64,000 nucleotides of DNA, from assembly GCF_000507185.2 (NCBI RefSeq), contig NZ_AYTM02000002.1, positions 1,015,501-1,079,500 on the forward strand, read 5' to 3'. How positions within the stretch are numbered: the first letter of the stretch is position 1; each line of letters begins with the position of its first letter. Position numbers and translations under genes: made by a program. Origin of the DNA: Pseudomonas syringae KCTC 12500 (lineage in GTDB: Bacteria > Pseudomonadota > Gammaproteobacteria > Pseudomonadales > Pseudomonadaceae). Shown in pieces: positions 1 through 64,000 of this stretch. The notes beneath the pieces are model-generated. The model did not search any database, had not been told where the DNA came from, and saw only the letters and a program-made list of their open reading frames with translations.

Positions 1-149
1 CGCGTACTGATATTCACCACTGCGGGCGATGCCTGCTCGACCAGTCCGGTGAAGTCCGGCAGGTTTTCGGCCTGAGCCGTAGCCACCTGACCGAGCATCA
101 GCACAGCGGCAATCAATGAAAAGTAGGATTTCATGCGTGGTATCGACAT
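1..149 (-). CDS. mucD: MucD (DegP/HtrA-type periplasmic serine protease), N-terminal fragment
   Basis: Only the first 49 or so codons are inside the window; the gene runs off the left edge. The reading frame opens MSIPRMKSYFSLIAAVLML, a signal peptide ending near AQA, followed by the mature start ENLPDFTGLVEQASPAVVNI, which is typical of DegP/MucD proteases. The ATG at 149 has GGGAG four bases upstream; the ATG at 134 is an alternative. MucD is the periplasmic protease that clears misfolded proteins and restrains AlgU signalling. It lies on the same strand as algU-mucA-mucB but is separated from mucB by 284 bp in which I see no gene, so mucC is absent here. Confidence 0.85.
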   Translation of the reverse strand, partial: MSIPRMKSYFSLIAAVLMLGQVATAQAENLPDFTGLVEQASPAVVNIST

Positions 150-433
150 ATGGCTCCCGTTTGTAACGAGGAAAAAATTAAGCAGTCCGAAGCAACCGAC
201 TCAAAGACCTCAAGCAGCGATGCTCATCTCTGGATCAGCCACATGACCTCTGGAAACGACAAAAGGCCAGAGCTGCGAGGCTGTGACCTATAGAAAAAAA
301 ACAGAGTTTTTGCAATCTGCAAACCTCACCAAACATTTCAGCGCCTTTGCTCAAGCCAGGTTGAGTGCGGCCTGGCGGCTTCTGTAACCCAGGATGAAAA
401 TTTTTACATCCCGGGAGCCGTGACTCCAAATGT

Positions 434-1393
434 TTATTTATTGGCTGAAGATTCGTCGTTACGCATCGACAATGCTATGCGCTCTGCAGTGCCCATCGGA
501 ACTTCTCCGACGACCGTCACCATCATGTCGCCCTGCGGCGTTGTCAGACGGCGGGATACGGCCACTGTCGGGCCTAGCTGAGTGCGAATATCCGAAGACG
601 CGCCACCTTTAACCGTTTCGATGAACACCGAAAAACGCGCCAGACCGTCGCTGTACATGAGATGTGTCACCGGCGACTGCGTAGCGGGGTCTTTGCGTAC
701 ACCGCTGCTGCTGACGTCAAAACCCGGCGGCAGCCAGTCAGAATGCCAGGCCACAGGGCTTATGGAAGCCTCAGGCTTGGACTTCACTACAGAAACAGGC
801 TTGCAGTCAGCACTGGTCTTGAGCACCTGCTCGGACAGCACGCTAGCGGTATCGAGATCGGTAAACTGAAAACGCTCGAGCAACTGCCCCTTCTCACTCA
901 ACAGAAGCGACTTGAGCACAAGACCGGTTTCGTTATCCAGGTGCAGTTCGAGGCCGTATCGATGCTGGTCCTTGGGGGACAGCGCAACGATAGTCGCCTG
1001 ACGACCGGCCACCCTGGATTTGCCGGCAATTTTCATGTCATACCAGGCGGACAGTCTTTTGACATCGAATGCGTGGGCAGAAGAGTCGGCCGGATTGGCT
1101 ACACCCGCTTCGAGCGTGCCGCTGACGCACTGAGTAAGCCCGTCAACACGCAATACTTCCTGAGCAGAACCATCAAGCTGTAGCAAGCGCTCCTGAATAT
1201 GGCCGTCCGCTATGCGGTGCCAGATCCGGTGGGTAGAAAAACTACCGTTGCGCTCGTATACGAAGGTGCCTTGATAGCTTTGCTGCTGATCAACCTTGGC
1301 AAGACGATTTATTGCGTCTTGCGCATCATCAGCCTGTACCGGGAGGGCAAGCCATCCACCAAGCAGTAGTGGCAGTAGAGGGACGGCTCGCAT
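434..1393 (-). CDS. mucB: MucB, periplasmic sigma-E (AlgU) regulator, RseB family
   Basis: 319 residues, the usual family length. A signal peptide (MRAVPLLPLLLGGWLALPVQA) leads into a MucB/RseB domain with the conserved stretches QSYQGTFVYERNG and STHRIWH. The start is fixed by AAGGAGG seven bases before the ATG and lies 8 bp after the mucA stop, so it is in the algU-mucA-mucB operon. In the family, MucB binds the periplasmic part of MucA and shields it from the site-1 protease, so it keeps AlgU inactive until envelope stress, sensed partly as misplaced lipopolysaccharide or unfolded porins. No truncation is visible. Confidence 0.95.
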   Translation of the reverse strand: MRAVPLLPLLLGGWLALPVQADDAQDAINRLAKVDQQQSYQGTFVYERNGSFSTHRIWHRIADGHIQERLLQLDGSAQEVLRVDGLTQCVSGTLEAGVANPADSSAHAFDVKRLSAWYDMKIAGKSRVAGRQATIVALSPKDQHRYGLELHLDNETGLVLKSLLLSEKGQLLERFQFTDLDTASVLSEQVLKTSADCKPVSVVKSKPEASISPVAWHSDWLPPGFDVSSSGVRKDPATQSPVTHLMYSDGLARFSVFIETVKGGASSDIRTQLGPTVAVSRRLTTPQGDMMVTVVGEVPMGTAERIALSMRNDESSANK

Positions 1394-1401
1394 GATCCTC
1401 C

Positions 1402-1992
1402 TTAACGGTTTTCCAGACTCGCAGCACGTGCGTATGGCAACGCGCTTTCAGTGCCTTTCAACGCTGCTTCCTGGGCGTGCTGACGCAGATAGCCCGGCAG
1501 ACGCTGGTCACCTTGACCACCGCCCTGCAGTACACCGTTGGCCATAGGACCAGGTGCTTGCTCGGCGCTTTCAGTGTAGCCAGCCAGTACGGCAGGGCCT
1601 TTCACTTGCGGAACAGTCAGATTGGCAGGCTGTTGAGTCTGCTGTGCCAACTGTGCACCGGCAATGTCGTCTTGGTTATACAGGCGGACACCAGCCAGAA
1701 CGGCTACGGTAACCGACGCTGCAACGGCCAGACGACCCAGCGTACGCCAAGGACCGCGAGCTGCCTTGAGCGGGCTGACTTCATCGGCGATCGCGGCAGA
1801 TACAGCAGCCGAAATATCCAGATGAGGGACCAGCAACTCTTTGTGCATTGCTGCACGAGCAACTTGGTAACGCGACCAGGTGGCGCGGGTATCGGCATCG
1901 TCAAAGGCATTCAATACCCGACGTAATTCCAGTTCGTCCGCTTCATTATCAAGTACCGCGGACAGCGATTCCTGCAGGGCTTCACGACTCAT
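1402..1992 (-). CDS. mucA: MucA, inner-membrane anti-sigma factor for AlgU
   Basis: 196 residues, full length for pseudomonads. The N-terminal cytoplasmic anti-sigma domain (RseA_N type) starts MSREALQESLSAVLDNEAD. One membrane segment follows at about residues 84-103 (TLGRLAVAASVTVAVLAGVR), then a periplasmic tail that in the family is cut by AlgW and MucP during stress. It sits between algU and mucB with short gaps. In P. aeruginosa mucoid isolates mucA is often frameshifted; here the frame is intact, so the copy predicts normal AlgU control rather than constitutive alginate production. Confidence 0.95.
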   Translation of the reverse strand: MSREALQESLSAVLDNEADELELRRVLNAFDDADTRATWSRYQVARAAMHKELLVPHLDISAAVSAAIADEVSPLKAARGPWRTLGRLAVAASVTVAVLAGVRLYNQDDIAGAQLAQQTQQPANLTVPQVKGPAVLAGYTESAEQAPGPMANGVLQGGGQGDQRLPGYLRQHAQEAALKGTESALPYARAASLENR

Positions 1993-2025
1993 GGCGGGTT
2001 CCTCTCTTGGGCTATCGCCGCTGTC

Positions 2026-2607
2026 TCAGGATTCCTGCAACAACGGCTGCAGGGCTTTATCGATGGCTTCCCGAGCGCGGAAGATCCGAGAGCGCACGGT
2101 ACCAACTGGACACTGCATGACGCTCGCAATGTCTTCATAACTCAGACCATCGAATTCACGTAAAGTTAGTGCCGTACGTAAATCTTCCGGGAGAAGCTGG
2201 ATGGTCCGATGGACGGTGCCCTCGATCTCATCCCTCAACAATGCACGCTCCGGCGACTCTATGTCCTTGAGGCCGTGGTCGCCGTCGTAGAACTCCGCGT
2301 CTTCAGACCTTACATCGCTATCCGGTGGTCGCCGACCTCGCGAAACCAGATAGTTCTTCGCCGTGTTAATGGCGATGCGGTACAGCCAGGTGTAGAAAGC
2401 ACTGTCACCGCGAAAATTTCCGAGAGCACGATAAGCCTTGATAAAGGCTTCCTGTGCAACGTCTTGAGCCTCATGGGTGTCGTGCACGAATCGCACGATC
2501 AACCCTAGAATTTTGTGCTGATACTTCAGCACCAACAGATCAAATGCTCGCGTATCGCCACGCTGTACGCGCTCGACAAGCTGCTGATCCTCTTCCTGGG
2601 TTAGCAT
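2026..2607 (-). CDS. algU: AlgU (RpoE/AlgT), ECF sigma factor 22
   Basis: 193 residues starting MLTQEEDQQLVERVQRGD, nearly identical by eye to P. aeruginosa AlgU. Region 2 (about residues 25-95, including YQHKILGLIVRFVHD and AINTAKNYLVSRGRR) and region 4 (about 130-185, with GLSYEDIASVMQCPVGTVRS) are both complete. The ATG at 2607 has GAGGAG seven bases upstream; an in-frame GTG two codons earlier is less likely. AlgU drives alginate synthesis, osmotic and oxidative stress genes, and its own operon through the promoter at 2666-2693. It is first in algU-mucA-mucB. Confidence 0.97.
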   Translation of the reverse strand: MLTQEEDQQLVERVQRGDTRAFDLLVLKYQHKILGLIVRFVHDTHEAQDVAQEAFIKAYRALGNFRGDSAFYTWLYRIAINTAKNYLVSRGRRPPDSDVRSEDAEFYDGDHGLKDIESPERALLRDEIEGTVHRTIQLLPEDLRTALTLREFDGLSYEDIASVMQCPVGTVRSRIFRAREAIDKALQPLLQES

Positions 2608-2665
2608 GAACACTCCTCGTTAAGCATGAAGGAGTGTTGCAACTGATAGTGTTCAGGCTTGCAAA

Positions 2666-2693
2666 CATAGACTCGGGCTTTTCGCAAAAGTTC
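2666..2693 (-). promoter_or_regulatory. AlgU-dependent promoter of algU (P1 type)
   Basis: On the minus strand the sequence reads GAACTT, exactly 16 bases, then TCTATG, close to the AlgU/sigma-E consensus GAACTT-N16-TCTGA. It lies about 60 bp before the algU ATG, matching the autoregulated promoter known in P. aeruginosa. Confidence 0.8.
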
Positions 2694-2854
2694 TCCCCCT
2701 TCAAGCAAGTTTCCTGCAAGCCATCATAAAGCGTGCACGAAAAACGCAGCTCGACACGGTCGGCTGCGCGAATAGTCTTGTCGCCAGTTTCGCAGTTGAT
2801 GATCACTTATCTAACCCTGCGAAATAGACGCTGTTCCTGTGTAGGCAACCTGCT

Positions 2855-2882
2855 ATTGAGCATGGTTCTTTACAAAAAGTTC
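2855..2882 (-). promoter_or_regulatory. Possible distal AlgU-type promoter of algU
   Basis: A second GAACTT on the minus strand (2877-2882) is followed after 16-17 bases by CTCAATA, a weak match to the AlgU -10. P. aeruginosa algU has several promoters, two of them AlgU-dependent, so this is plausible, but the -10 is poor. Confidence 0.3.
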
Positions 2883-3104
2883 CATTGACACAATTGCCGG
2901 CGTGAGACTCAAACTGCTTAAAGTTCCCTTGAATCAACGCACTGGAGCATTTCCAGCGACCGAACAAAAGGAAAACAATAGGCATGCCGTCCGGGACTGG
3001 AGCACAATCCAGACCCGCCGTGGTCTCACATTGCCATGTAGGCGAGGCTATTGTGCCGTTACCCCAATACTTATACTAGTGGTCGCCAAGGGCAGAATTC
3101 GCAG

Positions 3105-4712
3105 ATGAGTCAACATTTTCAGCATGACGTACTGGTAATCGGCAGCGGCGCTGCCGGGTTGAGCCTGGCACTGACCCTGCCCGACCACCTGCGGATTGCG
3201 GTCCTGAGCAAGGGTGACCTCGCCAACGGCTCGACCTTCTGGGCGCAGGGCGGTGTTGCGGCAGTGCTGGATGACACCGACACCGTGCAATCTCATGTTG
3301 AGGACACGCTGAACGCAGGCGGCGGCCTTTGCAACGAAGACGCTGTGCGCTTCACCGTCGAACACAGCCGCGAGGCGATTCAATGGCTGATCGATCAAGG
3401 CGTGCCTTTTACCCGCGGCGATGACGCAGGCACCGACGAAAGCGGATTTGAATTTCACCTGACGCGTGAAGGCGGCCACAGCCACCGGCGGATCATTCAT
3501 GCTGCAGATGCCACGGGTGCAGCCATTTTTCGCACCCTGCTGGAACAGGCAATCAAGCGACCCAATATCGAATTGCTCGAACAGCGCGCTGCCATCGACC
3601 TGATCACCGAACGCCGTCTCGGCCTGGAAGGCAAGCGCTGCCTCGGCGCCTACGTGCTCAATCGCCACAGTGGCGAAGTAGATACTTACAGCGCGCGCTT
3701 CACAATCCTGGCGTCGGGCGGCGCCGCCAAGGTTTACCTCTACACCAGCAACCCTGACGGTGCCTGTGGCGACGGCATCGCCATGGCCTGGCGTTCCGGC
3801 TGCCGGGTAGCGAACCTTGAGTTCAACCAGTTTCACCCCACTTGCCTGTACCACCCGCAGGCCAAGAGCTTTCTGATCACCGAGGCACTGCGCGGTGAAG
3901 GGGCGTACCTCAAGCTGCCTAACGGTGAGCGGTTCATGCAACGCTTCGATGAGCGGGCAGAACTGGCGCCGCGCGATATCGTTGCCCGCGCGATAGACCA
4001 TGAGATGAAGCGGCTGGGCATCGACTGCGTGTATCTGGACATCAGCCACAAACCCGAAGCCTTCATCAAGACGCACTTCCCAACCGTCTATGAACGCTGC
4101 CTGGAATTTTCCATCGACATCACTCGCGAACCGATCCCCGTAGTCCCCGCTGCGCATTACACCTGTGGTGGCGTGATGGTGGACAGCAAGGGGCATACCG
4201 ATGTGCCGGGCCTTTACGCCATCGGCGAAACCAGCTTCACAGGCCTGCATGGCGCCAACCGCATGGCCAGCAACTCGCTGCTGGAGTGCTTCGTCTATGC
4301 CCGATCGGCCGCCGCAGACATCGAGAAGCAACTGGCTGACGTGCAGATGCCCGCCGACCTTCCGGCCTGGGACGCCAGCCAGGTCACTGACTCGGATGAA
4401 GACGTGATCATCGCGCACAACTGGGACGAGCTGAGACGGTTCATGTGGGACTACGTCGGCATTGTGCGCACCAATAAACGCCTGCAGCGCGCTCAGCACC
4501 GCGTACGCCTGCTGCTGGATGAGATTGACGAGTTTTACAGCAACTACCGAGTAAGCAGAGACCTGATCGAACTGAGGAACCTTGCTCTGGTAGCGGAACT
4601 GATGATCAGGTCTGCCATAGAACGCAAGGAATCTCGGGGCCTGCACTACACGCTGGACTATCCAGAGATGCTGCCAGAGGCTAAGGATACGATCCTTACA
4701 CCGACTTTTTGA
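3105..4712 (+). CDS. nadB: L-aspartate oxidase NadB, with 3' end replaced by an integrated element
   Basis: NadB oxidises L-aspartate to iminoaspartate with FAD, the first step of de novo NAD synthesis. The 535-residue product has the FAD-binding [11 protein letters not shown] near residue 12, the substrate-loop [13 protein letters not shown] near 246, GEGAYL, and the late [12 protein letters not shown] motif. The ATG at 3105 starts MSQHFQHD, the family start; an ORF 54 bp longer is only the open frame. Codons up to 4547 belong to the host gene. The last 55 codons (4548-4712) come from the mobile element and encode a tail closely similar in protein to the displaced host tail at 11066-11259 but with many synonymous changes, including AGA/AGG codons unlike its surroundings. 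The product should still be functional. Confidence 0.95.
4529..4547 (+). repeat. attL core (19-bp direct repeat, left copy)
   Basis: CGAGTTTTACAGCAACTAC occurs here within nadB and again at 11066-11084 where the displaced host tail begins. The flanking bases differ on both sides, so these 19 bp define the exchange region. Confidence 0.9.
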
Positions 4713-4752
4713 GGCACGTTTGAGGGCCTAAGCGTAGCACCTAAGGCCTCGT

Positions 4753-4784
4753 TTTGTAACAGCTTTGGACCATATTTGTCCCAG
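4753..4784 (+). repeat. Candidate arm-type integrase sites, left end
   Basis: Two 10-mers, TTTGTAACAG (4753-4762) and TTTGTCCCAG (4775-4784), recur in the same order and orientation near the other end at 10978-10987 and 10989-10998. Paired short repeats inside both ends suit arm binding by a tyrosine integrase or excisionase. The spacing differs (12 versus 1 bp), so the pairing may have another use. Confidence 0.45.
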
Positions 4785-4902
4785 CCCTGGGGTCCTTACC
4801 GCTCCCGTGCGGCTCTGAGCTAACGACCTGCGCGAGGGCCTACGGGGGTAACCGCTGGGTCTGTCTATGAGAGGTGGTCATTCAGATTTTTTTATCAGAT
4901 TT

Positions 4903-4989
4903 TCATTGAGGGACCTTGAGTTTCCCATACAGCCAGAAGGCCACATGAACAGCTACGCAGACCCAGTAGGCAGCCTGTAGCGTGTCCAT
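4903..4989 (-). CDS. Putative 28-residue single-pass membrane peptide of the element
   Basis: The frame encodes 28 residues beginning MDTLQAAYWVCVAVHVAFWL and ending KLKVPQ: one hydrophobic helix at about residues 5-20 and a short basic tail. An AAGGAG sequence six bases before the ATG is as strong a ribosome site as any in the element, and the gene starts 16 bp after the stop of the 238-aa Rha gene on the same strand. Small membrane peptides in phages include holins and superinfection-exclusion proteins, but nothing in the sequence chooses between them. It could be a chance frame; the ribosome site and operon position argue otherwise. Confidence 0.5.
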   Translation of the reverse strand: MDTLQAAYWVCVAVHVAFWLYGKLKVPQ

Positions 4990-5005
4990 GAGGTTCTCCT
5001 TGAGG

Positions 5006-5722
5006 TTACTTGGCGATTCGGCCCCAACGGTCGGTCTTGTCCTGAGCTTTATTGACAGCATTGTTCATGCTCTCAGCCTTGTGCTTGAGCCACTCATTGA
5101 GGCCCTTATGGGTGATCTTGAACAGGTGGCCGCCATTATTGGATACGACCAGATTGGACGGTTTGAGGGGCTTGATGAAACCAGCTTGCTCGTACTTGGG
5201 ATTAAGCTGTGTGTGCCCTTGGGTTGTCTTACGGGCGTTCCCCGTGTCGATCAGCAGGGCTAAAAGTTTATCGGGATGGGCGATTTCAGCGAGGCGGCAG
5301 GCTTCACGCCAGCTATAACCAACTGTACGACCCTTACGGACATGCTCATCGAAGGCAGGGGCCATTGCATTGACTCGGCTCTGTAGATCCTTAAGGGTCT
5401 CGGTGATGGCCTGAGCAGCAAAGGCTGGGTTAGCGACTTGCTCCAGTTCAATCCAGCGCCCCACCACGTTGTAGCGAAGACCAGTGTCATAGCCAGTGAT
5501 GAGGGTGAAGGTTAGGTGCTTGTCGAGGACCAGCATCGGCAGGTCTTTGTTCTGGTTGTTCTTATAGGTTGCCTCGGTGAAAGCCACGGAGGACTCCTCA
5601 GATCTGAGGGCACCTACTTGAGCAACAATCCCTCGGGCATCTCGGAGAACGTTGTCGTGACGCTTGCCAGTCAATTCAGCGATTTCAACGGTGGTCATGG
5701 TTACGATGTTATTCACGTTCAT
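5006..5722 (-). CDS. Rha-family phage regulatory protein with extra C-terminal domain
   Basis: 238 residues. The N-terminal third has the Rha pattern: VTMTTVEIAELTGKRHDNVL, then FTEATYKNNQNKDLPMLVLD and LTGYDT-type residues (TLITGYDTGLRYNVVGRW). The C-terminal half (about 140-238) resembles antirepressor C-terminal domains (PKYEQAGFIKPLKPSNLVVS, ITHKGLNEWLKH). Rha proteins are phage regulators; the founding member interferes with infection of hosts lacking integration host factor. The ATG at 5722 has AAGGA ten bases upstream; a GTG 39 bases earlier is possible. The gene follows the capsid-like gene with a gap of about 200 bp. A shorter Rha-like protein is encoded at 9178-9537, so the element carries two. 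Confidence 0.75.
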   Translation of the reverse strand: MNVNNIVTMTTVEIAELTGKRHDNVLRDARGIVAQVGALRSEESSVAFTEATYKNNQNKDLPMLVLDKHLTFTLITGYDTGLRYNVVGRWIELEQVANPAFAAQAITETLKDLQSRVNAMAPAFDEHVRKGRTVGYSWREACRLAEIAHPDKLLALLIDTGNARKTTQGHTQLNPKYEQAGFIKPLKPSNLVVSNNGGHLFKITHKGLNEWLKHKAESMNNAVNKAQDKTDRWGRIAK

Positions 5723-5920
5723 AGTGTCGATTTCCTTTTGGTAGTGCCCTTCAGGTCGCACCCACAGCCGAGCATCCAGACCCCGACAAAGGGACCCGGC
5801 ATGGCATGAAAGGCACTATCAGAAAGACTGGATTGGTTGATTGCCCAGCGACGGGCAGGTGTAGCGGTGACCCTGCCGGTCCCTCTCGGGCCGGTCTTAC
5901 GGGTCATCTTTCAAACTTTG

Positions 5921-7189
5921 TTAAGCAGCGGCAGTTACATTCACGGTGTAGGACGCCGAGAAACCACCATCAGCAGTCGTCACCTTGATTGTCGCCTTGC
6001 CCACTTTGAGACCCTTTACAGAACCTGTTGGGGATACCGTTGCGACTGAGGCATCGGATGTGGCCCATGTGATGCTCTGATTGGTGGCATTTGCAGGGGA
6101 CACAGTGGCAACGTTTGAGTATGAAGCACCCACGGCGAGGTCCTTAGAGGCGCTCTTGAGGGATACACCCGACACCGGAGTGAACAGCCTCACGTTGGTG
6201 ATCATCGGGAACGCTACAGTTTCAGTCTGAAGACCATCTTCGGTCAGCTTCACCTTGACCTTGCCGTTAGCCACGATGTCTACGGTTGTCATAATCTCAA
6301 TGTCCCACGCCTGGGCATTGCCGTTGCGGGTCGCAAGGATTTTCCAAATGTCGCCCTCACGGTTCTCACGGTAGCTCAGAGAGGTGAACATCTTCGGTAG
6401 CAAGAACAGACCGTAGTCAGTACCGCTGTAAGGCTGCACAGACGCGCCAATAAGGTTCTCGATTTCACCCACACCAGCACGCTGGGCGGCACGCTCAAGT
6501 ACAGCCACCATCGACACAGGCAGCAACACCACGAAGTCAGACAAAGAGGTGCCCACGGTCTGATTGATGTGCATCGTCAGGAGATCAATAAGATCTTCAG
6601 CAATTTCTACAGGCTTGCCCGTTGGCTTAACTTCAGAGAAAACCTCGGTACTTGCAGCGGTCGAAAGGATGCCAGCGATTTTACCCGCTGCGCTTAACTC
6701 AATGTCACGCAAGATCTTGTCAGCAGTTTGAGACATTGATGCTTCGGTAAAACCAGCAATCAAGTTGTGGTCGAGGATCGTCACGCGATGACTAATAACC
6801 AGAGCTGAATCGGTAGGTTCCGTAAAGATGATCGACCCGGCCAATACTTCGCCCTTGCTAATGGTTTGGTTATCCCAGTTCTTGCGAGGGTCGAACTTAA
6901 CGGAGCGATCAGCCATAGTGATAACTTGTTGACCGGTAGCCTCAGAGCCCGCAGGACGGAACTCGCAAGGGGTTCTCTCCATAGCAGCCTCGCGCCACTC
7001 ATCGCCATTCAAGAAGTCCTCAGCGAGTTCCACAAGGGCTTCCACATAGGCCGATGGATCGGTGCTTGCGAGTGTCTCTGCTCGTACATCGGAAGTGCTG
7101 AAGTGGATTGATGCATTGTTATCGTCAATGGCGCTGATGTTCCATTTAACGGTGTCTACATGCGGTGCTACGTACTGATTAGGTTTCAT
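5921..7189 (-). CDS. Capsid-like structural protein with C-terminal bacterial Ig-like (Big_2) domain
   Basis: 422 residues. Roughly residues 1-335 have the look of a phage major capsid protein: an N-terminal acidic arm, a long helix-rich stretch (DKILRDIELSAAGKIAGIL), a beta-rich part with DFVVLLPVSMVAVLERAAQ and GTDYGLFLLPKMFTSLSY. I cannot name the capsid family with certainty. Residues about 338-420 are a clear Big_2 Ig-like fold: VSGVSLKSASKDLAVG, ATVSPANATNQSITWATSD, ASVATVSPTGSVKGLKVGKA, ending YTVNVTAAA. Ig-like domains are common add-ons on phage capsid and tail proteins. The gene has CAGGAG upstream of its ATG, 40 bp after the 133-aa gene. Alternatives are a head decoration or other surface protein. 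Start may shift by one base. Confidence 0.6.
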   Translation of the reverse strand: MKPNQYVAPHVDTVKWNISAIDDNNASIHFSTSDVRAETLASTDPSAYVEALVELAEDFLNGDEWREAAMERTPCEFRPAGSEATGQQVITMADRSVKFDPRKNWDNQTISKGEVLAGSIIFTEPTDSALVISHRVTILDHNLIAGFTEASMSQTADKILRDIELSAAGKIAGILSTAASTEVFSEVKPTGKPVEIAEDLIDLLTMHINQTVGTSLSDFVVLLPVSMVAVLERAAQRAGVGEIENLIGASVQPYSGTDYGLFLLPKMFTSLSYRENREGDIWKILATRNGNAQAWDIEIMTTVDIVANGKVKVKLTEDGLQTETVAFPMITNVRLFTPVSGVSLKSASKDLAVGASYSNVATVSPANATNQSITWATSDASVATVSPTGSVKGLKVGKATIKVTTADGGFSASYTVNVTAAA

Positions 7190-7230
7190 AGAATTTTCTC
7201 CTGAATTAGATAGTTGGGTTCGGTCTTGGC

Positions 7231-7629
7231 TTACCAGCCGGAGTTACCACGGGATGCCGCACGGACACGGGCACCCTGATCACGAATGGCAGCGGCGCGG
7301 GCTTCCTTGTCAGCTTTGGCCTGAGCCAGTTCACGAGGCGTCCACTCACGGCAGCGCTCGGCATGGGCATCGGCTTCGCGTTGTTGACGCGCTCGCTCAG
7401 ATGCCTTTGCGGCTTTGTCTCCGTGGTACTCGCGGGCAACATCAGGAATCGCTTTGAGCGAAAGACCGGCCTCATCAAACACTTGGACGATCTCGAATTG
7501 GCGACTCTTAACGGTGCCACATTGAGCAACCAGCATGGGCAGCATGATGTTCTCTACGTACTCACGGTTCAGAACTTGCCCCGACACAGTGACTTCGTTC
7601 TTCAGGACTTTGGTGATTGTGATTTTCAT
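7231..7629 (-). CDS. Unknown 133-aa element protein, possible scaffold-like
   Basis: Starts MKITITKVLKNEVTVSG with AGGAG ten bases before the ATG at 7629. The first 70 residues look folded; from about residue 75 the chain is highly charged and alanine-rich (GDKAAKASERARQQREADAH, then AQAKADKEARAAAIRDQGAR), suggesting a long helix or coiled coil. It lies immediately upstream of the capsid-like gene in the same transcript. Phage scaffolding proteins occupy that position and often have such tails, but I recognise no family and the assignment is inference from position and composition only. Confidence 0.65.
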   Translation of the reverse strand: MKITITKVLKNEVTVSGQVLNREYVENIMLPMLVAQCGTVKSRQFEIVQVFDEAGLSLKAIPDVAREYHGDKAAKASERARQQREADAHAERCREWTPRELAQAKADKEARAAAIRDQGARVRAASRGNSGW

Positions 7630-7656
7630 TTGTTTGGATCTCCTATGAGTTGATCC

Positions 7657-7740
7657 ATTAGTCAGCCTTAGCGCCATTGAGGCACACGACCAGACGGCCA
7701 AGGAGAGAAGACCACGAAGCCTCAACTAAGGCTGACTAAT
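7657..7740 (-). ncRNA. Long bulged hairpin in the leader of the 133-aa/capsid-like operon
   Basis: A perfect 15-bp inverted repeat (7657-7671 with 7726-7740, arm ATTAGTCAGCCTTAG) continues, after a five-base bulge on one side, into seven more paired bases (7677-7683 with 7719-7725), leaving a 35-base loop. It begins 28 bases before the 133-aa ATG and is inside the leader predicted from the promoter at 7874-7901. It could be an RNase III processing site, an mRNA-stabilising structure or a DNA signal. There is no T-tract, so a terminator is unlikely. Confidence 0.6.
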
Positions 7741-7873
7741 AGATTCTGGGGTTTGGGTTATTGCAGATGATCTAACAGGAAATGGCGGAACCTGAGAGGG
7801 CATCTTTATGGACAACCGTGGCGACGGTCGCTGTAGCTGGGATAGAGAATATTTTTATTGGATTCGGTGTCTG

Positions 7874-7901
7874 TCCCAATAGTGAGGGGTTTTAAACGAC
7901 A
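7874..7901 (-). promoter_or_regulatory. T7-like phage RNA polymerase promoter, site A
   Basis: On the minus strand the site includes AAAACCCCTCACTATTGGGA. It resembles the T3 promoter core (AACCCTCACTAAAGGGA), the T7 core (CTCACTATAGGGA) and, as I recall it, the consensus of Pseudomonas phage gh-1 (AAAACCCTCACTRTGG). The predicted start, by alignment to T7, is near 7877, giving a leader of about 250 bases ahead of the 133-aa and capsid-like genes. Site B (9028-9054) is a close copy, sharing TGTCGTT, AAAACCC, TCACT and TTG blocks over about 25 bp. Confidence 0.6.
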
Positions 7902-7915
7902 CCTTGACTGATACT

Positions 7916-8239
7916 TCAAAGCCTGATCGAAATTGGCTCTTTACCGACCATTGGGATTCTCAAAGGCGTCTTTGCGAGCGCCTGTAGATTGAGTCCAGCC
8001 GAGACCAGTTCAATGATCCTTTCGCCAGTCTTGTAAGAGCCCTTTAAGGATGCTTCACGAACCAGAGCATCGATATCAAAGGAGACCATTCCGTTTTCAT
8101 AGCTTCTGAAGTTTGCTCTATGATCGGTGAGTAGATTCTTTACAATGATCAATTGACCCCTTGAGGCTGGTGGGAAGACCCGAGACAAAGCAATCAGGTC
8201 ATGTTCTTTAAGCAATTCGTTTGCTGGATAGGTGTTCAT
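7916..8239 (-). CDS. Unknown 107-aa element protein
   Basis: Begins MNTYPANELLKEHDLIALSR with AAGGAGG six bases before the ATG, so translation is well supported. I do not recognise the family. The chain is mixed alpha/beta with no membrane segment or signal peptide; the middle (GQLIIVKNLLTDHRANFRSY) and end (LRIPMVGKEPISIRL) look like a compact soluble domain. It sits between a terminator-like hairpin (8282-8307) upstream and phage-type promoter A just downstream of its stop. Confidence 0.65.
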   Translation of the reverse strand: MNTYPANELLKEHDLIALSRVFPPASRGQLIIVKNLLTDHRANFRSYENGMVSFDIDALVREASLKGSYKTGERIIELVSAGLNLQALAKTPLRIPMVGKEPISIRL

Positions 8240-8281
8240 GTGAGTCCTCCTTAAAGATTTCTTGAGAGATAAATGAAAAGA

Positions 8282-8307
8282 AGGGGTTTTAATTATTAAT
8301 TACCCCT
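8282..8307 (-). terminator. Terminator-like hairpin between the 199-aa and 107-aa genes
   Basis: AGGGGT (8282-8287) pairs with ACCCCT (8302-8307) around an A/T-rich loop. On the minus strand the stem is followed by TCTTTTC, a weak U-tract. It would end transcripts that cover the 199-aa gene. Confidence 0.4.
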
Positions 8308-8405
8308 CCTCATCAGAACTGGTCGATCAGGTGTCGATAAGCTGGAAGGGATCTTTAAGATGGAAGGTGCCCTAATAGTTTTCTTTCTATTATCCGTCGC
8401 TATCT

Positions 8406-9005
8406 CTAAGAAGCCCGGAATAGAGCTTCCACGTCGATCTCTGCCTTGATTCTTGGGTGCCTCTCCACGTAAGAAGCGATCCCATGAGCAGCATGTCGAG
8501 CAGCCTTGGCGATACGCTGGGCAGTTCGCAAAGTCATCTCATCGGTCTTGCAGGCTTCCGCTGTGATCTCCGAAAGGAACAACGCATTAATAACCGCTCG
8601 GCGCTTGACGTTGATCTTTCCGTTGGTGACCCCGGCACTGGTGATGATCGACCCAGTAACAATGTCGTCTACCCACGGCAACGGATCGGGAATCGCAAGG
8701 AGATGCATATAGGCAGCGGCTGAGTTCGGGTAAGCGGTCCTTGGGCGTCCTCGGGTTGCCTTGCGAGAATCACTTGGGTTGGCTTGGGTGCTGGTGGTCA
8801 GAGCTGGGAGATTTGTGAGAGCCGTGTGGGTGTCCTTGGAGAGAGCTGGGTCGGCTCGGCGCTCGGCAGCCCACGCCTGGAACTCTTCCTCGGGATTCTT
8901 GGGCATTGTCATCTCATTGTGGTTGATGACTTCGCCCGTGTCTGGATCAACGTGGAAGATGGTTTTGGCTTCGAAGCCGAGGTGGCGGTGATACTTGGAA
9001 CGCAT
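8406..9005 (-). CDS. Unknown 199-aa element protein with AT-hook-like motif
   Basis: The ATG at 9005 has AGGAGG eight bases upstream, and that leader starts only 26 bases away if promoter B is used. The N-terminal half is charged and probably flexible; around residue 83 the sequence KATRGRPRTAYP contains the GRPR core of AT-hook DNA-binding motifs. The C-terminal half (about 95-199) is helical, with KRRAVINALFLSEITAEACK and RTAQRIAKAARHAAHG. A DNA-binding or regulatory role is a guess from these features. No family recognised. Confidence 0.65.
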   Translation of the reverse strand: MRSKYHRHLGFEAKTIFHVDPDTGEVINHNEMTMPKNPEEEFQAWAAERRADPALSKDTHTALTNLPALTTSTQANPSDSRKATRGRPRTAYPNSAAAYMHLLAIPDPLPWVDDIVTGSIITSAGVTNGKINVKRRAVINALFLSEITAEACKTDEMTLRTAQRIAKAARHAAHGIASYVERHPRIKAEIDVEALFRAS

Positions 9006-9027
9006 GGAATGGTCCTCCTGTTGTTGG

Positions 9028-9054
9028 TCGCAACAGTGAGGGTTTTTAACGACA
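9028..9054 (-). promoter_or_regulatory. T7-like phage RNA polymerase promoter, site B
   Basis: On the minus strand the site includes AAAAACCCTCACTGTTGCGA, close to the T3/gh-1-type core AAAACCCTCACT. Alignment to T7 places the start near 9031. A 26-base leader with AGGAGG then leads to the 199-aa gene, a very phage-like arrangement. It is a close copy of site A at 7874-7901. Confidence 0.6.
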
Positions 9055-9112
9055 GCGGACTTTCGACCAGCAAATACGGGACTTCAGGGAATCTCCAGGT
9101 TTCCCACAAGCA

Positions 9113-9175
9113 CGTTCCTACGCTCACGGAGTAAGGCTAAGCCTCAGCGAGTCGCATGGATTTCACGTAGGAACG
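9113..9175. repeat. 10-bp inverted repeat just after the short Rha gene
   Basis: CGTTCCTACG (9113-9122) and CGTAGGAACG (9166-9175) are perfect inverted copies; between them is a smaller palindrome AGGCTAAGCCT. The motif TAAGGCT inside it also occurs in the 7726-7740 hairpin arm. It starts 3 bp past the stop of the 9178-9537 gene and could be a transcript end structure or a regulator site. Confidence 0.4.
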
Positions 9176-9177
9176 CA

Positions 9178-9537
9178 CTACAAACGCCGTAGGCTCATAA
9201 CCTCTGACTGGAGACCTGAGAGGGACTCAATGATGGCCCCTTGAGATTGAGCGGAATGGCAAAAACCCATTTCCCCCATGTGCTGTACTTCCTCCAGTTC
9301 GTGCCACCGTTTGATCACGGCCATACGCATCTTGGCGCTGTAGCCAGTGAGGAGACATTCGGTGTGGTGCCGGTCGAGCAGATACTCGGTCTGCTGACGG
9401 TTCATGCTGTCCAAAAAGATGCGTCCAGTTTTGGACACATCTTCCTGTAGCTCACTGAACATCCTCTCAATATCTCGCTTCACATGCTGTGGCTGCTTGC
9501 CGGTCAACTCAGCAATCTCCCTGCTGCTCATGGTCAT
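9178..9537 (-). CDS. Short Rha-like phage regulator
   Basis: 119 residues, corresponding only to the Rha N-terminal domain: MTMSSREIAELTGKQPQHVK, RDIERMFSEL, then a DRHHTECLLTGYSAKMRMAV stretch parallel to the matching region of the 238-aa Rha protein of this element. It lacks the C-terminal domain. It lies between the integrase (44 bp away) and the 199-aa gene. No clear Shine-Dalgarno is seen. A role in control of integration/excision or of the helper response is inference from position. Confidence 0.65.
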   Translation of the reverse strand: MTMSSREIAELTGKQPQHVKRDIERMFSELQEDVSKTGRIFLDSMNRQQTEYLLDRHHTECLLTGYSAKMRMAVIKRWHELEEVQHMGEMGFCHSAQSQGAIIESLSGLQSEVMSLRRL

Positions 9538-9580
9538 CGACTGGTTAGGACTACTCAGATTTGAGCAGTCGTCCAGTGGC

Positions 9581-11023
9581 TTATAGCAGGGCTGTGTTTA
9601 ACGCCTCAGCCATCCTTGCGACCTGTACCCCACTACCAGCCCCGTACAGGTCGTAGCTAATCGAACCTGAGGCGTGCCCTAAGATTGCCTCAGCGGTCCC
9701 CACAGGCACCTCAGCGGCTTTCAAAGCGCCCGCCAGCGAATGACGCAACGAATGGAAGGTCTGGGTCCTATCAGCCTTCAGGTCCAAGACGCCCCTGAGC
9801 ATGCCATTGAGAACCCCAGAGAACTGACCAGTGCCCAGCGTAAACAACCGAGAGTCAGCCTTATCGACAAACTCAAGGAACGCCTGAAGATCAAACCCAT
9901 AGGCTCCATCGGTCAACGGGATAATCCTCAAAGCGTTCTTGGTCTTGGCTGTCTTGCCATCATCCCTATTGATGTCGATCACCCAGACACCAGCGACCTG
10001 TTTAATGTCAGCCTTGGTCAACTGCCTGAGTTCTTCAATTCGGGCCCCTGTGATGGCCCCAAGAGACAATGCCCAGCGCTGCCAAGAGCCCACAGGAAGC
10101 TCCTTAGCGTGGGCCATAAGGGCCTTTACCTGATCCTGAAAGAACGCCTCACGGGAGCTATCAGCCCCCTTGGTCGGCTTCAAACCATCGGTGAGAGCCT
10201 TGACGAGATAGTCATTATTCACTCCCCAATCCATGACCGTAGAGAGTCGGGTCAGGATTTTCCTCACAGTGGACGGCTTACGATCCTCAAGAAGCTTTGC
10301 CCTAAGGTTCTTCATATCTTCCCGAGTGTGGGCCTTTAAGTCCAGCTCCCCAAGGATGGCGCCAATGGCCTCACAGGTAGACTTCACGTCCCTCATGGTG
10401 CTGGCTTGAACATTATCCTTGAGTTCGTCCATGTAGAGCCCTGAGAGCCCCTTGAAGGTCAATGGCTTGGATGCTTCAGAAGGTAATACAGATAGGGACG
10501 GAGATAGGGCTACAGACGTGCTACAAACCTCAGCCTTCAGGTCCCTAACGATCCCTACCAGCTTTCCCGGCTTCCCCTTCAAGCGCTCTTGAGCGGCCTC
10601 GACGATATCCAGTGCCTTACCAACTGCGCGTTGCTGGTTGACGCTCAAAGGCATCTTGGCGCTCGCCTCACGGAGAGCCTCATGGTGCTCATCGTTGATC
10701 ATCTCGTAGGCGACCAGCGAGCTATCGCCATGGGCCATTGTCAGGCAGGACTCAGCGATGTCTATGAGGCGCTCACGGAGTTCGTCCCAAGTGGCCTCAG
10801 AGTTATCGAAGTGGTACGCCTTGAGGGTCGTGAGGATGTCCTTGGAGATGGTCATAGCGGTGGCCTTATCGGTGGTCCTGAGCGATAGCGTGAAGAAGCC
10901 CTTAGCGGTGCCTTGAGGGCGAAGGCGAAGGTAATAGCGACCAGACCGGCGATAGTGGTAAGGCTTGGCGAGGGCAGTTTGTAACAGGTTTGTCCCAGTT
11001 TGGGAGTGCTGGTTGATGGTCAT
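9581..11023 (-). CDS. int: Tyrosine-recombinase integrase of the element
   Basis: 480 residues. The N-terminal arm and core-binding part (about 1-290) include GLYMDELKDNVQASTMRDVK, a SAM-like domain. The catalytic domain has the expected residues: Arg in GAITGARIEELRQL, Lys in TAKTKNALRIIPL, the HSLRH box, LGHASG, and the nucleophile Tyr in SYDLYG near residue 458. The gene starts 43 bp inside the right att core and reads inward, the usual P4/prophage arrangement. It should catalyse integration at the nadB 19-bp core. Its first codons overlap the candidate arm sites at 10978-10998, so binding there could also repress its own transcription. Confidence 0.93.
   Translation of the reverse strand: MTINQHSQTGTNLLQTALAKPYHYRRSGRYYLRLRPQGTAKGFFTLSLRTTDKATAMTISKDILTTLKAYHFDNSEATWDELRERLIDIAESCLTMAHGDSSLVAYEMINDEHHEALREASAKMPLSVNQQRAVGKALDIVEAAQERLKGKPGKLVGIVRDLKAEVCSTSVALSPSLSVLPSEASKPLTFKGLSGLYMDELKDNVQASTMRDVKSTCEAIGAILGELDLKAHTREDMKNLRAKLLEDRKPSTVRKILTRLSTVMDWGVNNDYLVKALTDGLKPTKGADSSREAFFQDQVKALMAHAKELPVGSWQRWALSLGAITGARIEELRQLTKADIKQVAGVWVIDINRDDGKTAKTKNALRIIPLTDGAYGFDLQAFLEFVDKADSRLFTLGTGQFSGVLNGMLRGVLDLKADRTQTFHSLRHSLAGALKAAEVPVGTAEAILGHASGSISYDLYGAGSGVQVARMAEALNTALL
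10978..10998 (+). repeat. Candidate arm-type integrase sites, right end
   Basis: TTTGTAACAG (10978-10987) and TTTGTCCCAG (10989-10998), direct copies of the two 10-mers near the left end (4753-4784), placed within the integrase start region. Confidence 0.45.
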
Positions 11024-11065
11024 CGGCTGAAACCCCTATATCCATTGGGTTTAGCCTCATACGGT

Positions 11066-11084
11066 CGAGTTTTACAGCAACTAC
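11066..11084 (+). repeat. attR core (19-bp direct repeat, right copy)
   Basis: Exact copy of the 19-bp core at 4529-4547. From its first base the frame continues into the displaced host nadB 3' end. Confidence 0.9.
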
Positions 11085-11259
11085 AAGGTCAGCCGCGACC
11101 TGATCGAGTTGCGCAACCTGGCGCAAGTGGCGGAACTGATGATCCGCTCGGCCATGCAGCGCAAGGAAAGCCGGGGGCTGCACTACACGCTGGACTATCC
11201 CGAAATGTTGCCGGAGGCGCTGGACACTATTCTGGTGCCGCCCACTTATGCCGGCTGAA
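11066..11259 (+). pseudogene. Displaced host 3' end of nadB
   Basis: This stretch encodes [20 protein letters not shown], continues through [18 protein letters not shown], and ends PPTYAG followed by TGA, the normal NadB C terminus, but has no start. It is the original host tail pushed 6.5 kb away by the element. By eye about 52 of 59 residues match the replacement tail at 4536-4712, while the DNA differs at many third positions. Excision would restore the native gene. Its last 33 bp overlap the end of ygfX on the other strand. Confidence 0.92.
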
Positions 11260-11691
11260 CTTCAAACGTACGCGCAAACGTCGGTGAATGTCCGGCGTCA
11301 GTGCGTCACGCGGGATGCAGCAGCTGTTGATCGATCGTCCGGGACGACCGGCGATAATCGGGCGAAAACGCAGAATGACCACCCACGGCAAGGCAAGACT
11401 GTCGGGGCATAACTGCACAGGCTGCCAGCCGTCACGTGCATTCCACAGCTGCCAGCCTTGATGATCGCGCTTGAGCGCGGTGAATGCCGCCGGATACGTC
11501 AGCAGGATGGAACTTGGTATCACCCAGGCAGCATGCGCCAGACATATCAGCGCACCCAGCGCCGCAGCCCACACGGCGATGTCCAGCCAGTACAACGCGA
11601 CCAGTGCCAGACACTGGACCGCGAGATACGCCGTCACCAGCAGACGCGAGGCCTGCCAGTGACATTCGAAGCGATCACTGGGGCTGGACAC
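11227..11691 (-). CDS. ygfX: YgfX/CptA-family inner-membrane protein
   Basis: 154 residues with a GTG start at 11691, inside the last 17 bp of sdhE, indicating coupled translation. Two adjacent membrane helices lie at about residues 17-55 ([20 protein letters not shown] then [16 protein letters not shown]), followed by a soluble part with [16 protein letters not shown] and [10 protein letters not shown]. This is the YgfX pattern; the E. coli protein has been described as a toxin acting on cell division and paired with SdhE/YgfY, though that role is debated. The 3' end overlaps the displaced nadB tail convergently. Confidence 0.8.
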
Positions 11692-11929
11692 GATCCAGGA
11701 TCATGCGAACCATGCGCTGCAATTCAGCATCTTCGGATTCGGCACGCTGCATGAACCAGCCGAACATATCCTGATCCTCACAGGTCAGCAGACGGCGGTA
11801 CAAATCGCGGTCCACGTCATTCAAATGTGGGTAGACCTCACGGACAAACGGCACCAGCAGCACGTCCAGTTCAAGCATGCCGCGGCGGCTGTGCCAGTAA
11901 AGGCGGTTGAGTTCAACGTCTTCGACCAT
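11675..11929 (-). CDS. sdhE: SdhE/CptB, succinate dehydrogenase flavinylation factor
   Basis: 84 residues starting [20 protein letters not shown], with the RGxxE motif (RRGMLELD) required for attaching FAD to SdhA and FrdA, then [11 protein letters not shown], also conserved. The open frame reaches back to 12040, but family length and the motif position place the start at 11929. It is followed by ygfX with a 17-bp overlap and is divergent from ygfZ. Confidence 0.92.
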
Positions 11930-12075
11930 GGAGCGCTCCTCAAAGTAGGCGGCAAGTATACAGCCGTGAGCCGGGCGCGCGAATATCGCAATGGTCGCAG
12001 CAGTTTTCATGTACCCGTATGCATAACCTCGACTCGGCACTATGATGTGCCCCCGGACTTTTTTCCCAATCTGCG

Positions 12076-13023
12076 ATGACCATGGCCCACACAGCTTTTT
12101 TCTGCACGCTAACCCATGAGGGCGTTCTCGCCGTTCGCGGCGTGGATGCCAGCAAGTTTCTTCAGGGTCAGCTGACGTGCAACCTCAACTATCTGAATGA
12201 AGACAAATCCAGCCTGGGTGCCCGTTGCACGCAGAAAGGCCGGATGCAGTCGAGTTTTCGCATCGTGTTCGAAGGCGACGGCTGCCTGCTGGCGATGGCT
12301 GGCGAACTGATCGAAGCGCAATTGCTCGACCTGCGCAAATACGCAGTGTTCTCCAAATCGAAGCTCACGGACGAAAGCGCAGACTGGGTGCGCTTCGGCT
12401 TGCAGGATGGGGACGCCGCGCTGGTCAGCCTGGGCCTGGATCTGCCCCAGGAAACCGATAGTGTGGTGCGCGCCAATGACCTGATTGCAATCCGCGTCTC
12501 GCCAGGCAGGGCCGAGCTTTGGGTGCGCAGCGCACAGGCAGACAGCATCAAGTCGCGCCTGGCAGCGCAGTTGAGTGAAGGCCCGCTGAATGACTGGTTG
12601 CTGGGCCAGATACGTGTCGGCATCGGCCAGGTGTTCGGCAGCACCCGCGAAGAATTCATTCCGCAGATGATCAATCTGCAAGCAGTTGGCGGCGTCAGCT
12701 TCAAGAAAGGCTGCTACACCGGCCAGGAAATCGTTGCCAGAATGCAATATCTTGGCAAACTCAAGCGCAGGCTTTATCGCCTGACCCTGAGCGACGAAGA
12801 TATCCCACAACCCGGTACTGCATTGTTCTCACCGGTACATGCCAGCGCCGTGGGCAACGTCGTCATGGCCGCACAGGATGGGCAGAACATTGAACTGCTC
12901 GCGGTATTGCAGGGTGATGCGGCAGAAGACGGCCGTATCAATCTTGGCTCGCCAGAAGGCGCAGCGCTGCAAATGAGTGAACTGCCCTACACACTGGACA
13001 GCAAACTCGAAACTCAGCGCTAG
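12076..13023 (+). CDS. ygfZ: YgfZ, folate-binding iron-sulfur cluster repair/tRNA-modifying protein
   Basis: 315 residues with the signature [12 protein letters not shown] at about 211-222, whose Cys is essential in E. coli YgfZ, and an N-terminal GcvT-like fold ([18 protein letters not shown]). YgfZ supports assembly or repair of some Fe-S enzymes, including MiaB, using tetrahydrofolate. The start could be 12076 or the next ATG at 12082. It is divergent from sdhE, a common gammaproteobacterial pairing. Confidence 0.93.
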
Positions 13024-13134
13024 CCAGACGAACACATTCAGCTTCCTAGTGTCTTTAGAGCGATCCAGTACAGCCTGGCGCTCTGAAGAGCGCGCGGATA
13101 ACTCTGGACACCCCCAACAGCTGCGAGATGCAAC

Positions 13135-13956
13135 ATGAGCAAGATGGCTGACGAGGTGCAGAGAAACTTGATCAAGGCCATCGACAGAGATGCCTTGTTT
13201 CTACCCACCCTGCCGGAAGTGGCACTGAGAATTCGCCTGGCTGCAGAGGACACCGAGATCAGCATCTCGGCCCTGAGCAAGGTCATCGGTAGCGATACAG
13301 CCCTTTCCGCGCGCCTGATCAAGGTCGCGAACAGCCCCTTGCTGCGCCCGAACTTTGAAGTCAGCGACGTCAATACTGCGATTCGGCGGCTGGGCGTCAA
13401 CTACACCTGCAATCTGGCCATCGGCCTGGTGGTCGAGCAGATGTTCCACGCCAAGTCGCCGGTCATCGAGCAGAAGATGCGCGATATCTGGAAGCAAAGC
13501 CTGCAGGTTGCCGGTATCAGCTACACCCTGTGTCAGCGCTATACCAATCTGAAACCTGATCAGGCCACGCTCGCCGGATTAATCCACCTGATCGGGATCC
13601 TGCCGATCCTGACCTATGCCGAAGACCATTACGAGCTGCTGTCCGACCCGATCAGCCTCAACCACGTGATCGACAGCATTCATCCGGTTATCGGCGAGCG
13701 CCTGCTGCGCTCATGGGATTTCCCCGAACCACTGGCCTGCGTGCCGGGCCAGTTCCAGAACTTTGCGCGCGTCTCGAAAAGCCCTGATTACACCGATCTG
13801 GTACAGATCGCCACGGTGCATATCCACAGGAATACCGACCATCCCTTCGGCCTCATCGAAATGGTCGACCTGCCTGCCTACAGCCAGTTGGGGCTTGCCA
13901 GAGCAGAAGGCGTGCTCAGCGCCCAGATGGACGAAGCCAAGAGCATGCTCTACTAG
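13135..13956 (+). CDS. HDOD domain signalling protein
   Basis: 273 residues, almost entirely one HDOD domain: FLPTLPEVALRIRLAAED, then LSKVIGSDTALSARLIKVAN, followed by VNTAIRRLGVNYTCNLAI and IHLIGILPILTYAEDH. HDOD domains are relatives of HD phosphohydrolases that usually lack the metal-binding HD residues and act as scaffolds in signalling. A stand-alone HDOD next to ygfZ is common in pseudomonads. No partner domain is present. Confidence 0.9.
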   Translation: MSKMADEVQRNLIKAIDRDALFLPTLPEVALRIRLAAEDTEISISALSKVIGSDTALSARLIKVANSPLLRPNFEVSDVNTAIRRLGVNYTCNLAIGLVVEQMFHAKSPVIEQKMRDIWKQSLQVAGISYTLCQRYTNLKPDQATLAGLIHLIGILPILTYAEDHYELLSDPISLNHVIDSIHPVIGERLLRSWDFPEPLACVPGQFQNFARVSKSPDYTDLVQIATVHIHRNTDHPFGLIEMVDLPAYSQLGLARAEGVLSAQMDEAKSMLY

Positions 13957-13973
13957 CCTCAGCTGGTCCAGGG

Positions 13974-14116
13974 TGTGTAAAAACGTCACGAGCGAGGGCA
14001 AGACAAGGCAAAAACAGGCGAAAACGGCCGGGGTCGCGACCGACTCTAGGTGTTCTAAATGAGCATTTTTCGCCTGTTTTTAACGCAGTATTGGCAAGCG
14101 CAGTAGTTTTTACACA
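13974..14116. repeat. 143-bp palindromic MITE-like element
   Basis: Terminal inverted repeats TGTGTAAAAAC (13974-13984) and GTTTTTACACA (14106-14116) enclose a second inverted pair, AAAAACAGGCGAAAA near 14012 and TTTTCGCCTGTTTTT near 14067. The whole can fold into one imperfect hairpin. It fills the gap between two convergent genes and encodes nothing. No clear target duplication is seen. It may also end transcripts from both sides. Confidence 0.65.
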
Positions 14117-14123
14117 GTCTGGA

Positions 14124-15506
14124 TCAGGTGGAGCTAAAACTGACCCTTACCTTCAGGCCGCGCTCGGCGCCCTCGTGCAACGTAATTCTGGCCAGATGTG
14201 CCCGGCAGATTTCGCCCACTATCGCCAGGCCGAGCCCGGCGCCACTGCCCTGCTGACTGCGACGGTAAAACCGCTCGAAAACCCGTTCACGCTCATCGGC
14301 CGGAATGCCGGGACCATCATCCTCGACCTCCAGAACACCCGGCGCATAGACCCGCAAGACGACGTTGCCGCCCGGTGCGGTATGGGCCAGCGCGTTGTCG
14401 ATCAGATTGCTCAGTAATTCGTTCAGCAAGGTCGGCTCGCCGCGCAGCCAGACCGGCTCGTCAGCCTCCAGCGCCAGCGCGACACCCCGGGAATGAGCCA
14501 ATGGCGCCATGGCCATGCCCAGCTCTCTGGCCAACTGACTGAGGTCCAGCTGTTGCGCCCCGCCCTCGGCGATGGCCCGCGCGCCGTTTTCGATGCGCGC
14601 CAGGGACAGCAGCTGGTTGGCCAGGTGCGTGAGTCGATCCGTGCCTAGCGCCGCCGACTCCAGTGTGCTGCGCCAATGCTGCGGGTCGTGTTCGCGCAGC
14701 CCCAGCTCGACCCGCGCCTTCAAGGCGGCCAGCGGGGTGCGCAGTTCATGAGCGGCATCGGCGATGAATTGCGCCTGACGCTCGAACTGCACGCGCAGTC
14801 GCTCGGTGAAGTGGTTCAGCGCGCCCACCAGCGGACGCAGTTCGTGCTGCACTTCAACCATCGGTAACGCGCGCAGATCATCCAGCTGACGCTCCTCGAC
14901 GGCGGTGCGCAGGCGCTCCAGCGGTCGCAATGCCGCGCTTACCGTGAACCAGACCAGCAGCAGCGCGCCTCCTCCGAGCATGCCCAGCCGCAGCAATGTG
15001 TCAGCCATCAGGCTGCGCGCCATGCCCTTGCGCGCTTCCTGGGTTTCGGCAACGCGGATTTCAGCAGTACCATTCATGCCCGGGTCGGTCACTGGTTTGA
15101 GCAGGCTGACAACCCGCACGTCCTGCCCCTGATAAATCCCGTTATAAAATTTCGCCAGGGCCGGGTAATCGTCGGTACGCAACGTACCGGGTGGCGGCGA
15201 CGGCAGGTTTTCATAGCCGGAAATCAGCTTCTGATGGATGTCGTTGACCTGATAGTAGATGCGTCCTTCGCTGTCGTAGGCGAAGGTGTCCAGCGCCACG
15301 TAGGGAATGTCGGCGCTCAGCGTGCCATCGCGCTGAGTCAGGCCGGCTGCGATGGTACGTGCGGAAGCCAGCAACGTGCGGTCATAGGCGGTGTCGGCCA
15401 CTTCGCGGCCATTCCAGTAAGCGCTCATGCCGCTGGCCAACATCAATACCACCAGCAGCAGGGCCAGATTCCACAATAATCGCCAGCGCAGGCTGTCGTT
15501 AATCAT
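14124..15506 (-). CDS. tctE: TctE-type sensor histidine kinase
   Basis: About 460 residues. Two membrane helices (near residues 9-28 and 167-190) flank a periplasmic sensor domain with VALDTFAYDSEGRIYYQVND. A HAMP-like stretch is followed by the H-box DAAHELRTPLAALKARVELG, an N-box SNLIDNALAHT, and the G-box EDDGPGIPADERERVFERFY. The gene overlaps the tctD end: GTGATGATT offers GTG at 15509 or ATG at 15506. TctE with TctD senses tricarboxylates such as citrate and controls tctCBA, encoded divergently here. Confidence 0.88.
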   Translation of the reverse strand: MINDSLRWRLLWNLALLLVVLMLASGMSAYWNGREVADTAYDRTLLASARTIAAGLTQRDGTLSADIPYVALDTFAYDSEGRIYYQVNDIHQKLISGYENLPSPPPGTLRTDDYPALAKFYNGIYQGQDVRVVSLLKPVTDPGMNGTAEIRVAETQEARKGMARSLMADTLLRLGMLGGGALLLVWFTVSAALRPLERLRTAVEERQLDDLRALPMVEVQHELRPLVGALNHFTERLRVQFERQAQFIADAAHELRTPLAALKARVELGLREHDPQHWRSTLESAALGTDRLTHLANQLLSLARIENGARAIAEGGAQQLDLSQLARELGMAMAPLAHSRGVALALEADEPVWLRGEPTLLNELLSNLIDNALAHTAPGGNVVLRVYAPGVLEVEDDGPGIPADERERVFERFYRRSQQGSGAGLGLAIVGEICRAHLARITLHEGAERGLKVRVSFSST

Positions 15507-16170
15507 CACGGCTTTCCAGCAGATACCCCAGACCGCGAAAGGTCACGATGGCCACGGAATGTCCGTCGAGCTTCTTGCGCAGACGATGGACATAGATCTC
15601 GATGGCGTCGGGGCTGGCTTCTTCATCGAGCCCGAACACCTGCGCCGCCAGTTGCTCCTTGCTCATCACCCGACCCGGCCGGGCGATAAGCGCTTCCAGC
15701 ACTGCCTGTTCGCGAGAAGTCAGGGTCAGCAGTTCTTCGCCGAGCGTGAAGCGTCGGGTGTCCAGATCGTAGGCCAAGACGCCGCAACGCTGTTGCCGCT
15801 CGCCACCCAGCACGCTGCGCCGCAACAGGGCCTTGACCCTGGCCTCCAGTTCGGAGAGTTCGAAAGGCTTGGCCAGGTAGTCGTCGGCGCCCAGATTCAG
15901 GCCATGGACACGGTCCTTGACGTCACTGCGCGCCGTCAACATCAGCACCGGCAGGTTTTTGCTGCGCGCTCGCAGACGCGCAAGTACTTCGAAGCCGTCC
16001 ATGCGCGGCAATCCGACATCGAGAATGGCGACCGCGTATTCCTCGCTGTTCAACGCCAGGTCGGCGGCCACGCCATCATGCAGCACATCAACGGTCAAAC
16101 CCGCGCTTTTGAGCGCCTGCGCGACACTTTCAGCCAATTGCAGATGATCTTCCACAAGAAGAACACGCAT
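15499..16170 (-). CDS. tctD: TctD-type response regulator (OmpR family)
   Basis: 223 residues. The receiver domain begins MRVLLVEDHLQLAESVAQAL with the phosphorylatable Asp in VAILDVGLPRMDG (about residue 51) and Lys in YLAKPFELSELEAR. The C-terminal winged helix contains LTSREQAVLEALIARPGRVM and SPDAIEIYVHRLRKKL. The ATG at 16170 has AGGAG seven bases upstream; the open frame upstream of it is not conserved. It is divergent from tctC and likely binds the direct repeats at 16293-16321. Confidence 0.93.
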   Translation of the reverse strand: MRVLLVEDHLQLAESVAQALKSAGLTVDVLHDGVAADLALNSEEYAVAILDVGLPRMDGFEVLARLRARSKNLPVLMLTARSDVKDRVHGLNLGADDYLAKPFELSELEARVKALLRRSVLGGERQQRCGVLAYDLDTRRFTLGEELLTLTSREQAVLEALIARPGRVMSKEQLAAQVFGLDEEASPDAIEIYVHRLRKKLDGHSVAIVTFRGLGYLLESRDD

Positions 16171-16292
16171 CGCCGTCTCCTGATTGTCACTGTTGTTATC
16201 GATCTGGGTATCGAGGCTCGTGGCGGTGGAGTTTACAGGCCGGCCGCGGTCTGTGAAGGGCAGAAACGATTCGCGACTCGCCAATCGCAACG

Positions 16293-16321
16293 TGAAAGGC
16301 AACTGAAAGGTTTACGAAAGG
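16293..16321 (+). promoter_or_regulatory. Three direct repeats at 11-bp spacing, candidate TctD operator
   Basis: TGAAAGG at 16293 and 16304 and CGAAAGG at 16315 repeat with exactly one DNA turn between starts, the layout recognised by OmpR-family dimers. They lie in the 465-bp region between tctD and tctC. The rest of that region (16322-16635) shows no gene I can support. Confidence 0.5.
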
Positions 16322-16635
16322 TTTGTCGTTTAGCATCGCGTCACGACCCGATAAAAGGGTACGTAAAAAACAGGCGCCCGGATGCGTCTGAACAATAAAA
16401 ACAATAAATCGCAAAACGGAGTCACGTCATGTCTAAGCCCGCCCAGGCTTGCCAGCCCATGGAGCACATCCCGTCGAGGGCTGCTCTGCGCACTCCTCCC
16501 TCTACACGCCTCAAAACAACACATCAGCGCAAACGCCCGCCGCTGTGACAGCGCAGGTTTCGCCGTGCGCGTGACAAAAGCGCTTGGTACACAGCTTCTC
16601 TCTTCCAAAAACAACAATATCTCTGGAGACTGAAC

Positions 16636-17613
16636 ATGAAATTTTCCCTGCGCCACATAGCCGCCACCGCTGGGTGCATGCTGATTGCCAGCCAGTTACT
16701 TGCCGAACCCAAACGTCCGGAATGCATCGCCCCAGCCTCGCCAGGTGGCGGATTTGACCTGACCTGCAAACTGGTACAGAGCGCGCTGATCAACGAAAAG
16801 ATTCTGACCTCGCCGATGCGCGTCACCTACATGCCTGGGGGTGTCGGCGCGGTGGCCTACAACGCCGTCGTCGCACAACGTCCCGCCGATGCCGGCACAC
16901 TCGTCGCGTGGTCCAGCGGTTCGCTGCTCAATCTGGCGCAGGGCAAATTCGGTCGTTTCGATGAGAACGCAGTGCGCTGGCTAGCCGCCGTGGGCACCAG
17001 CTATGGCGCCATCGCAGTGAAGAGCGACTCGCCCTACAAGAATCTCGACGACTTGGTCCAGGCGCTGAAAGCCGACCCGAGCAAAGTCGTGATCGGCTCA
17101 GGCGGCACCGTGGGTAGCCAGGACTGGATGCAGACCGCGCTGATCGCCAAGGCTGCAGGCATCAACCCGCGTGCCCTGCGCTACGTGGCACTCGAAGGCG
17201 GCGGTGAAATTGCCACCGCATTGCTCGGCGGCCACATCCAGGTAGGCAGTACCGATATTTCCGACTCCATGCCGCACATTTTGAGCGGCGACATGCGCCT
17301 GCTCGCTGTGTTCGCCGAAAAGCGTATCGACGAACCTGAAATGAAAGACATCCCCACCGCCAAGGAACAGGGCTACGACATCGTCTGGCCGGTGGTACGT
17401 GGCTTCTACCTCGGGCCGAAGGTCAGCGACGAAGATTACAACTGGTGGAAAGCCTCGTTCGACAAGATCCTGGCCTCCGAGGACTTCGCCAAACTGCGCG
17501 ACCAGCGCGAGCTGTTCCCGTTCGCCATGACCGGCGCGGAACTGGACACCTACGTCAAGAAGCAGGTCGCCGACTACAAGTTGATGGCCAAGGAATTCGG
17601 CCTGATTCAGTAA
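16636..17613 (+). CDS. tctC: TctC, periplasmic tricarboxylate-binding protein
   Basis: 325 residues. A signal peptide (MKFSLRHIAATAGCMLIASQ, cleaved near LLAEP) leads into a TctC/Bug-family fold: CIAPASPGGGFDLTCKLVQS and MPGGVGAVAYNAVVAQRPAD are the expected ligand-loop sequences. It captures citrate-like substrates and delivers them to TctBA. CTGGAGACTGAAC precedes the ATG. First gene of tctC-tctB-tctA-abrB. Confidence 0.93.
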   Translation: MKFSLRHIAATAGCMLIASQLLAEPKRPECIAPASPGGGFDLTCKLVQSALINEKILTSPMRVTYMPGGVGAVAYNAVVAQRPADAGTLVAWSSGSLLNLAQGKFGRFDENAVRWLAAVGTSYGAIAVKSDSPYKNLDDLVQALKADPSKVVIGSGGTVGSQDWMQTALIAKAAGINPRALRYVALEGGGEIATALLGGHIQVGSTDISDSMPHILSGDMRLLAVFAEKRIDEPEMKDIPTAKEQGYDIVWPVVRGFYLGPKVSDEDYNWWKASFDKILASEDFAKLRDQRELFPFAMTGAELDTYVKKQVADYKLMAKEFGLIQ

Positions 17614-17674
17614 TTGAACTCAATTGACTGACATTCAGTTGCGTCCGCCGACGGGTGCGACTCAGGAGCTTCTC

Positions 17675-18133
17675 ATGGTCATACAACGCATCTTTGCTGG
17701 CCTGCTGTTGCTGGCATGCGCAGGCCTGGCCCTCATGGCCTGGCCTTATCAGGCACCTTTTTCCTATGAACCGGTCGGACCGTGCGCCTTCCCGCTGCTG
17801 ATGCTCGGGCTGATGGGCGTCGCCCTGCTGTACCTGCTGATCAGACCTACACCCATCGTGCACACCGAGGAAGACCCGGAGCTGGATCGCGAGACCCTGA
17901 TCAAAATCGGCGAGTGCATCGTCCTGCTGCTGATATTCGCGGGGCTGTTCGAACCGCTGGGCTTCATCCTCAGCAGCATTCTGATCGGCATCCCCATGGC
18001 CCGCCTGTATGGCGGCCGCTGGCTGCCGAGCGTGGTGGTGGTGATTCTGATGAGCGTCGGCCTGTACCTGCTGTTCGACAAGGCCATGGACGTCCCCTTG
18101 CCTTTAGGCCTGCTCAGCGTTCTGGAGAATTAA
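17675..18133 (+). CDS. tctB: TctB, small membrane subunit of tricarboxylate transporter
   Basis: 152 residues with four predicted membrane helices: IFAGLLLLACAGLALMAW, FPLLMLGLMGVALLYLLI, IVLLLIFAGLFEPLGFIL and VVVVILMSVGLYLLF. This is the TctB layout. The start at 17675 is set by AGGAG seven bases upstream; the open frame from 17624 is longer but lacks such a site. It is followed by tctA after one base. Confidence 0.9.
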   Translation: MVIQRIFAGLLLLACAGLALMAWPYQAPFSYEPVGPCAFPLLMLGLMGVALLYLLIRPTPIVHTEEDPELDRETLIKIGECIVLLLIFAGLFEPLGFILSSILIGIPMARLYGGRWLPSVVVVILMSVGLYLLFDKAMDVPLPLGLLSVLEN

Positions 18134-18134
18134 A

Positions 18135-19649
18135 ATGGATACTTTCGGTTATCTGGGCCAGGGCTTCGGTGTCGCCCTGACGCCTTACAACCTGATCACG
18201 GCGCTGTGCGGAACACTGATCGGGACTGTCGTCGGCCTGCTGCCGGGGCTTGGACCGATCAACGGTGTAGCGCTGCTGATCCCTATCGCCTTCGCGCTGG
18301 GCCTGCCGCCCGAGTCGGCGCTGATTCTGCTGGCAGCCGTGTACCTGGGCTGCGAATACGGCGGACGTATCAGCTCGATCCTGCTGAACATTCCGGGTGA
18401 AGCGTCCACTGTGATGACCACCCTGGACGGTTACCCGATGGCACGTCAGGGCCTGGCCGGGGTTGCACTGTCGCTGTCGGCATGGAGTTCGTTCATCGGC
18501 GCGTTCATCGCCACCTGCGGCATGGTGCTGTTCGCCCCCCTGCTCGCCAAATGGGCGATTGCCTTTGGTCCGGCGGAATACTTCGTGCTGATGGTGTTCG
18601 CGATCGTCTGTCTGGGCGGGATGGCCGGTGACCGGCCGCTGAAGACGTTCATTGCCGCGCTGATCGGGCTGTTCCTGTCTGCGGTCGGTATCGATGCCAA
18701 CAGCGGGGTGTACCGTTTCACGGGTGACAACATTCACCTCACCGATGGCATTCAGTTCGTGGTGCTGGTGCTGGGCCTGTTTTCGATCAGCGAAATCCTC
18801 TTGCTCCTGGAGAAGACCCATCGCGGCCAGGAGGCCGTCAAGGCCACCGGGCGCATGATGTTCAACGTCAAGGAAGCCGCTGCCGTATTCGTGGTGAATA
18901 TTCGCTGCGGTCTGCTGGGGTTCATCCTTGGCGTATTGCCTGGTGCCGGTGCGACGCTGGCCAGCGCGGTCGCTTACATGACGGAAAAACGCATCGCCGG
19001 CGCTAGCGGCAAGTTCGGCCAAGGCGACATGCGTGGCCTGGCCGCACCCGAGACAGCCATCGGCGCGACAGCCTGTGGCGCACTGGTGCCAATGCTCACA
19101 CTCGGCGTGCCGGGTTCAGGCACCACGGCGGTGATGATCGGCGCGTTGTCGCTGTACAACATCACGCCCGGCCCGATGCTGTTTCAACAGCAACCGGATA
19201 TCGTCTGGGGCCTGATCGCGTCGTTGTTCATCGCCAACATCATGCTGGTGATCCTCAACATCCCGATGATTCGCATCTTCACGCGCATCCTCGCCGTGCC
19301 GAACTGGGCGCTGGTCCCGGTGATTGCGATCATCACCGGCATCGGTGTGTATGCGGTGCACGCCACCACCTTCGACCTGTTCCTGATGGTCGGCATCGGT
19401 ATCTTCGGTTACATCCTGCGCAAGCTGGACTTCCCGCTGTCGCCGATCCTGCTCGGGTTCATCCTGGGGGGCCTGATGGAGCAAAACCTGCGTCGTGCCC
19501 TGTCGATCTCCAACGGCGAACTGGGGATCCTCTGGTCCAGCCCGATCACCCTCGGGGTCTGGGTGGTGACCGTGTTCATGCTGCTGTTCCCGCTGCTGCG
19601 CATCTGGCGCAAGCGCGCCAAACAGCAGGCCGCTGCGGCACATGGCTGA
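18135..19649 (+). CDS. tctA: TctA, large membrane subunit of tricarboxylate transporter
   Basis: 504 residues, usual length, with about twelve membrane helices and the TctA signatures VGLLPGLGPINGVALLIPIA, YLGCEYGGRISSILLNIPGE, and GVLPGAGATLASAVAY; LGVPGSGTTAVMIGAL is the second inverted-repeat motif. With TctB it forms the sodium- or proton-driven channel fed by TctC. Its last 8 bp overlap the next gene. Confidence 0.95.
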   Translation: MDTFGYLGQGFGVALTPYNLITALCGTLIGTVVGLLPGLGPINGVALLIPIAFALGLPPESALILLAAVYLGCEYGGRISSILLNIPGEASTVMTTLDGYPMARQGLAGVALSLSAWSSFIGAFIATCGMVLFAPLLAKWAIAFGPAEYFVLMVFAIVCLGGMAGDRPLKTFIAALIGLFLSAVGIDANSGVYRFTGDNIHLTDGIQFVVLVLGLFSISEILLLLEKTHRGQEAVKATGRMMFNVKEAAAVFVVNIRCGLLGFILGVLPGAGATLASAVAYMTEKRIAGASGKFGQGDMRGLAAPETAIGATACGALVPMLTLGVPGSGTTAVMIGALSLYNITPGPMLFQQQPDIVWGLIASLFIANIMLVILNIPMIRIFTRILAVPNWALVPVIAIITGIGVYAVHATTFDLFLMVGIGIFGYILRKLDFPLSPILLGFILGGLMEQNLRRALSISNGELGILWSSPITLGVWVVTVFMLLFPLLRIWRKRAKQQAAAAHG

Positions 19650-20676
19650 TTCGTCTCTGCGCCAATGGTGGGCAACGCCACTGGTCGGCCTGCTGGGCGG
19701 CTACCTCGCCAGTCAGGTCGGCTGGCCGTTGCCATGGATGGTGGGCTCGTTGCTGGCAATCATCCTGGTGCGCTGCCTGACACCCTGGCAGCTGGCGCAG
19801 ATTCCCGGCGGGCGCAAATGCGGTCAGCTGATCATCGGGATCGGCATCGGCCTGCACTTCACCCCGGTGGTCATTGAACAGGTACTGGCGCATTTCGGGC
19901 TGATTTTCATCGGTGCCCTGGTCACCAGCCTGTCGTGTCTGGTCGGCGTGTGGCTGATGCTGCGTACCGGCGAGGATCGCCCTACGGCGTTCTTCTCCAG
20001 CATGCCGGGCGGTTCCGGGGAGATGGTCAACCTCGGCGCTCGCAACGGTGCAACGCTGAGCAGTGTCGCGGCCGCACAAAGTCTGCGGGTACTCGCCGTG
20101 GTGCTGTGCGTACCGGCGATCTTCAAATACCTATTGGGTGATGGTGCACCAGCCTTGCATGCCAGCGTCGTGGACTGGCGCTGGCTGGCCGTTCTGCTGC
20201 CGCTCGGGGCTGCGCTGGCCTGGCTGTGGCAACGCCTCAAGCAGCCCAATCCCTGGCTGTTCGGCCCGCTGTTGCTCAGTGCCGTGGCGAGCGTGGTCTG
20301 GGATCTGAAAATCGGCCTGCCCAACGGCGCCAGCCAGCTTGGTCAGTTGCTGATTGGCAGCGGGCTGGGTTGTCATTTCAATCGGGAGTTCTTTCGGCGT
20401 GCGCCATCGTTCCTGGCGCGCACGCTGCTGGGCACTGCGCTGACCATGCTGATCGCCGCACTCGCGGCACTGGCGCTGAGCGCCCTCACCCACTTGGACC
20501 TGCGTTCGCTGACGCTGGGCATGATGCCCGGCGGCATCGCAGAAATGAGCCTGACCGCCGAAGTGCTGCAACTGTCGGTGCCGCTGGTCACGGCCATGCA
20601 GGTCATGCGCCTGCTGTTCGTGCTGTTTCTCGCCGAGCCGCTATACCGACGCTGGAACAAACGGCTCGCGGACTGA
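19642..20676 (+). CDS. AbrB-family (duplicated) integral membrane protein
   Basis: 344 residues, ten or so hydrophobic helices in two halves. Each half has similar motifs: PLPWMVGSLLAIILVRCL and IIGIGIGLHFTPVV in the first, then PNPWLFGPLLLSAVASVV and LIGSGLGCHFNREF in the second, with FSSMPGGSGEMVNLG and MMPGGIAEMSLTAEVL. This is the membrane family named after E. coli AbrB, sometimes called a regulator of aidB or an ammonia monooxygenase; neither is supported by sequence. Overlap with tctA suggests an accessory role in tricarboxylate transport. Confidence 0.85.
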   Translation: MADSSLRQWWATPLVGLLGGYLASQVGWPLPWMVGSLLAIILVRCLTPWQLAQIPGGRKCGQLIIGIGIGLHFTPVVIEQVLAHFGLIFIGALVTSLSCLVGVWLMLRTGEDRPTAFFSSMPGGSGEMVNLGARNGATLSSVAAAQSLRVLAVVLCVPAIFKYLLGDGAPALHASVVDWRWLAVLLPLGAALAWLWQRLKQPNPWLFGPLLLSAVASVVWDLKIGLPNGASQLGQLLIGSGLGCHFNREFFRRAPSFLARTLLGTALTMLIAALAALALSALTHLDLRSLTLGMMPGGIAEMSLTAEVLQLSVPLVTAMQVMRLLFVLFLAEPLYRRWNKRLAD

Positions 20677-20700
20677 ACAGGTCGCTGGAATCCTCGCAAA

Positions 20701-21393
20701 TCAAAGCGCTGGCAAGCGCCAGTCGATCGGCGCAATGCCGTTTTGCTCAAGGTACTTGTTGGCCCGCCCGAAATGCCCGTTGCCCAAAAAGCCTTTGTAG
20801 GCTGACAACGGCGACGGATGGACGGAGGTCAGCACCAGATGCTTGGTCGCATCGACCAGTTTCTGCTTGCTCTGCGCATGAGCGCCCCACAGCAGGAACA
20901 CCAGATGCGGCTGGTGCTCGCTGACCACTTGAATGATCCGGTCCGTGAAGTGCTGCCAGCCTTTTCCTGCATGGGAAGCAGCGTTGGCGCGCTCGACAGT
21001 GAGCGTGGTGTTGAGCAACAGCACGCCCTGATCAGCCCAGGATTGCAGGCAACCGTGGTTCGGAATATCGATGTTCAGGTCGCGTTTCAGCTCTTTGTAG
21101 ATGTTGACCAGCGATGGCGGCGTCGGCACTCCCGGCTGCACCGAGAAGCACAGGCCATGCGCCTGATTCGGACCGTGATAAGGGTCCTGGCCAAGGATGA
21201 CCACTTTCACGTTATCCAGCGGCGTGGAGTTCAACGCGTTGAAGATCAGTGGCCCGGGCGGATAGATTTCCTTGCCCGCCGCGTGCTCCTGTCGCAGAAA
21301 CTCGCGCAATTGAGCCATGTAGGGTTGTTCGAATTCGTCACGCAGGGCTTCTTTCCAGCTCGGCTCAAGCTTGATGCGGTCGTCGCTAGTCAT
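20701..21393 (-). CDS. ung: Uracil-DNA glycosylase
   Basis: 230 residues starting [20 protein letters not shown]. Family-1 UDG motifs are present: catalytic [18 protein letters not shown] (Asp near residue 70) and the [13 protein letters not shown] loop (His near 194). It removes uracil from DNA to start base excision repair. The open frame extends to 21450 but family alignment favours 21393. It is convergent with the AbrB-type gene. Confidence 0.96.
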
Positions 21394-21590
21394 GGTTACA
21401 TCCGGTAAAAACAATGCGCGGACACTAGGAAAGCCAGGCGGCAAAGTCAATGCCGGTTGCGCTATGCGCCTTCAAGCCAGGACGCAGAGCGTCCAGGAAA
21501 GTGTGCCGACGCGGAACGTCGGCACTATAGTCAGTTTGCAGCAGTAGTCAGTTCACAGCGTTGGCATGACAGTGAGCGCACACATTTCAG

Positions 21591-22061
21591 CTATCGATGC
21601 CCGCCACGACCATCGCCGCGCCCGCCTCTTCCATGATCACGGCCATCTCGTCCGCCACGCCCACCGTGGTCGTCCCAGCCACGGTTACCTCGGTCGCCAC
21701 GAAAGCCGTCGTTGCGTCCGAAGCCGTCATTGCGGCCGAAACCGCCATTGCCGCGAAAACCATCGTTTCTCCAGCCATAACCCGGTGGACGTCCCGGCTG
21801 GTAGTAGCGCGGCGGGGGCGGTGGCGCGTAATAACGGGGTGCCGGGGCATAGTAGCGAGGCTGGGTGTAATAGCGCGGTTGAGGCGCCACATAGATGCGT
21901 CGCTCCTGATAGTAGGTAGAGCGGTAGCCATTGTCATACGCGTAGGCGCCGCCAACGACAGTCGGCTGCGTGTACACATCGGATTCGTAGTAACCGGGAC
22001 CTGCGTAGCAACCAGAAAGGAAAAGGGTCAGCAACGTGATAAGCAAGGGTCTTCGATACAT
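21591..22061 (-). CDS. Putative small lipoprotein, Tyr/Pro- and Gly/Arg/Asp-rich
   Basis: 156 residues. MYRRPLLITLLTLFLSGCYA is a signal peptide with a lipobox (LSGC), so Cys18 is a likely lipid site. The middle is rich in RYY, PP and Tyr (PQPRYYTQPRYYAPAPRYYA) and the end is a disordered Gly/Asn/Arg/Asp tail with RNDGF repeats and a DGRDHGRGGRGDG run. AGGAGG five bases before the ATG sets the start; the longer open frame is ignored. I do not recognise a function. Similar low-complexity lipoproteins occur in many pseudomonads. Confidence 0.7.
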   Translation of the reverse strand: MYRRPLLITLLTLFLSGCYAGPGYYESDVYTQPTVVGGAYAYDNGYRSTYYQERRIYVAPQPRYYTQPRYYAPAPRYYAPPPPPRYYQPGRPPGYGWRNDGFRGNGGFGRNDGFGRNDGFRGDRGNRGWDDHGGRGGRDGRDHGRGGRGDGRGGHR

Positions 22062-22455
22062 GGCGGCCTCCTGGACCGCGATTGGGCCAAACCAGCGACG
22101 CTGGTCGGCGTCCGTCAAAGCGGTTGGCGGACGAAATATCTGACATCGAAAAGGCCTTCTAGTGCCTTGGGTCAGCTTAGAGGGTAGGGCGCGAATGGTC
22201 AGCAACTGACTCGCAAAGGCTCTGCAACCAAGGCCTGCAGGCCTGTTTCGGCCTTCTACAAACATGCTACAAAACATTTCATCCACCTTTGCCTCATCAC
22301 GGTGCGGTCTCGCACCAGCACAAGGCAGTTCCTCCGGCAACTGGCCGTCGATGACTCGGCCAGCCCTTGAAAAACAAGGCGCAGCACGAGTTGGCACAAC
22401 TCTCGCTTGATGAGCGATGTGCAGGAGTCAACACAGGTTCGCGGCACCACAATTT
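22062..22455. other. Non-coding stretch before the guanidine riboswitch
   Basis: About 390 bp between the lipoprotein gene and the riboswitch. It must contain the divergent promoters. I see no convincing gene, repeat or RNA structure in it. Confidence 0.5.
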
Positions 22456-22558
22456 GCAATAGCCGACTAGGGTTCCGGCTTGCCAACAGGCAAGTGGCTG
22501 GTCCGAGAGTTGGCGACCTCCAGTAGAGGTTACACGGCGGGACAAAAGCCCGGGAGAC
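22456..22558 (+). ncRNA. Guanidine-I (ykkC) riboswitch
   Basis: The conserved ykkC blocks appear in order: GACTAGGGTTCCG (from 22465), CTGGTCCGAGAG (about 22498-22509), and ACGGCGGGACAAAAGCCCGG (22533-22552) followed by GAGA. This class binds free guanidinium and turns on guanidine export or breakdown genes. Downstream lie a GACACC/GGTGTC hairpin (22562-22576) and a six-T run (22595-22600), which may form the expression platform. The ATG of the first transporter gene is 64 bases after the aptamer. Confidence 0.93.
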
Positions 22559-22621
22559 AGGGACACCAGTGGTGTCACGTTGCTCCTGGCCGCCTTTTTT
22601 CACTACTGGAGATTTCTCAAC

Positions 22622-23689
22622 ATGCAAAAGTCTCGTCTCTTCGGTCTGCTGACGGCAGGCCTGCTTGCTGCGTTGAGCCTCTCGGCGACTGCCGCCCAGA
22701 AAGATCATTTCAACGTCTGCTGGACCATCTACGCAGGCTGGATGCCGTGGGAATACGCAGGTAGCCAGGGCATCGTCGACAAGTGGGCAAAAAAGTACGG
22801 CATCAAGATCGATGTCACCCAGCTCAATGACTACGTCGAATCCATCAATCAGTACACCGCCGGCCAGTTCGATGGCTGCACCATGACCAACATGGACGCT
22901 CTGACAATCCCGGCCGCAGGTGGCGTGGAAAGCACGGTACTGATCGTCAGCGACTTCTCCAACGGTAACGACGGCATCGTGCTCAAGGGCGAAGGCAAGA
23001 AAATCGCCGATCTGAAAGGCATGGACGTCAATCTGGTCGAGCTGTCGGTGTCTCACTACCTGCTGGCCCGAGCGCTGGACAGTGTCAAGCTCAGTGAAAA
23101 AGACCTCAAGGTGGTCAATACCTCGGATGCCGATATCTCGGCAGCTTTCAATACCGACGATGTACAGGCGGTCACCACTTGGAACCCGATGCTCTCGGAC
23201 ATCAAGGCCAAGCCCGGCGTGACCGAAGTGTTCAACTCCAGCCAGATTCCCGGCGAGATCATGGACATGATGGTCGTCAACACTCAGACCCTGAAAGACA
23301 ACCCGGCCCTAGGCAAGGCCCTGACCGGCGCCTGGTTTGAAGTGGTCGAACTGATGAATGCCAAAAACGCTCAGGGCAAGGCTGCGCTGGAACATATGGC
23401 TAAAGCATCGGGCACCGATCTGGCCGGTTTCCAGGCGCAACTGGACACCACCAAGCTGTTTGCCACGCCCAAGGAAGCGCTTGAGTTCGCGACCAGCAAA
23501 CAACTGCCGGACACCCAGCGCAAGGTGGCTGACTTCTCGTTCGCTCACGGTTTGCTCGGCGAAGGCGCACGCGACGCCGATGCGGTCGGCATGTCGTTCG
23601 CCAATGGCGTGACGCTCGGCGACAAGGGCAATCTCAAGCTGCACTTTGACCCCGGCTACGTGCAGATGGCCGTCGACGGCAAGCTGTAA
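22622..23689 (+). CDS. Guanidine-associated ABC transporter substrate-binding protein
   Basis: 355 residues of the NitT/TauT (NMT1-like) periplasmic binding family. A signal peptide MQKSRLFGLLTAGLLAALSL ends near ATAAQ; the mature protein begins DHFNVCWTIYAGWMPWEYAG and has DGCTMTNMDALTIPAAGGV and STVLIVSDFSNGNDGI. First gene after the riboswitch. GGAG precedes the ATG by ten bases. Given the riboswitch and the enzymes downstream, the substrate is probably guanidine, although annotation pipelines often call it urea, nitrate or taurine binding. Confidence 0.88.
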   Translation: MQKSRLFGLLTAGLLAALSLSATAAQKDHFNVCWTIYAGWMPWEYAGSQGIVDKWAKKYGIKIDVTQLNDYVESINQYTAGQFDGCTMTNMDALTIPAAGGVESTVLIVSDFSNGNDGIVLKGEGKKIADLKGMDVNLVELSVSHYLLARALDSVKLSEKDLKVVNTSDADISAAFNTDDVQAVTTWNPMLSDIKAKPGVTEVFNSSQIPGEIMDMMVVNTQTLKDNPALGKALTGAWFEVVELMNAKNAQGKAALEHMAKASGTDLAGFQAQLDTTKLFATPKEALEFATSKQLPDTQRKVADFSFAHGLLGEGARDADAVGMSFANGVTLGDKGNLKLHFDPGYVQMAVDGKL

Positions 23690-23716
23690 ATCACGTTCAG
23701 TAGAAAGGTCATTGCC

Positions 23717-24532
23717 ATGCGTTTGATAAACCGCCATCCGGATCGTGCCGGTCGCCTGATACTGGTGATCCTGCCGTTCGCCCTGTTGCTGTTCGCCTAT
23801 TTCATGGGCTCGGCCACCCGGCTTGCGGAAAACCCCAGCGACAAACTGCTGCCCAGCGCGGTACAGATGGCCGATGCGGTCAAACGCATGGCGTTCGTTG
23901 CCGACCCGCGCAGCGGTGACTACCTGCTGTGGCAGGACAGCGCATCGAGCCTGCAACGCCTGGCCATCGGCTTGGGGATCAGCGCGCTGCTGGGCCTGTG
24001 TCTGGGCATCGCAGCGGGCATCCTGCCGCTGTGCGGCGCACCGCTGTCGCCCTTGCTGACGGTGCTGTCGATGGTGCCGCCGCTGGCCATCCTGCCGATT
24101 CTGTTCATCGTGTTCGGCCTGGGCGAGTTATCGAAGGTAATGCTGATCGTGATCGGTATCACGCCGATTCTGGCCCGCGATCTGGAACAGCGCGCCCGTG
24201 AAATCCCGGTCGAACTGCTGATCAAGGCGCAAACCCTCGGTGCCTCGACCTGGACACTGATCCTGCGGGTGATCCTGCCGCAATTGCTGCCACGCCTGTT
24301 GATCGCCCTGCGCCTGGTGCTGGGTTCGGCGTGGCTGTTCCTGATCGCCGCCGAGGCGATTGCTTCGACTGACGGCCTGGGCTACCGGATCTTCCTGGTG
24401 CGGCGCTATCTGGCGATGGACGTGATTCTGCCCTATGTGGTGTGGATCACCCTGCTCGCCTGGCTGATGGACTGGGGCCTGAAAGCCCTGACCCGACGCG
24501 CCTTTCCCTGGTACGAAGGAGCACGCGCATGA
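23717..24532 (+). CDS. Guanidine-associated ABC transporter permease
   Basis: 271 residues with six membrane helices, beginning with one at about residues 13-33 (LILVILPFALLLFAYFMG), and the EAA loop of BPD permeases (ELLIKAQTLGASTWTLILRV). NitT/TauT type. It lies 27 bp after the binding-protein gene and overlaps the ATPase gene by ATGA. Confidence 0.9.
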   Translation: MRLINRHPDRAGRLILVILPFALLLFAYFMGSATRLAENPSDKLLPSAVQMADAVKRMAFVADPRSGDYLLWQDSASSLQRLAIGLGISALLGLCLGIAAGILPLCGAPLSPLLTVLSMVPPLAILPILFIVFGLGELSKVMLIVIGITPILARDLEQRAREIPVELLIKAQTLGASTWTLILRVILPQLLPRLLIALRLVLGSAWLFLIAAEAIASTDGLGYRIFLVRRYLAMDVILPYVVWITLLAWLMDWGLKALTRRAFPWYEGARA

Positions 24533-25311
24533 GCTTTATCAGTGTGCGCAATGTCTGGCAGCAGTACGCCGATCAGGTGGTACTCGAGGGCCTGAACCTG
24601 GACGTGGCCGAAGGCGAATTCTGCACGCTGGTCGGCGCTTCGGGCTGCGGCAAGTCGACCTTTCTGCGCCTGTTGCTGGGTCAGGAATCCCCCAGTCGCG
24701 GCGTGATCACGCTGGACGGCACGCCCCTGCGCAATGAGCCGGATGCCAGCCGTGGCGTGGTGTTTCAGCGCTATTCGGTGTTCCCGCACCTGTCGGTGCT
24801 CGACAACGTGGCGCTGGGTCTGGAGCTGCCCCGCTCGCCCTGGCTCGGCCTATTGTTCGGCCAGGCGAAAAGCGAGGCGCGCGAGCACGCTGCGCAGTTG
24901 CTCGGCAAGGTCGGCCTGGGGCATGCGCTGGAGAAGTACCCGACGCAATTGTCCGGCGGCATGCAACAGCGCCTGGCCATCGCTCAGGCGCTGATCATGA
25001 AACCGCGCGTCCTGCTGCTGGACGAGCCGTTTGGCGCGCTCGACCCCGGCATCCGCAAGGACATGCATCACCTGCTGCTGGACCTGTGGCGCGAAACCAA
25101 ACTGACCCTATTCATGGTCACCCACGACCTGTCCGAAGGTTTCAACCTCGGCACCCGCCTGCTGGTTTTCGACAAGGTGCGCCACGACCCGCACGCCCCC
25201 GGCGCCTATGGCGCGCGTATCACTTACGACATCCCCCTCAACAGCGAACGCCGCGCCGAACGCGCCGCCATCGATTCGCTGCTCAACGTTTCAGAGGAGC
25301 CCGTTCAATGA
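24529..25311 (+). CDS. Guanidine-associated ABC transporter ATP-binding protein
   Basis: 260 residues: Walker A GASGCGKST (about residue 40), signature LSGGMQQRLAIAQAL, Walker B VLLLDEPFGALDP, and the H-loop MVTHDLSEGF. The ATG at 24529 overlaps the permease stop by ATGA; the open frame extends 87 bases further upstream but is not needed. Its stop overlaps the start of the next gene in the same way, so transporter and enzymes are translationally coupled. Confidence 0.93.
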   Translation: MSFISVRNVWQQYADQVVLEGLNLDVAEGEFCTLVGASGCGKSTFLRLLLGQESPSRGVITLDGTPLRNEPDASRGVVFQRYSVFPHLSVLDNVALGLELPRSPWLGLLFGQAKSEAREHAAQLLGKVGLGHALEKYPTQLSGGMQQRLAIAQALIMKPRVLLLDEPFGALDPGIRKDMHHLLLDLWRETKLTLFMVTHDLSEGFNLGTRLLVFDKVRHDPHAPGAYGARITYDIPLNSERRAERAAIDSLLNVSEEPVQ

Positions 25312-26033
25312 CCGACTCAACCACGCTGTACCCGGTTTTCGCCGAAGAGATGCTGCCCGGTGGCGGCCATCGTTCGTTTATCCTCAAGCGCGGCGAACTG
25401 CTGCGCCTGACCGACCTGCACGGCAACGCCAACGTCAGCCTGACCCTGCTCAACGCCCACGAAAAAACCGAACGGCTGAACCTGCCTGACAGCCTCAAAT
25501 GCCAGCACACCGCTCGTCTGAGCAACGGTCATTGCCTGTATTCGGACATGGGCCGCGTACTGGCGGCCATCGTCACTGACACCTGCGGCTGGAGCGACAG
25601 CATCGGCGGCGTGCTCAATGCTCAGGAAGTCGCTGAAAAATACGGCCAGGGCCGTTATCAGGAATTGCGCAACGGCTTCTTTCGCAACGGCGTCGACAAC
25701 CTGCTGGTCGAGCTGGGCAAATGGGGGCTGGGGCTGTCCGACCTGCTGATGACCCTCAACCTGTTCAGCCGTGTCGATGTCGACGAGGCAGGAACCCTGC
25801 ACTCCGCGCCGAATAATTCCAAAGCCGGTGACTACATCGAACTCTACGCACCGATGGACACGCTGGTGGTGCTGACCGCGCTGCAACACCCGATGGACCC
25901 CAACCCCGAATACACCCCACAACCGCTGAAACTCAGCTGGATGAAAGCCGACGCAAGCGTCGCCGAGCACTGCCGCACCTCGCGCCCGGAAAACGAGCGC
26001 GGCTTCATCAATACCGACCGCCTGTTCGCCTGA
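25308..26033 (+). CDS. Carboxyguanidine deiminase subunit (urea carboxylase-associated protein 1, DUF1989)
   Basis: 241 residues, DUF1989 family. It contains [20 protein letters not shown], the Cys-containing [13 protein letters not shown], and [20 protein letters not shown]. Older annotation calls it urea carboxylase-associated protein 1. Work on P. syringae-type operons showed the pair encoded here and at 26045-26662 to be carboxyguanidine deiminase (CgdAB), which converts carboxyguanidine to allophanate plus ammonia. Start overlaps the ATPase stop by ATGA. Confidence 0.88.
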
Positions 26034-26044
26034 GGAGCCTTGTC

Positions 26045-26662
26045 ATGAACTCACCCACTCACCTTTGCTGCGACGCGACCATCCCGGCTGGCGAGCCGTT
26101 TCTGGCCGAGGTCAAGGCCGGGCAGACCGTGCGCATCCTCGATCTGCAAGGCAATCAGGCCGTCGACACACTGTTTTTCAGTCTGAGCAACCCGCGTGAA
26201 CGCTACGACGTGCAGCGCACCCTGCGCCGTCAGAACAGCGTGTACCTGACCACCGGCAGCGTGCTGTTTTCCAACCTCGGCCAGCCGATGCTGACCATTG
26301 TCGATGACACCTGCGGTCGCCACGACACACTGGGTGGCGCGTGCGCGCAAGAGAGCAACACCGTGCGCTACGCCCTGGAAAAGCGCTACATGCACAGCTG
26401 CCGTGACAACTACCTGCGCGCCTGTATGCATGACGGTCGGCTGAGCAAGGCCGACATCAGCCCGAACATCAACTTCTTCATGAACGTACCCGTGACAGCC
26501 GAAGGCGGCCTGACCTTCGAAGACGGTATTTCCGCACCCGGCAAATACGTCGAGCTGCGCGCTGAAATGGACGTGATCGTGCTGATTTCCAACTGTCCGC
26601 AGCTCAACAACCCCTGCAACGGCTACAACCCGACGCCTGCGCAGTTATTGATTCGCGACTGA
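26045..26662 (+). CDS. Carboxyguanidine deiminase subunit (urea carboxylase-associated protein 2, DUF1989)
   Basis: 205 residues, paralogue of the preceding gene product: [40 protein letters not shown] with the conserved DTCGRHD and GGACAQE cysteines, and NIDFFMN-like [17 protein letters not shown] lies seven bases before the ATG, 11 bp after the previous stop. Functions as the partner subunit of CgdAB. Confidence 0.88.
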
Positions 26663-26771
26663 CGCGGCACCTGCCCTCAGCAACGGACGACCGTTGCGTA
26701 GATTGATCAATAGCGGGACGGCCCGCTTCCCATCACGAAACCGAGCGCGACTGGGTTTCCGGGGTTATGCC

Positions 26772-29700
26772 ATGTTCGACAAACTGCTGATCGCCAACCG
26801 TGGCGCCATTGCCTGCCGCATCCTGCGGACCCTGCGCACCTTGCAGGTCAAGGGCGTGGCGGTGTATTCCGAAGCCGACGCTGCCAGCCTGCACCTGATG
26901 CAGGCCGACGAAGCCCATAGCCTGGGCGAAGGTGGCGCAGCCGGAACGTATCTGGCGGTGGACAAGATCCTCGCCATCGCCAAAGCCAGCGGCGCCACAG
27001 CCATTCATCCCGGCTACGGGTTTCTCTCCGAAAACGCTGGGTTCGCTCAGGCCTGTGAAGACGCCGGTATCGCCTTCGTCGGCCCGACGCCCGAGCAACT
27101 GCGCGTATTCGGCCTCAAACACACCGCCCGAGCGCTAGCCAGACAGCATGGCGTGCCCATGCTCGAAGGCACTGAGCTGCTCGGCAGTCTGGAGTCGGCC
27201 ATCGCGGCGGCTCACACCATCGGCTACCCGGTGATGCTCAAGAGCACGGCGGGCGGTGGTGGTATCGGCATGCGTGTGTGTCGCAGCGCCGAAGAGCTGG
27301 CCGACTCGTTCGAGGCGGTAAAGCGCCTCGGTCAGAACAATTTCAGCGACGCGGGTGTGTTCATCGAGAAATACATCCAGCGCGCCCGCCATCTGGAAGT
27401 GCAGGTGTTCGGCGACGGTCAGGGCGAAGTGCTGGCGCTCGGCGTACGCGACTGCTCGGTACAGCGGCGTAATCAGAAAGTGCTGGAAGAAACCCCGGCC
27501 CCGAACCTGCCGCACGGCATGGCCGAAGAACTCTGCATAGCGGCTGTGAAACTGGCCAGGGCAGTCAATTATCGCAGCGCCGGGACGGTCGAGTTCGTCT
27601 TCGACAGTGAAGATCAGCGCTTCTATTTTCTGGAAGTGAACACACGCTTGCAGGTCGAGCACGGCGTCACCGAGCAGGTGTGGGGCGTGGATCTGGTCAG
27701 CTGGATGGTGCAACTGGCCGCCGGTGATCTGCCGCCGCTGGATCAGTTGCAGGCCGATCTGAAACCGGTTGGCCATGCGATTCAGGCGCGGCTGTACGCG
27801 GAAGATCCAGGCCGTGACTTTCAGCCCTGCCCTGGCCTGCTGACTGCGGCTGATTTCCCGCCTGCGGATGGCCGGAAGCTGCGCATCGACACCTGGGTCG
27901 AGGCCGGTTGCGAGATACCGCCGTACTTCGACCCGATGATCGCCAAGCTGATCAGTTGGGCACCGAGCCGCGAGGACGCCAGCGCCGGGCTGATCGACGC
28001 GCTGAACGAAACGCGCCTGTACGGTGTGGAAACCAATCGCGACTACCTGCGCCAGATCATTGCCGACGCGCCGTTCGCCAGTGGCCAGCCGTGGACCCGC
28101 TGTCTGGAAGATCTGGTGTATCACGCTGACACCTTCGAGGTGCTGAGCGGCGGCACCCAGACCAGCGTTCAGGACTATCCGGGACGCTTGGGCTACTGGG
28201 CGGTCGGTGTACCGCCATCCGGGCCGATGGACAGCCGCGCGTTGCGCCAGGGCAATGGCCTGCTGGGCAACCCTGAAGGATGCGCCGCGCTGGAAATAAC
28301 CATGAGCGGGCCGCTACTGCGTTTCAACACCGATGCGGTGGTGGCAGTGACCGGTGCGCACATCCCGATCACTCTCGATGGCCAATCCTGTGCGATGAAC
28401 ACCGCGCTATTCGTGAGCGCCGGTTCGACGTTGTCGCTGGGCACCATCGCAGGTGCCGGTGTGCGAAGCTATCTGTGCGTGCGCGGCGGGCTCGACGTGC
28501 CGGATTACCTGGGCAGCAAAAGTACCTTTACCCTCGGCCAGTTCGGCGGTCATGGCGGTCGCGCGCTGCGCGCCGGCGATGTGCTGCACATCGTGCCCCT
28601 GGTGGAGCGCAGTGCGGGGCAGCGGATTGCCGATGAGGCACTTGAAGCGCTGACAGACGTGCGCCGGATAAGGGTCATTTACGGCCCGCATGCCGCCCCG
28701 GAATACTTCACCGAAGCGTACATCGAGAGGTTTTTCGCGACCGACTGGGAAGTGCATTTCAACTCCAGCCGCACCGGCGTGCGCCTGATCGGTCCCAAAC
28801 CCGAATGGGTGCGTGCCGATGGCTGCGAGGCGGGGTTGCACCCGTCCAACATCCACGACAACCCGTATGCGATCGGCGCGGTGGATTTCACCGGCGACAT
28901 GCCGGTAATCCTCGGGCCGGACGGACCCAGCCTGGGCGGATTCGTCTGCCCGGTGACCATCATCGAAGCGGACCTGTGGCAGCTGGGGCAATTGAAGGCT
29001 GGCGACAAGCTCCGATTCACTCCGGTGAGCGTCGAGGCGTGTCATGCAGAACGATGTGGAAGCGCGCTTGCTAGCGAAGGCTATAGTCCTGACGCAGAAA
29101 ATCCATCGACTGCAACGCCCTCTTCGCGAGCAAGCTCGCTCATACAGGGCACCGCAAACTCCCGTGGGAGCGAACTTGTTCGCGAAGTCTATAGTCCTGA
29201 CGCAGAAAATCCATCGGCTGCAACGCCCTCTTCGCGAGCAAGCTCGCTCCCACAAGGCACCGCAAATTTCCGTGGGAGCGAGCTTGCTCGCGAAGGCTAT
29301 AGTCCTGACGCAGAAAATCCATCGACTGCAACGCCCTCTTCGCGAGCAAGCTCGCTCCCACAAGACACCGCAAATTTCCGTGGGAGCGAGCTTGCTCGCG
29401 AAGGCTATAGTCCTGACGCAGAAAATCCATCGGCTGCAACGCCCTCTTCGCGAGCAAGCTCGCTCCCACAGGGCACCGCAAATTTCCGTAGGAGCGAACT
29501 TGTTCGCGAAAGCTATATTCCTGACGCAGAAAATCCATCGACCGCAACGCCCTCTTCGCGAGCAAGCTCGCTCCCACAAGGCACCGCAAACTTCCGTAGG
29601 AGCGAACTTGTTCGCGAAGGCTATAGTCCTGACGCAGAAAATCCATCGACTGCAACGTCCTCTTCGCGAGCAAGCTCGCTCCCACAAGGCTCCGCAAACT

Positions 29701-31202
29701 TCCGTAGGAGCGAACTTGTTCGCGAAGACCATATTCCTGACGCAGCAAATCCATCGACTGCAACACCCTCTTCGCGAGCAAGCCAGATCCCACAAAGCAC
29801 CGCAAACTCCCGTAGGAGCGAACTTGTTCGCGAAGGCTATAGTCCTGACGCAGAAAACCCATCGACTGTAGAGGACTCTTCGCGGACAAGTCCGCTCCTA
29901 CAGGGCACCGCAAACTCCCGTGACAGCGAAGTTGTCCGTAAAGAGGATCTGCCCTCCCCAGTCATCCTCGACATCGGTCAGGACGATAAACGCCTGGTTG
30001 CGCGTCTGTCCGGGGATACCCACCTGCTGCTGGAAATCGGTGCGCCGGAGCTGGATCTGGTGCTGCGTCTGCGCGGCCATGCCTTGATGCTTGCGCTGGA
30101 GGCCAAGGCGCTGGCGGGGGTGATTGATCTGACGCCGGGCATTCGCTCTCTGCAAGTCCACTACCGCCCCGAGCAACTGCCGCTTCGGCAACTGCTCGAC
30201 ATCATCGCCGGAGAATGGGACGCCGTGTGCGCCGCGAAAGACCTGCAAGTGGACTCGCGCATCGTCCATCTGCCGCTGTCCTGGGATGACCCGGTCTGCC
30301 AGCTGGCCATCGAAAAGTACATGACCACAGTACGCAAGGACGCGCCCTGGTGCCCGAGCAACCTGGAGTTCATCCGCCGTATCAATGACCTGCCCAACCT
30401 CGACGAAGTCCAGCGCACGGTGTTCGACGCCAGCTATCTGGTCATGGGGCTGGGCGACGTGTACCTCGGCGCACCGGTGGCCACGCCGCTGGATCCGCGC
30501 CACCGGCTGGTCACCACCAAGTACAACCCGGCGCGCACCTGGACCGCCGAAAACTCGGTGGGCATCGGCGGCGCGTACATGTGCGTGTACGGCATGGAAG
30601 GCCCCGGCGGGTACCAGTTCGTCGGCCGCACGTTGCAGATGTGGAATCGCTATCGCGACGTCGCTGCCTTCGAGGGTAAACCATGGCTGTTGCGCTTCTT
30701 CGATCAGATCCGTTTCTACCCGGTCAGCGCCGACGAACTGGTGCGTATCCGCCGCGACTTCCCGCTGGGTCGCTTCGCCCTGAACATCGAACACAGCACC
30801 CTGAATCTGGCTGATTACCAAGCCTTCCTGACCCGCGAAGCCGAAGGCATTGAGGCGTTCCGCGCCCAGCAGAACGCCGCTTTCAACGCAGAGCGCGAAC
30901 GCTGGATCGCCAACGGGCAGGCCGATTTCCAGAGCGATGAAGGCGTGACGCCAAACACCGAAGAACAGCCTCTGCAACTTGGCCAGCAAGGCGTCGACAG
31001 CCACATCGCCGGCAATCTCTGGCAAGTCCAGGTACAACTGGGCGAACACGTGGAAGCAGGCGATGTGCTGGTGATTCTGGAGTCCATGAAAATGGAAATC
31101 CCCCTGCTCGCCCCGATCGCCGGCGTGGTGCAGGACGTCAGGGTGCAACCCGGCTCGGCAGTACGCGCAGGGCAACGGGTGGTGGTGCTGAGCGCAGACT
31201 GA
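26772..31202 (+). CDS. Guanidine carboxylase (urea carboxylase family), with in-frame repeat expansion
   Basis: 1476 residues; relatives are about 1200. Domains in order: biotin carboxylase (about 1-450; AIHPGYGFLSENAGFAQACE, KSTAGGGGIGMRV, and FLEVNTRLQVEHGVTEQ); carboxyltransferase half resembling KipA (about 460-755, VQDYPGRLGYWAVGVPPSGP); a repetitive linker (about 760-1055) made from tandem REPIN-like DNA; the second carboxyltransferase half resembling KipI (about 1065-1310, LEIGAPELDLVLRLRGHALM, then VGIGGAYMCVYGMEGPGGYQ); and a biotinyl domain with the ESMKME site near residue 1440. Riboswitch and CgdAB genes upstream and allophanate hydrolase downstream identify the substrate as guanidine rather than urea. 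The ATG at 26772 is preferred over an upstream TTG. Whether the expanded linker is tolerated is unknown; both flanking domains remain in frame. Confidence 0.92.
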   Translation: MFDKLLIANRGAIACRILRTLRTLQVKGVAVYSEADAASLHLMQADEAHSLGEGGAAGTYLAVDKILAIAKASGATAIHPGYGFLSENAGFAQACEDAGIAFVGPTPEQLRVFGLKHTARALARQHGVPMLEGTELLGSLESAIAAAHTIGYPVMLKSTAGGGGIGMRVCRSAEELADSFEAVKRLGQNNFSDAGVFIEKYIQRARHLEVQVFGDGQGEVLALGVRDCSVQRRNQKVLEETPAPNLPHGMAEELCIAAVKLARAVNYRSAGTVEFVFDSEDQRFYFLEVNTRLQVEHGVTEQVWGVDLVSWMVQLAAGDLPPLDQLQADLKPVGHAIQARLYAEDPGRDFQPCPGLLTAADFPPADGRKLRIDTWVEAGCEIPPYFDPMIAKLISWAPSREDASAGLIDALNETRLYGVETNRDYLRQIIADAPFASGQPWTRCLEDLVYHADTFEVLSGGTQTSVQDYPGRLGYWAVGVPPSGPMDSRALRQGNGLLGNPEGCAALEITMSGPLLRFNTDAVVAVTGAHIPITLDGQSCAMNTALFVSAGSTLSLGTIAGAGVRSYLCVRGGLDVPDYLGSKSTFTLGQFGGHGGRALRAGDVLHIVPLVERSAGQRIADEALEALTDVRRIRVIYGPHAAPEYFTEAYIERFFATDWEVHFNSSRTGVRLIGPKPEWVRADGCEAGLHPSNIHDNPYAIGAVDFTGDMPVILGPDGPSLGGFVCPVTIIEADLWQLGQLKAGDKLRFTPVSVEACHAERCGSALASEGYSPDAENPSTATPSSRASSLIQGTANSRGSELVREVYSPDAENPSAATPSSRASSLPQGTANFRGSELAREGYSPDAENPSTATPSSRASSLPQDTANFRGSELAREGYSPDAENPSAATPSSRASSLPQGTANFRRSELVRESYIPDAENPSTATPSSRASSLPQGTANFRRSELVREGYSPDAENPSTATSSSRASSLPQGSANFRRSELVREDHIPDAANPSTATPSSRASQIPQSTANSRRSELVREGYSPDAENPSTVEDSSRTSPLLQGTANSRDSEVVRKEDLPSPVILDIGQDDKRLVARLSGDTHLLLEIGAPELDLVLRLRGHALMLALEAKALAGVIDLTPGIRSLQVHYRPEQLPLRQLLDIIAGEWDAVCAAKDLQVDSRIVHLPLSWDDPVCQLAIEKYMTTVRKDAPWCPSNLEFIRRINDLPNLDEVQRTVFDASYLVMGLGDVYLGAPVATPLDPRHRLVTTKYNPARTWTAENSVGIGGAYMCVYGMEGPGGYQFVGRTLQMWNRYRDVAAFEGKPWLLRFFDQIRFYPVSADELVRIRRDFPLGRFALNIEHSTLNLADYQAFLTREAEGIEAFRAQQNAAFNAERERWIANGQADFQSDEGVTPNTEEQPLQLGQQGVDSHIAGNLWQVQVQLGEHVEAGDVLVILESMKMEIPLLAPIAGVVQDVRVQPGSAVRAGQRVVVLSAD
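29056..29943. repeat. Tandem array of eight 108-bp REPIN-like units inside the carboxylase gene
   Basis: REP-like forward motifs (GTGGGAGCGARCTTGYTCGCGAA and variants) start at 29056 (degenerate), 29164, 29272, 29380, 29488, 29596, 29704, 29812 and 29920 (degenerate), exactly 108 bp apart. Each unit also has the inverted motif (TTCGCGAGCAAGCTCGCTCC and variants), so a unit is a REP/inverted-REP pair. Because 108 is a multiple of three and lacks stops, each unit adds 36 residues like SELAREGYSPDAENPSTATP followed by SSRASSLPQGTANFR. Several other frames are also open. Confidence 0.95.
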
Positions 31203-31237
31203 ATCGACCCACTTTTCACTTTCAAGGGAATCCCGTC

Positions 31238-33052
31238 ATGAACGACATAGCACTGCCCAATGACCTGCGTCTGGACACCGTACGCGCGCTCTACCAGTCC
31301 GGCAAAATATCGCCGCGCCAGCTGATCCTGGCGCTGCGCGAAAAAGCCGCAAGGCTGAACAGCGATTATCACCTGTTCATCCACCTGCTCAGCCCGGCTG
31401 AACTCGAGCCTTATCTGGCTGGACTGGATGCTCGTGATCCCAAAGACCTGCCGCTGTTCGGCATCCCCTTCGCGATCAAGGACAATATTGATTTGGCGGC
31501 CATTCCAACCACCGCGGCCTGTCCGGACTACGCCTACACACCCGAGCACTCGGCAAGCGTCGTCGCGCACCTGATCGCGCTGGGTGCCGTGCCCATGGGC
31601 AAGACCAATCTGGACCAGTTCGCCACAGGTTTGAACGGCAGCCGCTCGCCCTATGGCGCCTGCCCCAACAGCGTGTTGAACGAGTACCCGTCAGGCGGTT
31701 CGAGCGCCGGCTCGTCGCTGGCCGTGGCATTGGGCGTCAGCAGCTTCTCGCTGGGCACCGACACGGCGGGCTCGGGCAGGGTGCCCGCAGCACTGAATAA
31801 CCTGGTGGGAATGAAAGCCAGCAAGGGACTGATTTCCACGGCGGGCGTGGTGCCCGCATGCCGCACGCAGGATTGCGTCTCGACCTTCACCGCCACGGCG
31901 CGGGAAGCCAGCGAGCTATTGGCACTGATCGCCGCATTTGATCCGCGCGATGAGTACAGCCGTCGCAACCCTTCGTGGAACGACGCCTCGGCTTTCGGCA
32001 CACCTCGCCCGTTTCGCTTCGGTGTACCCCGCGCCGAGGACCTGCAGTTCTTCGGCTGTACCGAGGGGCCGAGACTGTTCAACGCAGCTATCGACCACCT
32101 TGCAGCGCTGGGTGGCGAAGCGGTCACAGTGGACTTGTCACCGTTTCTCGAAGCGGCGCGGTTGTTGTACGAGGGGCCGTGGGTGGCCGAACGCTACAGC
32201 GTCGCCGGACAGTTAATGGAAGAACGTCCTGACGCGGTATTGCCGGTGATCCGCGACGTGCTGGCCAAGGCTCCCCAGGTCAGCGGGGTCGATACGTTTC
32301 GCGCGCAGTACCGTTTGCAAGCACTCAAGGCGACGTGCGATCGGGCACTTGAAGGCCTGGAATGCATGGTGACGCCAAGCATCGGCCGCCCGGTGACATC
32401 GGCAGAGCTAGCGGCCGAGCCGGTGTTGCGTAACTCGGAGCTGGGTTACTACACGAATTTCGTCAACCTGCTCGACTACGCCGCCGTCGCCGTGCCCAGT
32501 GCCTTCATGGGCAACGGTCTGCCGTGGGGCGTGACGCTGTTCGGACGCGCATTCACCGATCAGTACCTGCTCAGTCTGGCCGACGCCTTGCAACGGCAAA
32601 CCGCCCTGCCCTTGATTGGCGGCGAAGCACCTCGGCTGCCTGTACCGCAAACCACTGCGCGCAACGATAGGGCGCGGTTGGTGGTCTGCGGTGCTCACTT
32701 GGACGGACTGGCATTGAACTGGCAGCTCAGGCAACGAGGGGCACGCCTGCTGGAAACCACGCAAAGCTCGGCCGACTATCGGCTGTATGCGCTGGCCGGT
32801 GGTCCGCCCTTCCGGCCTGGCATGGTGCGGGTGACCGAACACGGCGTCGCCATCGACGTGGAGGTCTGGGAGCTGCCAAGTATGGAGTTGGGGTCGTTCC
32901 TGACCGGCATTCCAGCACCGCTCGGGCTGGGCAAGGTGCAATTGGCCGACGGCCGCTGGGAGACCGGTTTCATCTGCGAAGCCTATGGTCTGGAGGGCGC
33001 CCGCGACATCAGCCATCTCGGCGGCTGGCGTGCGCACGTGCAACCGCAGTGA
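31238..33052 (+). CDS. atzF: Allophanate hydrolase (AtzF/DUR2 type)
   Basis: 604 residues. Amidase-signature residues are present: Lys in GIPFAIKDNIDLA (about 84), cis-Ser and Ser nucleophile in GGSSAGSSLAVALG (about 153-160) and SFSLGTDTAGSGRVPAALNN. The C-terminal AtzF domain (about 485-604: ARLVVCGAHLDGLALNWQLR, VEVWELPSMELGSFLTGIPA) is also complete. It hydrolyses allophanate to ammonia and carbon dioxide, the last step of guanidine use. AAGGGAATCCCGTC precedes the ATG, 35 bp after the carboxylase stop. Confidence 0.94.
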   Translation: MNDIALPNDLRLDTVRALYQSGKISPRQLILALREKAARLNSDYHLFIHLLSPAELEPYLAGLDARDPKDLPLFGIPFAIKDNIDLAAIPTTAACPDYAYTPEHSASVVAHLIALGAVPMGKTNLDQFATGLNGSRSPYGACPNSVLNEYPSGGSSAGSSLAVALGVSSFSLGTDTAGSGRVPAALNNLVGMKASKGLISTAGVVPACRTQDCVSTFTATAREASELLALIAAFDPRDEYSRRNPSWNDASAFGTPRPFRFGVPRAEDLQFFGCTEGPRLFNAAIDHLAALGGEAVTVDLSPFLEAARLLYEGPWVAERYSVAGQLMEERPDAVLPVIRDVLAKAPQVSGVDTFRAQYRLQALKATCDRALEGLECMVTPSIGRPVTSAELAAEPVLRNSELGYYTNFVNLLDYAAVAVPSAFMGNGLPWGVTLFGRAFTDQYLLSLADALQRQTALPLIGGEAPRLPVPQTTARNDRARLVVCGAHLDGLALNWQLRQRGARLLETTQSSADYRLYALAGGPPFRPGMVRVTEHGVAIDVEVWELPSMELGSFLTGIPAPLGLGKVQLADGRWETGFICEAYGLEGARDISHLGGWRAHVQPQ

Positions 33053-33062
33053 GCAAGGCGGC

Positions 33063-36000
33063 ATGCTCGGGCGTGCCGTCTCGCTCTTTCAGCGCGACGG
33101 GAAGTTGCAATACATAGTTATGACCTTCCCCATCGCGCTTCCCGAAATAATGGGCATTCATTCATTTCGACTGCACGTCATGCCCCCCATCTGGAGTCCG
33201 CTTCGCCAGGACACGCTGTTTCACCCGTCCTCTTTATTGCTGGAGCAAACCAGCGTTCTGCGTCCCGAGCACAGCAGTAGCAGACACGACACGCTGAACG
33301 CATCAATGCCGTTCATCCTGCCGGACGGCTTTTCAGTGCCCGAACCAACACCGTTGCCTGCGGTGACCGAAGAAAGCGAGCCGAAAGACGCCGCGCCACA
33401 CATCGAGCGCCAACTCAGAGCCATGCGTAACAGCGCAGGTTTCCGGCTGATTGCCGACTCGACGTTACTCCTCCAAGCCTGCCAACTGGACATGGACTTT
33501 CCGCCGACGCGACAGGATTATGTTCGCCAGCAACTGACCACGCTGCTCACGCAGACGAGCGACAAGGCACTCGACCCGGACGCCCTGCAGATCACGTTCA
33601 GCAACGATGACCGACCTGCCGTGGACGACAATGGACACGAGCATTACAGCGTCAGCCTGTCGCTGACCGATGTGGCGCTGGCCAGCTTCGAGCCTGCGCA
33701 CTTCCAGGCGCTGTCGCGTAGCACCCTTGCCGATATTTCACTGTGCGAAGACACGCCTGCGCTGACAACCGCGCGGATGTTCAAGCGGATTGGCGAGCTG
33801 CCGCTCAAACGCAATTACAACGCCGTACTGCAGACATTCAGGACCCGGCACGAGGCAACCTGGCGCACCTTGTCGCGGCTGGCGTTCCTTGACAATCTGG
33901 CTCGGCAGCTCAACCACAGACACATCAGTCGGGACGGTTATTGGTTGGCGCTGGACGCCCTGGGGCTGGACCGGTTTCCCGCCGCCACCGACACGCTGAG
34001 CATGAGCGGACGAGGTGAAAAATCCGAAGTCCGAGCCCTGATGCTGAATGGCAAACAGGTGCCGGAGATATTTCAGATCAGCTCGAAAACCACGTCGCAT
34101 TGTTTCATTCACATTCTGGGTGCCAAGGGTAACGTCATCGAATACATCAGCGATGATCCACGCCAGATGAGCAGGCGGCTGTTGGCGGCCATGAACGCCT
34201 CAGGGCTCTACGGCCAGGTATTTCTTTCGCTTGAGCAGCATGCCGGCATCGTTGCCGAGGCGCCGCTGATCGAAGGCGACCTGTTCACCGCAGTGACCCA
34301 GGCTTCGTTCGCCGGGCTTCTTGCCGACAGCCACGCGCGCAGCACGCTCGACCTGCTCAGGCCCGTCGCTCGTGGCCTGGCGCTGGCAGGTGCCGCAGAC
34401 CTGTGGCAGACACAGCCAAGCATTCTGGAGCAGATCCCGGTTGCGTCGAAAATGGCCGGGAAAGTCATGGCGAGCTATTTACAGGAAAACCACACGCTGA
34501 CGATCAACCCCGAGCATGTGTTCATCGCTTATCGACCCGGCTATTCGAGCACCCCCCTGGGCAACCCCCGGTTGCCGCCTACGTATGTTCACACGCCCGA
34601 CCCAAGGCCAATCAGCCTGAGCGAGGCGCTGATAAGCAATTACCGAGTCGATCATCCGGCTGGCTACATTGATCACGGCGGCAGCACCGTGGTGTTCTTC
34701 GACCCCACCGGGCAGGGCGACAGTGAGCAGGGTCAGGTGCTTGATATCAGCCCGCAGGCGCTCGAGGACTACATCACAGCCTTCGACTTTCTGACCTGGA
34801 TGACTCAACGCATCCACGACTTCTGGGATCAGCAGCGAACCACCATACAACAGGCATTCAGAACCACCTTCATCAACCAGGCACTGATCAGCCTGAAGCG
34901 TGGCAGCCTCACGCGCGGCACCTTCGATCTGCTCGTGGACACCCTTGCGCCCTCTGCACCTGGTCAATGGCGGTCACTCGGTTTTTTCGTTCAGGGCGCG
35001 TTGACCGACGGCATGCAGGAGCAGTACACCGGCCTGCTGGTACTTGAGCAGCCGGGCTCACCGAACGTGCTTTATCAGGCGGGCCATGCCGATGCGTTCA
35101 TCGAGTTTGCAGACGACACGGCGCTGAAGCTGCACCTGAGCCGGGCAACGGCCAGTCCGGAGTGGCGTGAGACGGTCATGCGTTATGTTCCGCGCCGTCA
35201 TCACCAGCGCCTGGACTACCTGCTCAAATTATGGGGCGGGACACAGGCGCCCAACCCGCCCGTTTCCATCCTTCGCCCCTGGATCGATGCGCTGTACAAC
35301 CCTGACACACGCCAGGCCATGAACCACTCGCTGTGTGAGAAAAGGCTGGAAGACACGCCATTCGCTTTTCTGCACCGACTGCTCAAGCAGAACGCGCTGG
35401 ATGACGCAGAAGATCAGATCGTCACATCAACGCAGGTAACACTGGCGGACTGGACCGACCGGCTTCAGCAATTACAGCGGCTGCTGGTGCCGATGTCCTT
35501 GTTGCTGACACCTGCGCTCGTTGCCTCCCTGGGCACGGAGATTGGCATCACCTCGCTGGCCATTGCCGCAACGCATCTGCCAGGCAGCCGTTACGCAGAG
35601 AAAAACCAGGCGCTGCTGGCCACGCTAACGCTGGGCTTGCTGCAACTGGCTCCGCACACGCCAAGGATGCTGCGCTCACTGAGCCGAATCGTAAAACCTG
35701 CCGTGAGCAGTTCCCAAACCGTAGCGATTACGCTCGACCGGGCGTTCGGCACCCGGCCGTTGCGCAGACAATTTGTCACCCCGCGCCAGACCCGGCTGGA
35801 GAAATTCTTTCACACCGACGCCCTGCTCAAACGCTGGACAGTCAGCACTGCCGTCTCGTCAAACCTGTTGCAGGTCCATGCCTGGAAGCTGGGTAAAAGG
35901 TTCCTTTTATGGACGTCCGACAGGGGTCAGGCGCGCACTCTGGTGGTCAGCAGCCATGGGTACTACACACCGTGGTCCCGGACGGTGAAGATCCCCAATG

Positions 36001-36515
36001 GCACCGAGATTCGCACCTACGCGCCGCATGGCTACGAACTGGTGGACCCGAAGCTGCATCGGGTCGTCAACAAGAACGCCCGGCCATTCGCACTTTCCAA
36101 TACGGCGGTGCATAGCGTGATGCAGCCCACGCCGCTTGAACCTCTACTTCTCACCGACAAGCTGATAGCAGGCACTTCGCTGCCCGGCAGACTGAAGAAC
36201 TACAGCCTGTCCAAGTTTCAGACGACGACCAGCGAGAGCTATGACGAGATCGCAAGCGTGGTGGGCAACTCGCGGGCGTCGCCCTTGCGCGGCTGGTTGC
36301 CGCCGACGCCGATGGATGTTCTGACAGTGCGCAACCGCTTCGGCATGCCCCCACCATCGTTGGCCGACCTGTTCGAAAGCCTGTCCATGCAAGGCATCCA
36401 TTACGACAGAATATTGCTCGTGCACTGCCGGTGTGCGGCGATATCGGCGCTGATGAACCGCTCACCCGTCTATCATGCCCCGACAGCGAGCTCGGTGATT
36501 GCTAATATGGCCTGA
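33063..36515 (+). CDS. Large DUF6543-type toxin/effector candidate with C-terminal Stv-like domain
   Basis: About 1150 residues, no signal peptide seen. The middle (about 90-900) has the pattern of DUF6543 (dermonecrotic-toxin N-terminal) proteins of plant- and insect-associated pseudomonads: LRPVARGLALAGAADLWQTQ, VFIAYRPGYSSTPLGNPRLP, and GGSTVVFFDPTGQGD. The end (about 955-1150) resembles the Stv domain: TLVVSSHGYYTPWSRTVKIP, NGTEIRTYAPHGYELVDP and YDRILLVHCRCAA. Such proteins are often predicted host-directed toxins or type III effectors; I see no hrp box upstream. Start is uncertain: ATG at 33063 has AAGG four bases upstream and lies 10 bp after atzF, the ATG at 33120 is an alternative. 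Its position behind a catabolic operon is odd. Confidence 0.65.
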   Translation: MLGRAVSLFQRDGKLQYIVMTFPIALPEIMGIHSFRLHVMPPIWSPLRQDTLFHPSSLLLEQTSVLRPEHSSSRHDTLNASMPFILPDGFSVPEPTPLPAVTEESEPKDAAPHIERQLRAMRNSAGFRLIADSTLLLQACQLDMDFPPTRQDYVRQQLTTLLTQTSDKALDPDALQITFSNDDRPAVDDNGHEHYSVSLSLTDVALASFEPAHFQALSRSTLADISLCEDTPALTTARMFKRIGELPLKRNYNAVLQTFRTRHEATWRTLSRLAFLDNLARQLNHRHISRDGYWLALDALGLDRFPAATDTLSMSGRGEKSEVRALMLNGKQVPEIFQISSKTTSHCFIHILGAKGNVIEYISDDPRQMSRRLLAAMNASGLYGQVFLSLEQHAGIVAEAPLIEGDLFTAVTQASFAGLLADSHARSTLDLLRPVARGLALAGAADLWQTQPSILEQIPVASKMAGKVMASYLQENHTLTINPEHVFIAYRPGYSSTPLGNPRLPPTYVHTPDPRPISLSEALISNYRVDHPAGYIDHGGSTVVFFDPTGQGDSEQGQVLDISPQALEDYITAFDFLTWMTQRIHDFWDQQRTTIQQAFRTTFINQALISLKRGSLTRGTFDLLVDTLAPSAPGQWRSLGFFVQGALTDGMQEQYTGLLVLEQPGSPNVLYQAGHADAFIEFADDTALKLHLSRATASPEWRETVMRYVPRRHHQRLDYLLKLWGGTQAPNPPVSILRPWIDALYNPDTRQAMNHSLCEKRLEDTPFAFLHRLLKQNALDDAEDQIVTSTQVTLADWTDRLQQLQRLLVPMSLLLTPALVASLGTEIGITSLAIAATHLPGSRYAEKNQALLATLTLGLLQLAPHTPRMLRSLSRIVKPAVSSSQTVAITLDRAFGTRPLRRQFVTPRQTRLEKFFHTDALLKRWTVSTAVSSNLLQVHAWKLGKRFLLWTSDRGQARTLVVSSHGYYTPWSRTVKIPNGTEIRTYAPHGYELVDPKLHRVVNKNARPFALSNTAVHSVMQPTPLEPLLLTDKLIAGTSLPGRLKNYSLSKFQTTTSESYDEIASVVGNSRASPLRGWLPPTPMDVLTVRNRFGMPPPSLADLFESLSMQGIHYDRILLVHCRCAAISALMNRSPVYHAPTASSVIANMA

Positions 36516-36556
36516 AACGGACATCCCGATCATCCAGCACGGCGCTTACTCTCGAC

Positions 36557-36793
36557 ATGACAACGGCCTCCCCTGACACCGCGCTGTGCCCCTTGTGCGG
36601 CTTCAGCAACCAATGCAGCCTGGCCGATCCGCGCACCGTGGACCGGCCCTGCTGGTGCTTTTCGCAAAGCATCGACCCGGCATTGCTGGCAGCCCTGCCG
36701 GATAACCTTCGCGACAAGGCCTGTCTGTGCCCGCGCTGCGCCGGGATCGAGGATGCCGCGCCAGGTCCCCAGGCACGCCGGGCCACAGAGTAA
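36557..36793 (+). CDS. Cysteine-rich CWC family protein
   Basis: 78 residues with eight cysteines in the CWC arrangement: CPLCGFSNQCSLA, PCWCFSQSI, ACLCPRCAG. The motif probably binds zinc. Function unknown; pseudomonads commonly encode it directly before rsuA, as here (36 bp gap). Confidence 0.85.
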   Translation: MTTASPDTALCPLCGFSNQCSLADPRTVDRPCWCFSQSIDPALLAALPDNLRDKACLCPRCAGIEDAAPGPQARRATE

Positions 36794-36828
36794 GATGCGC
36801 GCCCCTTCCTCCGCTCGCCGTTATCGCC

Positions 36829-37521
36829 ATGCGCCTTGATCGTTTCCTCAGCAACCTGCCACGCTTCAATCGTCAGCAAGTGCGCCTGGCACTGGCCAGC
36901 GGACGCGTGCAGGTAGACGGCCAGGCAACCCGCGACCCGCACCACGAAGTACGCGAATTCAGTTGTGTGGCGCTCGACGAAGAGATCCTCCAGGCAGGCA
37001 AAGTCCCCCGCTACTTCATGCTGCACAAACCTGAAGGCTGCGTCAGCGCGACGAGCGATGCGCAGCATCCAACCGTGCTCGATTTGCTGGACGAGCCTGA
37101 CAAGCACGAACTGCACATCGCCGGACGGCTGGACTTCAACACCACCGGCCTGATGCTGATAACCAACGATGGTCAATGGTCGCGGCGCCTGACTCAGCCA
37201 CAGACCAAAATGCCCAAGGTGTATTACGTCGAGACCGAGCAACCGATCGACGAACGCTACGCCGCGAAGTTTGCCGAAGGCCTGTATTTCGCATTCGAAA
37301 ACCTCACCACACAACCGGCGCAATTGACCTTGTTGGGGCCGCAAAGTGCGCGCCTGAGCATTGTCGAAGGCCGCTATCATCAGGTGAAACGAATGTTCGG
37401 CCACTTCGACAATAAAGTGTTGCGCCTGCATCGGGAAACGATCGGCGCGCTGGCGCTGGACCCCGACCTGCGCCCCGGCAGCTATCGCGCGCTGAACGCC
37501 GGAGAAATCGGCCTGTTTTGA
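36829..37521 (+). CDS. rsuA: RsuA, 16S rRNA pseudouridine-516 synthase
   Basis: 230 residues. An S4 RNA-binding domain (MRLDRFLSNLPRFNRQQVRL to about residue 55) is followed by the RsuA/RluB/E/F catalytic domain with the Asp in AGRLDFNTTGLMLITNDG (about residue 103) and GRYHQVKRMFG. It makes pseudouridine 516 in 16S rRNA. The open frame extends upstream to 36727, but the S4 domain fixes the ATG at 36829. Confidence 0.9.
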   Translation: MRLDRFLSNLPRFNRQQVRLALASGRVQVDGQATRDPHHEVREFSCVALDEEILQAGKVPRYFMLHKPEGCVSATSDAQHPTVLDLLDEPDKHELHIAGRLDFNTTGLMLITNDGQWSRRLTQPQTKMPKVYYVETEQPIDERYAAKFAEGLYFAFENLTTQPAQLTLLGPQSARLSIVEGRYHQVKRMFGHFDNKVLRLHRETIGALALDPDLRPGSYRALNAGEIGLF

Positions 37522-37647
37522 ACGTCATGGCCTCCTGGCAGACGCTGGTCGGATCGGCACAGGCCGTTGATCGACTATCGCATGTCTGTCACGAAACGCG
37601 GGCAATGTCATAGGCACGCATACCTGTCTACGCCAGGAGTGAAACCT

Positions 37648-38529
37648 ATGTCGCCAGAAAAAGCAGTGCTCGACATACAAGGACAGTTTCGGGTTTATAC
37701 CGAACTCTATCGCACCGATGCCGCCGCCAAGACCATCATTCTGGTCAACGGCTCATTGGCCACCACCGCTTCATTTACCCAGACCGTCCGCAACCTCTAC
37801 CCGACCTTCAACGTGGTGCTTTACGACCAGCCCTATTCAGGCAAATCCAAACCGCACAACCTGCATGGCGCGCCACTGACCCGGGAAGAAGAAGGCCAGT
37901 TGCTGCTGGAACTGATCGATCACTTCAACGCCGAGCACGTGCTGTCGTTCTCGTGGGGCGGCGCGGCCACGCTGGTTGCTTTGGCGCATCGGCCGAAACG
38001 CATCGAAAGCGCAGTGATCAGCTCGTTCTCCCCAGTGATCAACGAGAAGATGCATGACTACCTGTGTCACGGCATCACGCACCTGGGCGCGCATAACCGT
38101 TATGACATGGGCCACCTGATCAACAACACCGTCGGCAAGCATCTGCCTACGTTGTTCAAACGCTTCAATTTCCGTCATATCAGCAGCCTGGATGCTCACG
38201 AATATGACCAGATGCATTACCACTTCAGCCAGGTCCTGGAGCTCGACCCGGACAATTACCTGACCGCAGGCAAGAACATCACCGTCCCCATACTGTTCAT
38301 CAACGGAGCCCTGGACGAATACACCTGCGCGCACGACGCCGCCCACTTCTCCAGATACCTTCGCGACTGCAGCTTCAGCACCATCGACGCCACCGGCCAC
38401 TTCCTGGACATGGAACACAAGGCCGCCTGCCGCGACTCGAAACAGGTACTGATGAATTTCCTGCAACCGGCACAGGTGTCACGCGACGTCCATAACCGGG
38501 TTCAGGACTACCCGTCCCTGACCTTCTGA
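37648..38529 (+). CDS. rhlA: RhlA, 3-(3-hydroxyalkanoyloxy)alkanoate synthase
   Basis: 293 residues, like P. aeruginosa RhlA (295). Alpha/beta-hydrolase fold with the nucleophile in LSFSWGGAATLVAL (about residue 102), acid region FINGALDEYTCAHDAAHF and catalytic His in IDATGHFLDMEHKA. It joins two hydroxyacyl chains to make HAA, the surfactant that supports swarming; there is no rhlB nearby, so HAA rather than rhamnolipid is the expected product, as known in P. syringae. AGGAG nine bases before 37648 sets the start. Confidence 0.9.
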   Translation: MSPEKAVLDIQGQFRVYTELYRTDAAAKTIILVNGSLATTASFTQTVRNLYPTFNVVLYDQPYSGKSKPHNLHGAPLTREEEGQLLLELIDHFNAEHVLSFSWGGAATLVALAHRPKRIESAVISSFSPVINEKMHDYLCHGITHLGAHNRYDMGHLINNTVGKHLPTLFKRFNFRHISSLDAHEYDQMHYHFSQVLELDPDNYLTAGKNITVPILFINGALDEYTCAHDAAHFSRYLRDCSFSTIDATGHFLDMEHKAACRDSKQVLMNFLQPAQVSRDVHNRVQDYPSLTF

Positions 38530-38687
38530 AAACCACACACGAAGCCGCCGTCAGTTACGGAGCATCGTCATCTGGCGGTTGGTTTTCAGGGTGAGTATCA
38601 GGAGGCAAAGCGCTGCGCAGTGAAATTAGCGCTTCAAATCAGGGCAGGGTTCTGGTACAAAGTCAGCCGCTCAGAGCAGCTATCAGA

Positions 38688-38761
38688 GCGGGTATAGTTT
38701 AGTGGTAAAACGAAAGCTTCCCAAGCTTTAGTTGAGGGTTCGATTCCCTCTACCCGCTCCA
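38688..38761 (+). tRNA. tRNA-Gly (CCC anticodon)
   Basis: A 74-base cloverleaf including CCA. Acceptor arms GCGGGTA and TACCCGC pair; the anticodon stem AAAGC/GCTTT encloses loop TTCCCAA with anticodon CCC; the T-arm is GAGGG-TTCGATT-CCCTC. A helicase-containing segment of likely accessory DNA begins just after it. Confidence 0.95.
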
Positions 38762-38782
38762 TATTTTTCCTGCCCCATCGAT

Positions 38783-39022
38783 TTACTGAAATCCATTGAG
38801 AGACAGCGAGACAGTCAAGTAGTCCTCCTGCAAGGGGCTCCTGCGACGTGACGCAGCGAAAATCTCCCCCGCCGTTCGAGCGGAATCTACGTCCTTCTCA
38901 TCACTGTCCCGGCTCGCTATCGCGTTCAATCGGGTCAAGACAAATTCACACATCCACCCGAACCACTGATCTCCGCTCAGCGAACGCTGCAGCAGTGCAC
39001 ACAGTGGAGCGGTGGCATTCAT
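38783..39022 (-). CDS. Hypothetical 79-aa protein downstream of the helicase
   Basis: MNATAPLCALLQRSLSGDQW and onward, no recognised domain or clear Shine-Dalgarno. It starts 12 bp after the helicase stop on the same strand and ends 21 bp from the tRNA. It may be a small partner gene of the helicase or a chance frame. Confidence 0.35.
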   Translation of the reverse strand: MNATAPLCALLQRSLSGDQWFGWMCEFVLTRLNAIASRDSDEKDVDSARTAGEIFAASRRRSPLQEDYLTVSLSLNGFQ

Positions 39023-39034
39023 GCGTAAAGCCCA

Positions 39035-42000
39035 TTACTGGTGTGCTTGAATATCCTGAAGCGGTAGCAGATCCATGACGTCACAGAACAACTGCCGGTG
39101 CTTCCAGTCGTTTCTGTCGCCAATCACATAGAGACGTCGCTTGGCACGCGTCGCAGCCACGTTCAGCAGGTTAGGTTCTGAAACAGCCCAGTTGCGAGCA
39201 CCCGCTCCGGCAGTGTTGCCGCCCAATACGACGATGACGATCGATGCTTCCTTGCCTTGCATCGTGTGGATCGTGCCCGACACTAGCTTGCCTCGGAGTA
39301 TGCGCTTGAGGTTTTGCTGCACAGCCTTGAAAGGCGTGATGACCGAAATATCTTTCGCCTCTACGCCATCGCCATGCAGCCGCTTGAGCAGGTCGCGCAA
39401 GACCTGGCCTTCCGCAGGCACCCAATTTCCTTCGGAAGACCCACTGACATGTATCCACCCTGTCGGCAGACTGGCGAGGGTTTCTTTGTCGGCGCGCGGT
39501 GCAATCGTTCCATACACCATTGCTCCGTCGTAGGCGATACGGTTGGCGAGTGCATACATAGGCTTGTCGCAGCGGCGATGCACGACCAGTGGCAATCCTA
39601 CCCACGTCTTGCCGCCGGCGGGCCCGGCCATGCGTCCCCAAGGAGTGGCTTCGTCAGCCAGCACCTGTGCGGATTTTTGATTGGGAATCCAGTGCGCATC
39701 AACCCCGTAACGTGTACGCATGTGCTCCAGCACCGCATCGGATACGGTAACGATGGGCTTGAGTTGCAGCGGGTCCCCCACCAGCAACGCGCGTCGGGAC
39801 CGCCACAGTGCGCCGACTGCCTGTTGCGGAGCGGCCTGACCGGCCTCATCCACGAGTAACCAGCCAATCTCACTGGCACCCAGCGAGCCAAACGAACGGG
39901 CGAATGATGCGAAGGTGCTGCTCAACACCGGAACGACCATGAACAAAGAAGCCCACGCCGAACGGATTGCATCGCGCGACAACCCTTGGAAACGCGAACC
40001 GGTCAGCAGACTATTGATCATGAATAAATTGGAACGCAGTCTTGACGCCTCAAGCTCGAAGAACGTCTGGTGGAGCTTCAGTGCCTGGATGAAAACCCGC
40101 GCACGTGCCTTCCGCCAGCCTTCAATGCGCCAGGGTTCGGCCAGTTCAATGGCATCCCCATCCCCGATAGCGTTGTCTTTTAACCAAGCAAGCAGATGGT
40201 CAGCCTGATGAGTGGTTGCCAGTTCCCAGGCATCGCGCGTAAGCGCTTGGTCCTGCTGCTGCGATCCCTGAAGCACTCGGCGCGCGTCAGTGATTTTTCT
40301 TTCCGCCTGGACCTTATCGATATCGAGTTGTTGAGTAAGGCGTGTGATCCGCGCGAACTCGGCCTTGGCAACGTCACGTCGGCTTTCCAGCAGTGCCCGA
40401 GCGGCATTCCAGTCGCGTCGAGCATTTCCCAGACTGAATACATTTGACCAGAAACCGGGTCTGGGTGGGAGCATCCCAAGCGCGTCAAGACACTTCTTCA
40501 GTGCCGTATTGGCGGGACCACCTTCCTCGTTATCCAGGCGCGAGAGTTCATTGGCTACCTCAATCAGCGACTGTTCGAATGACCTGAGTTTTTCGGAGTC
40601 TTCGGCAATCTTCTTCCTGGCCTCGAGGATGGCCAGGATCAACTCACGAATCCGACTGGCGTCACGGCATGCTTTGCGTTCTTGCGCCTTGACCGCCTCG
40701 TAGTCAGAGACTGCTTGCTGCCACAACGCTTGACGTTGCTCTGGTGAACGGACCGCATTCACCTCGGCACTCACATTGAGCCACCCCCAAAATCCCTTCG
40801 GGCCCTTCTCTTCCTCGGGTGGAGCATCTTCGCTCTGGCTCTCGCTGTCGTCAGCGTCTTCCATCTCGGCAGAGGAGGCCGAAAAGAGTGCTTCCACGAT
40901 GTTGTCGACTTCTTCGTCAGGGTCGACCTCCGTCTCGTCTTCTACCTGCGCCGCAGCCTTGTCTTCGCTGCCAAACGGGCGCTGACCATAGAAGTAACGA
41001 TCTACGAATTTGTTGCGACGCGCCTTACTCCCCAATGCACCGGAAATCAGTCCCCACGCAGGCTTATCCGAGACAAGTTCCCCCAGCTCCGCGAAATACT
41101 CTGCTTCTGGCAGCCAACTTTCATCAATCTTGTCTCGCTGCGGCAGTTCCAGTGTCACATTTTCCACGGCACCGTTGTTGGATGAAGCGACCACGATTTC
41201 GAAGCCATACAGTGCCGGGTTGAGCTTGAAACCATATTGCTGCTTACCACCGTCGTTAGCGGCTTCGCGCCCGTCGCTTAAGAATGCATCGGAAGCGCGG
41301 CGTAGCTTGGCGAACGCATCGGCGCGGCTGGTGATAATCGCTGCAATAAGGTCGCGCAACAGCGTCGTCTTGCCCGTTCCAGGTGGGCCGTTGACGCCAA
41401 GCAATCCTTGACCATCGGCAAGGGTGGACTGGATTGTGTTGACCGCCAGCTGCTGGGAATGCACCAGGCCCAAATGGTGCTCGGTGGGCCAACAACTACT
41501 GGCGTAGGCATCCGGCATCAGTCGCCCCATCAGTGGCAACGATGCACGCTTATCATCCATATGCAGGCGAAGCTCGGGATCGTGATAGCGCAGGTACTGG
41601 TCCAGTGGTTCGCTTTTCACCCCTCTGGAGATCGCATCGGCGACATCGGCAAGATCGTCCAGCAAAAAGCTGTTCAGTGGATCGTCTTCCGACTCGGGCT
41701 TGTCGGGCTTGACGGGTTGTGAGCGAAAGCGAAAATGATGGTGGTCCATCTCACCAAAAAAGTCCCCCAGCCCCAGGAACTGGAGGGTCCAGTGAGTCAG
41801 TTCGCGCAAGTCTGCGCTTGATACCTCACCTTCGAACAGGGCGTTGGCGCGCTCCCTGACGGTCTTTTGGTCGGTCTCGAACCCTCTGGTCCAGTCCTTG
41901 CCGGTCAATACCCGCCCTAGAAACCACGCTTCGCTTGAAAGCACGAGACTGTCATCGACCAGTCGGCCCGCCATCGTGAATTTTGCCGCAAACACGGCTG

Positions 42001-42301
42001 ACTCGCGAAACCTGGGCTCCTGATAGCCTTGATCGGCGCCGTACATCGCATCGAGCTTCTCGGCAACGAGACGACTGTCGTAAAGATGAGCATAGAGCGT
42101 GTGGCTCCATATGCGCTTCTTGGGCAGCTCCTGTTGACTGACGATACTTTCCGGGGTCCACGGAAGCAGCGGGCGCTGAATTGACGTGTCATGGATAAAC
42201 GCTTCGTATCGATTAGCGCGTTTTTTCAGCTTGGGTGCTGATTGTGGTTGCAACAACTCGACCGCATGCCAGTACCGGACGATGCTTTCTTGATCCATCA
42301 A
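39035..42301 (-). CDS. Large superfamily-1 (Upf1-like) helicase/ATPase
   Basis: 1088 residues. Helicase motifs: Walker A LGVNGPPGTGKTTLLRDLIA (about 300), a long insertion with acidic low-complexity (VEDETEVDPDEEVDN) and a coiled-coil part (about 510-690), motif II LLVDEAGQAAPQQAVGAL, motif III LLVGDPLQLKPI, motif V/VI TIHTMQGKEASIVIVVLGG and LLNVAATRAKRRLYVIGD. The N-terminal 270 residues have no domain I recognise. Similar stand-alone SF1 helicases are found in defence islands and downstream of tRNA genes. The substrate and role are unknown. A possible short companion gene follows. Confidence 0.85.
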   Translation of the reverse strand: MMDQESIVRYWHAVELLQPQSAPKLKKRANRYEAFIHDTSIQRPLLPWTPESIVSQQELPKKRIWSHTLYAHLYDSRLVAEKLDAMYGADQGYQEPRFRESAVFAAKFTMAGRLVDDSLVLSSEAWFLGRVLTGKDWTRGFETDQKTVRERANALFEGEVSSADLRELTHWTLQFLGLGDFFGEMDHHHFRFRSQPVKPDKPESEDDPLNSFLLDDLADVADAISRGVKSEPLDQYLRYHDPELRLHMDDKRASLPLMGRLMPDAYASSCWPTEHHLGLVHSQQLAVNTIQSTLADGQGLLGVNGPPGTGKTTLLRDLIAAIITSRADAFAKLRRASDAFLSDGREAANDGGKQQYGFKLNPALYGFEIVVASSNNGAVENVTLELPQRDKIDESWLPEAEYFAELGELVSDKPAWGLISGALGSKARRNKFVDRYFYGQRPFGSEDKAAAQVEDETEVDPDEEVDNIVEALFSASSAEMEDADDSESQSEDAPPEEEKGPKGFWGWLNVSAEVNAVRSPEQRQALWQQAVSDYEAVKAQERKACRDASRIRELILAILEARKKIAEDSEKLRSFEQSLIEVANELSRLDNEEGGPANTALKKCLDALGMLPPRPGFWSNVFSLGNARRDWNAARALLESRRDVAKAEFARITRLTQQLDIDKVQAERKITDARRVLQGSQQQDQALTRDAWELATTHQADHLLAWLKDNAIGDGDAIELAEPWRIEGWRKARARVFIQALKLHQTFFELEASRLRSNLFMINSLLTGSRFQGLSRDAIRSAWASLFMVVPVLSSTFASFARSFGSLGASEIGWLLVDEAGQAAPQQAVGALWRSRRALLVGDPLQLKPIVTVSDAVLEHMRTRYGVDAHWIPNQKSAQVLADEATPWGRMAGPAGGKTWVGLPLVVHRRCDKPMYALANRIAYDGAMVYGTIAPRADKETLASLPTGWIHVSGSSEGNWVPAEGQVLRDLLKRLHGDGVEAKDISVITPFKAVQQNLKRILRGKLVSGTIHTMQGKEASIVIVVLGGNTAGAGARNWAVSEPNLLNVAATRAKRRLYVIGDRNDWKHRQLFCDVMDLLPLQDIQAHQ

Positions 42302-42412
42302 AATGACTTCCCCTGACTCACTGATCGGGCCTTTTTAGGTGTTACAAGGCGCGGTGTTGCGTGATAGTAAAACGATTGGGTACCGGTGAATGCAACTCAA
42401 ACATCGAAGTCA

Positions 42413-43675
42413 TTACAGTAGACCGGCACTGACTTTCCCCACCCCCGCCTCTCCCGGCACCCGCGCCTTGGCTTCCTGCGCCGAAACGGGCATCACCAGA
42501 TACTGCCGATACTCCCTGAACGCCTCCAGGGCAGAGGCATCCCGAGGGCGATAGTCCTCGCCACTGCTGCGCTGCTGATTCACGACACAGGTTCTGCCTA
42601 TCGCGCTCATACACGCATCATTGGCGGCTTTTGAAACCGGATCGAACAAGGCGAACGCCGTGCCTGGCTGGTCCACATCGTTATACAGCGGATGAGCCAC
42701 GTTCTCGAAGTCGTTTCCCTCGACCAGCAGCTGTGACGATGAGGTACGCGACATGATTGCGCCTTGATAGGTCATGCGCTGGAAAACGTTGTTGACCAGT
42801 TGGGCACGAACCTGCGCATTGTTCATGCCACCTGAATGGGGTGCTCTGCCAGAGGTATCGTGTACATAGTTTCTCGACAGCGTCAGCGTGTCCTGACTGC
42901 CGAGGAACAGCCATACCCAGTAATGATGGCCATCGCAGGTAGACGAGTAAGGCGTTCGGCCGTCGAACTCATTGCTGGAAATGGTGACGTGTGACGCAGT
43001 GCCCCAGCCCGTAACAATCATCTGTCTGCCGATCCGCGCAAATGTGTTGTGATCGATCCACACGCCATCAGCATTGTTCAGGGTCAGCGCATCGCCGCCC
43101 CATACGACACGTGGATTGATATCCGAAAGCGTCAGGTTGCGAACGATCACGTTATGCGCGCCGTCGCCAATGAACAGCCCGGCGCCCTGAATGCCTGCCT
43201 TGTCGCCGAGCCCGATCAATGTCTTGTTGGAGCCGACTTTCAGTGGTTTCAGCCCCGCGTTGTCGTAGGTCACCATGACACGTGGCCTTGATTGGCAGAA
43301 GTTGTTGGCGCCATTCAGTGCAAGTTGCTCACCACCTTGCGGGCACGGTTTCACTACGCAGCCAGGCTCGGTGGTTGTGGTATTGCCGTTGGCAATCACG
43401 CTCGCGCGGAAGTCGAACGTGTGGTCCAGGACAATCACTCGCGGTGTGTCATCGGTGCAGGCACCGTGCGAGTCATGCGACGCACAGAGTGCTGAGCGAA
43501 GTTCATCCAGCGTGGAGGGATGCACGGCAGCCGCGGAGCCTCCGCCGGTCACATCCTTGGCGAAACCGTCAGGAATGTCTGCTGCCCGCACGCATTGCGC
43601 GCCTGAAAAGAGCAGAACCAGAGTGGCGGCGATCTTCAGATAGCCGCTTTGCAAAAGAGATTGCAGGGGCGTCAT
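42413..43675 (-). CDS. Secreted pectin lyase (polysaccharide lyase family 1)
   Basis: 420 residues. A signal peptide (IAATLVLLFSGAQCVRAAD) precedes a right-handed beta-helix. Motifs fit pectin lyase better than pectate lyase: DGVWIDHNTFARIGRQMIVT, RTPYSSTCDGHHYWVWLFLG and NYVHDTSGRAPHSGG. It would cut methyl-esterified pectin of plant cell walls by beta-elimination. The copy is full length. Exact start may differ by a base in my count (ATG of MTPLQSLLQSGYLK). Confidence 0.85.
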   Translation of the reverse strand: MTPLQSLLQSGYLKIAATLVLLFSGAQCVRAADIPDGFAKDVTGGGSAAAVHPSTLDELRSALCASHDSHGACTDDTPRVIVLDHTFDFRASVIANGNTTTTEPGCVVKPCPQGGEQLALNGANNFCQSRPRVMVTYDNAGLKPLKVGSNKTLIGLGDKAGIQGAGLFIGDGAHNVIVRNLTLSDINPRVVWGGDALTLNNADGVWIDHNTFARIGRQMIVTGWGTASHVTISSNEFDGRTPYSSTCDGHHYWVWLFLGSQDTLTLSRNYVHDTSGRAPHSGGMNNAQVRAQLVNNVFQRMTYQGAIMSRTSSSQLLVEGNDFENVAHPLYNDVDQPGTAFALFDPVSKAANDACMSAIGRTCVVNQQRSSGEDYRPRDASALEAFREYRQYLVMPVSAQEAKARVPGEAGVGKVSAGLL

Positions 43676-43908
43676 CGGTTGAGCTTCCCGTCATGCTCGC
43701 GGGATTCGCGAGGACAATCTGGATGCTAAACGGACTGCGGCATGGTCTGCTCCGGTTCCATGGTGCTGGTCAGCCTCTGTTCAGGCACCCTGGCTCACGA
43801 AAACACCCGCTCCATCCTGACGCTGTCAATCCCGCGTCCACAACACTCATGATCTTCAAGGGTTTACGGCCAAAGCACGTCCACGGCGGGCCTGTTGTGC
43901 AGGAATGA

Positions 43909-45057
43909 TTAAAGTGCCTGGCGAAATATGTCCTGAATCTGCTCAAGATCGGCAGGACGCGGATTGGTCAGGCCACAGGCATCTTTCAGGGCATTGGTGG
44001 CCAACAGTGGGAAGTCTTCCTCCTTGACGCCCAGCGCAGCAAGACCTGCCGGGATTTCCACGGCAGCCGACAATGCATGAATGGCGTCGATGGCGGCCTG
44101 CGCGCCTTCTTCTGGAGACAGCCCACGGATATTGCTGCCCATGGCGTGCGCAACGTCGGTCAGGCGAGCAGCGCTGACGCTGGCGTTGAAGCGCTGCACA
44201 TGGGGCAGCAGTACGGCGTTGCAGACACCGTGGGGCAAATCATAAAAGCCGCCCAACTGGTGCGCCATGGCATGCACATAGCCCAGTGACGCGTTATTGA
44301 ACGCCATGCCGGCCAGAAACTGGGCATAGGCCATGTTCTCGCGGGCGGTGATGTTTGCCCCGTTGTTGAATGCGTCACGCAAATTGTTGGCGATCAGCGC
44401 CATGGCCTGCAACGCGCAGGCATCGGTGATCGGGTTGGCAGCCGTGGAGACATAGGCTTCGATTGCGTGAGTCAAGGCATCCATGCCAGTGGCGGCAGTC
44501 AGCGACCTGGGCATGGCGACCATCATGTCGGGATCATTCACGGACAGCAGCGGTGTGACGTTGCGGTCGATGATCGCCATTTTTACGTGCCGCGCTTCAT
44601 CGGTGATGATGCAGAAGCGGGTCATCTCACTCGCGGTTCCGGCGGTGGTATTGATGGCGATCAGCGGCAACTGCGGTTTAGCCGAACGGTCGACGCCCTC
44701 ATAGTCACTGATGTGCCCTCCGTTGCTGGCGCACAGGGCAATACCTTTCGCACAGTCGTGGGGCGAGCCGCCGCCAAGCGATATGACGAAATCGCACTGG
44801 CGCTCCTGCAACAAGGCAAGACCGTTCTCGACATTGGCGATGGTCGGGTTGGGGCGGGCACCGTCGTACACCACCGAGTCGATGCCCTGCTCCACCAGCA
44901 GCCCGGCGACCTGACTGGCTACTCCAGCCTTGGCGAGCCCCGCATCCGTGACGATCAGCGCCTTGCGAAATCCGTATTTGCGTATGGCGAGCATGGCTTC
45001 GTCAATGCAGCCAGTGCCGATGATGTTCACGGCGGGGATGAAAAAAGTGCTGATCAT
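43909..45057 (-). CDS. Iron-containing (group III) alcohol dehydrogenase
   Basis: 382 residues starting [23 protein letters not shown]-binding motif [13 protein letters not shown] (about 97-109) and iron ligands in [15 protein letters not shown] and [20 protein letters not shown] are intact. Closest in look to YiaY/ErcA-type primary alcohol dehydrogenases. The open frame reaches 45129 but the conserved start is at 45057. Substrate not deducible. Confidence 0.88.
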
Positions 45058-45208
45058 GACGGACCCTCGTGGGTAGCGCGGATGCTTGGGTGATAAACCA
45101 AGCATCCGCCTGGCGCGAGGTACAACCATTGACCCAGCGCAACAAAGCAGTCAAACGCCAGACCGTTGGTCGCAGACTCTTCGGCCACTGCGCACAGAAC
45201 GGCTATTT

Positions 45209-46429
45209 TCAGCCGATAAAACCGTCGCTCTTGAGGAGCGTTTCCAGGCAATGCTCGCTAAGGCCGTAGAACGTCTTGAGCTCCTGAATACGCGCCAGCA
45301 ACTGAGCCGGATCGACCGGCTCAGTACGCTTGACCGCGAGGATCATCTTGTTTTTGTTGGTGTGCTCCAGCGAAATGAACTCGAACACTTTGGTCTCGTA
45401 ACCGCATGCCTCCAGCAACAGCGCGCGCAGGCTGTCGGTGACCATTTCTGCCTGCTGGCCCATGTGCAGACCGTATTGCAGCATCGGCTTCAACAGCGTC
45501 GGGCTCTGGATCTGCAAGCGGATCTGTTTGTGGCAGCACGGCGAGCACATGATGATCGAGGCGCCGGAGCGAATGCCCATATGAATGGCGTAGTCTGTCG
45601 CGATATCACAGGCGTGCAGCGCGATCATCACGTCCAGCGCGCTGGGCGCCACCGTACGCACGTCACCCTGCGCAAAGGTCAGCCCCGGATGATCGAGCTT
45701 CGCCGCCGCCTCGTTGCACAAACTGACCATGTCTTCGCGCAGTTCGACACCGGTCACCTGCCCTTGCGCCTGCAAGGTGTTGCACAGGTAGTCGTGGATG
45801 GCGAAGGTCAGATAACCCTTGCCTGAGCCGAAGTCCGCAACCTTGATCGGCTGATCGAGCTTGAGCGGCGATGAGCTCAGTGCATGGGAAAACACTTCGA
45901 TGAACTTGTTGATCTGCTTCCATTTGCGCGACATGGCCGGAATCAGCTCATGCTGGCGATTGGTCACACCCAAGTCAGTCAGGAATGGCCGGGTAAGCTC
46001 CAGGTAGCGTTTCTTCTCGCGGTCATGCCCGGCCGAAGGAGCCTGGCGCTCCTGCTGAGCCTTGCTTTTGAACAGCGTCGTCTTGCCCTTCTTGCTGAAC
46101 TCCAGCTGCACCTCGTCGGTCAGCGACAAAAGGTGCGCGTTCTTGAAGGACGCCGGTATCAGGCTGGCAATGACAGTCACCGCTTCAGCAAGCGAAAAAT
46201 TCTTGGTGATGTCGCGAGTCTTGTAGCGATACACGAAGCTCAGGCACGGTTGTTCCTTGACGGTCAGCGGCTTGATGATGATCCGCTGCAGATCAGCCTC
46301 GCTGCCCACGTATTTGGCCAGGACCAGCTTGATCAGCGAGTTCTGCGACAGGCTGGTCTCCAGCAGGCCGAGGAACTGCGCGAGATGATCGGTCGCAGCG
46401 ATGGGTGACGTGGAGGTAATGACTGACAT
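45209..46429 (-). CDS. Class I SAM-dependent methyltransferase
   Basis: 406 residues. The methyltransferase core is in the second half: VADFGSGKGYLTFAIHDYL (SAM loop, about 197), VTGVELREDMVSLC, IALHACDIATDYAIHMGI, and a cysteine motif MCSPCCHKQIRLQIQ, typical of the PF13679 group with possible RNA or protein substrates. The N-terminal 190 residues are family specific (LSFVYRYKTRDITKNFSLAE). Substrate unknown. Confidence 0.85.
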   Translation of the reverse strand: MSVITSTSPIAATDHLAQFLGLLETSLSQNSLIKLVLAKYVGSEADLQRIIIKPLTVKEQPCLSFVYRYKTRDITKNFSLAEAVTVIASLIPASFKNAHLLSLTDEVQLEFSKKGKTTLFKSKAQQERQAPSAGHDREKKRYLELTRPFLTDLGVTNRQHELIPAMSRKWKQINKFIEVFSHALSSSPLKLDQPIKVADFGSGKGYLTFAIHDYLCNTLQAQGQVTGVELREDMVSLCNEAAAKLDHPGLTFAQGDVRTVAPSALDVMIALHACDIATDYAIHMGIRSGASIIMCSPCCHKQIRLQIQSPTLLKPMLQYGLHMGQQAEMVTDSLRALLLEACGYETKVFEFISLEHTNKNKMILAVKRTEPVDPAQLLARIQELKTFYGLSEHCLETLLKSDGFIG

Positions 46430-46643
46430 TGAAAATGTGCCTCAAGCGTCCCGTCCGGGACTCGAAAAATCAGGCCTGTATTTTAGGCGTGTCAGCGCGT
46501 CATGGGCACCCCTATTTTTCAGGGACTACACACACTGTTCGCACGTGCCTACATCCCCTGAAGAAACGCACATAAACGGTAAAGTAATCCTTGCCAAAAA
46601 CGATGAACCGCTACTTGCGCGGCATAAAAACATCTTTATAGTC

Positions 46644-46694
46644 GGTTTGGCTGATTATAGATAATCAGACCAACCCTCTAGAGCTTTTTGCTCT
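46644..46694. promoter_or_regulatory. Two inverted repeats in the xaxA leader
   Basis: CTGATTAT-AG-ATAATCAG (46651-46668) is a perfect palindrome extended by GGTT/AACC at its edges, and AGAGC-TTTTT-GCTCT (46680-46694) follows, 31 bp before the xaxA ATG. The first suits a dimeric regulator site; the second could be an RNA hairpin in the leader. The rest of 46430-46643 shows nothing I can name. Confidence 0.45.
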
Positions 46695-46725
46695 ACTGAA
46701 ATAACTCGCACAAGGAACGTGCATT

Positions 46726-47949
46726 ATGTTGACTCCAGCAGCACTTTTGGAAAACGAAGACATCGCACGGGTTACCTTGAAACCCGTCGAATACCTGAAC
46801 GTTATCTTTGATGATGAAAAAAGTGGTGGCCGTAGCGCCGGCCTTGTTCTGACCAAGGAAGACATTCTTAGTCTGAAACGCTACGAACGACACGCCCTTA
46901 ATATTCCCACGTCACTTTCGCGCGTCGAACAGCAATTGGGTTTTACCAAAAGTGGCATTCCCGGGCTTGAGCCTGAAGACATGCTCCAGACCTACAAGGC
47001 CATTAACAGTCACGGCAAAAGCTGGTCGGGGATCGAGGATGGCATCAAGCGTACCGGGTTCAATATTGACCTGTTTGCCGCGCAGTTCTCGGTACAGGGT
47101 CAGCAGATCATCGACCGCATTGAAAAGATGGATTTTGCCAGACAGCTGGATCTGACTGTTGCCGATTTGATCATTGAAGAGGTCCGCAACACACCTCCGG
47201 TACCCTTGGAAAAAAACGATCAAAGGGTCTGTAGCACGCTGGCTGAATTTCTGAAGAAAACGGCGTCACAAATAAAAAACCATCAGCACGCTGCCGAAAC
47301 ACTGGAGCAACACATCGATACGTTCAGCTCCGTACTAAGCGTCACGCTCATTCCCGGCATCAACGACAAAGTGAAACTGGCTGCGCGCTCAGACCTGGAC
47401 CAGCAAATCAAGGAGCTGGAAAAAGATATCGAACAACTGACGACGGACATCGAGCAGAAAAACAAGGAGTATAAAACCACACTGAATAATATTGCCTGGG
47501 GTGGTTTCGGCGGCCCCATCGGGGTCGCTATCACAGGAGGTATTTTTGGCGCCAAAGCGGAAAAGATCCGAAAAGAAAAAAATCGAATGGTTGCTTCAAA
47601 GGCTCAGAAAGTTCAACTGCTCAAGGAAAAAGTTCCTTTGACAGGCGCCGTGCGCAGCCTGCAACTCATGTTTGATGATATGTATATTCGTATGTTGGAC
47701 GCTCACAAAGGCGTCACCCACCTGAAAGACCTCTGGTTACTGTTAGCCACGTACATAGAACGTTCCGCACATGAACTGGCGGCCATCAAAGACGATCAGG
47801 CACTGCTGATTTTCGCCATGCAGTTTCAAGGCGTCGTCATGCCGTGGCTGAAAATAAAAGGTAAAACGACTGAGCTATTAAAGATATTTGATAGCGCGCT
47901 GGACCAGTTTAAACGCGAACAGCAACCCGCCATTGGCATAGGACGATAA
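46726..47949 (+). CDS. xaxA: XaxA-type subunit of binary alpha-pore-forming toxin
   Basis: 407 residues, matching alpha-xenorhabdolysin family subunit A (XaxA/YaxA). Long helices with coiled-coil character (LDQQIKELEKDIEQLTTDIE, about 225-250) lead to a hydrophobic hairpin at about 255-285 (IAWGGFGGPIGVAITGGIFG) that inserts into membranes. N-terminal LVLTKEDILSLKRYERHALN is also typical. AAGGA nine bases before the ATG. XaxA and XaxB together form a soluble pore complex that lyses insect or other eukaryotic cells. The gene is less GC-rich than its neighbours, suggesting transfer. Confidence 0.88.
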   Translation: MLTPAALLENEDIARVTLKPVEYLNVIFDDEKSGGRSAGLVLTKEDILSLKRYERHALNIPTSLSRVEQQLGFTKSGIPGLEPEDMLQTYKAINSHGKSWSGIEDGIKRTGFNIDLFAAQFSVQGQQIIDRIEKMDFARQLDLTVADLIIEEVRNTPPVPLEKNDQRVCSTLAEFLKKTASQIKNHQHAAETLEQHIDTFSSVLSVTLIPGINDKVKLAARSDLDQQIKELEKDIEQLTTDIEQKNKEYKTTLNNIAWGGFGGPIGVAITGGIFGAKAEKIRKEKNRMVASKAQKVQLLKEKVPLTGAVRSLQLMFDDMYIRMLDAHKGVTHLKDLWLLLATYIERSAHELAAIKDDQALLIFAMQFQGVVMPWLKIKGKTTELLKIFDSALDQFKREQQPAIGIGR

Positions 47950-47951
47950 CC

Positions 47952-48962
47952 ATGAGCACTGAACGCCTGGATCAGCTGTTAATCCTCACCCCCCCTGACA
48001 ATGAAGTCATGGAAACAGCCCGTCAGAATATTCTTGCGCAAGTGACCGCGCTGAAGCTGGACTTTTTGCCGGTCATGAAAGAAAAAATGCTGCCGCTTCA
48101 GGCCGCATTGATGAGTGCAGACAAGGTCTATGGCCAGGAACTGGCCACTGTCACCGTACAGTTGAATAACATAGACCTGAAGCCGATCGATCAGAAACAA
48201 CAACTGATTGAAGCCGACGCAAGGCTCAGCGACACACAGAAACAACAAGCGATCAGCCTGCTGAACGGGCAGCGCATTCGGCAGGTATCGAATCTCACAG
48301 ACGTCGTGCGCCGCAGCGCTCAAGCCATTGCCGCACACAGCGATGATGTGGCGCAGATAAACCTGACGCTGGAAAGCAACCGTTTGCTGGAAACACTTCA
48401 GCAACAGATCGACAGCATGACCCAACGCTCAGCCACGCAGGAAAGCGCAATGGCGTTAATCGCAGCAGACCGGCGCCTGCTTGACACAACGATCAAGACA
48501 TTTGAAAAGTACAACATTGCCGATCAGTTCAAGGAAATGCTGCCTACTCCAGAGGAACTCAAGCTGGTCACCATGACCTCTCCGGAACTCGCGTTGATCA
48601 ACGCCGGGATTGCCAGACTCGGAAAACTGCTCGACAAGGTCAGCAGCGCCCTGAACTACCTTGACCTCATTGAAGAACGCGACAGACTGAGGTCTCGCTA
48701 TAACGCTCTGCTTGACGATTCCCGCACGGCTCTCCGGGAAGCACAGGCAACCCGAGAAAAACTCGACGAGTTGACAGCGCTCGCCGGCGTTGCTCAGAGC
48801 AAAACGCTTTGGGTACAAGAGGCGAAAAAGGTTTATCAATCGCTCTACCATTTTCTGGATCAGATAACGTCGCCAACTGATACTTCGACGTCGATCAGCC
48901 AGCAGGTCGAACACCTGCAGACTTACATAAAATCGTTTTACAACGTAAAGCGTATCGTCTGA
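47952..48962 (+). CDS. xaxB: XaxB-type subunit of binary alpha-pore-forming toxin
   Basis: 336 residues, XaxB/YaxB family by order, length and helix content: DKVYGQELATVTVQLNNIDL, a long coiled-coil and the head helix (DVVRRSAQAIAAHSDDVAQI). It starts 2 bp after xaxA, so the subunits are co-translated. No signal peptide. Followed by a strong terminator at 48981. Confidence 0.87.
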   Translation: MSTERLDQLLILTPPDNEVMETARQNILAQVTALKLDFLPVMKEKMLPLQAALMSADKVYGQELATVTVQLNNIDLKPIDQKQQLIEADARLSDTQKQQAISLLNGQRIRQVSNLTDVVRRSAQAIAAHSDDVAQINLTLESNRLLETLQQQIDSMTQRSATQESAMALIAADRRLLDTTIKTFEKYNIADQFKEMLPTPEELKLVTMTSPELALINAGIARLGKLLDKVSSALNYLDLIEERDRLRSRYNALLDDSRTALREAQATREKLDELTALAGVAQSKTLWVQEAKKVYQSLYHFLDQITSPTDTSTSISQQVEHLQTYIKSFYNVKRIV

Positions 48963-48980
48963 CCCGCACGGGTTTCAAGA

Positions 48981-49016
48981 AAGGCAGGTGTCGTTGAACT
49001 CGACGCCTGCCTTTTG
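48981..49016 (+). terminator. Rho-independent terminator of xaxAB
   Basis: AAGGCAGGTGTCG (48981-48993) pairs with CGACGCCTGCCTT (49001-49013), one G-T wobble in 13 pairs, loop of seven, then TTT. It probably also serves the convergent 49020-49637 gene. Confidence 0.85.
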
Positions 49017-49019
49017 GCC

Positions 49020-49637
49020 TTACCCCAGCACCACCAGCCGATTGGGCAGCTCATTTCTGCCGTGGGTTACCGGAACGTGATCGGCAAGCAACTCACCGCA
49101 GGCGTGAATACACCCCAGAAATCCCTGCAGAATCTGCCCGTCTCGAACCTGTTGAGTGAACACGTCGACCATCGCTTTCCAGGTGTCGTCGTGCAGACGA
49201 CTGGCGATGCCATGATCGACCAGAATTTCGACATAACGCTCGGCCTCGCTGATAAACACCAGAATGCCGGTGCCGTCATGGGTCTTGTGCAGGTTCTGTT
49301 CGAGGAACTGTCGACGCGCGAGGTTGCCGGCCCGCCAGCGCCGCACCGAAAGCGGCACCAGCAACGCTGAGACCTTCGACAGGTGGCACACCAGCGCCAC
49401 AATAATGAACGTGCTCATCTGCGCCAGCATCAACTCGTCCGCGCTCAGCCATTGAAGGCAGTAATTGATCGTGCCCGGCAGCAACAGACCGATCAGCCCG
49501 GCCCAGATCAGCGGCATGTAGGCATAGTCGTCAGCACGAGCGGCCAGCACCGTGACCAGCTCGGCGTCAGTGCGCTGCTCGACGCGGTCAATCGCTTCGG
49601 CAACCTGCCGCTGTTCGTCTTTGTTCAGTAAAGCCAT
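49020..49637 (-). CDS. TPM (DUF477) domain membrane protein
   Basis: 205 residues. TPM domain pattern EDEQRQVAEAIDRVEQRTDAE-like start (MALLNKDEQRQVAEAIDRVE), two central membrane helices (PLIWAGLIGLLLPGTINYCL and STFIIVALVCHL), then RRQFLEQNLHKTHDGTGILV and SEAERYVEILVDHGIASR, typical of the family's second half. Function unknown; TPM proteins accompany LemA. The start at 49637 has GGGAACC just upstream; codons up to 49658 are less likely. Pairs with the TPM gene 25 bp upstream. Confidence 0.8.
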   Translation of the reverse strand: MALLNKDEQRQVAEAIDRVEQRTDAELVTVLAARADDYAYMPLIWAGLIGLLLPGTINYCLQWLSADELMLAQMSTFIIVALVCHLSKVSALLVPLSVRRWRAGNLARRQFLEQNLHKTHDGTGILVFISEAERYVEILVDHGIASRLHDDTWKAMVDVFTQQVRDGQILQGFLGCIHACGELLADHVPVTHGRNELPNRLVVLG

Positions 49638-49662
49638 GGTTCCCTCATTCCGAATCAATCAA

Positions 49663-50376
49663 CTACCAGTTGCCTGAAGCACCGCCGCCGCCGAAACGTC
49701 CGCCACTGCGATCAGCGGCTCTTTCACGGGCAGGCCGGGTGGCGCCGCCGCGTCTGACACTGATGATTACAATCCCCAGCACGATGAGGGTCAACACGAT
49801 TCCGATCAGCCAGACCTGGTCGTCATTGGTCTGCTCGTCAACTTCGGACATCTGTCTTTTCGGTTCAGGATAATCGGGTATCTGCCCGCCCAATGCCGCG
49901 ATAACCGCGCGCGTACCGCGCTCTATACCGACGGCAAACCGGTTGTCGTCAAACTCGGGGGTCATCAGCATGTCGATGATCAGAGAGGCCTGGGCGTCAT
50001 TGAGACGATCCTTCAGCACATCGCCGACCTCCATGAACACCTTGCGCTTGTCGCGATAGACCACCAGCAGAACACTGTCATCCTTGCCGTGCAGCCCCAG
50101 GCCCCAGGCGTCACCGAGTCGAGAGCCGAACTCTTCGATGCTCGTGCCCTGCAGATCAGCGAGGGTTACGACCACCACCCGCTCCCCGGTGGCCTTTTCA
50201 TGGGCGCTCAGAAGTCTGGCCAGACGAACCGTAGTCTGGCTGTCGAGCATTTGTGCGGCGTCCACCACACTGCCGGTCATCGGCGGAAAAACCAGCGCTG
50301 ATGGCTCTGCCTCGGCACGCAATACCCCTCCCAACAGCATCACCACGTACAACAACCACTGTGAAACAGACTTCAA
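49663..50376 (-). CDS. TPM domain protein, YgcG family, with TTG start
   Basis: 237 residues. The only good ribosome site, GGAGG, lies eight bases before a TTG at 50376, giving the signal peptide LKSVSQWLLYVVMLLGGVLR ending AEAEP. The periplasmic TPM domain (VFPPMTGSVVDAAQMLDSQT, VVVTLADLQGTSIEEFGSRL, DDSVLLVVYRDKRKVFMEVG) is followed by one membrane helix (VWLIGIVLTLIVLGIVIISV) and a Gly/Ser tail (SGGRFGGGGASGNW) typical of YgcG proteins. Upstream codons to 50511 lack support. Usually found beside lemA, which is absent here. Confidence 0.85.
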   Translation of the reverse strand: MKSVSQWLLYVVMLLGGVLRAEAEPSALVFPPMTGSVVDAAQMLDSQTTVRLARLLSAHEKATGERVVVVTLADLQGTSIEEFGSRLGDAWGLGLHGKDDSVLLVVYRDKRKVFMEVGDVLKDRLNDAQASLIIDMLMTPEFDDNRFAVGIERGTRAVIAALGGQIPDYPEPKRQMSEVDEQTNDDQVWLIGIVLTLIVLGIVIISVRRGGATRPARERAADRSGGRFGGGGASGNW

Positions 50377-50676
50377 AATCCAGACCTCCGGTGTTTTTTT
50401 GAATCCATTGAAACGACGCGCCTTAGCCAAAACACAAGTTCCCCGGCATAATCCATCGCCAACACCTGATGCGGTCATTATTTGATCGAACAGGGTCTGT
50501 ACAAAAATCAATCAAACCGCCATTTTCGTACACACCTTGGGGAGACTTCGTACAGTGAAGCGGATGGCAACTATCCTTGCGTCCCGTGCGAACCATAACG
50601 CCAAAGGTCCATAACCCAAAAACTGGCTGTCGGACATTAAACGCGAGTTACTGACAAAAGCCTTGAGAAATCATTC
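50377..50676. other. Intergenic region before bglX
   Basis: Divergent spacer between the TPM genes and bglX. TTCGTACA appears twice in direct orientation (near 50525 and 50548), with CTGTACAAA near 50497, so a regulator site is possible. No gene seen. Confidence 0.35.
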
Positions 50677-52974
50677 ATGAATAAGCTGTGTTTATTAGGT
50701 TTGCTGGTCGGTATGGCCAGTCAGTCGGTGATGGCCCAGAACGCTGCCGCCACCGACAATACAACGCTTCAGGCCAAGAATGCCTTCATCGGCAAACTCA
50801 TGAAACAAATGACTCTGGACGAAAAGATCGGTCAGTTACGACTCATCAGTATCAGTTCGGAAATGCCACAGCCGCAAATTCTCAAGGAAATTGCCGCCGG
50901 AAGAATCGGCGGCACGTTCAACTCCATTACCCGTTCGGAAAATCGTCCGCTGCAGGAAGCCGCAGTCGCCAAGAGCCGTCTGAAAATTCCGATGTTCTTT
51001 GCCTATGACGTGGTTCACGGCCATCGCACGATTTTCCCGATCAGTCTGGGCATGGCCGCCAGCTGGGACATGGACGCCATCGCACTGATGGGCCGGGTCT
51101 CGGCCAAAGAAGCCAGTGCCGACAGTATCGACATGACCTTCGCCCCCATGGTGGATATTTCCCGCGACCCTCGCTGGGGCCGCAGTTCCGAAGGGTTCGG
51201 TGAAGACACCTACCTGGTGTCACGCATTTCCGATGTGATGGTCAGGTCCTTCCAGGGCAAGAACGTCGCAGCCAACGACAGCATCATGGCCGCCGTCAAA
51301 CACTTCGCCCTGTATGGCGCGGTAGAAGGCGGACGCGACTACAACACCGTGGACATGAGCATGACGCGCATGTACCAGGACTACCTGCCGCCCTACAAGG
51401 CCGGCATCGATGCCGGCGCCGGCGGCATCATGGTCGCGCTCAACTCGATCAACGGTGTCCCGTCGACCTCCAACAAATGGTTGATGCAGGACCTGTTGCG
51501 CAAGGACTGGGGCTTCAAGGGCGTGACCATCAGCGACCACGGCGCGCTCAAGGAACTGATCGACCACGGCGTGGCCAAGGATTTCCGCGAGGCCGCCAAG
51601 CTGGCGATCAAGGCGGGCGTCGACCTGAGCATGAACGACGCGGCCTATGGCGAGCAGTTGCCCGGTCTGGTGAAAGACGGCGAGGTTTCCATGAAGGAAA
51701 TCGACAGCGCCGTGCGTGAAGTGCTGGGTGCCAAGTACGACATGGGCCTGTTCGCCTCGCCTTACGGTCGCATCGGTGTCGCTGCCGAAGATCCGGCCGA
51801 CACCTATTCCGATGACCGCCTGCACCGTGCCGAAGCTCGAGATGTGGCGCGCAAGACGCTGGTGCTGCTGAAAAACCAGAACGAGACACTGCCACTGAAG
51901 AAGCAAGGCACCATCGCAGTGATCGGCGGACTGGCGCAAAGTCACCTCGACATGCTCGGCAGCTGGTCGGCAGCGGGTCGTCCCAACCAGTCGGTGACGG
52001 TGTATGAAGGGCTGGCCAACGCGGTCGGCGACAAGGCCAAGCTGGTTTACGCACGCGGTGCCAACGTCAGTGACAACGAACACGTCCTCAACTACCTGAA
52101 CTTCATCGAGAAGGAAGTAGAGATCGACCCGCGTCCGGCCCAGGAAATGATCGACGAAGCGGTCAAGGTCGCCGAGCAGGCCGATGTGATCGTTGCCGTG
52201 GTCGGCGAGTCGCGTGGCATGTCGCATGAATCGGCCAGCCGCAGCAGCCTGAACATTCCGGGCAAACAGCGCGACCTGATCAAGGCGCTCAAGGCCACTG
52301 GCAAACCACTGGTGCTGGTACTGATGAACGGTCGCCCGCTGGTTCTGGTCGACGAACAGGAACAGGCCGACGCCATGCTCGAAACCTGGTTCCCGGGCAC
52401 CGAAGGCGGCAACGCAGTGGCTGATGTGCTGTTCGGCGACTACAACCCGTCGGGCAAGCTAGCCATGACGTTTCCTCGCTCGATCGGTCAACTGCCGGTC
52501 TACTATGCGCACCTGAACACCGGCCGTCCGTATCACGAAGGCAAGCCAGGCAACTACACCTCGCACTATTTCGAGGAGCCCAATGGCCCGCTGTACCCGT
52601 TCGGTTATGGTCTGAGCTACACCCAGTTCGACGTCTCGGACATCACGTTGTCGGACGCCAACATGACTCGCAAAGGCAAGCTGACTGCCAGCGTGACCGT
52701 GAAAAATACCGGCAAGGTTGCCGGTGCAACTGTTGTGCAGTTGTACCTGCATGACGTAGCGGCGTCGATCAGCCGTCCGGTAAAAGAACTGAAAAACTTC
52801 GAAAAAGTGATGCTCGAGCCCGGAGAAGAAAAAGTCGTGACCTTCACCCTCAGTGAAGACGACCTGAAGTTCTACAACACCGAGCTCAAGCACGTGGCAG
52901 AACCTGGCGAATTCAAGGTCATGATCGGCCTGGACTCGCAAGCAGTGAAAGAAGCGACCTTCAATCTGTTGTAA
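50677..52974 (+). CDS. bglX: BglX, periplasmic beta-glucosidase (GH3)
   Basis: 765 residues, close to E. coli BglX. Signal peptide MNKLCLLGLLVGMASQSVMA. GH3 N-terminal barrel with DVVHGHRTIFPISLGMAASW, KHFALYGAVEGGRDYN and the nucleophile region GVTISDHGALKELIDHG (about 285); C-terminal sandwich with AVVGESRGMSHESASRS and the family's fibronectin-III-like end (VTVKNTGKVAGATVVQLYLH). It hydrolyses beta-glucosides in the periplasm, useful on plant material. Followed by a long hairpin. Confidence 0.94.
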   Translation: MNKLCLLGLLVGMASQSVMAQNAAATDNTTLQAKNAFIGKLMKQMTLDEKIGQLRLISISSEMPQPQILKEIAAGRIGGTFNSITRSENRPLQEAAVAKSRLKIPMFFAYDVVHGHRTIFPISLGMAASWDMDAIALMGRVSAKEASADSIDMTFAPMVDISRDPRWGRSSEGFGEDTYLVSRISDVMVRSFQGKNVAANDSIMAAVKHFALYGAVEGGRDYNTVDMSMTRMYQDYLPPYKAGIDAGAGGIMVALNSINGVPSTSNKWLMQDLLRKDWGFKGVTISDHGALKELIDHGVAKDFREAAKLAIKAGVDLSMNDAAYGEQLPGLVKDGEVSMKEIDSAVREVLGAKYDMGLFASPYGRIGVAAEDPADTYSDDRLHRAEARDVARKTLVLLKNQNETLPLKKQGTIAVIGGLAQSHLDMLGSWSAAGRPNQSVTVYEGLANAVGDKAKLVYARGANVSDNEHVLNYLNFIEKEVEIDPRPAQEMIDEAVKVAEQADVIVAVVGESRGMSHESASRSSLNIPGKQRDLIKALKATGKPLVLVLMNGRPLVLVDEQEQADAMLETWFPGTEGGNAVADVLFGDYNPSGKLAMTFPRSIGQLPVYYAHLNTGRPYHEGKPGNYTSHYFEEPNGPLYPFGYGLSYTQFDVSDITLSDANMTRKGKLTASVTVKNTGKVAGATVVQLYLHDVAASISRPVKELKNFEKVMLEPGEEKVVTFTLSEDDLKFYNTELKHVAEPGEFKVMIGLDSQAVKEATFNLL

Positions 52975-53028
52975 ACCCTGCGCGTGGCGCGTTCGTGAGC
53001 ATTCGCTCGGGAACGCGCCAGCAGGGTT
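52975..53028. terminator. Long hairpin after bglX
   Basis: ACCCTGC pairs with GCAGGGT and TGGCGCGTTC with GAACGCGCCA around an inner loop. No T-run follows in either direction, so it may act as a weak terminator or mRNA 3' protector. Confidence 0.55.
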
Positions 53029-53043
53029 CAATCAGGCTGCGAC

Positions 53044-54801
53044 ATGACGCTCAAGCATCGCTACTGGCGCATTACCCTGTACGTGCTGCTGATTCTGGCC
53101 GGTGCAGCCCTGTGCGCCGGGCTAGCGATGCGTCAGGCGCAGCGTCACGCAATGTCGGAAGACGCCGCGCGTGCCGAAGGACAGCTGGCACTGTATGCCA
53201 ATACCCTGCACACCCTGATCGAGCGCTATCGCGCCCTGCCCTCCGTGCTGGCGCTGGACCCGGAAATTCGTGCCGCGCTGAGCGGCCCGGTAACCGGTGA
53301 GGTGCAGAACGCACTCAACCTCAAGCTGGAAAAAATCAACAGCGCGGCTCATTCGTCGACGCTGGAGTTGCTCGACCGGCATGGTCTGGCGATTGGCGCG
53401 AGCAACTGGCGTACGCCCAATAGCTATGTCGGCCACAACTACGCTTTTCGACCCTACTTCCTGCAAACCCGCGCCAAGGGCACCGGGCGCTTTTATGCGG
53501 TCGGTGTGACCACCGGAATTCCGGGGTACTTTCTGTCCAGCGCGGTCTTGAACGATACCGGTGGGTTCATGGGGGCAATGGTCGTCAAACTGGAGTTCCC
53601 CAGCCTTGAGCAGGAATGGGATCAGGGTGAGGACCTGCTGCTGGTCAGCGATGAGAAAGGCATCGTATTTATCGCCAATCAACCAGGCTGGCGTTATCGC
53701 GAGCTGCTGCCGATCTCGATGGAAGACCGTGCCACCCTGTTGCGCACCCGCCAGTACGACAAGCAGGTATTGTCACCGCTGCGCAGCCGGGTCATCGACA
53801 GCTTCAGCGAAAACAGCCATTTGAGCCGTGTCGACGGCCCGTACGGCACCACGGATTATCTCTGGCAGTCGCTGCCCCTTACCGACGAAAACTGGACCCT
53901 GCACCTGTTGCGCAAGCCGCCCCCCTCCAGTGAGGACGTTCGCAATGCAGGACTGGCCGCCGCAGGCATCTGGCTGGCGCTGGTATTTCTGAGCCTGTTT
54001 CTCTATCAGCGCTGGCGACTGGCGCGATTGAGGGAGCGCAACCGGGATGAACTTGAGCGCCTGGTGCAAGCGCGCACGCGTGATCTGCAAACCGCGCAGG
54101 ACGGTCTGGTGCAGTCGGCCAAACTGGCGGCGCTGGGGCAGATGTCGGCAGCACTGGCCCACGAAATCAACCAGCCGCTAACCGCCCAGCGCATGCAACT
54201 GGCGACCCTGCGACTGCTGCTCGATCAGGGCCGCATCGATGAAGCCTGCAAAGCGCTGGTTCCCGTCGATCAGCAACTGACACGCATGGCCGCCTTGACC
54301 AGCCACCTGAAGACCTTCGCGCGCAAGAGCCCCAGCGGCCTGCGCGAGAGGCTGGACCTGGCCACGGTTGTCGATCAGGCTTTGCTGTTGCTTGACCCGC
54401 GCCTGCGCGAGGAACACGTCGACTGCGTCCTTCATCTGGCTCGCCCGGCATGGGTGCGCGGCGACGCCATCCGCCTGGAACAGGTAATGATAAACCTGCT
54501 GCGCAATGCACTGGACGCCATGCGCGAGTGCCGCTCCAGGCATCTTGAAGTGCGTATCGACGCCGTCGACAACTATTGGCGGCTCAGCGTCAGGGACAAC
54601 GGAAGCGGGATCGCCGCGGAAAATCTGCCCAGCATTTTCGATCCGTTCTTCACCACCAAACCGGTAGGCGACGGCCTGGGCCTTGGCCTGGCTGTGTCGT
54701 ACGCCATCATTCATGAACTGGGCGGACAACTGACGGCGCAAAACCATGCGGACGGTGCCGAGTTCTGGTTCAGCTTGCCCAACGACTTTCTGGAGGCCTG
54801 A
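53044..54801 (+). CDS. dctB: DctB-type sensor histidine kinase
   Basis: 585 residues. Membrane helix at about 7-27 (ITLYVLLILAGAALCAGLAM), a periplasmic double-PDC sensor (GASNWRTPNSYVGHNYAFRP, FRPYFLQTRAKGTGRFYAVG), second helix near 300-320 (GLAAAGIWLALVFLSLFLYQ), H-box ALAHEINQPLTAQRMQLATL and G-boxes DNGSGIAAENLPSIFDPFFT, GDGLGLGLAVSYAI. DctB senses C4-dicarboxylates; MifS of P. aeruginosa, which controls alpha-ketoglutarate uptake, is a close relative. Six bp before the response regulator gene. Given kgtP in the same region, a MifS-like role is possible. Confidence 0.88.
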   Translation: MTLKHRYWRITLYVLLILAGAALCAGLAMRQAQRHAMSEDAARAEGQLALYANTLHTLIERYRALPSVLALDPEIRAALSGPVTGEVQNALNLKLEKINSAAHSSTLELLDRHGLAIGASNWRTPNSYVGHNYAFRPYFLQTRAKGTGRFYAVGVTTGIPGYFLSSAVLNDTGGFMGAMVVKLEFPSLEQEWDQGEDLLLVSDEKGIVFIANQPGWRYRELLPISMEDRATLLRTRQYDKQVLSPLRSRVIDSFSENSHLSRVDGPYGTTDYLWQSLPLTDENWTLHLLRKPPPSSEDVRNAGLAAAGIWLALVFLSLFLYQRWRLARLRERNRDELERLVQARTRDLQTAQDGLVQSAKLAALGQMSAALAHEINQPLTAQRMQLATLRLLLDQGRIDEACKALVPVDQQLTRMAALTSHLKTFARKSPSGLRERLDLATVVDQALLLLDPRLREEHVDCVLHLARPAWVRGDAIRLEQVMINLLRNALDAMRECRSRHLEVRIDAVDNYWRLSVRDNGSGIAAENLPSIFDPFFTTKPVGDGLGLGLAVSYAIIHELGGQLTAQNHADGAEFWFSLPNDFLEA

Positions 54802-54807
54802 CCCGGC

Positions 54808-56142
54808 ATGTTGAATTCGGTCATCGTGGTAGACGACGAGGCGCCCATCCGGCAAGCCGTCGAACAATGGCTGACGCTGTCGGGGTTCGAGGTGCAAGTC
54901 TTCGCCCGCGCCGAAGAGTGCCTGGCCCACCTGCCTGAGCACTTCCCCGGGGTTGTGCTGACCGATGTGCGCATGCCAGGCATGAGCGGCCTGGAGCTGC
55001 TGACCCGGTTGCAAGGCGCAGACCGCGACCTGCCGGTCATCCTCCTGACTGGCCATGGCGATGTGCCGATGGCCGTGGAGGCGATGCGCGAGGGGGCCTA
55101 TGACTTTCTGGAAAAACCGTTCAGCCCGGAAACCTTGATCAGCAACCTGCGGCGCGCCCTCGAGAAACGCCAACTGGTGCTGGAAAACCGCCGCCTGCAC
55201 GAGCAGGCCGATGCCAGAACCCGGCTGGACGCCACGCTGCTCGGCGTATCACCCGGCATGCAGACACTGCGCCGCCAGGTGCTGGAACTGGCGCAACTGC
55301 CGGTCAACGTGATCATTCGCGGGGAAACCGGCAGCGGCAAGGAACTGGTGGCGCGCTGCCTGCACGATTTCGGTCCGCGCGCCGCCAGACCTTTTGTTGC
55401 ACTCAACTGCGCGGCCATCCCGGAACACCTGTTCGAAGCCGAGCTGTTCGGCCACGAAAGCGGCGCCTTCACCGGTGCGCAGGGCAAGCGCATCGGTCGC
55501 CTGGAGTATGCCGACGGCGGCACGGTGTTCCTCGATGAAATCGAGAGCATGCCGATGGCGCAACAGGTCAAGCTGCTGCGCGTTCTGCAGGACAAGCGCC
55601 TTGAGCGGCTGGGCTCGAATCAGAGTATCGACGTCGATCTGCGAATCATTGCCGCGACCAAGCCTGATCTTCTCGAAGAGGCGCGTGCCGGGCGCTTCCG
55701 CGAAGATCTGGCCTACCGCCTCAACGTTGCCGAGCTACGCTTGCCGCCGCTGCGCGAGCGCCTTGAAGACATCGCGCAACTGTTCAGCCACTTCGCCCGC
55801 GCCGCCGCCGAACGCGTGGGCAGGGAACCGCCCGCGCTGGACGCAGCTCATCTGAGCCGCCTGCTGGGCCATGACTGGCCAGGCAACGTGCGCGAGCTGG
55901 CCAACGCCGCCGAACGGCAGGCTTTGGGTCTGGAGCACGCCCTGCCGCAATCTGATACCCAATCGGCAGGGCACTCGCTGGCGGCGCGTCAGGAAGCCTT
56001 CGAAGCACAATGCCTGCGCGCTTCGCTGGCCCGTCATAAAGGCGACATCAAGGCGGTGCTCAATGAGTTGCAACTGCCGCGGCGGACGCTGAACGAGAAG
56101 ATGCAGCGCCATGCTCTGGTACGTGAAACGTTCCTCGAATGA
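54808..56142 (+). CDS. dctD: DctD-type sigma-54 response regulator
   Basis: 444 residues. Receiver (about 1-120, Asp in VVLTDVRMPGMSG), AAA+ domain with Walker A IRGETGSGKELVARCLHDFG, the sigma-54 contact motif ESGAFTGAQGKR, and Walker B GGTVFLDEIESM; C-terminal Fis-type helix-turn-helix (LARHKGDIKAVLNELQLPRR). It should activate sigma-54 promoters when phosphorylated by the adjacent kinase. A matching -24/-12 lies at 62289-62304 before kgtP. Confidence 0.92.
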   Translation: MLNSVIVVDDEAPIRQAVEQWLTLSGFEVQVFARAEECLAHLPEHFPGVVLTDVRMPGMSGLELLTRLQGADRDLPVILLTGHGDVPMAVEAMREGAYDFLEKPFSPETLISNLRRALEKRQLVLENRRLHEQADARTRLDATLLGVSPGMQTLRRQVLELAQLPVNVIIRGETGSGKELVARCLHDFGPRAARPFVALNCAAIPEHLFEAELFGHESGAFTGAQGKRIGRLEYADGGTVFLDEIESMPMAQQVKLLRVLQDKRLERLGSNQSIDVDLRIIAATKPDLLEEARAGRFREDLAYRLNVAELRLPPLRERLEDIAQLFSHFARAAAERVGREPPALDAAHLSRLLGHDWPGNVRELANAAERQALGLEHALPQSDTQSAGHSLAARQEAFEAQCLRASLARHKGDIKAVLNELQLPRRTLNEKMQRHALVRETFLE

Positions 56143-56261
56143 GGGCTGCGCACATTCCGTACAGCTTGTTCCGGCGATAACCGAACATTTCCCGCAGCGC
56201 CGGGTCTGCATACTGTTCACGGCTATATGAGGTCGTGATGGCTGGATACTTGCGAGGCATA

Positions 56262-58742
56262 ATGACATCATGGCCGCCTGGTTACCCAGCTCACTTTGAC
56301 AGTCCGAAAGATGGGGCATTTTCTACCGTGAATACTCCCCTCGACCTCCCCTTGGGAGGCGGCGAAATGGGTCGGTTTATCCGAGAGACGGACTGGTCGA
56401 CGTCCGCGCTGGGACCGAAGCAAGCATGGCCCGCAGCGCTACTGTCTTCAATGAATCTGATGCTCAGTTGCCCGGACAGCATGTACCTGCTCTGGGGACC
56501 TGACTACACCCTGTTTTTCAATGACGCTTACTCTCAGGTCCTGCCGATTGCCACCCGACAGGCGCAGGGGCAGCCCATTGCCTCGGTCTGGGGCGATGCC
56601 TGGGAAGCCGTGCGGCCGCTCGCCGAGCAGGCGCTGGCCGGACAAAGCCGCCGGTCTGACAATATTCAGCGCACCATCGTGCGCAATGGCAGGCCCGAGC
56701 AGACCTGGTGGTCGCTGTCCTATTCGCCGCTGTATGGCGATAGCGGCCTGATCGAAGGCGTGTTCTGCCGGGTCAACGAGACCACGTTGCAGGTCATGGC
56801 CGAAGTCCGTCAGTCGGAGAACGAAGCGTTCACCGACCGTGTGCTGTCGAGCATCAACGACTGCATCAAGGTGCTGGACCTCGATTCGCGCCTGACCTTC
56901 ATGAGTGAAGGCGGTCAGCGGATCATGGAGGTCAGCGATTTCAACGCGATTCGTGGCTGCCCCTGGCCTGACTTCTGGCAGGACCAGGGCAATCTGGACG
57001 CCATTGCTGCGGTTGAAGCGGCACGAGCGGGTCAGAACGCCAGTTTCACCGGCTCGGCGCAGACCCTGGCGGGCACCACCAAGTGGTGGCATGTGCAGGT
57101 CAGTCCGATTTTCGGCAAGGACGGCAAACCGGAGAAGATTCTCTGTGTTTCCAGGGACATGACCCAGCTCAGAGACGCTGAAGAAGCCCTGCTGTCGCTC
57201 AACGAGACACTTGAACAGCGCGTGGTCGAACGCACCCAGGACCGTGATCGCATCTGGCGGCTGTCGACCGACCTGATGCTGGTGGCGCAGTTCGACGGGA
57301 TCATATCGGCAGTCAATCCGGCATGGACGCAAGCCCTCGGCTGGTCGGAACAACAACTGCTCGACAGCCAGTTTCTGGCATTGGTGCACCCTGAAGACGT
57401 GGACAGCACGCTGGCCGCCATGAGCGGGCTGGAGAGCGGCCGCACGATTCCGCACTTCAAGAATCGCTATCGTCATCAGGACGGCTCGTACCGGACCATC
57501 TCCTGGACTGCCGTTCCGGACAAGCAATTCATCCATGCCGTCGGCCGTGACATTCAGGCCGAAGAAGAGGCCAATGAAGCGCTGCGGCTTTCGCAGGACG
57601 CCCTGCATCAGGCGCAGAAGCTGGAAGCCATCGGTCAACTCACCGGTGGCGTGGCGCATGATTTCAACAACCTGCTGACCGTGATCCGCTCCTGCAGCGA
57701 CCTGCTGAAGTCAGCGAACCTTGAAGAGCACCGTCGTGTGAAGTACGTCGAGGCCATCTCCAGCACGGTCGACCGGGCCGCGCGCCTGACCGGCCAGCTG
57801 CTGGCGTTCGCCCGCCGTCAGGCCTTGCAGCCGGAAGTGTTCGATGTGTGCAAGAGTGTGGCGCGCATCGGCGAGATGATGGACACGCTGACCGGCGCGC
57901 GTATTCAGGTCAGCATCGACCTGCCTGCCGGACCGTGCTTTATCTTCGCCGACGGCAGCCAGTTCGATACTGCGCTGGTCAACATGGTGGTCAACGCTCG
58001 CGATGCGATGTCCGGCGCAGGTAAGCTGGTCATCAAGGTTGAATGCGCTGCCCACTGCACTGCAGACCAGCCGGCCTCACACAGCGCGGGTGACTATGTA
58101 AAGGTATCGCTGACCGATACCGGCGCAGGTATTGCCAAGGAAAAACTGGGCCTGATCTTCGAACCGTTCTATACCACCAAGAGTGTCGGCCAGGGCACCG
58201 GGCTGGGTTTGTCGCAGGTATTCGGGTTTGCCAAGCAGTCGGGCGGTGAAGTGCTGGTTGAAAGCGAGCTGGGCAAAGGCAGCCGCTTCACCCTGTGCCT
58301 GCCCAGCGCACAGGATCAGGAAGTCGTCCAGGAAGACCATCACCACACGCTCACCCCATTGCCCGGGCTATGCGTGCTCATGGTCGAGGACAATCAGGAC
58401 ATCGGTACCTACACCCGTCCTATGCTTGAGCAACTGGGCTTTCAGGTACTCTGGGTCAGCAGTGCCGCCGAGGCGCTGAAAGAGCTTTTCGGCAACCCGG
58501 AAAACTTCCATGTGGTGTTCTCGGATATCGCCATGCCGGGCATGAGCGGCCTGGAACTGTACGCCGAAATCGAAGCGCGCTACCCGTGGATGCCGGTGGT
58601 TCTCACCACCGGGTACAGCACTGAGTTCGCGACGATCGCTCAGGACGAAACACATCGCTTCGACCTGTTGCAGAAACCCTATTCCAGAGACGATCTGGCG
58701 GCGATTCTGCACAAGGCCGTGAGCCGTAGCGGCGAACACTAA
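56262..58742 (+). CDS. Soluble hybrid histidine kinase with PAS domains
   Basis: About 826 residues, no membrane helix. Order: N-terminal PAS-like domain (MYLLWGPDYTLFFNDAYSQV), second and third PAS domains (about 190-330; PAWTQALGWSEQQLLDSQFL with VHPEDVDSTL), H-box TGGVAHDFNNLLTVIRSCSD, ATPase with FEPFYTTKSVGQGTGLGLSQ, and a C-terminal receiver (VLMVEDNQDIGTYTRPMLEQ, Asp in VVFSDIAMPGMSG). The ATG at 56262 has GAGG five bases upstream; two earlier ATGs lack such a site. Signal and output are unknown. Lies 120 bp after dctD. Confidence 0.85.
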   Translation: MTSWPPGYPAHFDSPKDGAFSTVNTPLDLPLGGGEMGRFIRETDWSTSALGPKQAWPAALLSSMNLMLSCPDSMYLLWGPDYTLFFNDAYSQVLPIATRQAQGQPIASVWGDAWEAVRPLAEQALAGQSRRSDNIQRTIVRNGRPEQTWWSLSYSPLYGDSGLIEGVFCRVNETTLQVMAEVRQSENEAFTDRVLSSINDCIKVLDLDSRLTFMSEGGQRIMEVSDFNAIRGCPWPDFWQDQGNLDAIAAVEAARAGQNASFTGSAQTLAGTTKWWHVQVSPIFGKDGKPEKILCVSRDMTQLRDAEEALLSLNETLEQRVVERTQDRDRIWRLSTDLMLVAQFDGIISAVNPAWTQALGWSEQQLLDSQFLALVHPEDVDSTLAAMSGLESGRTIPHFKNRYRHQDGSYRTISWTAVPDKQFIHAVGRDIQAEEEANEALRLSQDALHQAQKLEAIGQLTGGVAHDFNNLLTVIRSCSDLLKSANLEEHRRVKYVEAISSTVDRAARLTGQLLAFARRQALQPEVFDVCKSVARIGEMMDTLTGARIQVSIDLPAGPCFIFADGSQFDTALVNMVVNARDAMSGAGKLVIKVECAAHCTADQPASHSAGDYVKVSLTDTGAGIAKEKLGLIFEPFYTTKSVGQGTGLGLSQVFGFAKQSGGEVLVESELGKGSRFTLCLPSAQDQEVVQEDHHHTLTPLPGLCVLMVEDNQDIGTYTRPMLEQLGFQVLWVSSAAEALKELFGNPENFHVVFSDIAMPGMSGLELYAEIEARYPWMPVVLTTGYSTEFATIAQDETHRFDLLQKPYSRDDLAAILHKAVSRSGEH

Positions 58743-58775
58743 GGGGATGGATTCGCATCAATTCATCACGCCAGC

Positions 58776-58810
58776 GGATTCACTGATGCCTGATACGCAT
58801 GAGTGAATCC
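58776..58810 (+). terminator. Hairpin after the hybrid kinase gene
   Basis: GGATTCACT pairs with AGTGAATCC, with ATGC/GCAT pairing inside. No T-run; probable transcript end. Confidence 0.5.
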
Positions 58811-58908
58811 CGGCACTACCGACGCATAAAACCAAGACAACACCGGTTGCCTTGATTCAGAATCACGCAAAACATCGCAACACTCTTAGAGCAGGGAGCA
58901 TTTTCGAG

Positions 58909-60603
58909 ATGATCGTCGGTATTGATCTGGGCACCACCAACAGCCTGGTGGCTGTATGGCGCGACGGCAGCAGCGAGCTGGTGACCAACGCATTGGGAGA
59001 AACACTCACCCCCAGCGTTGTCGGGCTGGACGACGACGGGCAGATCCTGGTCGGCAAGGCAGCCCGCGAACGCCTGCAGACCCACCCGGGAAAAACCACC
59101 GCCCTGTTCAAGCGTTACATGGGCAGCGCCCAAGAAATTCGCCTGGGATCTGCTACTTACCGCCCCGAAGAGTTGTCATCGCTGGTGCTCAAAAGCCTGA
59201 AGGCTGATGTCGAGCGCGCGTTTGGCGAGCCTGTCACCGAAGCGGTGATCAGCGTCCCGGCCTATTTCAGCGACGCGCAGCGTAAAGCCACGCGTATCGC
59301 CGGGGAGCTGGCGGGGCTCAAGGTCGAGAAGCTCATCAACGAGCCAACAGCGGCGGCACTTGCGTATGGCCTTCACCAGAAGGAAGGCGAAACCTCGTTT
59401 CTGGTCTTCGACCTGGGTGGCGGTACCTTCGACATCTCGATCCTCGAACTTTTCGACGGCGTGATGGAAGTGCGTGCCAGCGCGGGCGACAACTTTCTGG
59501 GGGGTGAAGATTTCGATCAGGTCATGGTCGAGCACTTTGTGAACCTGCACCGCGATGAGCCGGACTTCCCGTCAACGGAGCTGATTGCCCCGGCCTTGCG
59601 GCGCGAAGCCGAGCGGGTGCGCAGGGCTTTGGGCCAGGACGGGAGTGCCGACTTCGTATTGCGTCACGCCGACAGGGAATGGCGAAAAACCATTACTCAA
59701 GAGCAAATGAGCGATTTTTATGCGCCCCTGCTCAACCGCCTTCGCGCGCCGGCCGAGCGTGCGCTTCGAGACGCGCGGATACGCGTCGCCGATCTGGATG
59801 AGATTCTGCTGGTGGGCGGCACCACGCGCATGCCACTGATCCGCAAGCTTGCCGCGAGCCTGTTCGGGCGCTTCCCTTCCATTGCACTCAATCCCGATGA
59901 GATCGTCGCTCAGGGCGCAGCGGTGCAGGCGGCGCTCAAGCAACGGGACGCAGCGCTGGAGGAGATCGTCCTCACCGATGTGTGCCCTTACACACTGGGG
60001 ATCGAGACCATCACGCAAGTTGGCAATCGCTATGAAAGCGGTCATTACCTGCCCATTATCGAACGCAACAGTGTCGTACCGGTCAGCCGGGTAAAAACGG
60101 TCCAGACCGTCAGTGATGATCAAGAGCACGTTATGGTGCGGATCTTTCAAGGCGAAAGCCGCATGGTCAAGGACAACATCGCCCTGGGCGAGCTCATTAT
60201 CCCGATCCCCAAGGCGAAGGCCGGCGAAGTGGCGCTGGATGTGCGTTTTACCTATGACAACAACGGCCTGCTGGAGGCCGACGTGATGACACAGTTGACC
60301 GGGGAACGTCACAAGCTGGTCATCGAAAACAACCCAGGCGTGATGACGCCTGATGAAATACAGGAACGCCTTCAGGTACTTGAAGCGCTCAAAGTCCATC
60401 CGCGCGAACAGCAGGCCAATACTCACCTGATCGCCAGACTTGAACGCCTGTATCAGGAATGTCTGGGCAGCGATCGAGAACTTATCGATCACTGGACCAC
60501 TCAGTTCCAGCATGTTCTTGAAACGCAGGACGAGCGGCAGATCAGCGAAATTCGCAAGCAACTCAAACAGGAAGTCGACACGTTCGAGCAGGGCGCAAGA
60601 TGA
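58909..60603 (+). CDS. hscC: HscC-type Hsp70 chaperone
   Basis: 564 residues, shorter than DnaK (about 640), as in E. coli HscC. Hsp70 motifs: [57 protein letters not shown], and [16 protein letters not shown]; substrate domain with [15 protein letters not shown] [14 protein letters not shown]. The open frame from 58852 is longer but the Hsp70 start is fixed at 58909. Its stop overlaps the J-domain partner by ATGA, so the two work together. Clients are unknown. Confidence 0.92.
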
Positions 60604-62147
60604 TCGACTGTTGGTCCGTACTTGAGCTGAATAACGATGCCGACGAGCGCAGCATCAAACGCCAATATGCCCGGTTACTGAAGGTCAACCGCCCAGATGA
60701 AGACCCGGTAGCCTTCCAGAATCTGCGTGATGCCTATGAAGAGGCGCTGCAGCGGGCACGATCGCGCGCAGATGAAGACGACCAGCCTGTCATGCTGCGC
60801 CAGCCCTTGTCTGAGCCCTCGCCTGCCCCGCTTCTGACAACGACCGTTATCGAGCAGTCCGATGGCATGGACTGGCTTCAACAGGTCAGGCAAACCACAG
60901 CGCAGAACCTGCCCGAGCAACAGCAGCTCGCCATGGAGCATGGACAGGCGGAGCGCTTTCAACAACTGTTGCTGCTGGAGTGCCTGAACGACTCGGCGCG
61001 TCGCGTCGAATTGATCAAAGCTGCATTTCAGCATCTGCGCTGGCTGACGGTATGGCAAAGCATTCATATCAGCAGCTACCAGCAGCACGCCTTGGCCGAG
61101 GCGATATTGCGCGAGGCGTTCGAAGCGTTCAGCGCACTCATCGAAAGCGGGCAGCATGCACGCTTCATTGAAGAACTTCAGACGCTGGAGCAGCAGCCCT
61201 GGCTGACAGAGCTGGAGCGTCGCGAGCATTTGCAATGCAGGTGCATGGTCTTGCTGATTGCCAGCCACCATGTGACCTCTGACCTGCTGGAACAGACACG
61301 CGCGGTATTTGGCTGGAACCTGCAGCAAAACCTTCACCCCGGTCCTGAAGACCTTTGGCAGACGCTGCGCCAGCGATACGAAGAAGTGGAGTACGCCGAG
61401 CATCTGCAACGCCTGCTCGACGCCAAACCGAGCACTGCCGAAGGCAAGGCCGCGCACTTGATGTTCAAGCCGCCACGTCTGGCTGCGCGGATCCGTACCG
61501 CAGTCAAGCAAGACGCTTCGGTGTGGAACGCCTGCGCGCATATTCAGGAGCAGTTGACCGTCCACTACCCCGACGTCCTCAAGCGCTACCCCGAAGCAGA
61601 CCTGAATGCCTGGAAACTCATGCGTGAGCAGAGCGACTTCACGCCTCTCATCTGGGTCTACATCGGCGCGTTTCTGCTGGCGTTGCTGGCGCCTCCACTA
61701 GCGCCTGAAGGCACGGAATACAATCCGGGAACGCGGGTCCTCGTGCTGTTCCTGACACCGCTCTGGACAACCGTCGGCTTCTTCATCTTTATCTGCGTAT
61801 GGCGTCCGCTGATGATTCTGGCAGAGCCTGCCGATGCCTGGCTGAGCAGCAAGTTACTGCCCAAGGTGCTGAGCTGGCCCGGTGCCCAGGCGCTGGTCTT
61901 GCGGCATGGCCTTCCGTTTTTGTTTCTAGGCCTTGTCCATGTGCTCGACGGCCCGCGCACGCTGCTGGTTTATCTGCTGCTGGCGGTGCTGTGGGTCGCC
62001 CTGTCGCCCTATCGCTACCTGTTTCAGACAGCGCCTGCCCGGCAGAAGATTCGACAGTTTTATGCAAGACACACGGTCATGGTGATCATCGGCACGCTGA
62101 GCATCGTCATGGCAGCGCTGTTGCTCTCCTCTAAACTGAGCGCTTGA
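60600..62147 (+). CDS. Membrane-bound J-domain partner of HscC (DjlB/DjlC-like)
   Basis: 515 residues. The N-terminal 60 residues form a J-domain (DCWSVLELNNDADERSIKRQ, YARLLKVNRPDEDPVAFQNL, RDAYEEAL) in which the HPD motif reads RPD. A long helical middle follows, and the last 150 residues have several membrane helices (IWVYIGAFLLALLAPPLA, TTVGFFIFICVWRPLMILAE, LLAVLWVALSPYRYLF, VMVIIGTLSIVMAALLLSSK). It overlaps hscC by ATGA, as the E. coli hscC partners DjlB/DjlC are functionally linked. It would recruit HscC to the inner membrane. Confidence 0.85.
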   Translation: MIDCWSVLELNNDADERSIKRQYARLLKVNRPDEDPVAFQNLRDAYEEALQRARSRADEDDQPVMLRQPLSEPSPAPLLTTTVIEQSDGMDWLQQVRQTTAQNLPEQQQLAMEHGQAERFQQLLLLECLNDSARRVELIKAAFQHLRWLTVWQSIHISSYQQHALAEAILREAFEAFSALIESGQHARFIEELQTLEQQPWLTELERREHLQCRCMVLLIASHHVTSDLLEQTRAVFGWNLQQNLHPGPEDLWQTLRQRYEEVEYAEHLQRLLDAKPSTAEGKAAHLMFKPPRLAARIRTAVKQDASVWNACAHIQEQLTVHYPDVLKRYPEADLNAWKLMREQSDFTPLIWVYIGAFLLALLAPPLAPEGTEYNPGTRVLVLFLTPLWTTVGFFIFICVWRPLMILAEPADAWLSSKLLPKVLSWPGAQALVLRHGLPFLFLGLVHVLDGPRTLLVYLLLAVLWVALSPYRYLFQTAPARQKIRQFYARHTVMVIIGTLSIVMAALLLSSKLSA

Positions 62148-62200
62148 GCGGTCTTCTGTCGGCAATCCACCAGAAGACCCTGCTGCGAGCGCTTCCATCG

Positions 62201-62245
62201 GCAAGAATCCGCTTACCCCTGCTGGGCAGATAAGCGGATTCTTGC
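62201..62245 (+). terminator. 15-bp perfect inverted repeat after the J-domain gene
   Basis: GCAAGAATCCGCTTA (62201-62215) and TAAGCGGATTCTTGC (62231-62245), loop of 15. Likely terminator of hscC-djl, although without a clear T-run; it also lies 45-90 bp upstream of the sigma-54 promoter, where an activator site would be. Confidence 0.6.
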
Positions 62246-62288
62246 TCATAAAAGTCGCCCGACCGCTCTAGAACAAGCCCTCATGGTC

Positions 62289-62304
62289 TGGCACAGCTCC
62301 TGCT
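62289..62304 (+). promoter_or_regulatory. Sigma-54 promoter of kgtP
   Basis: TGGCACAGCTCCTGCT fits TGGCACG-N4-TTGCW with the invariant GG and GC exactly 10 bases apart. It ends 59 bp before the kgtP ATG. Supports activation by a DctD/MifR-type protein such as that encoded at 54808-56142. Confidence 0.75.
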
Positions 62305-62363
62305 ATGTAACACGCAGGGCATCCAATGCCTCCTTCCAAAAATAATGAAAAACAAGGAACACC

Positions 62364-63689
62364 ATGGAAACTTCCAATCCCGCCTCCCATGGGTCGGCTG
62401 CTACTGCCGCTGGCCAGAAAACCACCTCCAGCCGTCTCAAATCGATTTTCAGTGGTTCGGTCGGCAACATGGTCGAGTGGTACGACTGGTATGTCTACGC
62501 CGCCTTCTCGCTGTACTTCGCCAAAGCCTTCTTTCCCAAGGGCGACACCACCGCCCAGTTGCTCAACACCGCTACGATCTTTGCCGTCGGCTTTCTGATG
62601 CGGCCTATCGGTGGCTGGCTGATGGGGCTTTACGCTGACTACAAAGGGCGCAAGGCTGCGCTGATGGCATCGGTGCTGTTGATGTGCTTCGGCTCGCTGA
62701 TTATTGCCCTGACACCAGGCTATGAAAGCATCGGCGTCGGTGCTCCGATCCTGCTGGTGTTCGCCCGCTTGCTGCAGGGCCTGTCTGTCGGCGGTGAATA
62801 CGGCACGTCCGCCACCTACCTCAGCGAAATGGCCACCAAGGAACGTCGCGGCTTCTTCTCCAGCTTTCAGTACGTCACTCTGATTTCCGGCCAGCTCATC
62901 GCGCTGGGCGTTCTGATCGTCCTGCAACAGACGCTGACCACGGAGCAATTGTATGCCTGGGGCTGGCGTATACCGTTCGTCATCGGTGCACTGTGCGCAA
63001 TCGTCGCGCTGTTTCTGCGTCGCGGCATGGAAGAAACCGAGTCGTTCACGCGCAAGAAGAAGGAAAAGCCCAAGGAAAGCCTGATGCGCACGCTGATGCG
63101 TCATCCCAAGGAACTGATGACCGTCGTGGGTCTGACCATGGGCGGGACGCTGGCTTTCTACACTTACACCACTTACATGCAGAAGTATCTGGTCAACACC
63201 GTCGGCATGAGCATCACCGACTCGACGTCGATATCAGCGGCGACGCTGTTTCTGTTCATGCTGTTGCAGCCGGTGGTCGGTGCGCTGTCCGACAAGATCG
63301 GGCGTCGTCCGATCCTGATTGCGTTCGGCGTGCTGGGAACGCTGTGTACCGTACCGATCCTGACCACGCTGCATACCATTCAGACATGGTGGGGTGCGTT
63401 CTTCCTGATCATGGCGGCACTGATCATTGTCAGCGGCTATACCTCGATCAACGCAGTGGTGAAGGCAGAGCTGTTTCCGACCGAGATCCGCGCGCTGGGC
63501 GTCGGCCTGCCTTACGCCCTGACAGTATCGATCTTCGGCGGCACTGCGGAATACATCGCGCTGTGGTTCAAGAGCATCGGTATGGAGACCGGTTACTACT
63601 GGTACGTCACTGCCTGTATTGCCTGCTCGCTGCTGGTGTATGTGTTCATGAAAGACACGCGCAAGCACTCGCGTATCGAAACTGACTGA
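62364..63689 (+). CDS. kgtP: KgtP-type alpha-ketoglutarate/proton symporter (MFS, MHS family)
   Basis: 441 residues, twelve membrane helices, closely like E. coli KgtP: GNMVEWYDWYVYAAFSLYFA, FLMRPIGGWLMGLYADYKGR, the loop RLLQGLSVGGEYGTSATYLS, FSSFQYVTLISGQLIALGVL and YTTYMQKYLVNTVGMS. AAGGAA seven bases before the ATG. Predicted to import alpha-ketoglutarate (or a close dicarboxylate) with protons. Transcription is likely sigma-54 dependent (62289-62304). Confidence 0.9.
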   Translation: METSNPASHGSAATAAGQKTTSSRLKSIFSGSVGNMVEWYDWYVYAAFSLYFAKAFFPKGDTTAQLLNTATIFAVGFLMRPIGGWLMGLYADYKGRKAALMASVLLMCFGSLIIALTPGYESIGVGAPILLVFARLLQGLSVGGEYGTSATYLSEMATKERRGFFSSFQYVTLISGQLIALGVLIVLQQTLTTEQLYAWGWRIPFVIGALCAIVALFLRRGMEETESFTRKKKEKPKESLMRTLMRHPKELMTVVGLTMGGTLAFYTYTTYMQKYLVNTVGMSITDSTSISAATLFLFMLLQPVVGALSDKIGRRPILIAFGVLGTLCTVPILTTLHTIQTWWGAFFLIMAALIIVSGYTSINAVVKAELFPTEIRALGVGLPYALTVSIFGGTAEYIALWFKSIGMETGYYWYVTACIACSLLVYVFMKDTRKHSRIETD

Positions 63690-63746
63690 TCGGATTGCGA
63701 CGATTCTCGTGCCCAGGCTCCGCTCTCATCGTTATATACAAATCTC

Positions 63747-63769
63747 GTGGGAGCGAGCTTGCTCGCGAA
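63747..63769 (+). repeat. REP sequence after kgtP
   Basis: The 23-bp motif GTGGGAGCGAGCTTGCTCGC plus GAA, identical to the best copies inside the guanidine carboxylase array. A degenerate inverted partner (TTCGTGAGCAA, about 63812-63822) suggests a decayed REPIN. Confidence 0.8.
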
Positions 63770-64000
63770 GAGGCCGGTACAGTCTCCAGAAATAGAGCGT
63801 TATGACTGACTCTTCGTGAGCAATGGGGATCGCCGCCCCGTTCACTCCATTTTTCGGGCTTATCGAGACGTGTGTATAACGCTGAGGACTCCGCGCAGGC
63901 AGAAGAGTCATTCAGGCTCACTTACAACGATCAATATCATCGCCCGCATTGATACATCAGCCGCTACAAAACAATCCATTACATGCAGCACCTGCAACAG
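63770..64000. other. Right-end stretch without a supported gene
   Basis: Beyond the REP I see no gene, RNA or clear signal; one minus-strand frame (63646-63921) overlaps the kgtP end and the REP and looks like chance. Confidence 0.4.

Follow-up and report, generated by a model that had tools for sequence, protein, structure and literature searches.

Organization of an integrated element in nadB

The window analyzed here, a 64,000-nucleotide stretch of the Pseudomonas syringae KCTC 12500 genome, contains an integrated element of 6537 bp, which lies on the minus strand at positions 4548-11084 inside nadB. Read along the minus strand, the element consists of an integrase gene, a gene encoding a Rha-like regulator, promoter-like site B, the genes of a 199-aa and a 107-aa protein, promoter-like site A, the genes of a 132-aa protein and a capsid-like protein of 422 aa, a second Rha-like gene, and a 28-aa ORF. 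Its features are listed below, where L numbers denote the loci of related elements.

4548..11084, minus strand: integrated element; all assigned genes on the minus strand; bounded by att core repeats
9581..11023, minus strand: tyrosine integrase, 480 aa (PF00589, 1.8e-14)
9178..9537, minus strand: Rha/antirepressor-like regulator, 119 aa (PF09669, 5.3e-14; phrog_63, 1.2e-19)
9025..9049, minus strand: site B, predicted T7-type promoter of the middle-class PPPL-1 subtype, TTAAAAACCCTCACTGTTGCGACCA; predicted start 9031
8406..9005, minus strand: 199-aa protein, led by site B; homologues at the same place in L006, L051, L052, and L062
7916..8239, minus strand: 107-aa protein; homologues at the same place in L002, L006, L008, L009, L049, L051, and L062
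7871..7895, minus strand: site A, predicted T7-type promoter of the phiOR/late class (TTGGGA), TTAAAACCCCTCACTATTGGGACAG; predicted start 7877
7656..7742, minus strand: long hairpin in the leader 3' of site A, limits read by eye; position like that of an RNase III site
7231..7629, minus strand: 132-aa DUF6971-like protein, 5' of the capsid gene (PF22318, 5.3e-4, below the cut-off)
5921..7189, minus strand: 422-aa capsid protein; predicted HK97-like fold at about residues 43-336 plus a C-terminal Big_2 Ig domain
5006..5722, minus strand: second Rha/antirepressor-like regulator (PF09669, 6.2e-13, for the longer reading frame; phrog_10324, 1.5e-22)
4903..4989, minus strand: 28-aa hydrophobic ORF, from translation alone, directly before the genome-end site
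4833..4905, minus strand: T7-type genome-end site (terminal-repeat start/concatemer junction); predicted left end CCTCTCA at 4874
4548..4712, plus strand: nadB 3' end supplied by the element; NadB kept in frame to its stop

The 19-bp att core (CGAGTTTTACAGCAACTAC) is present at 4529-4547 and 11066-11084, and both copies fall within a 153-bp duplication of the nadB 3' end, the two versions of which are 81% identical. The original 3' end of the gene has been displaced to 11085-11258, and the NadB frame is intact when the flanks are joined. Since the element brings its own 81% identical nadB 3' end, the gene is swapped rather than broken by integration. When the joined flanks were used as a query, an empty site was found in 19 of 24 other genomes of the same genus, each with a one-piece match to the nadB stop codon or beyond, while in the remaining five the match crosses the junction and ends earlier. 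Because the end of nadB is restored by an integrated element as well (the genome of KCTC 12500 itself matches to query position 320), the label of empty site was reserved for the 19 genomes whose match reaches position 361 or farther. The element thus has the integrase and chromosomal att sites of an integrative phage satellite and, as far as profile searches can tell, it also resembles satellites in having no complete set of virion and replication genes.

The element integrase is 44% identical to that of the T7-like phage 3MF5 (L100, 39455-40963), a hint that satellite and helper have exchanged genes. Profile searches against Pfam, PHROGs, and NCBIfam placed the 199-aa protein in no family at a convincing level, and profile searches likewise found no family for the 107-aa protein. 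Further homologues of the 199-aa protein, with 51-69% identity, occur at L065, L068, and L069 in Pseudomonas genomes outside the capsid-search sample and may mark additional satellites; one genome (G588) has three matches to this protein at 29-58% identity. The 132-aa protein has a homologue in 22 of 26 loci, several of its close homologues carry a precomputed PF22318 assignment, and its structural model is mostly helical (pLDDT 89). For the 422-aa protein, structure prediction (mean pLDDT 69) combined with VIA-align suggests an HK97-like capsid fold, and its Ig domain matches PF02368 at 7.5e-18. No sequence similarity was found between it and the major capsid protein of PPPL-1. Four comparisons (with L002, L001, L008, and L005) gave a capsid dN/dS of 0.06-0.17, which indicates purifying selection. 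The 28-aa hydrophobic ORF occupies the position of T7 gene 19.5, a likeness of position for which no similarity is claimed.

Profiles of Pfam, PHROGs, and NCBIfam, each library being applied to some or all of the element ORFs other than the 28-aa ORF, revealed no gene for a polymerase, a primase, a terminase, a portal, or the tail machine. A previous reading of this DNA from its sequence alone (hereafter, the sequence-only reading) had stated that the element has no RNA polymerase gene of its own, and these searches bear this out. Similarly, searches of the host genome revealed no RNA polymerase of the T7 type, and these included a Pfam search in which the positive controls PPPL-1 and gh-1 were detected. 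The element therefore lacks the enzyme that an Autographiviridae phage encodes. No host promoter for int stands out either, as the element has 3 promoter-like sites compared to 3.9 expected by chance.

Promoter-like sites and the genome-end site

The sequence-only reading had proposed that two T7-like phage promoters reside on the coding strand of the element and that they resemble those of gh-1. Both sites are indeed located on the minus strand at the places proposed, and they are the only two matches in the window for a 19-mer blended from A and B with up to 3 mismatches allowed (0.01 expected from shuffles). The 14-base core AAAMCCCTCACTRT has exactly 2 copies in the 6,150,048-base genome, both of which are in the element, and its backwards control has 0. 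By analogy with the T7 promoter, whose layout we take as a guide, the +1 G is predicted at 9031 for site B and at 7877 for site A. Site B would thereby give, as had also been proposed, a leader of only 26 bases to the 199-aa gene, which has an AGGAGG ribosome site. The leader from site A would be 248 bases long and belong to the 132-aa gene, the one before the capsid-like gene. The region spanning the hairpin in the latter leader (7620-7880) has an MFE z of -3.6, and 0 of 200 shuffles were as stable. The gh-1 record annotates RNase III sites after several of its promoters, and the hairpin of the element is similarly placed behind site A.

Promoters are annotated in the gh-1 record and in none of the PPPL-1, Ghual01, PMBT23, and MR2 records. 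Five phages were found to contain 9-10 promoters each, for a total of 49, all of them on the plus strand as are the genes, and a profile built from these scores site B at 40.7 bits and site A at 39.2 bits. Site B is identical at 23 of 23 bases to a promoter of PPPL-1, P413, P421, and Ghual01, with 5 matching places per record, and it is 87-94% identical over about 30 bases to sites in other Pseudomonas T7-like phages. The best places for site A have 90-94% identity over 31-34 bases and occur in 14 T7-like phage records at 6-7 places each. Among 2.9 million IMG/VR contigs, exact copies of B (23 bases) are present in 8 and exact copies of the A core (20 bases) in 6, amounting to ten contigs in total, and all 13 of the stretches fetched from IMG/VR promoter matches encode 4 or more proteins that resemble those of PPPL-1. 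The match to Autographiviridae promoters, specifically to those of Ghunavirus-type RNA polymerases, is therefore better than chance, the opposite of the outcome that would have overturned the sequence-only reading. The proposed resemblance to gh-1 stands as regards the Ghunavirus type, but the closest relatives are the promoters of the PPPL-1/Ghual01/PMBT23 subtype rather than those of gh-1 itself.

The phage promoters mostly take two forms, a middle-type form, AAAAACCCTCACTGT, and a late-type form with CACTAT, often with a fourth C. The CCCCTCACTATTGGGA (TTGGGA) form occurs once each in PPPL-1, Ghual01, and PMBT23, where it is found 3' of the large terminase gene, which is the place of phiOR in T7. 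Site B thus looks like a middle-type promoter and site A like a phiOR-type promoter, these class names being read from position.

A further signal extends the earlier reading, as judged from homology: a T7-type genome-end site, which is a candidate packaging site, is also present on the element. The first BLAST match of the element to phages, 81 bp at 85% identity, lies near the right end of MR2, and similar matches are present in other records. A query focused upon the genome-end site matched 72 phage records at E 0.01 or better, including 58 Pseudomonas and 12 Vibrio phages, with the best phages reaching 81-85% identity over 75-81 bp. Matches to PPPL-1, MR2, Ghual01, and PMBT23 span 63-81 bp at 79-85% identity, and the match to gh-1 (34 bp, 88%) runs across its annotated terminal-repeat start. 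In this alignment, the repeat start is preceded by the direct repeat AATCTGA...AAAAATCTGA and followed by CCTCTCA, with which the gh-1 genome begins. The element thus carries a copy of the site at which a T7-like terminase forms the left end of the genome. The corresponding sequence of T7 is AAAAATCTGAGTGAC, followed by TATCTCACAG, at the repeat start, which we take to be position 39778. The site is located behind the last gene of the element on the same strand as in the phage, it matches a profile of five phage genome ends at E = 1.4e-16, and its repeat motif AATCTGANNNAAAAATCTGA has a single copy in the whole host genome.

A family of related loci

Relatives were gathered by the capsid-like protein alone, which yielded 26 loci including that of the window. 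One capsid search matched 25 genomes, from which eight (L039-L046) were dropped as Ig-domain-only matches; L012-L016, from another search, were dropped likewise, and L024 and L025 were treated as duplicates of L004 and L006 because their contigs have the same lengths. As some loci are closely related (e.g., L053/L054 and L004/L050), the locus counts are not counts of independent events. Based upon these comparisons, the element belongs to a family that occurs in Pseudomonadaceae. Separately, three IMG/VR contigs (L081-L083) encode capsid relatives with 72-73% identity.

Both kinds of phage signal recur in these loci. The genome-end motif was found in 25 of the 26, always 3' of the capsid gene on the coding strand, with profile E-values of 1.4e-16 to 0.047, of which the matches in L052, L008, L007, and L060 are weak (E 0.0024-0.047). 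The sole locus without it, L011, terminates at a contig edge. At a threshold of at least 11 bits, the 49-promoter profile matched 17 of 25 loci, with 29 coding-strand and 0 antisense matches inside the elements compared to 2 and 0 in the flanks. The short motif CCTCACT was examined in 25 loci across the stretch 1.8-5.0 kb 5' of the genome-end motif, which corresponds roughly to the interval from the integrase end to the capsid start. It occurs there 46 times on the coding strand and once antisense in 88 kb, compared to 4 and 9 times in 284 kb of flanks. The motif is present in 22 of the 25 loci, the contigs of the other 3 ending <1 kb 5' of the capsid gene, and L010, L059, L060, L061, and L062 have a single site in the stretch.

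Loci without Ghunavirus-type promoters have variants at about the same places. L009 has TTATTTACCCTCACT twice, and one copy is identical at 24 of 24 bases to a promoter-like site of phage Ep007 and at 23 of 24 to one of Kallioja, while the AATAAACCCTCACT of L007 is the commonest form in both Ep007 and Kallioja. By sequence identity, then, the L009 variant tracks another subgroup of T7-like phages. Other variants matched phage sites weakly: AAAAACCCTCACTAATAG of L055 is similar to an annotated promoter of Warsawvirus 3MF5 at 83% over about 34 bases (E = 2), and the L005 variant reaches 87% over 30 bases (E = 0.1). L053 and L061 have CCTCACTAAGG sites, which are presumably near the T3-type promoter, and a further polymerase specificity may thus be in use. 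Searches of IMG/VR for exact copies of the relatives' promoter variants returned 0 matches for each of three patterns. Within 17 elements, the two sites of one element are more alike than the sites of different elements (permutation p = 0.012), a test that pairs the first and last CCTCACT match per element and thus includes matches that are probably not promoters. By eye, the promoter and genome-end subtypes are mismatched in L008, L049, and L052, which have Ghunavirus-type promoters and an end that is more 3MF5-like.

Sizes could be assigned to 16 of the 26 loci, as the rest are without a clear repeat pair or a full contig, with L005 being ambiguous. The 16 elements occupy several att sites and measure 6388-6688 bp, with a mean of 6534 and an sd of 94. 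The sizes of several (L003, L007, and L059) are based on repeats of just 14-17 bp, L006 has two repeat pairs giving 6267 or 6432 bp, of which 6432 was used, and L052 (7930 bp, with an interrupted integrase) was left out. Six copies of such an element amount to 38.3-40.1 kb, which is within the range of the whole phage genomes fetched (37.4-41.6 kb). Such constancy is compatible with a small head of fixed size and equally with a limit on concatemers; the former is favored by the capsid protein that the element encodes, the latter by the factor of six, reminiscent of the 8 copies described for PICMI (PMC10803314). When 120 listed capsid homologues were counted by hand according to their longest contig, 16 fell at 6-7 kb, and the neighboring bins of 5-6 kb and 7-8 kb contained 4 and 6, respectively. 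A peak at 6-7 kb is what would be expected if free unit-length DNA had been sequenced.

A probable satellite of T7-like phages

Very probably, the element is a satellite of T7-like phages of the Ghunavirus type, and its sequence suggests that it depends upon such a phage as its helper. The sequence-only reading, in which gh-1-like promoters on an element with no polymerase of its own would make it helper-dependent, is supported by all the sequence tests applied here. As an explanation, it is quite improbable that the locus is a decayed T7-like prophage, integrase-bearing like 3MF5, whose promoters and genome end are leftovers. Such an origin would suit the 44% identity of the integrases as well as the T7-like order of the signals and end site, yet size and gene order are near-constant across relatives and integration sites, the capsid dN/dS of 0.06-0.17 speaks against decay, the capsid has no similarity to that of PPPL-1, and besides the integrase no T7-like gene was recognized. 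A chance origin of the sites, or their use by host RNA polymerase, has a negligible probability, given that the only two occurrences in 6.15 Mb are both in the element, that the strand bias across 25 loci is 46 to 1, and that exact IMG/VR copies are found solely in contigs with T7-like genes. On these statistical grounds, chance is already refuted.

It is also unlikely that the element serves mainly as an anti-phage device, in which an invader's polymerase would activate blocking genes (e.g., the 199-aa protein or a dominant-negative capsid) or in which the polymerase or terminase would be titrated. In favor of this, no function is assigned to the 199-, 107-, or 132-aa protein, and published satellites can shield their host from phages (PMC10803314). 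However, the integrase and att sites, together with the genome-end site and the constant size, are characteristic of a mobile element that is packaged, and interference is in any case compatible with satellite life.

The preferred reading, that of a satellite of T7-like phages, leads to the following scheme. The element would reside in nadB without a polymerase for its promoters until a T7-like phage infects, at which point the single-subunit RNA polymerase of the phage would recognize site B (middle) and then site A (late/phiOR) and transcribe the satellite genes, including the capsid gene, on to the genome-end site. The integrase would free the element in circular form, and it would have to do so early, because infection by T7-like phages shuts down transcription in the host and leads to degradation of its DNA. 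After circle formation, transcripts from A would pass the end site and attP into int. T7 promoters double as replication origins, and since no replication gene is recognizable in the element, A or B probably likewise serve as origins for the helper replisome. The helper terminase would then cut at the copied terminal-repeat start (4874), and the DNA would exit either in a satellite-specific head, built from the HK97-fold protein that the element encodes, or in a head of helper size that holds about six copies as a concatemer. The linear form would have the order end, attP, int, rha, B, p199, p107, A, p132, capsid, rha, end, which is a miniature T7 layout.

Several known satellites share features with the element. 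PICMI of the Vibrionaceae are very small integrated satellites that depend upon virulent phages; they adjoin fis and have three core proteins for excision and replication, with int, alpA, and prim being named, and they are packaged as concatemers of 8 copies with random extremities (PMC10803314). They have no capsid-remodeling genes, and neither cos nor pac sites could be identified by the authors of that report (PMC10803314). The element would likewise be a very small integrated satellite, its reliance upon a virulent phage being suggested by its sequence, but it differs in its nadB site, HK97-fold capsid, helper-type promoters and genome end, and in having no recognizable alpA or primase gene; it neither adjoins fis nor has the int, alpA, and prim set of PICMI. 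A cf-PICI-type element has capsid, portal, protease, head-tail, closure, and terminase genes (PMC13230959). The element resembles cf-PICI and cf-PISP in probably having its own capsid protein, whereas this predicted HK97-fold protein is the only one of its kind recognized in it, as it has no portal, terminase, or head-completion genes of its own. For SaPIbov5, a satellite-encoded capsid protein, Ccm, is reported to be linked to head size (PMC8569155). Ccm is reportedly a homologue of the helper capsid, whereas sequence comparison found no similarity between the element capsid and that of PPPL-1.

PICIs are defined by an alpA or stl-type regulator together with primase/rep genes; profile searches recognized none of these in the element, which has Rha-type regulators instead as well as three ORFs without an assigned function. 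The Ghunavirus phages (PPPL-1, Ghual01, PMBT23, MR2, and gh-1) and Warsawvirus 3MF5 share its promoters, genome-end site, and signal order, and 3MF5 also has an integrase of the same family, but these are 37-42 kb phages that encode both an RNA and a DNA polymerase as well as a terminase and tail proteins, none of which were recognized in the element. From its sequence features, we can conclude that the element works like a phage satellite and that, by the features tested, it is not a PICI, cf-PICI, or PICMI. Among the matches listed from the open-licence literature, no paper dealt with satellites of T7-like phages, and none combined 'satellite' with 'Ghunavirus', so this Pseudomonas satellite family has apparently not been described before.

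More tentatively, and with somewhat less than even confidence, we propose that the element represents a widespread Pseudomonadaceae satellite family whose lytic program is set by cis-acting mimicry of T7-like phages: the promoters would time expression and start replication, the copied end would direct packaging, and the element's own capsid would make a small head, with no induction regulator or replication protein being needed. Satellite induction usually involves a helper protein that lifts a repressor, or else a satellite activator. If the present interpretation is true, the RNA polymerase of the helper itself would act as the trigger, and such a one-component switch would explain the ability of a satellite to respond to a phage that is fast and shuts off its host. 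The family would also provide natural promoter pairs for following the co-evolution of polymerase and promoter, offer a ready test of which T7 signals are sufficient for replication and packaging, and might be a hidden influence on host range among the T7-like phages of Pseudomonas.
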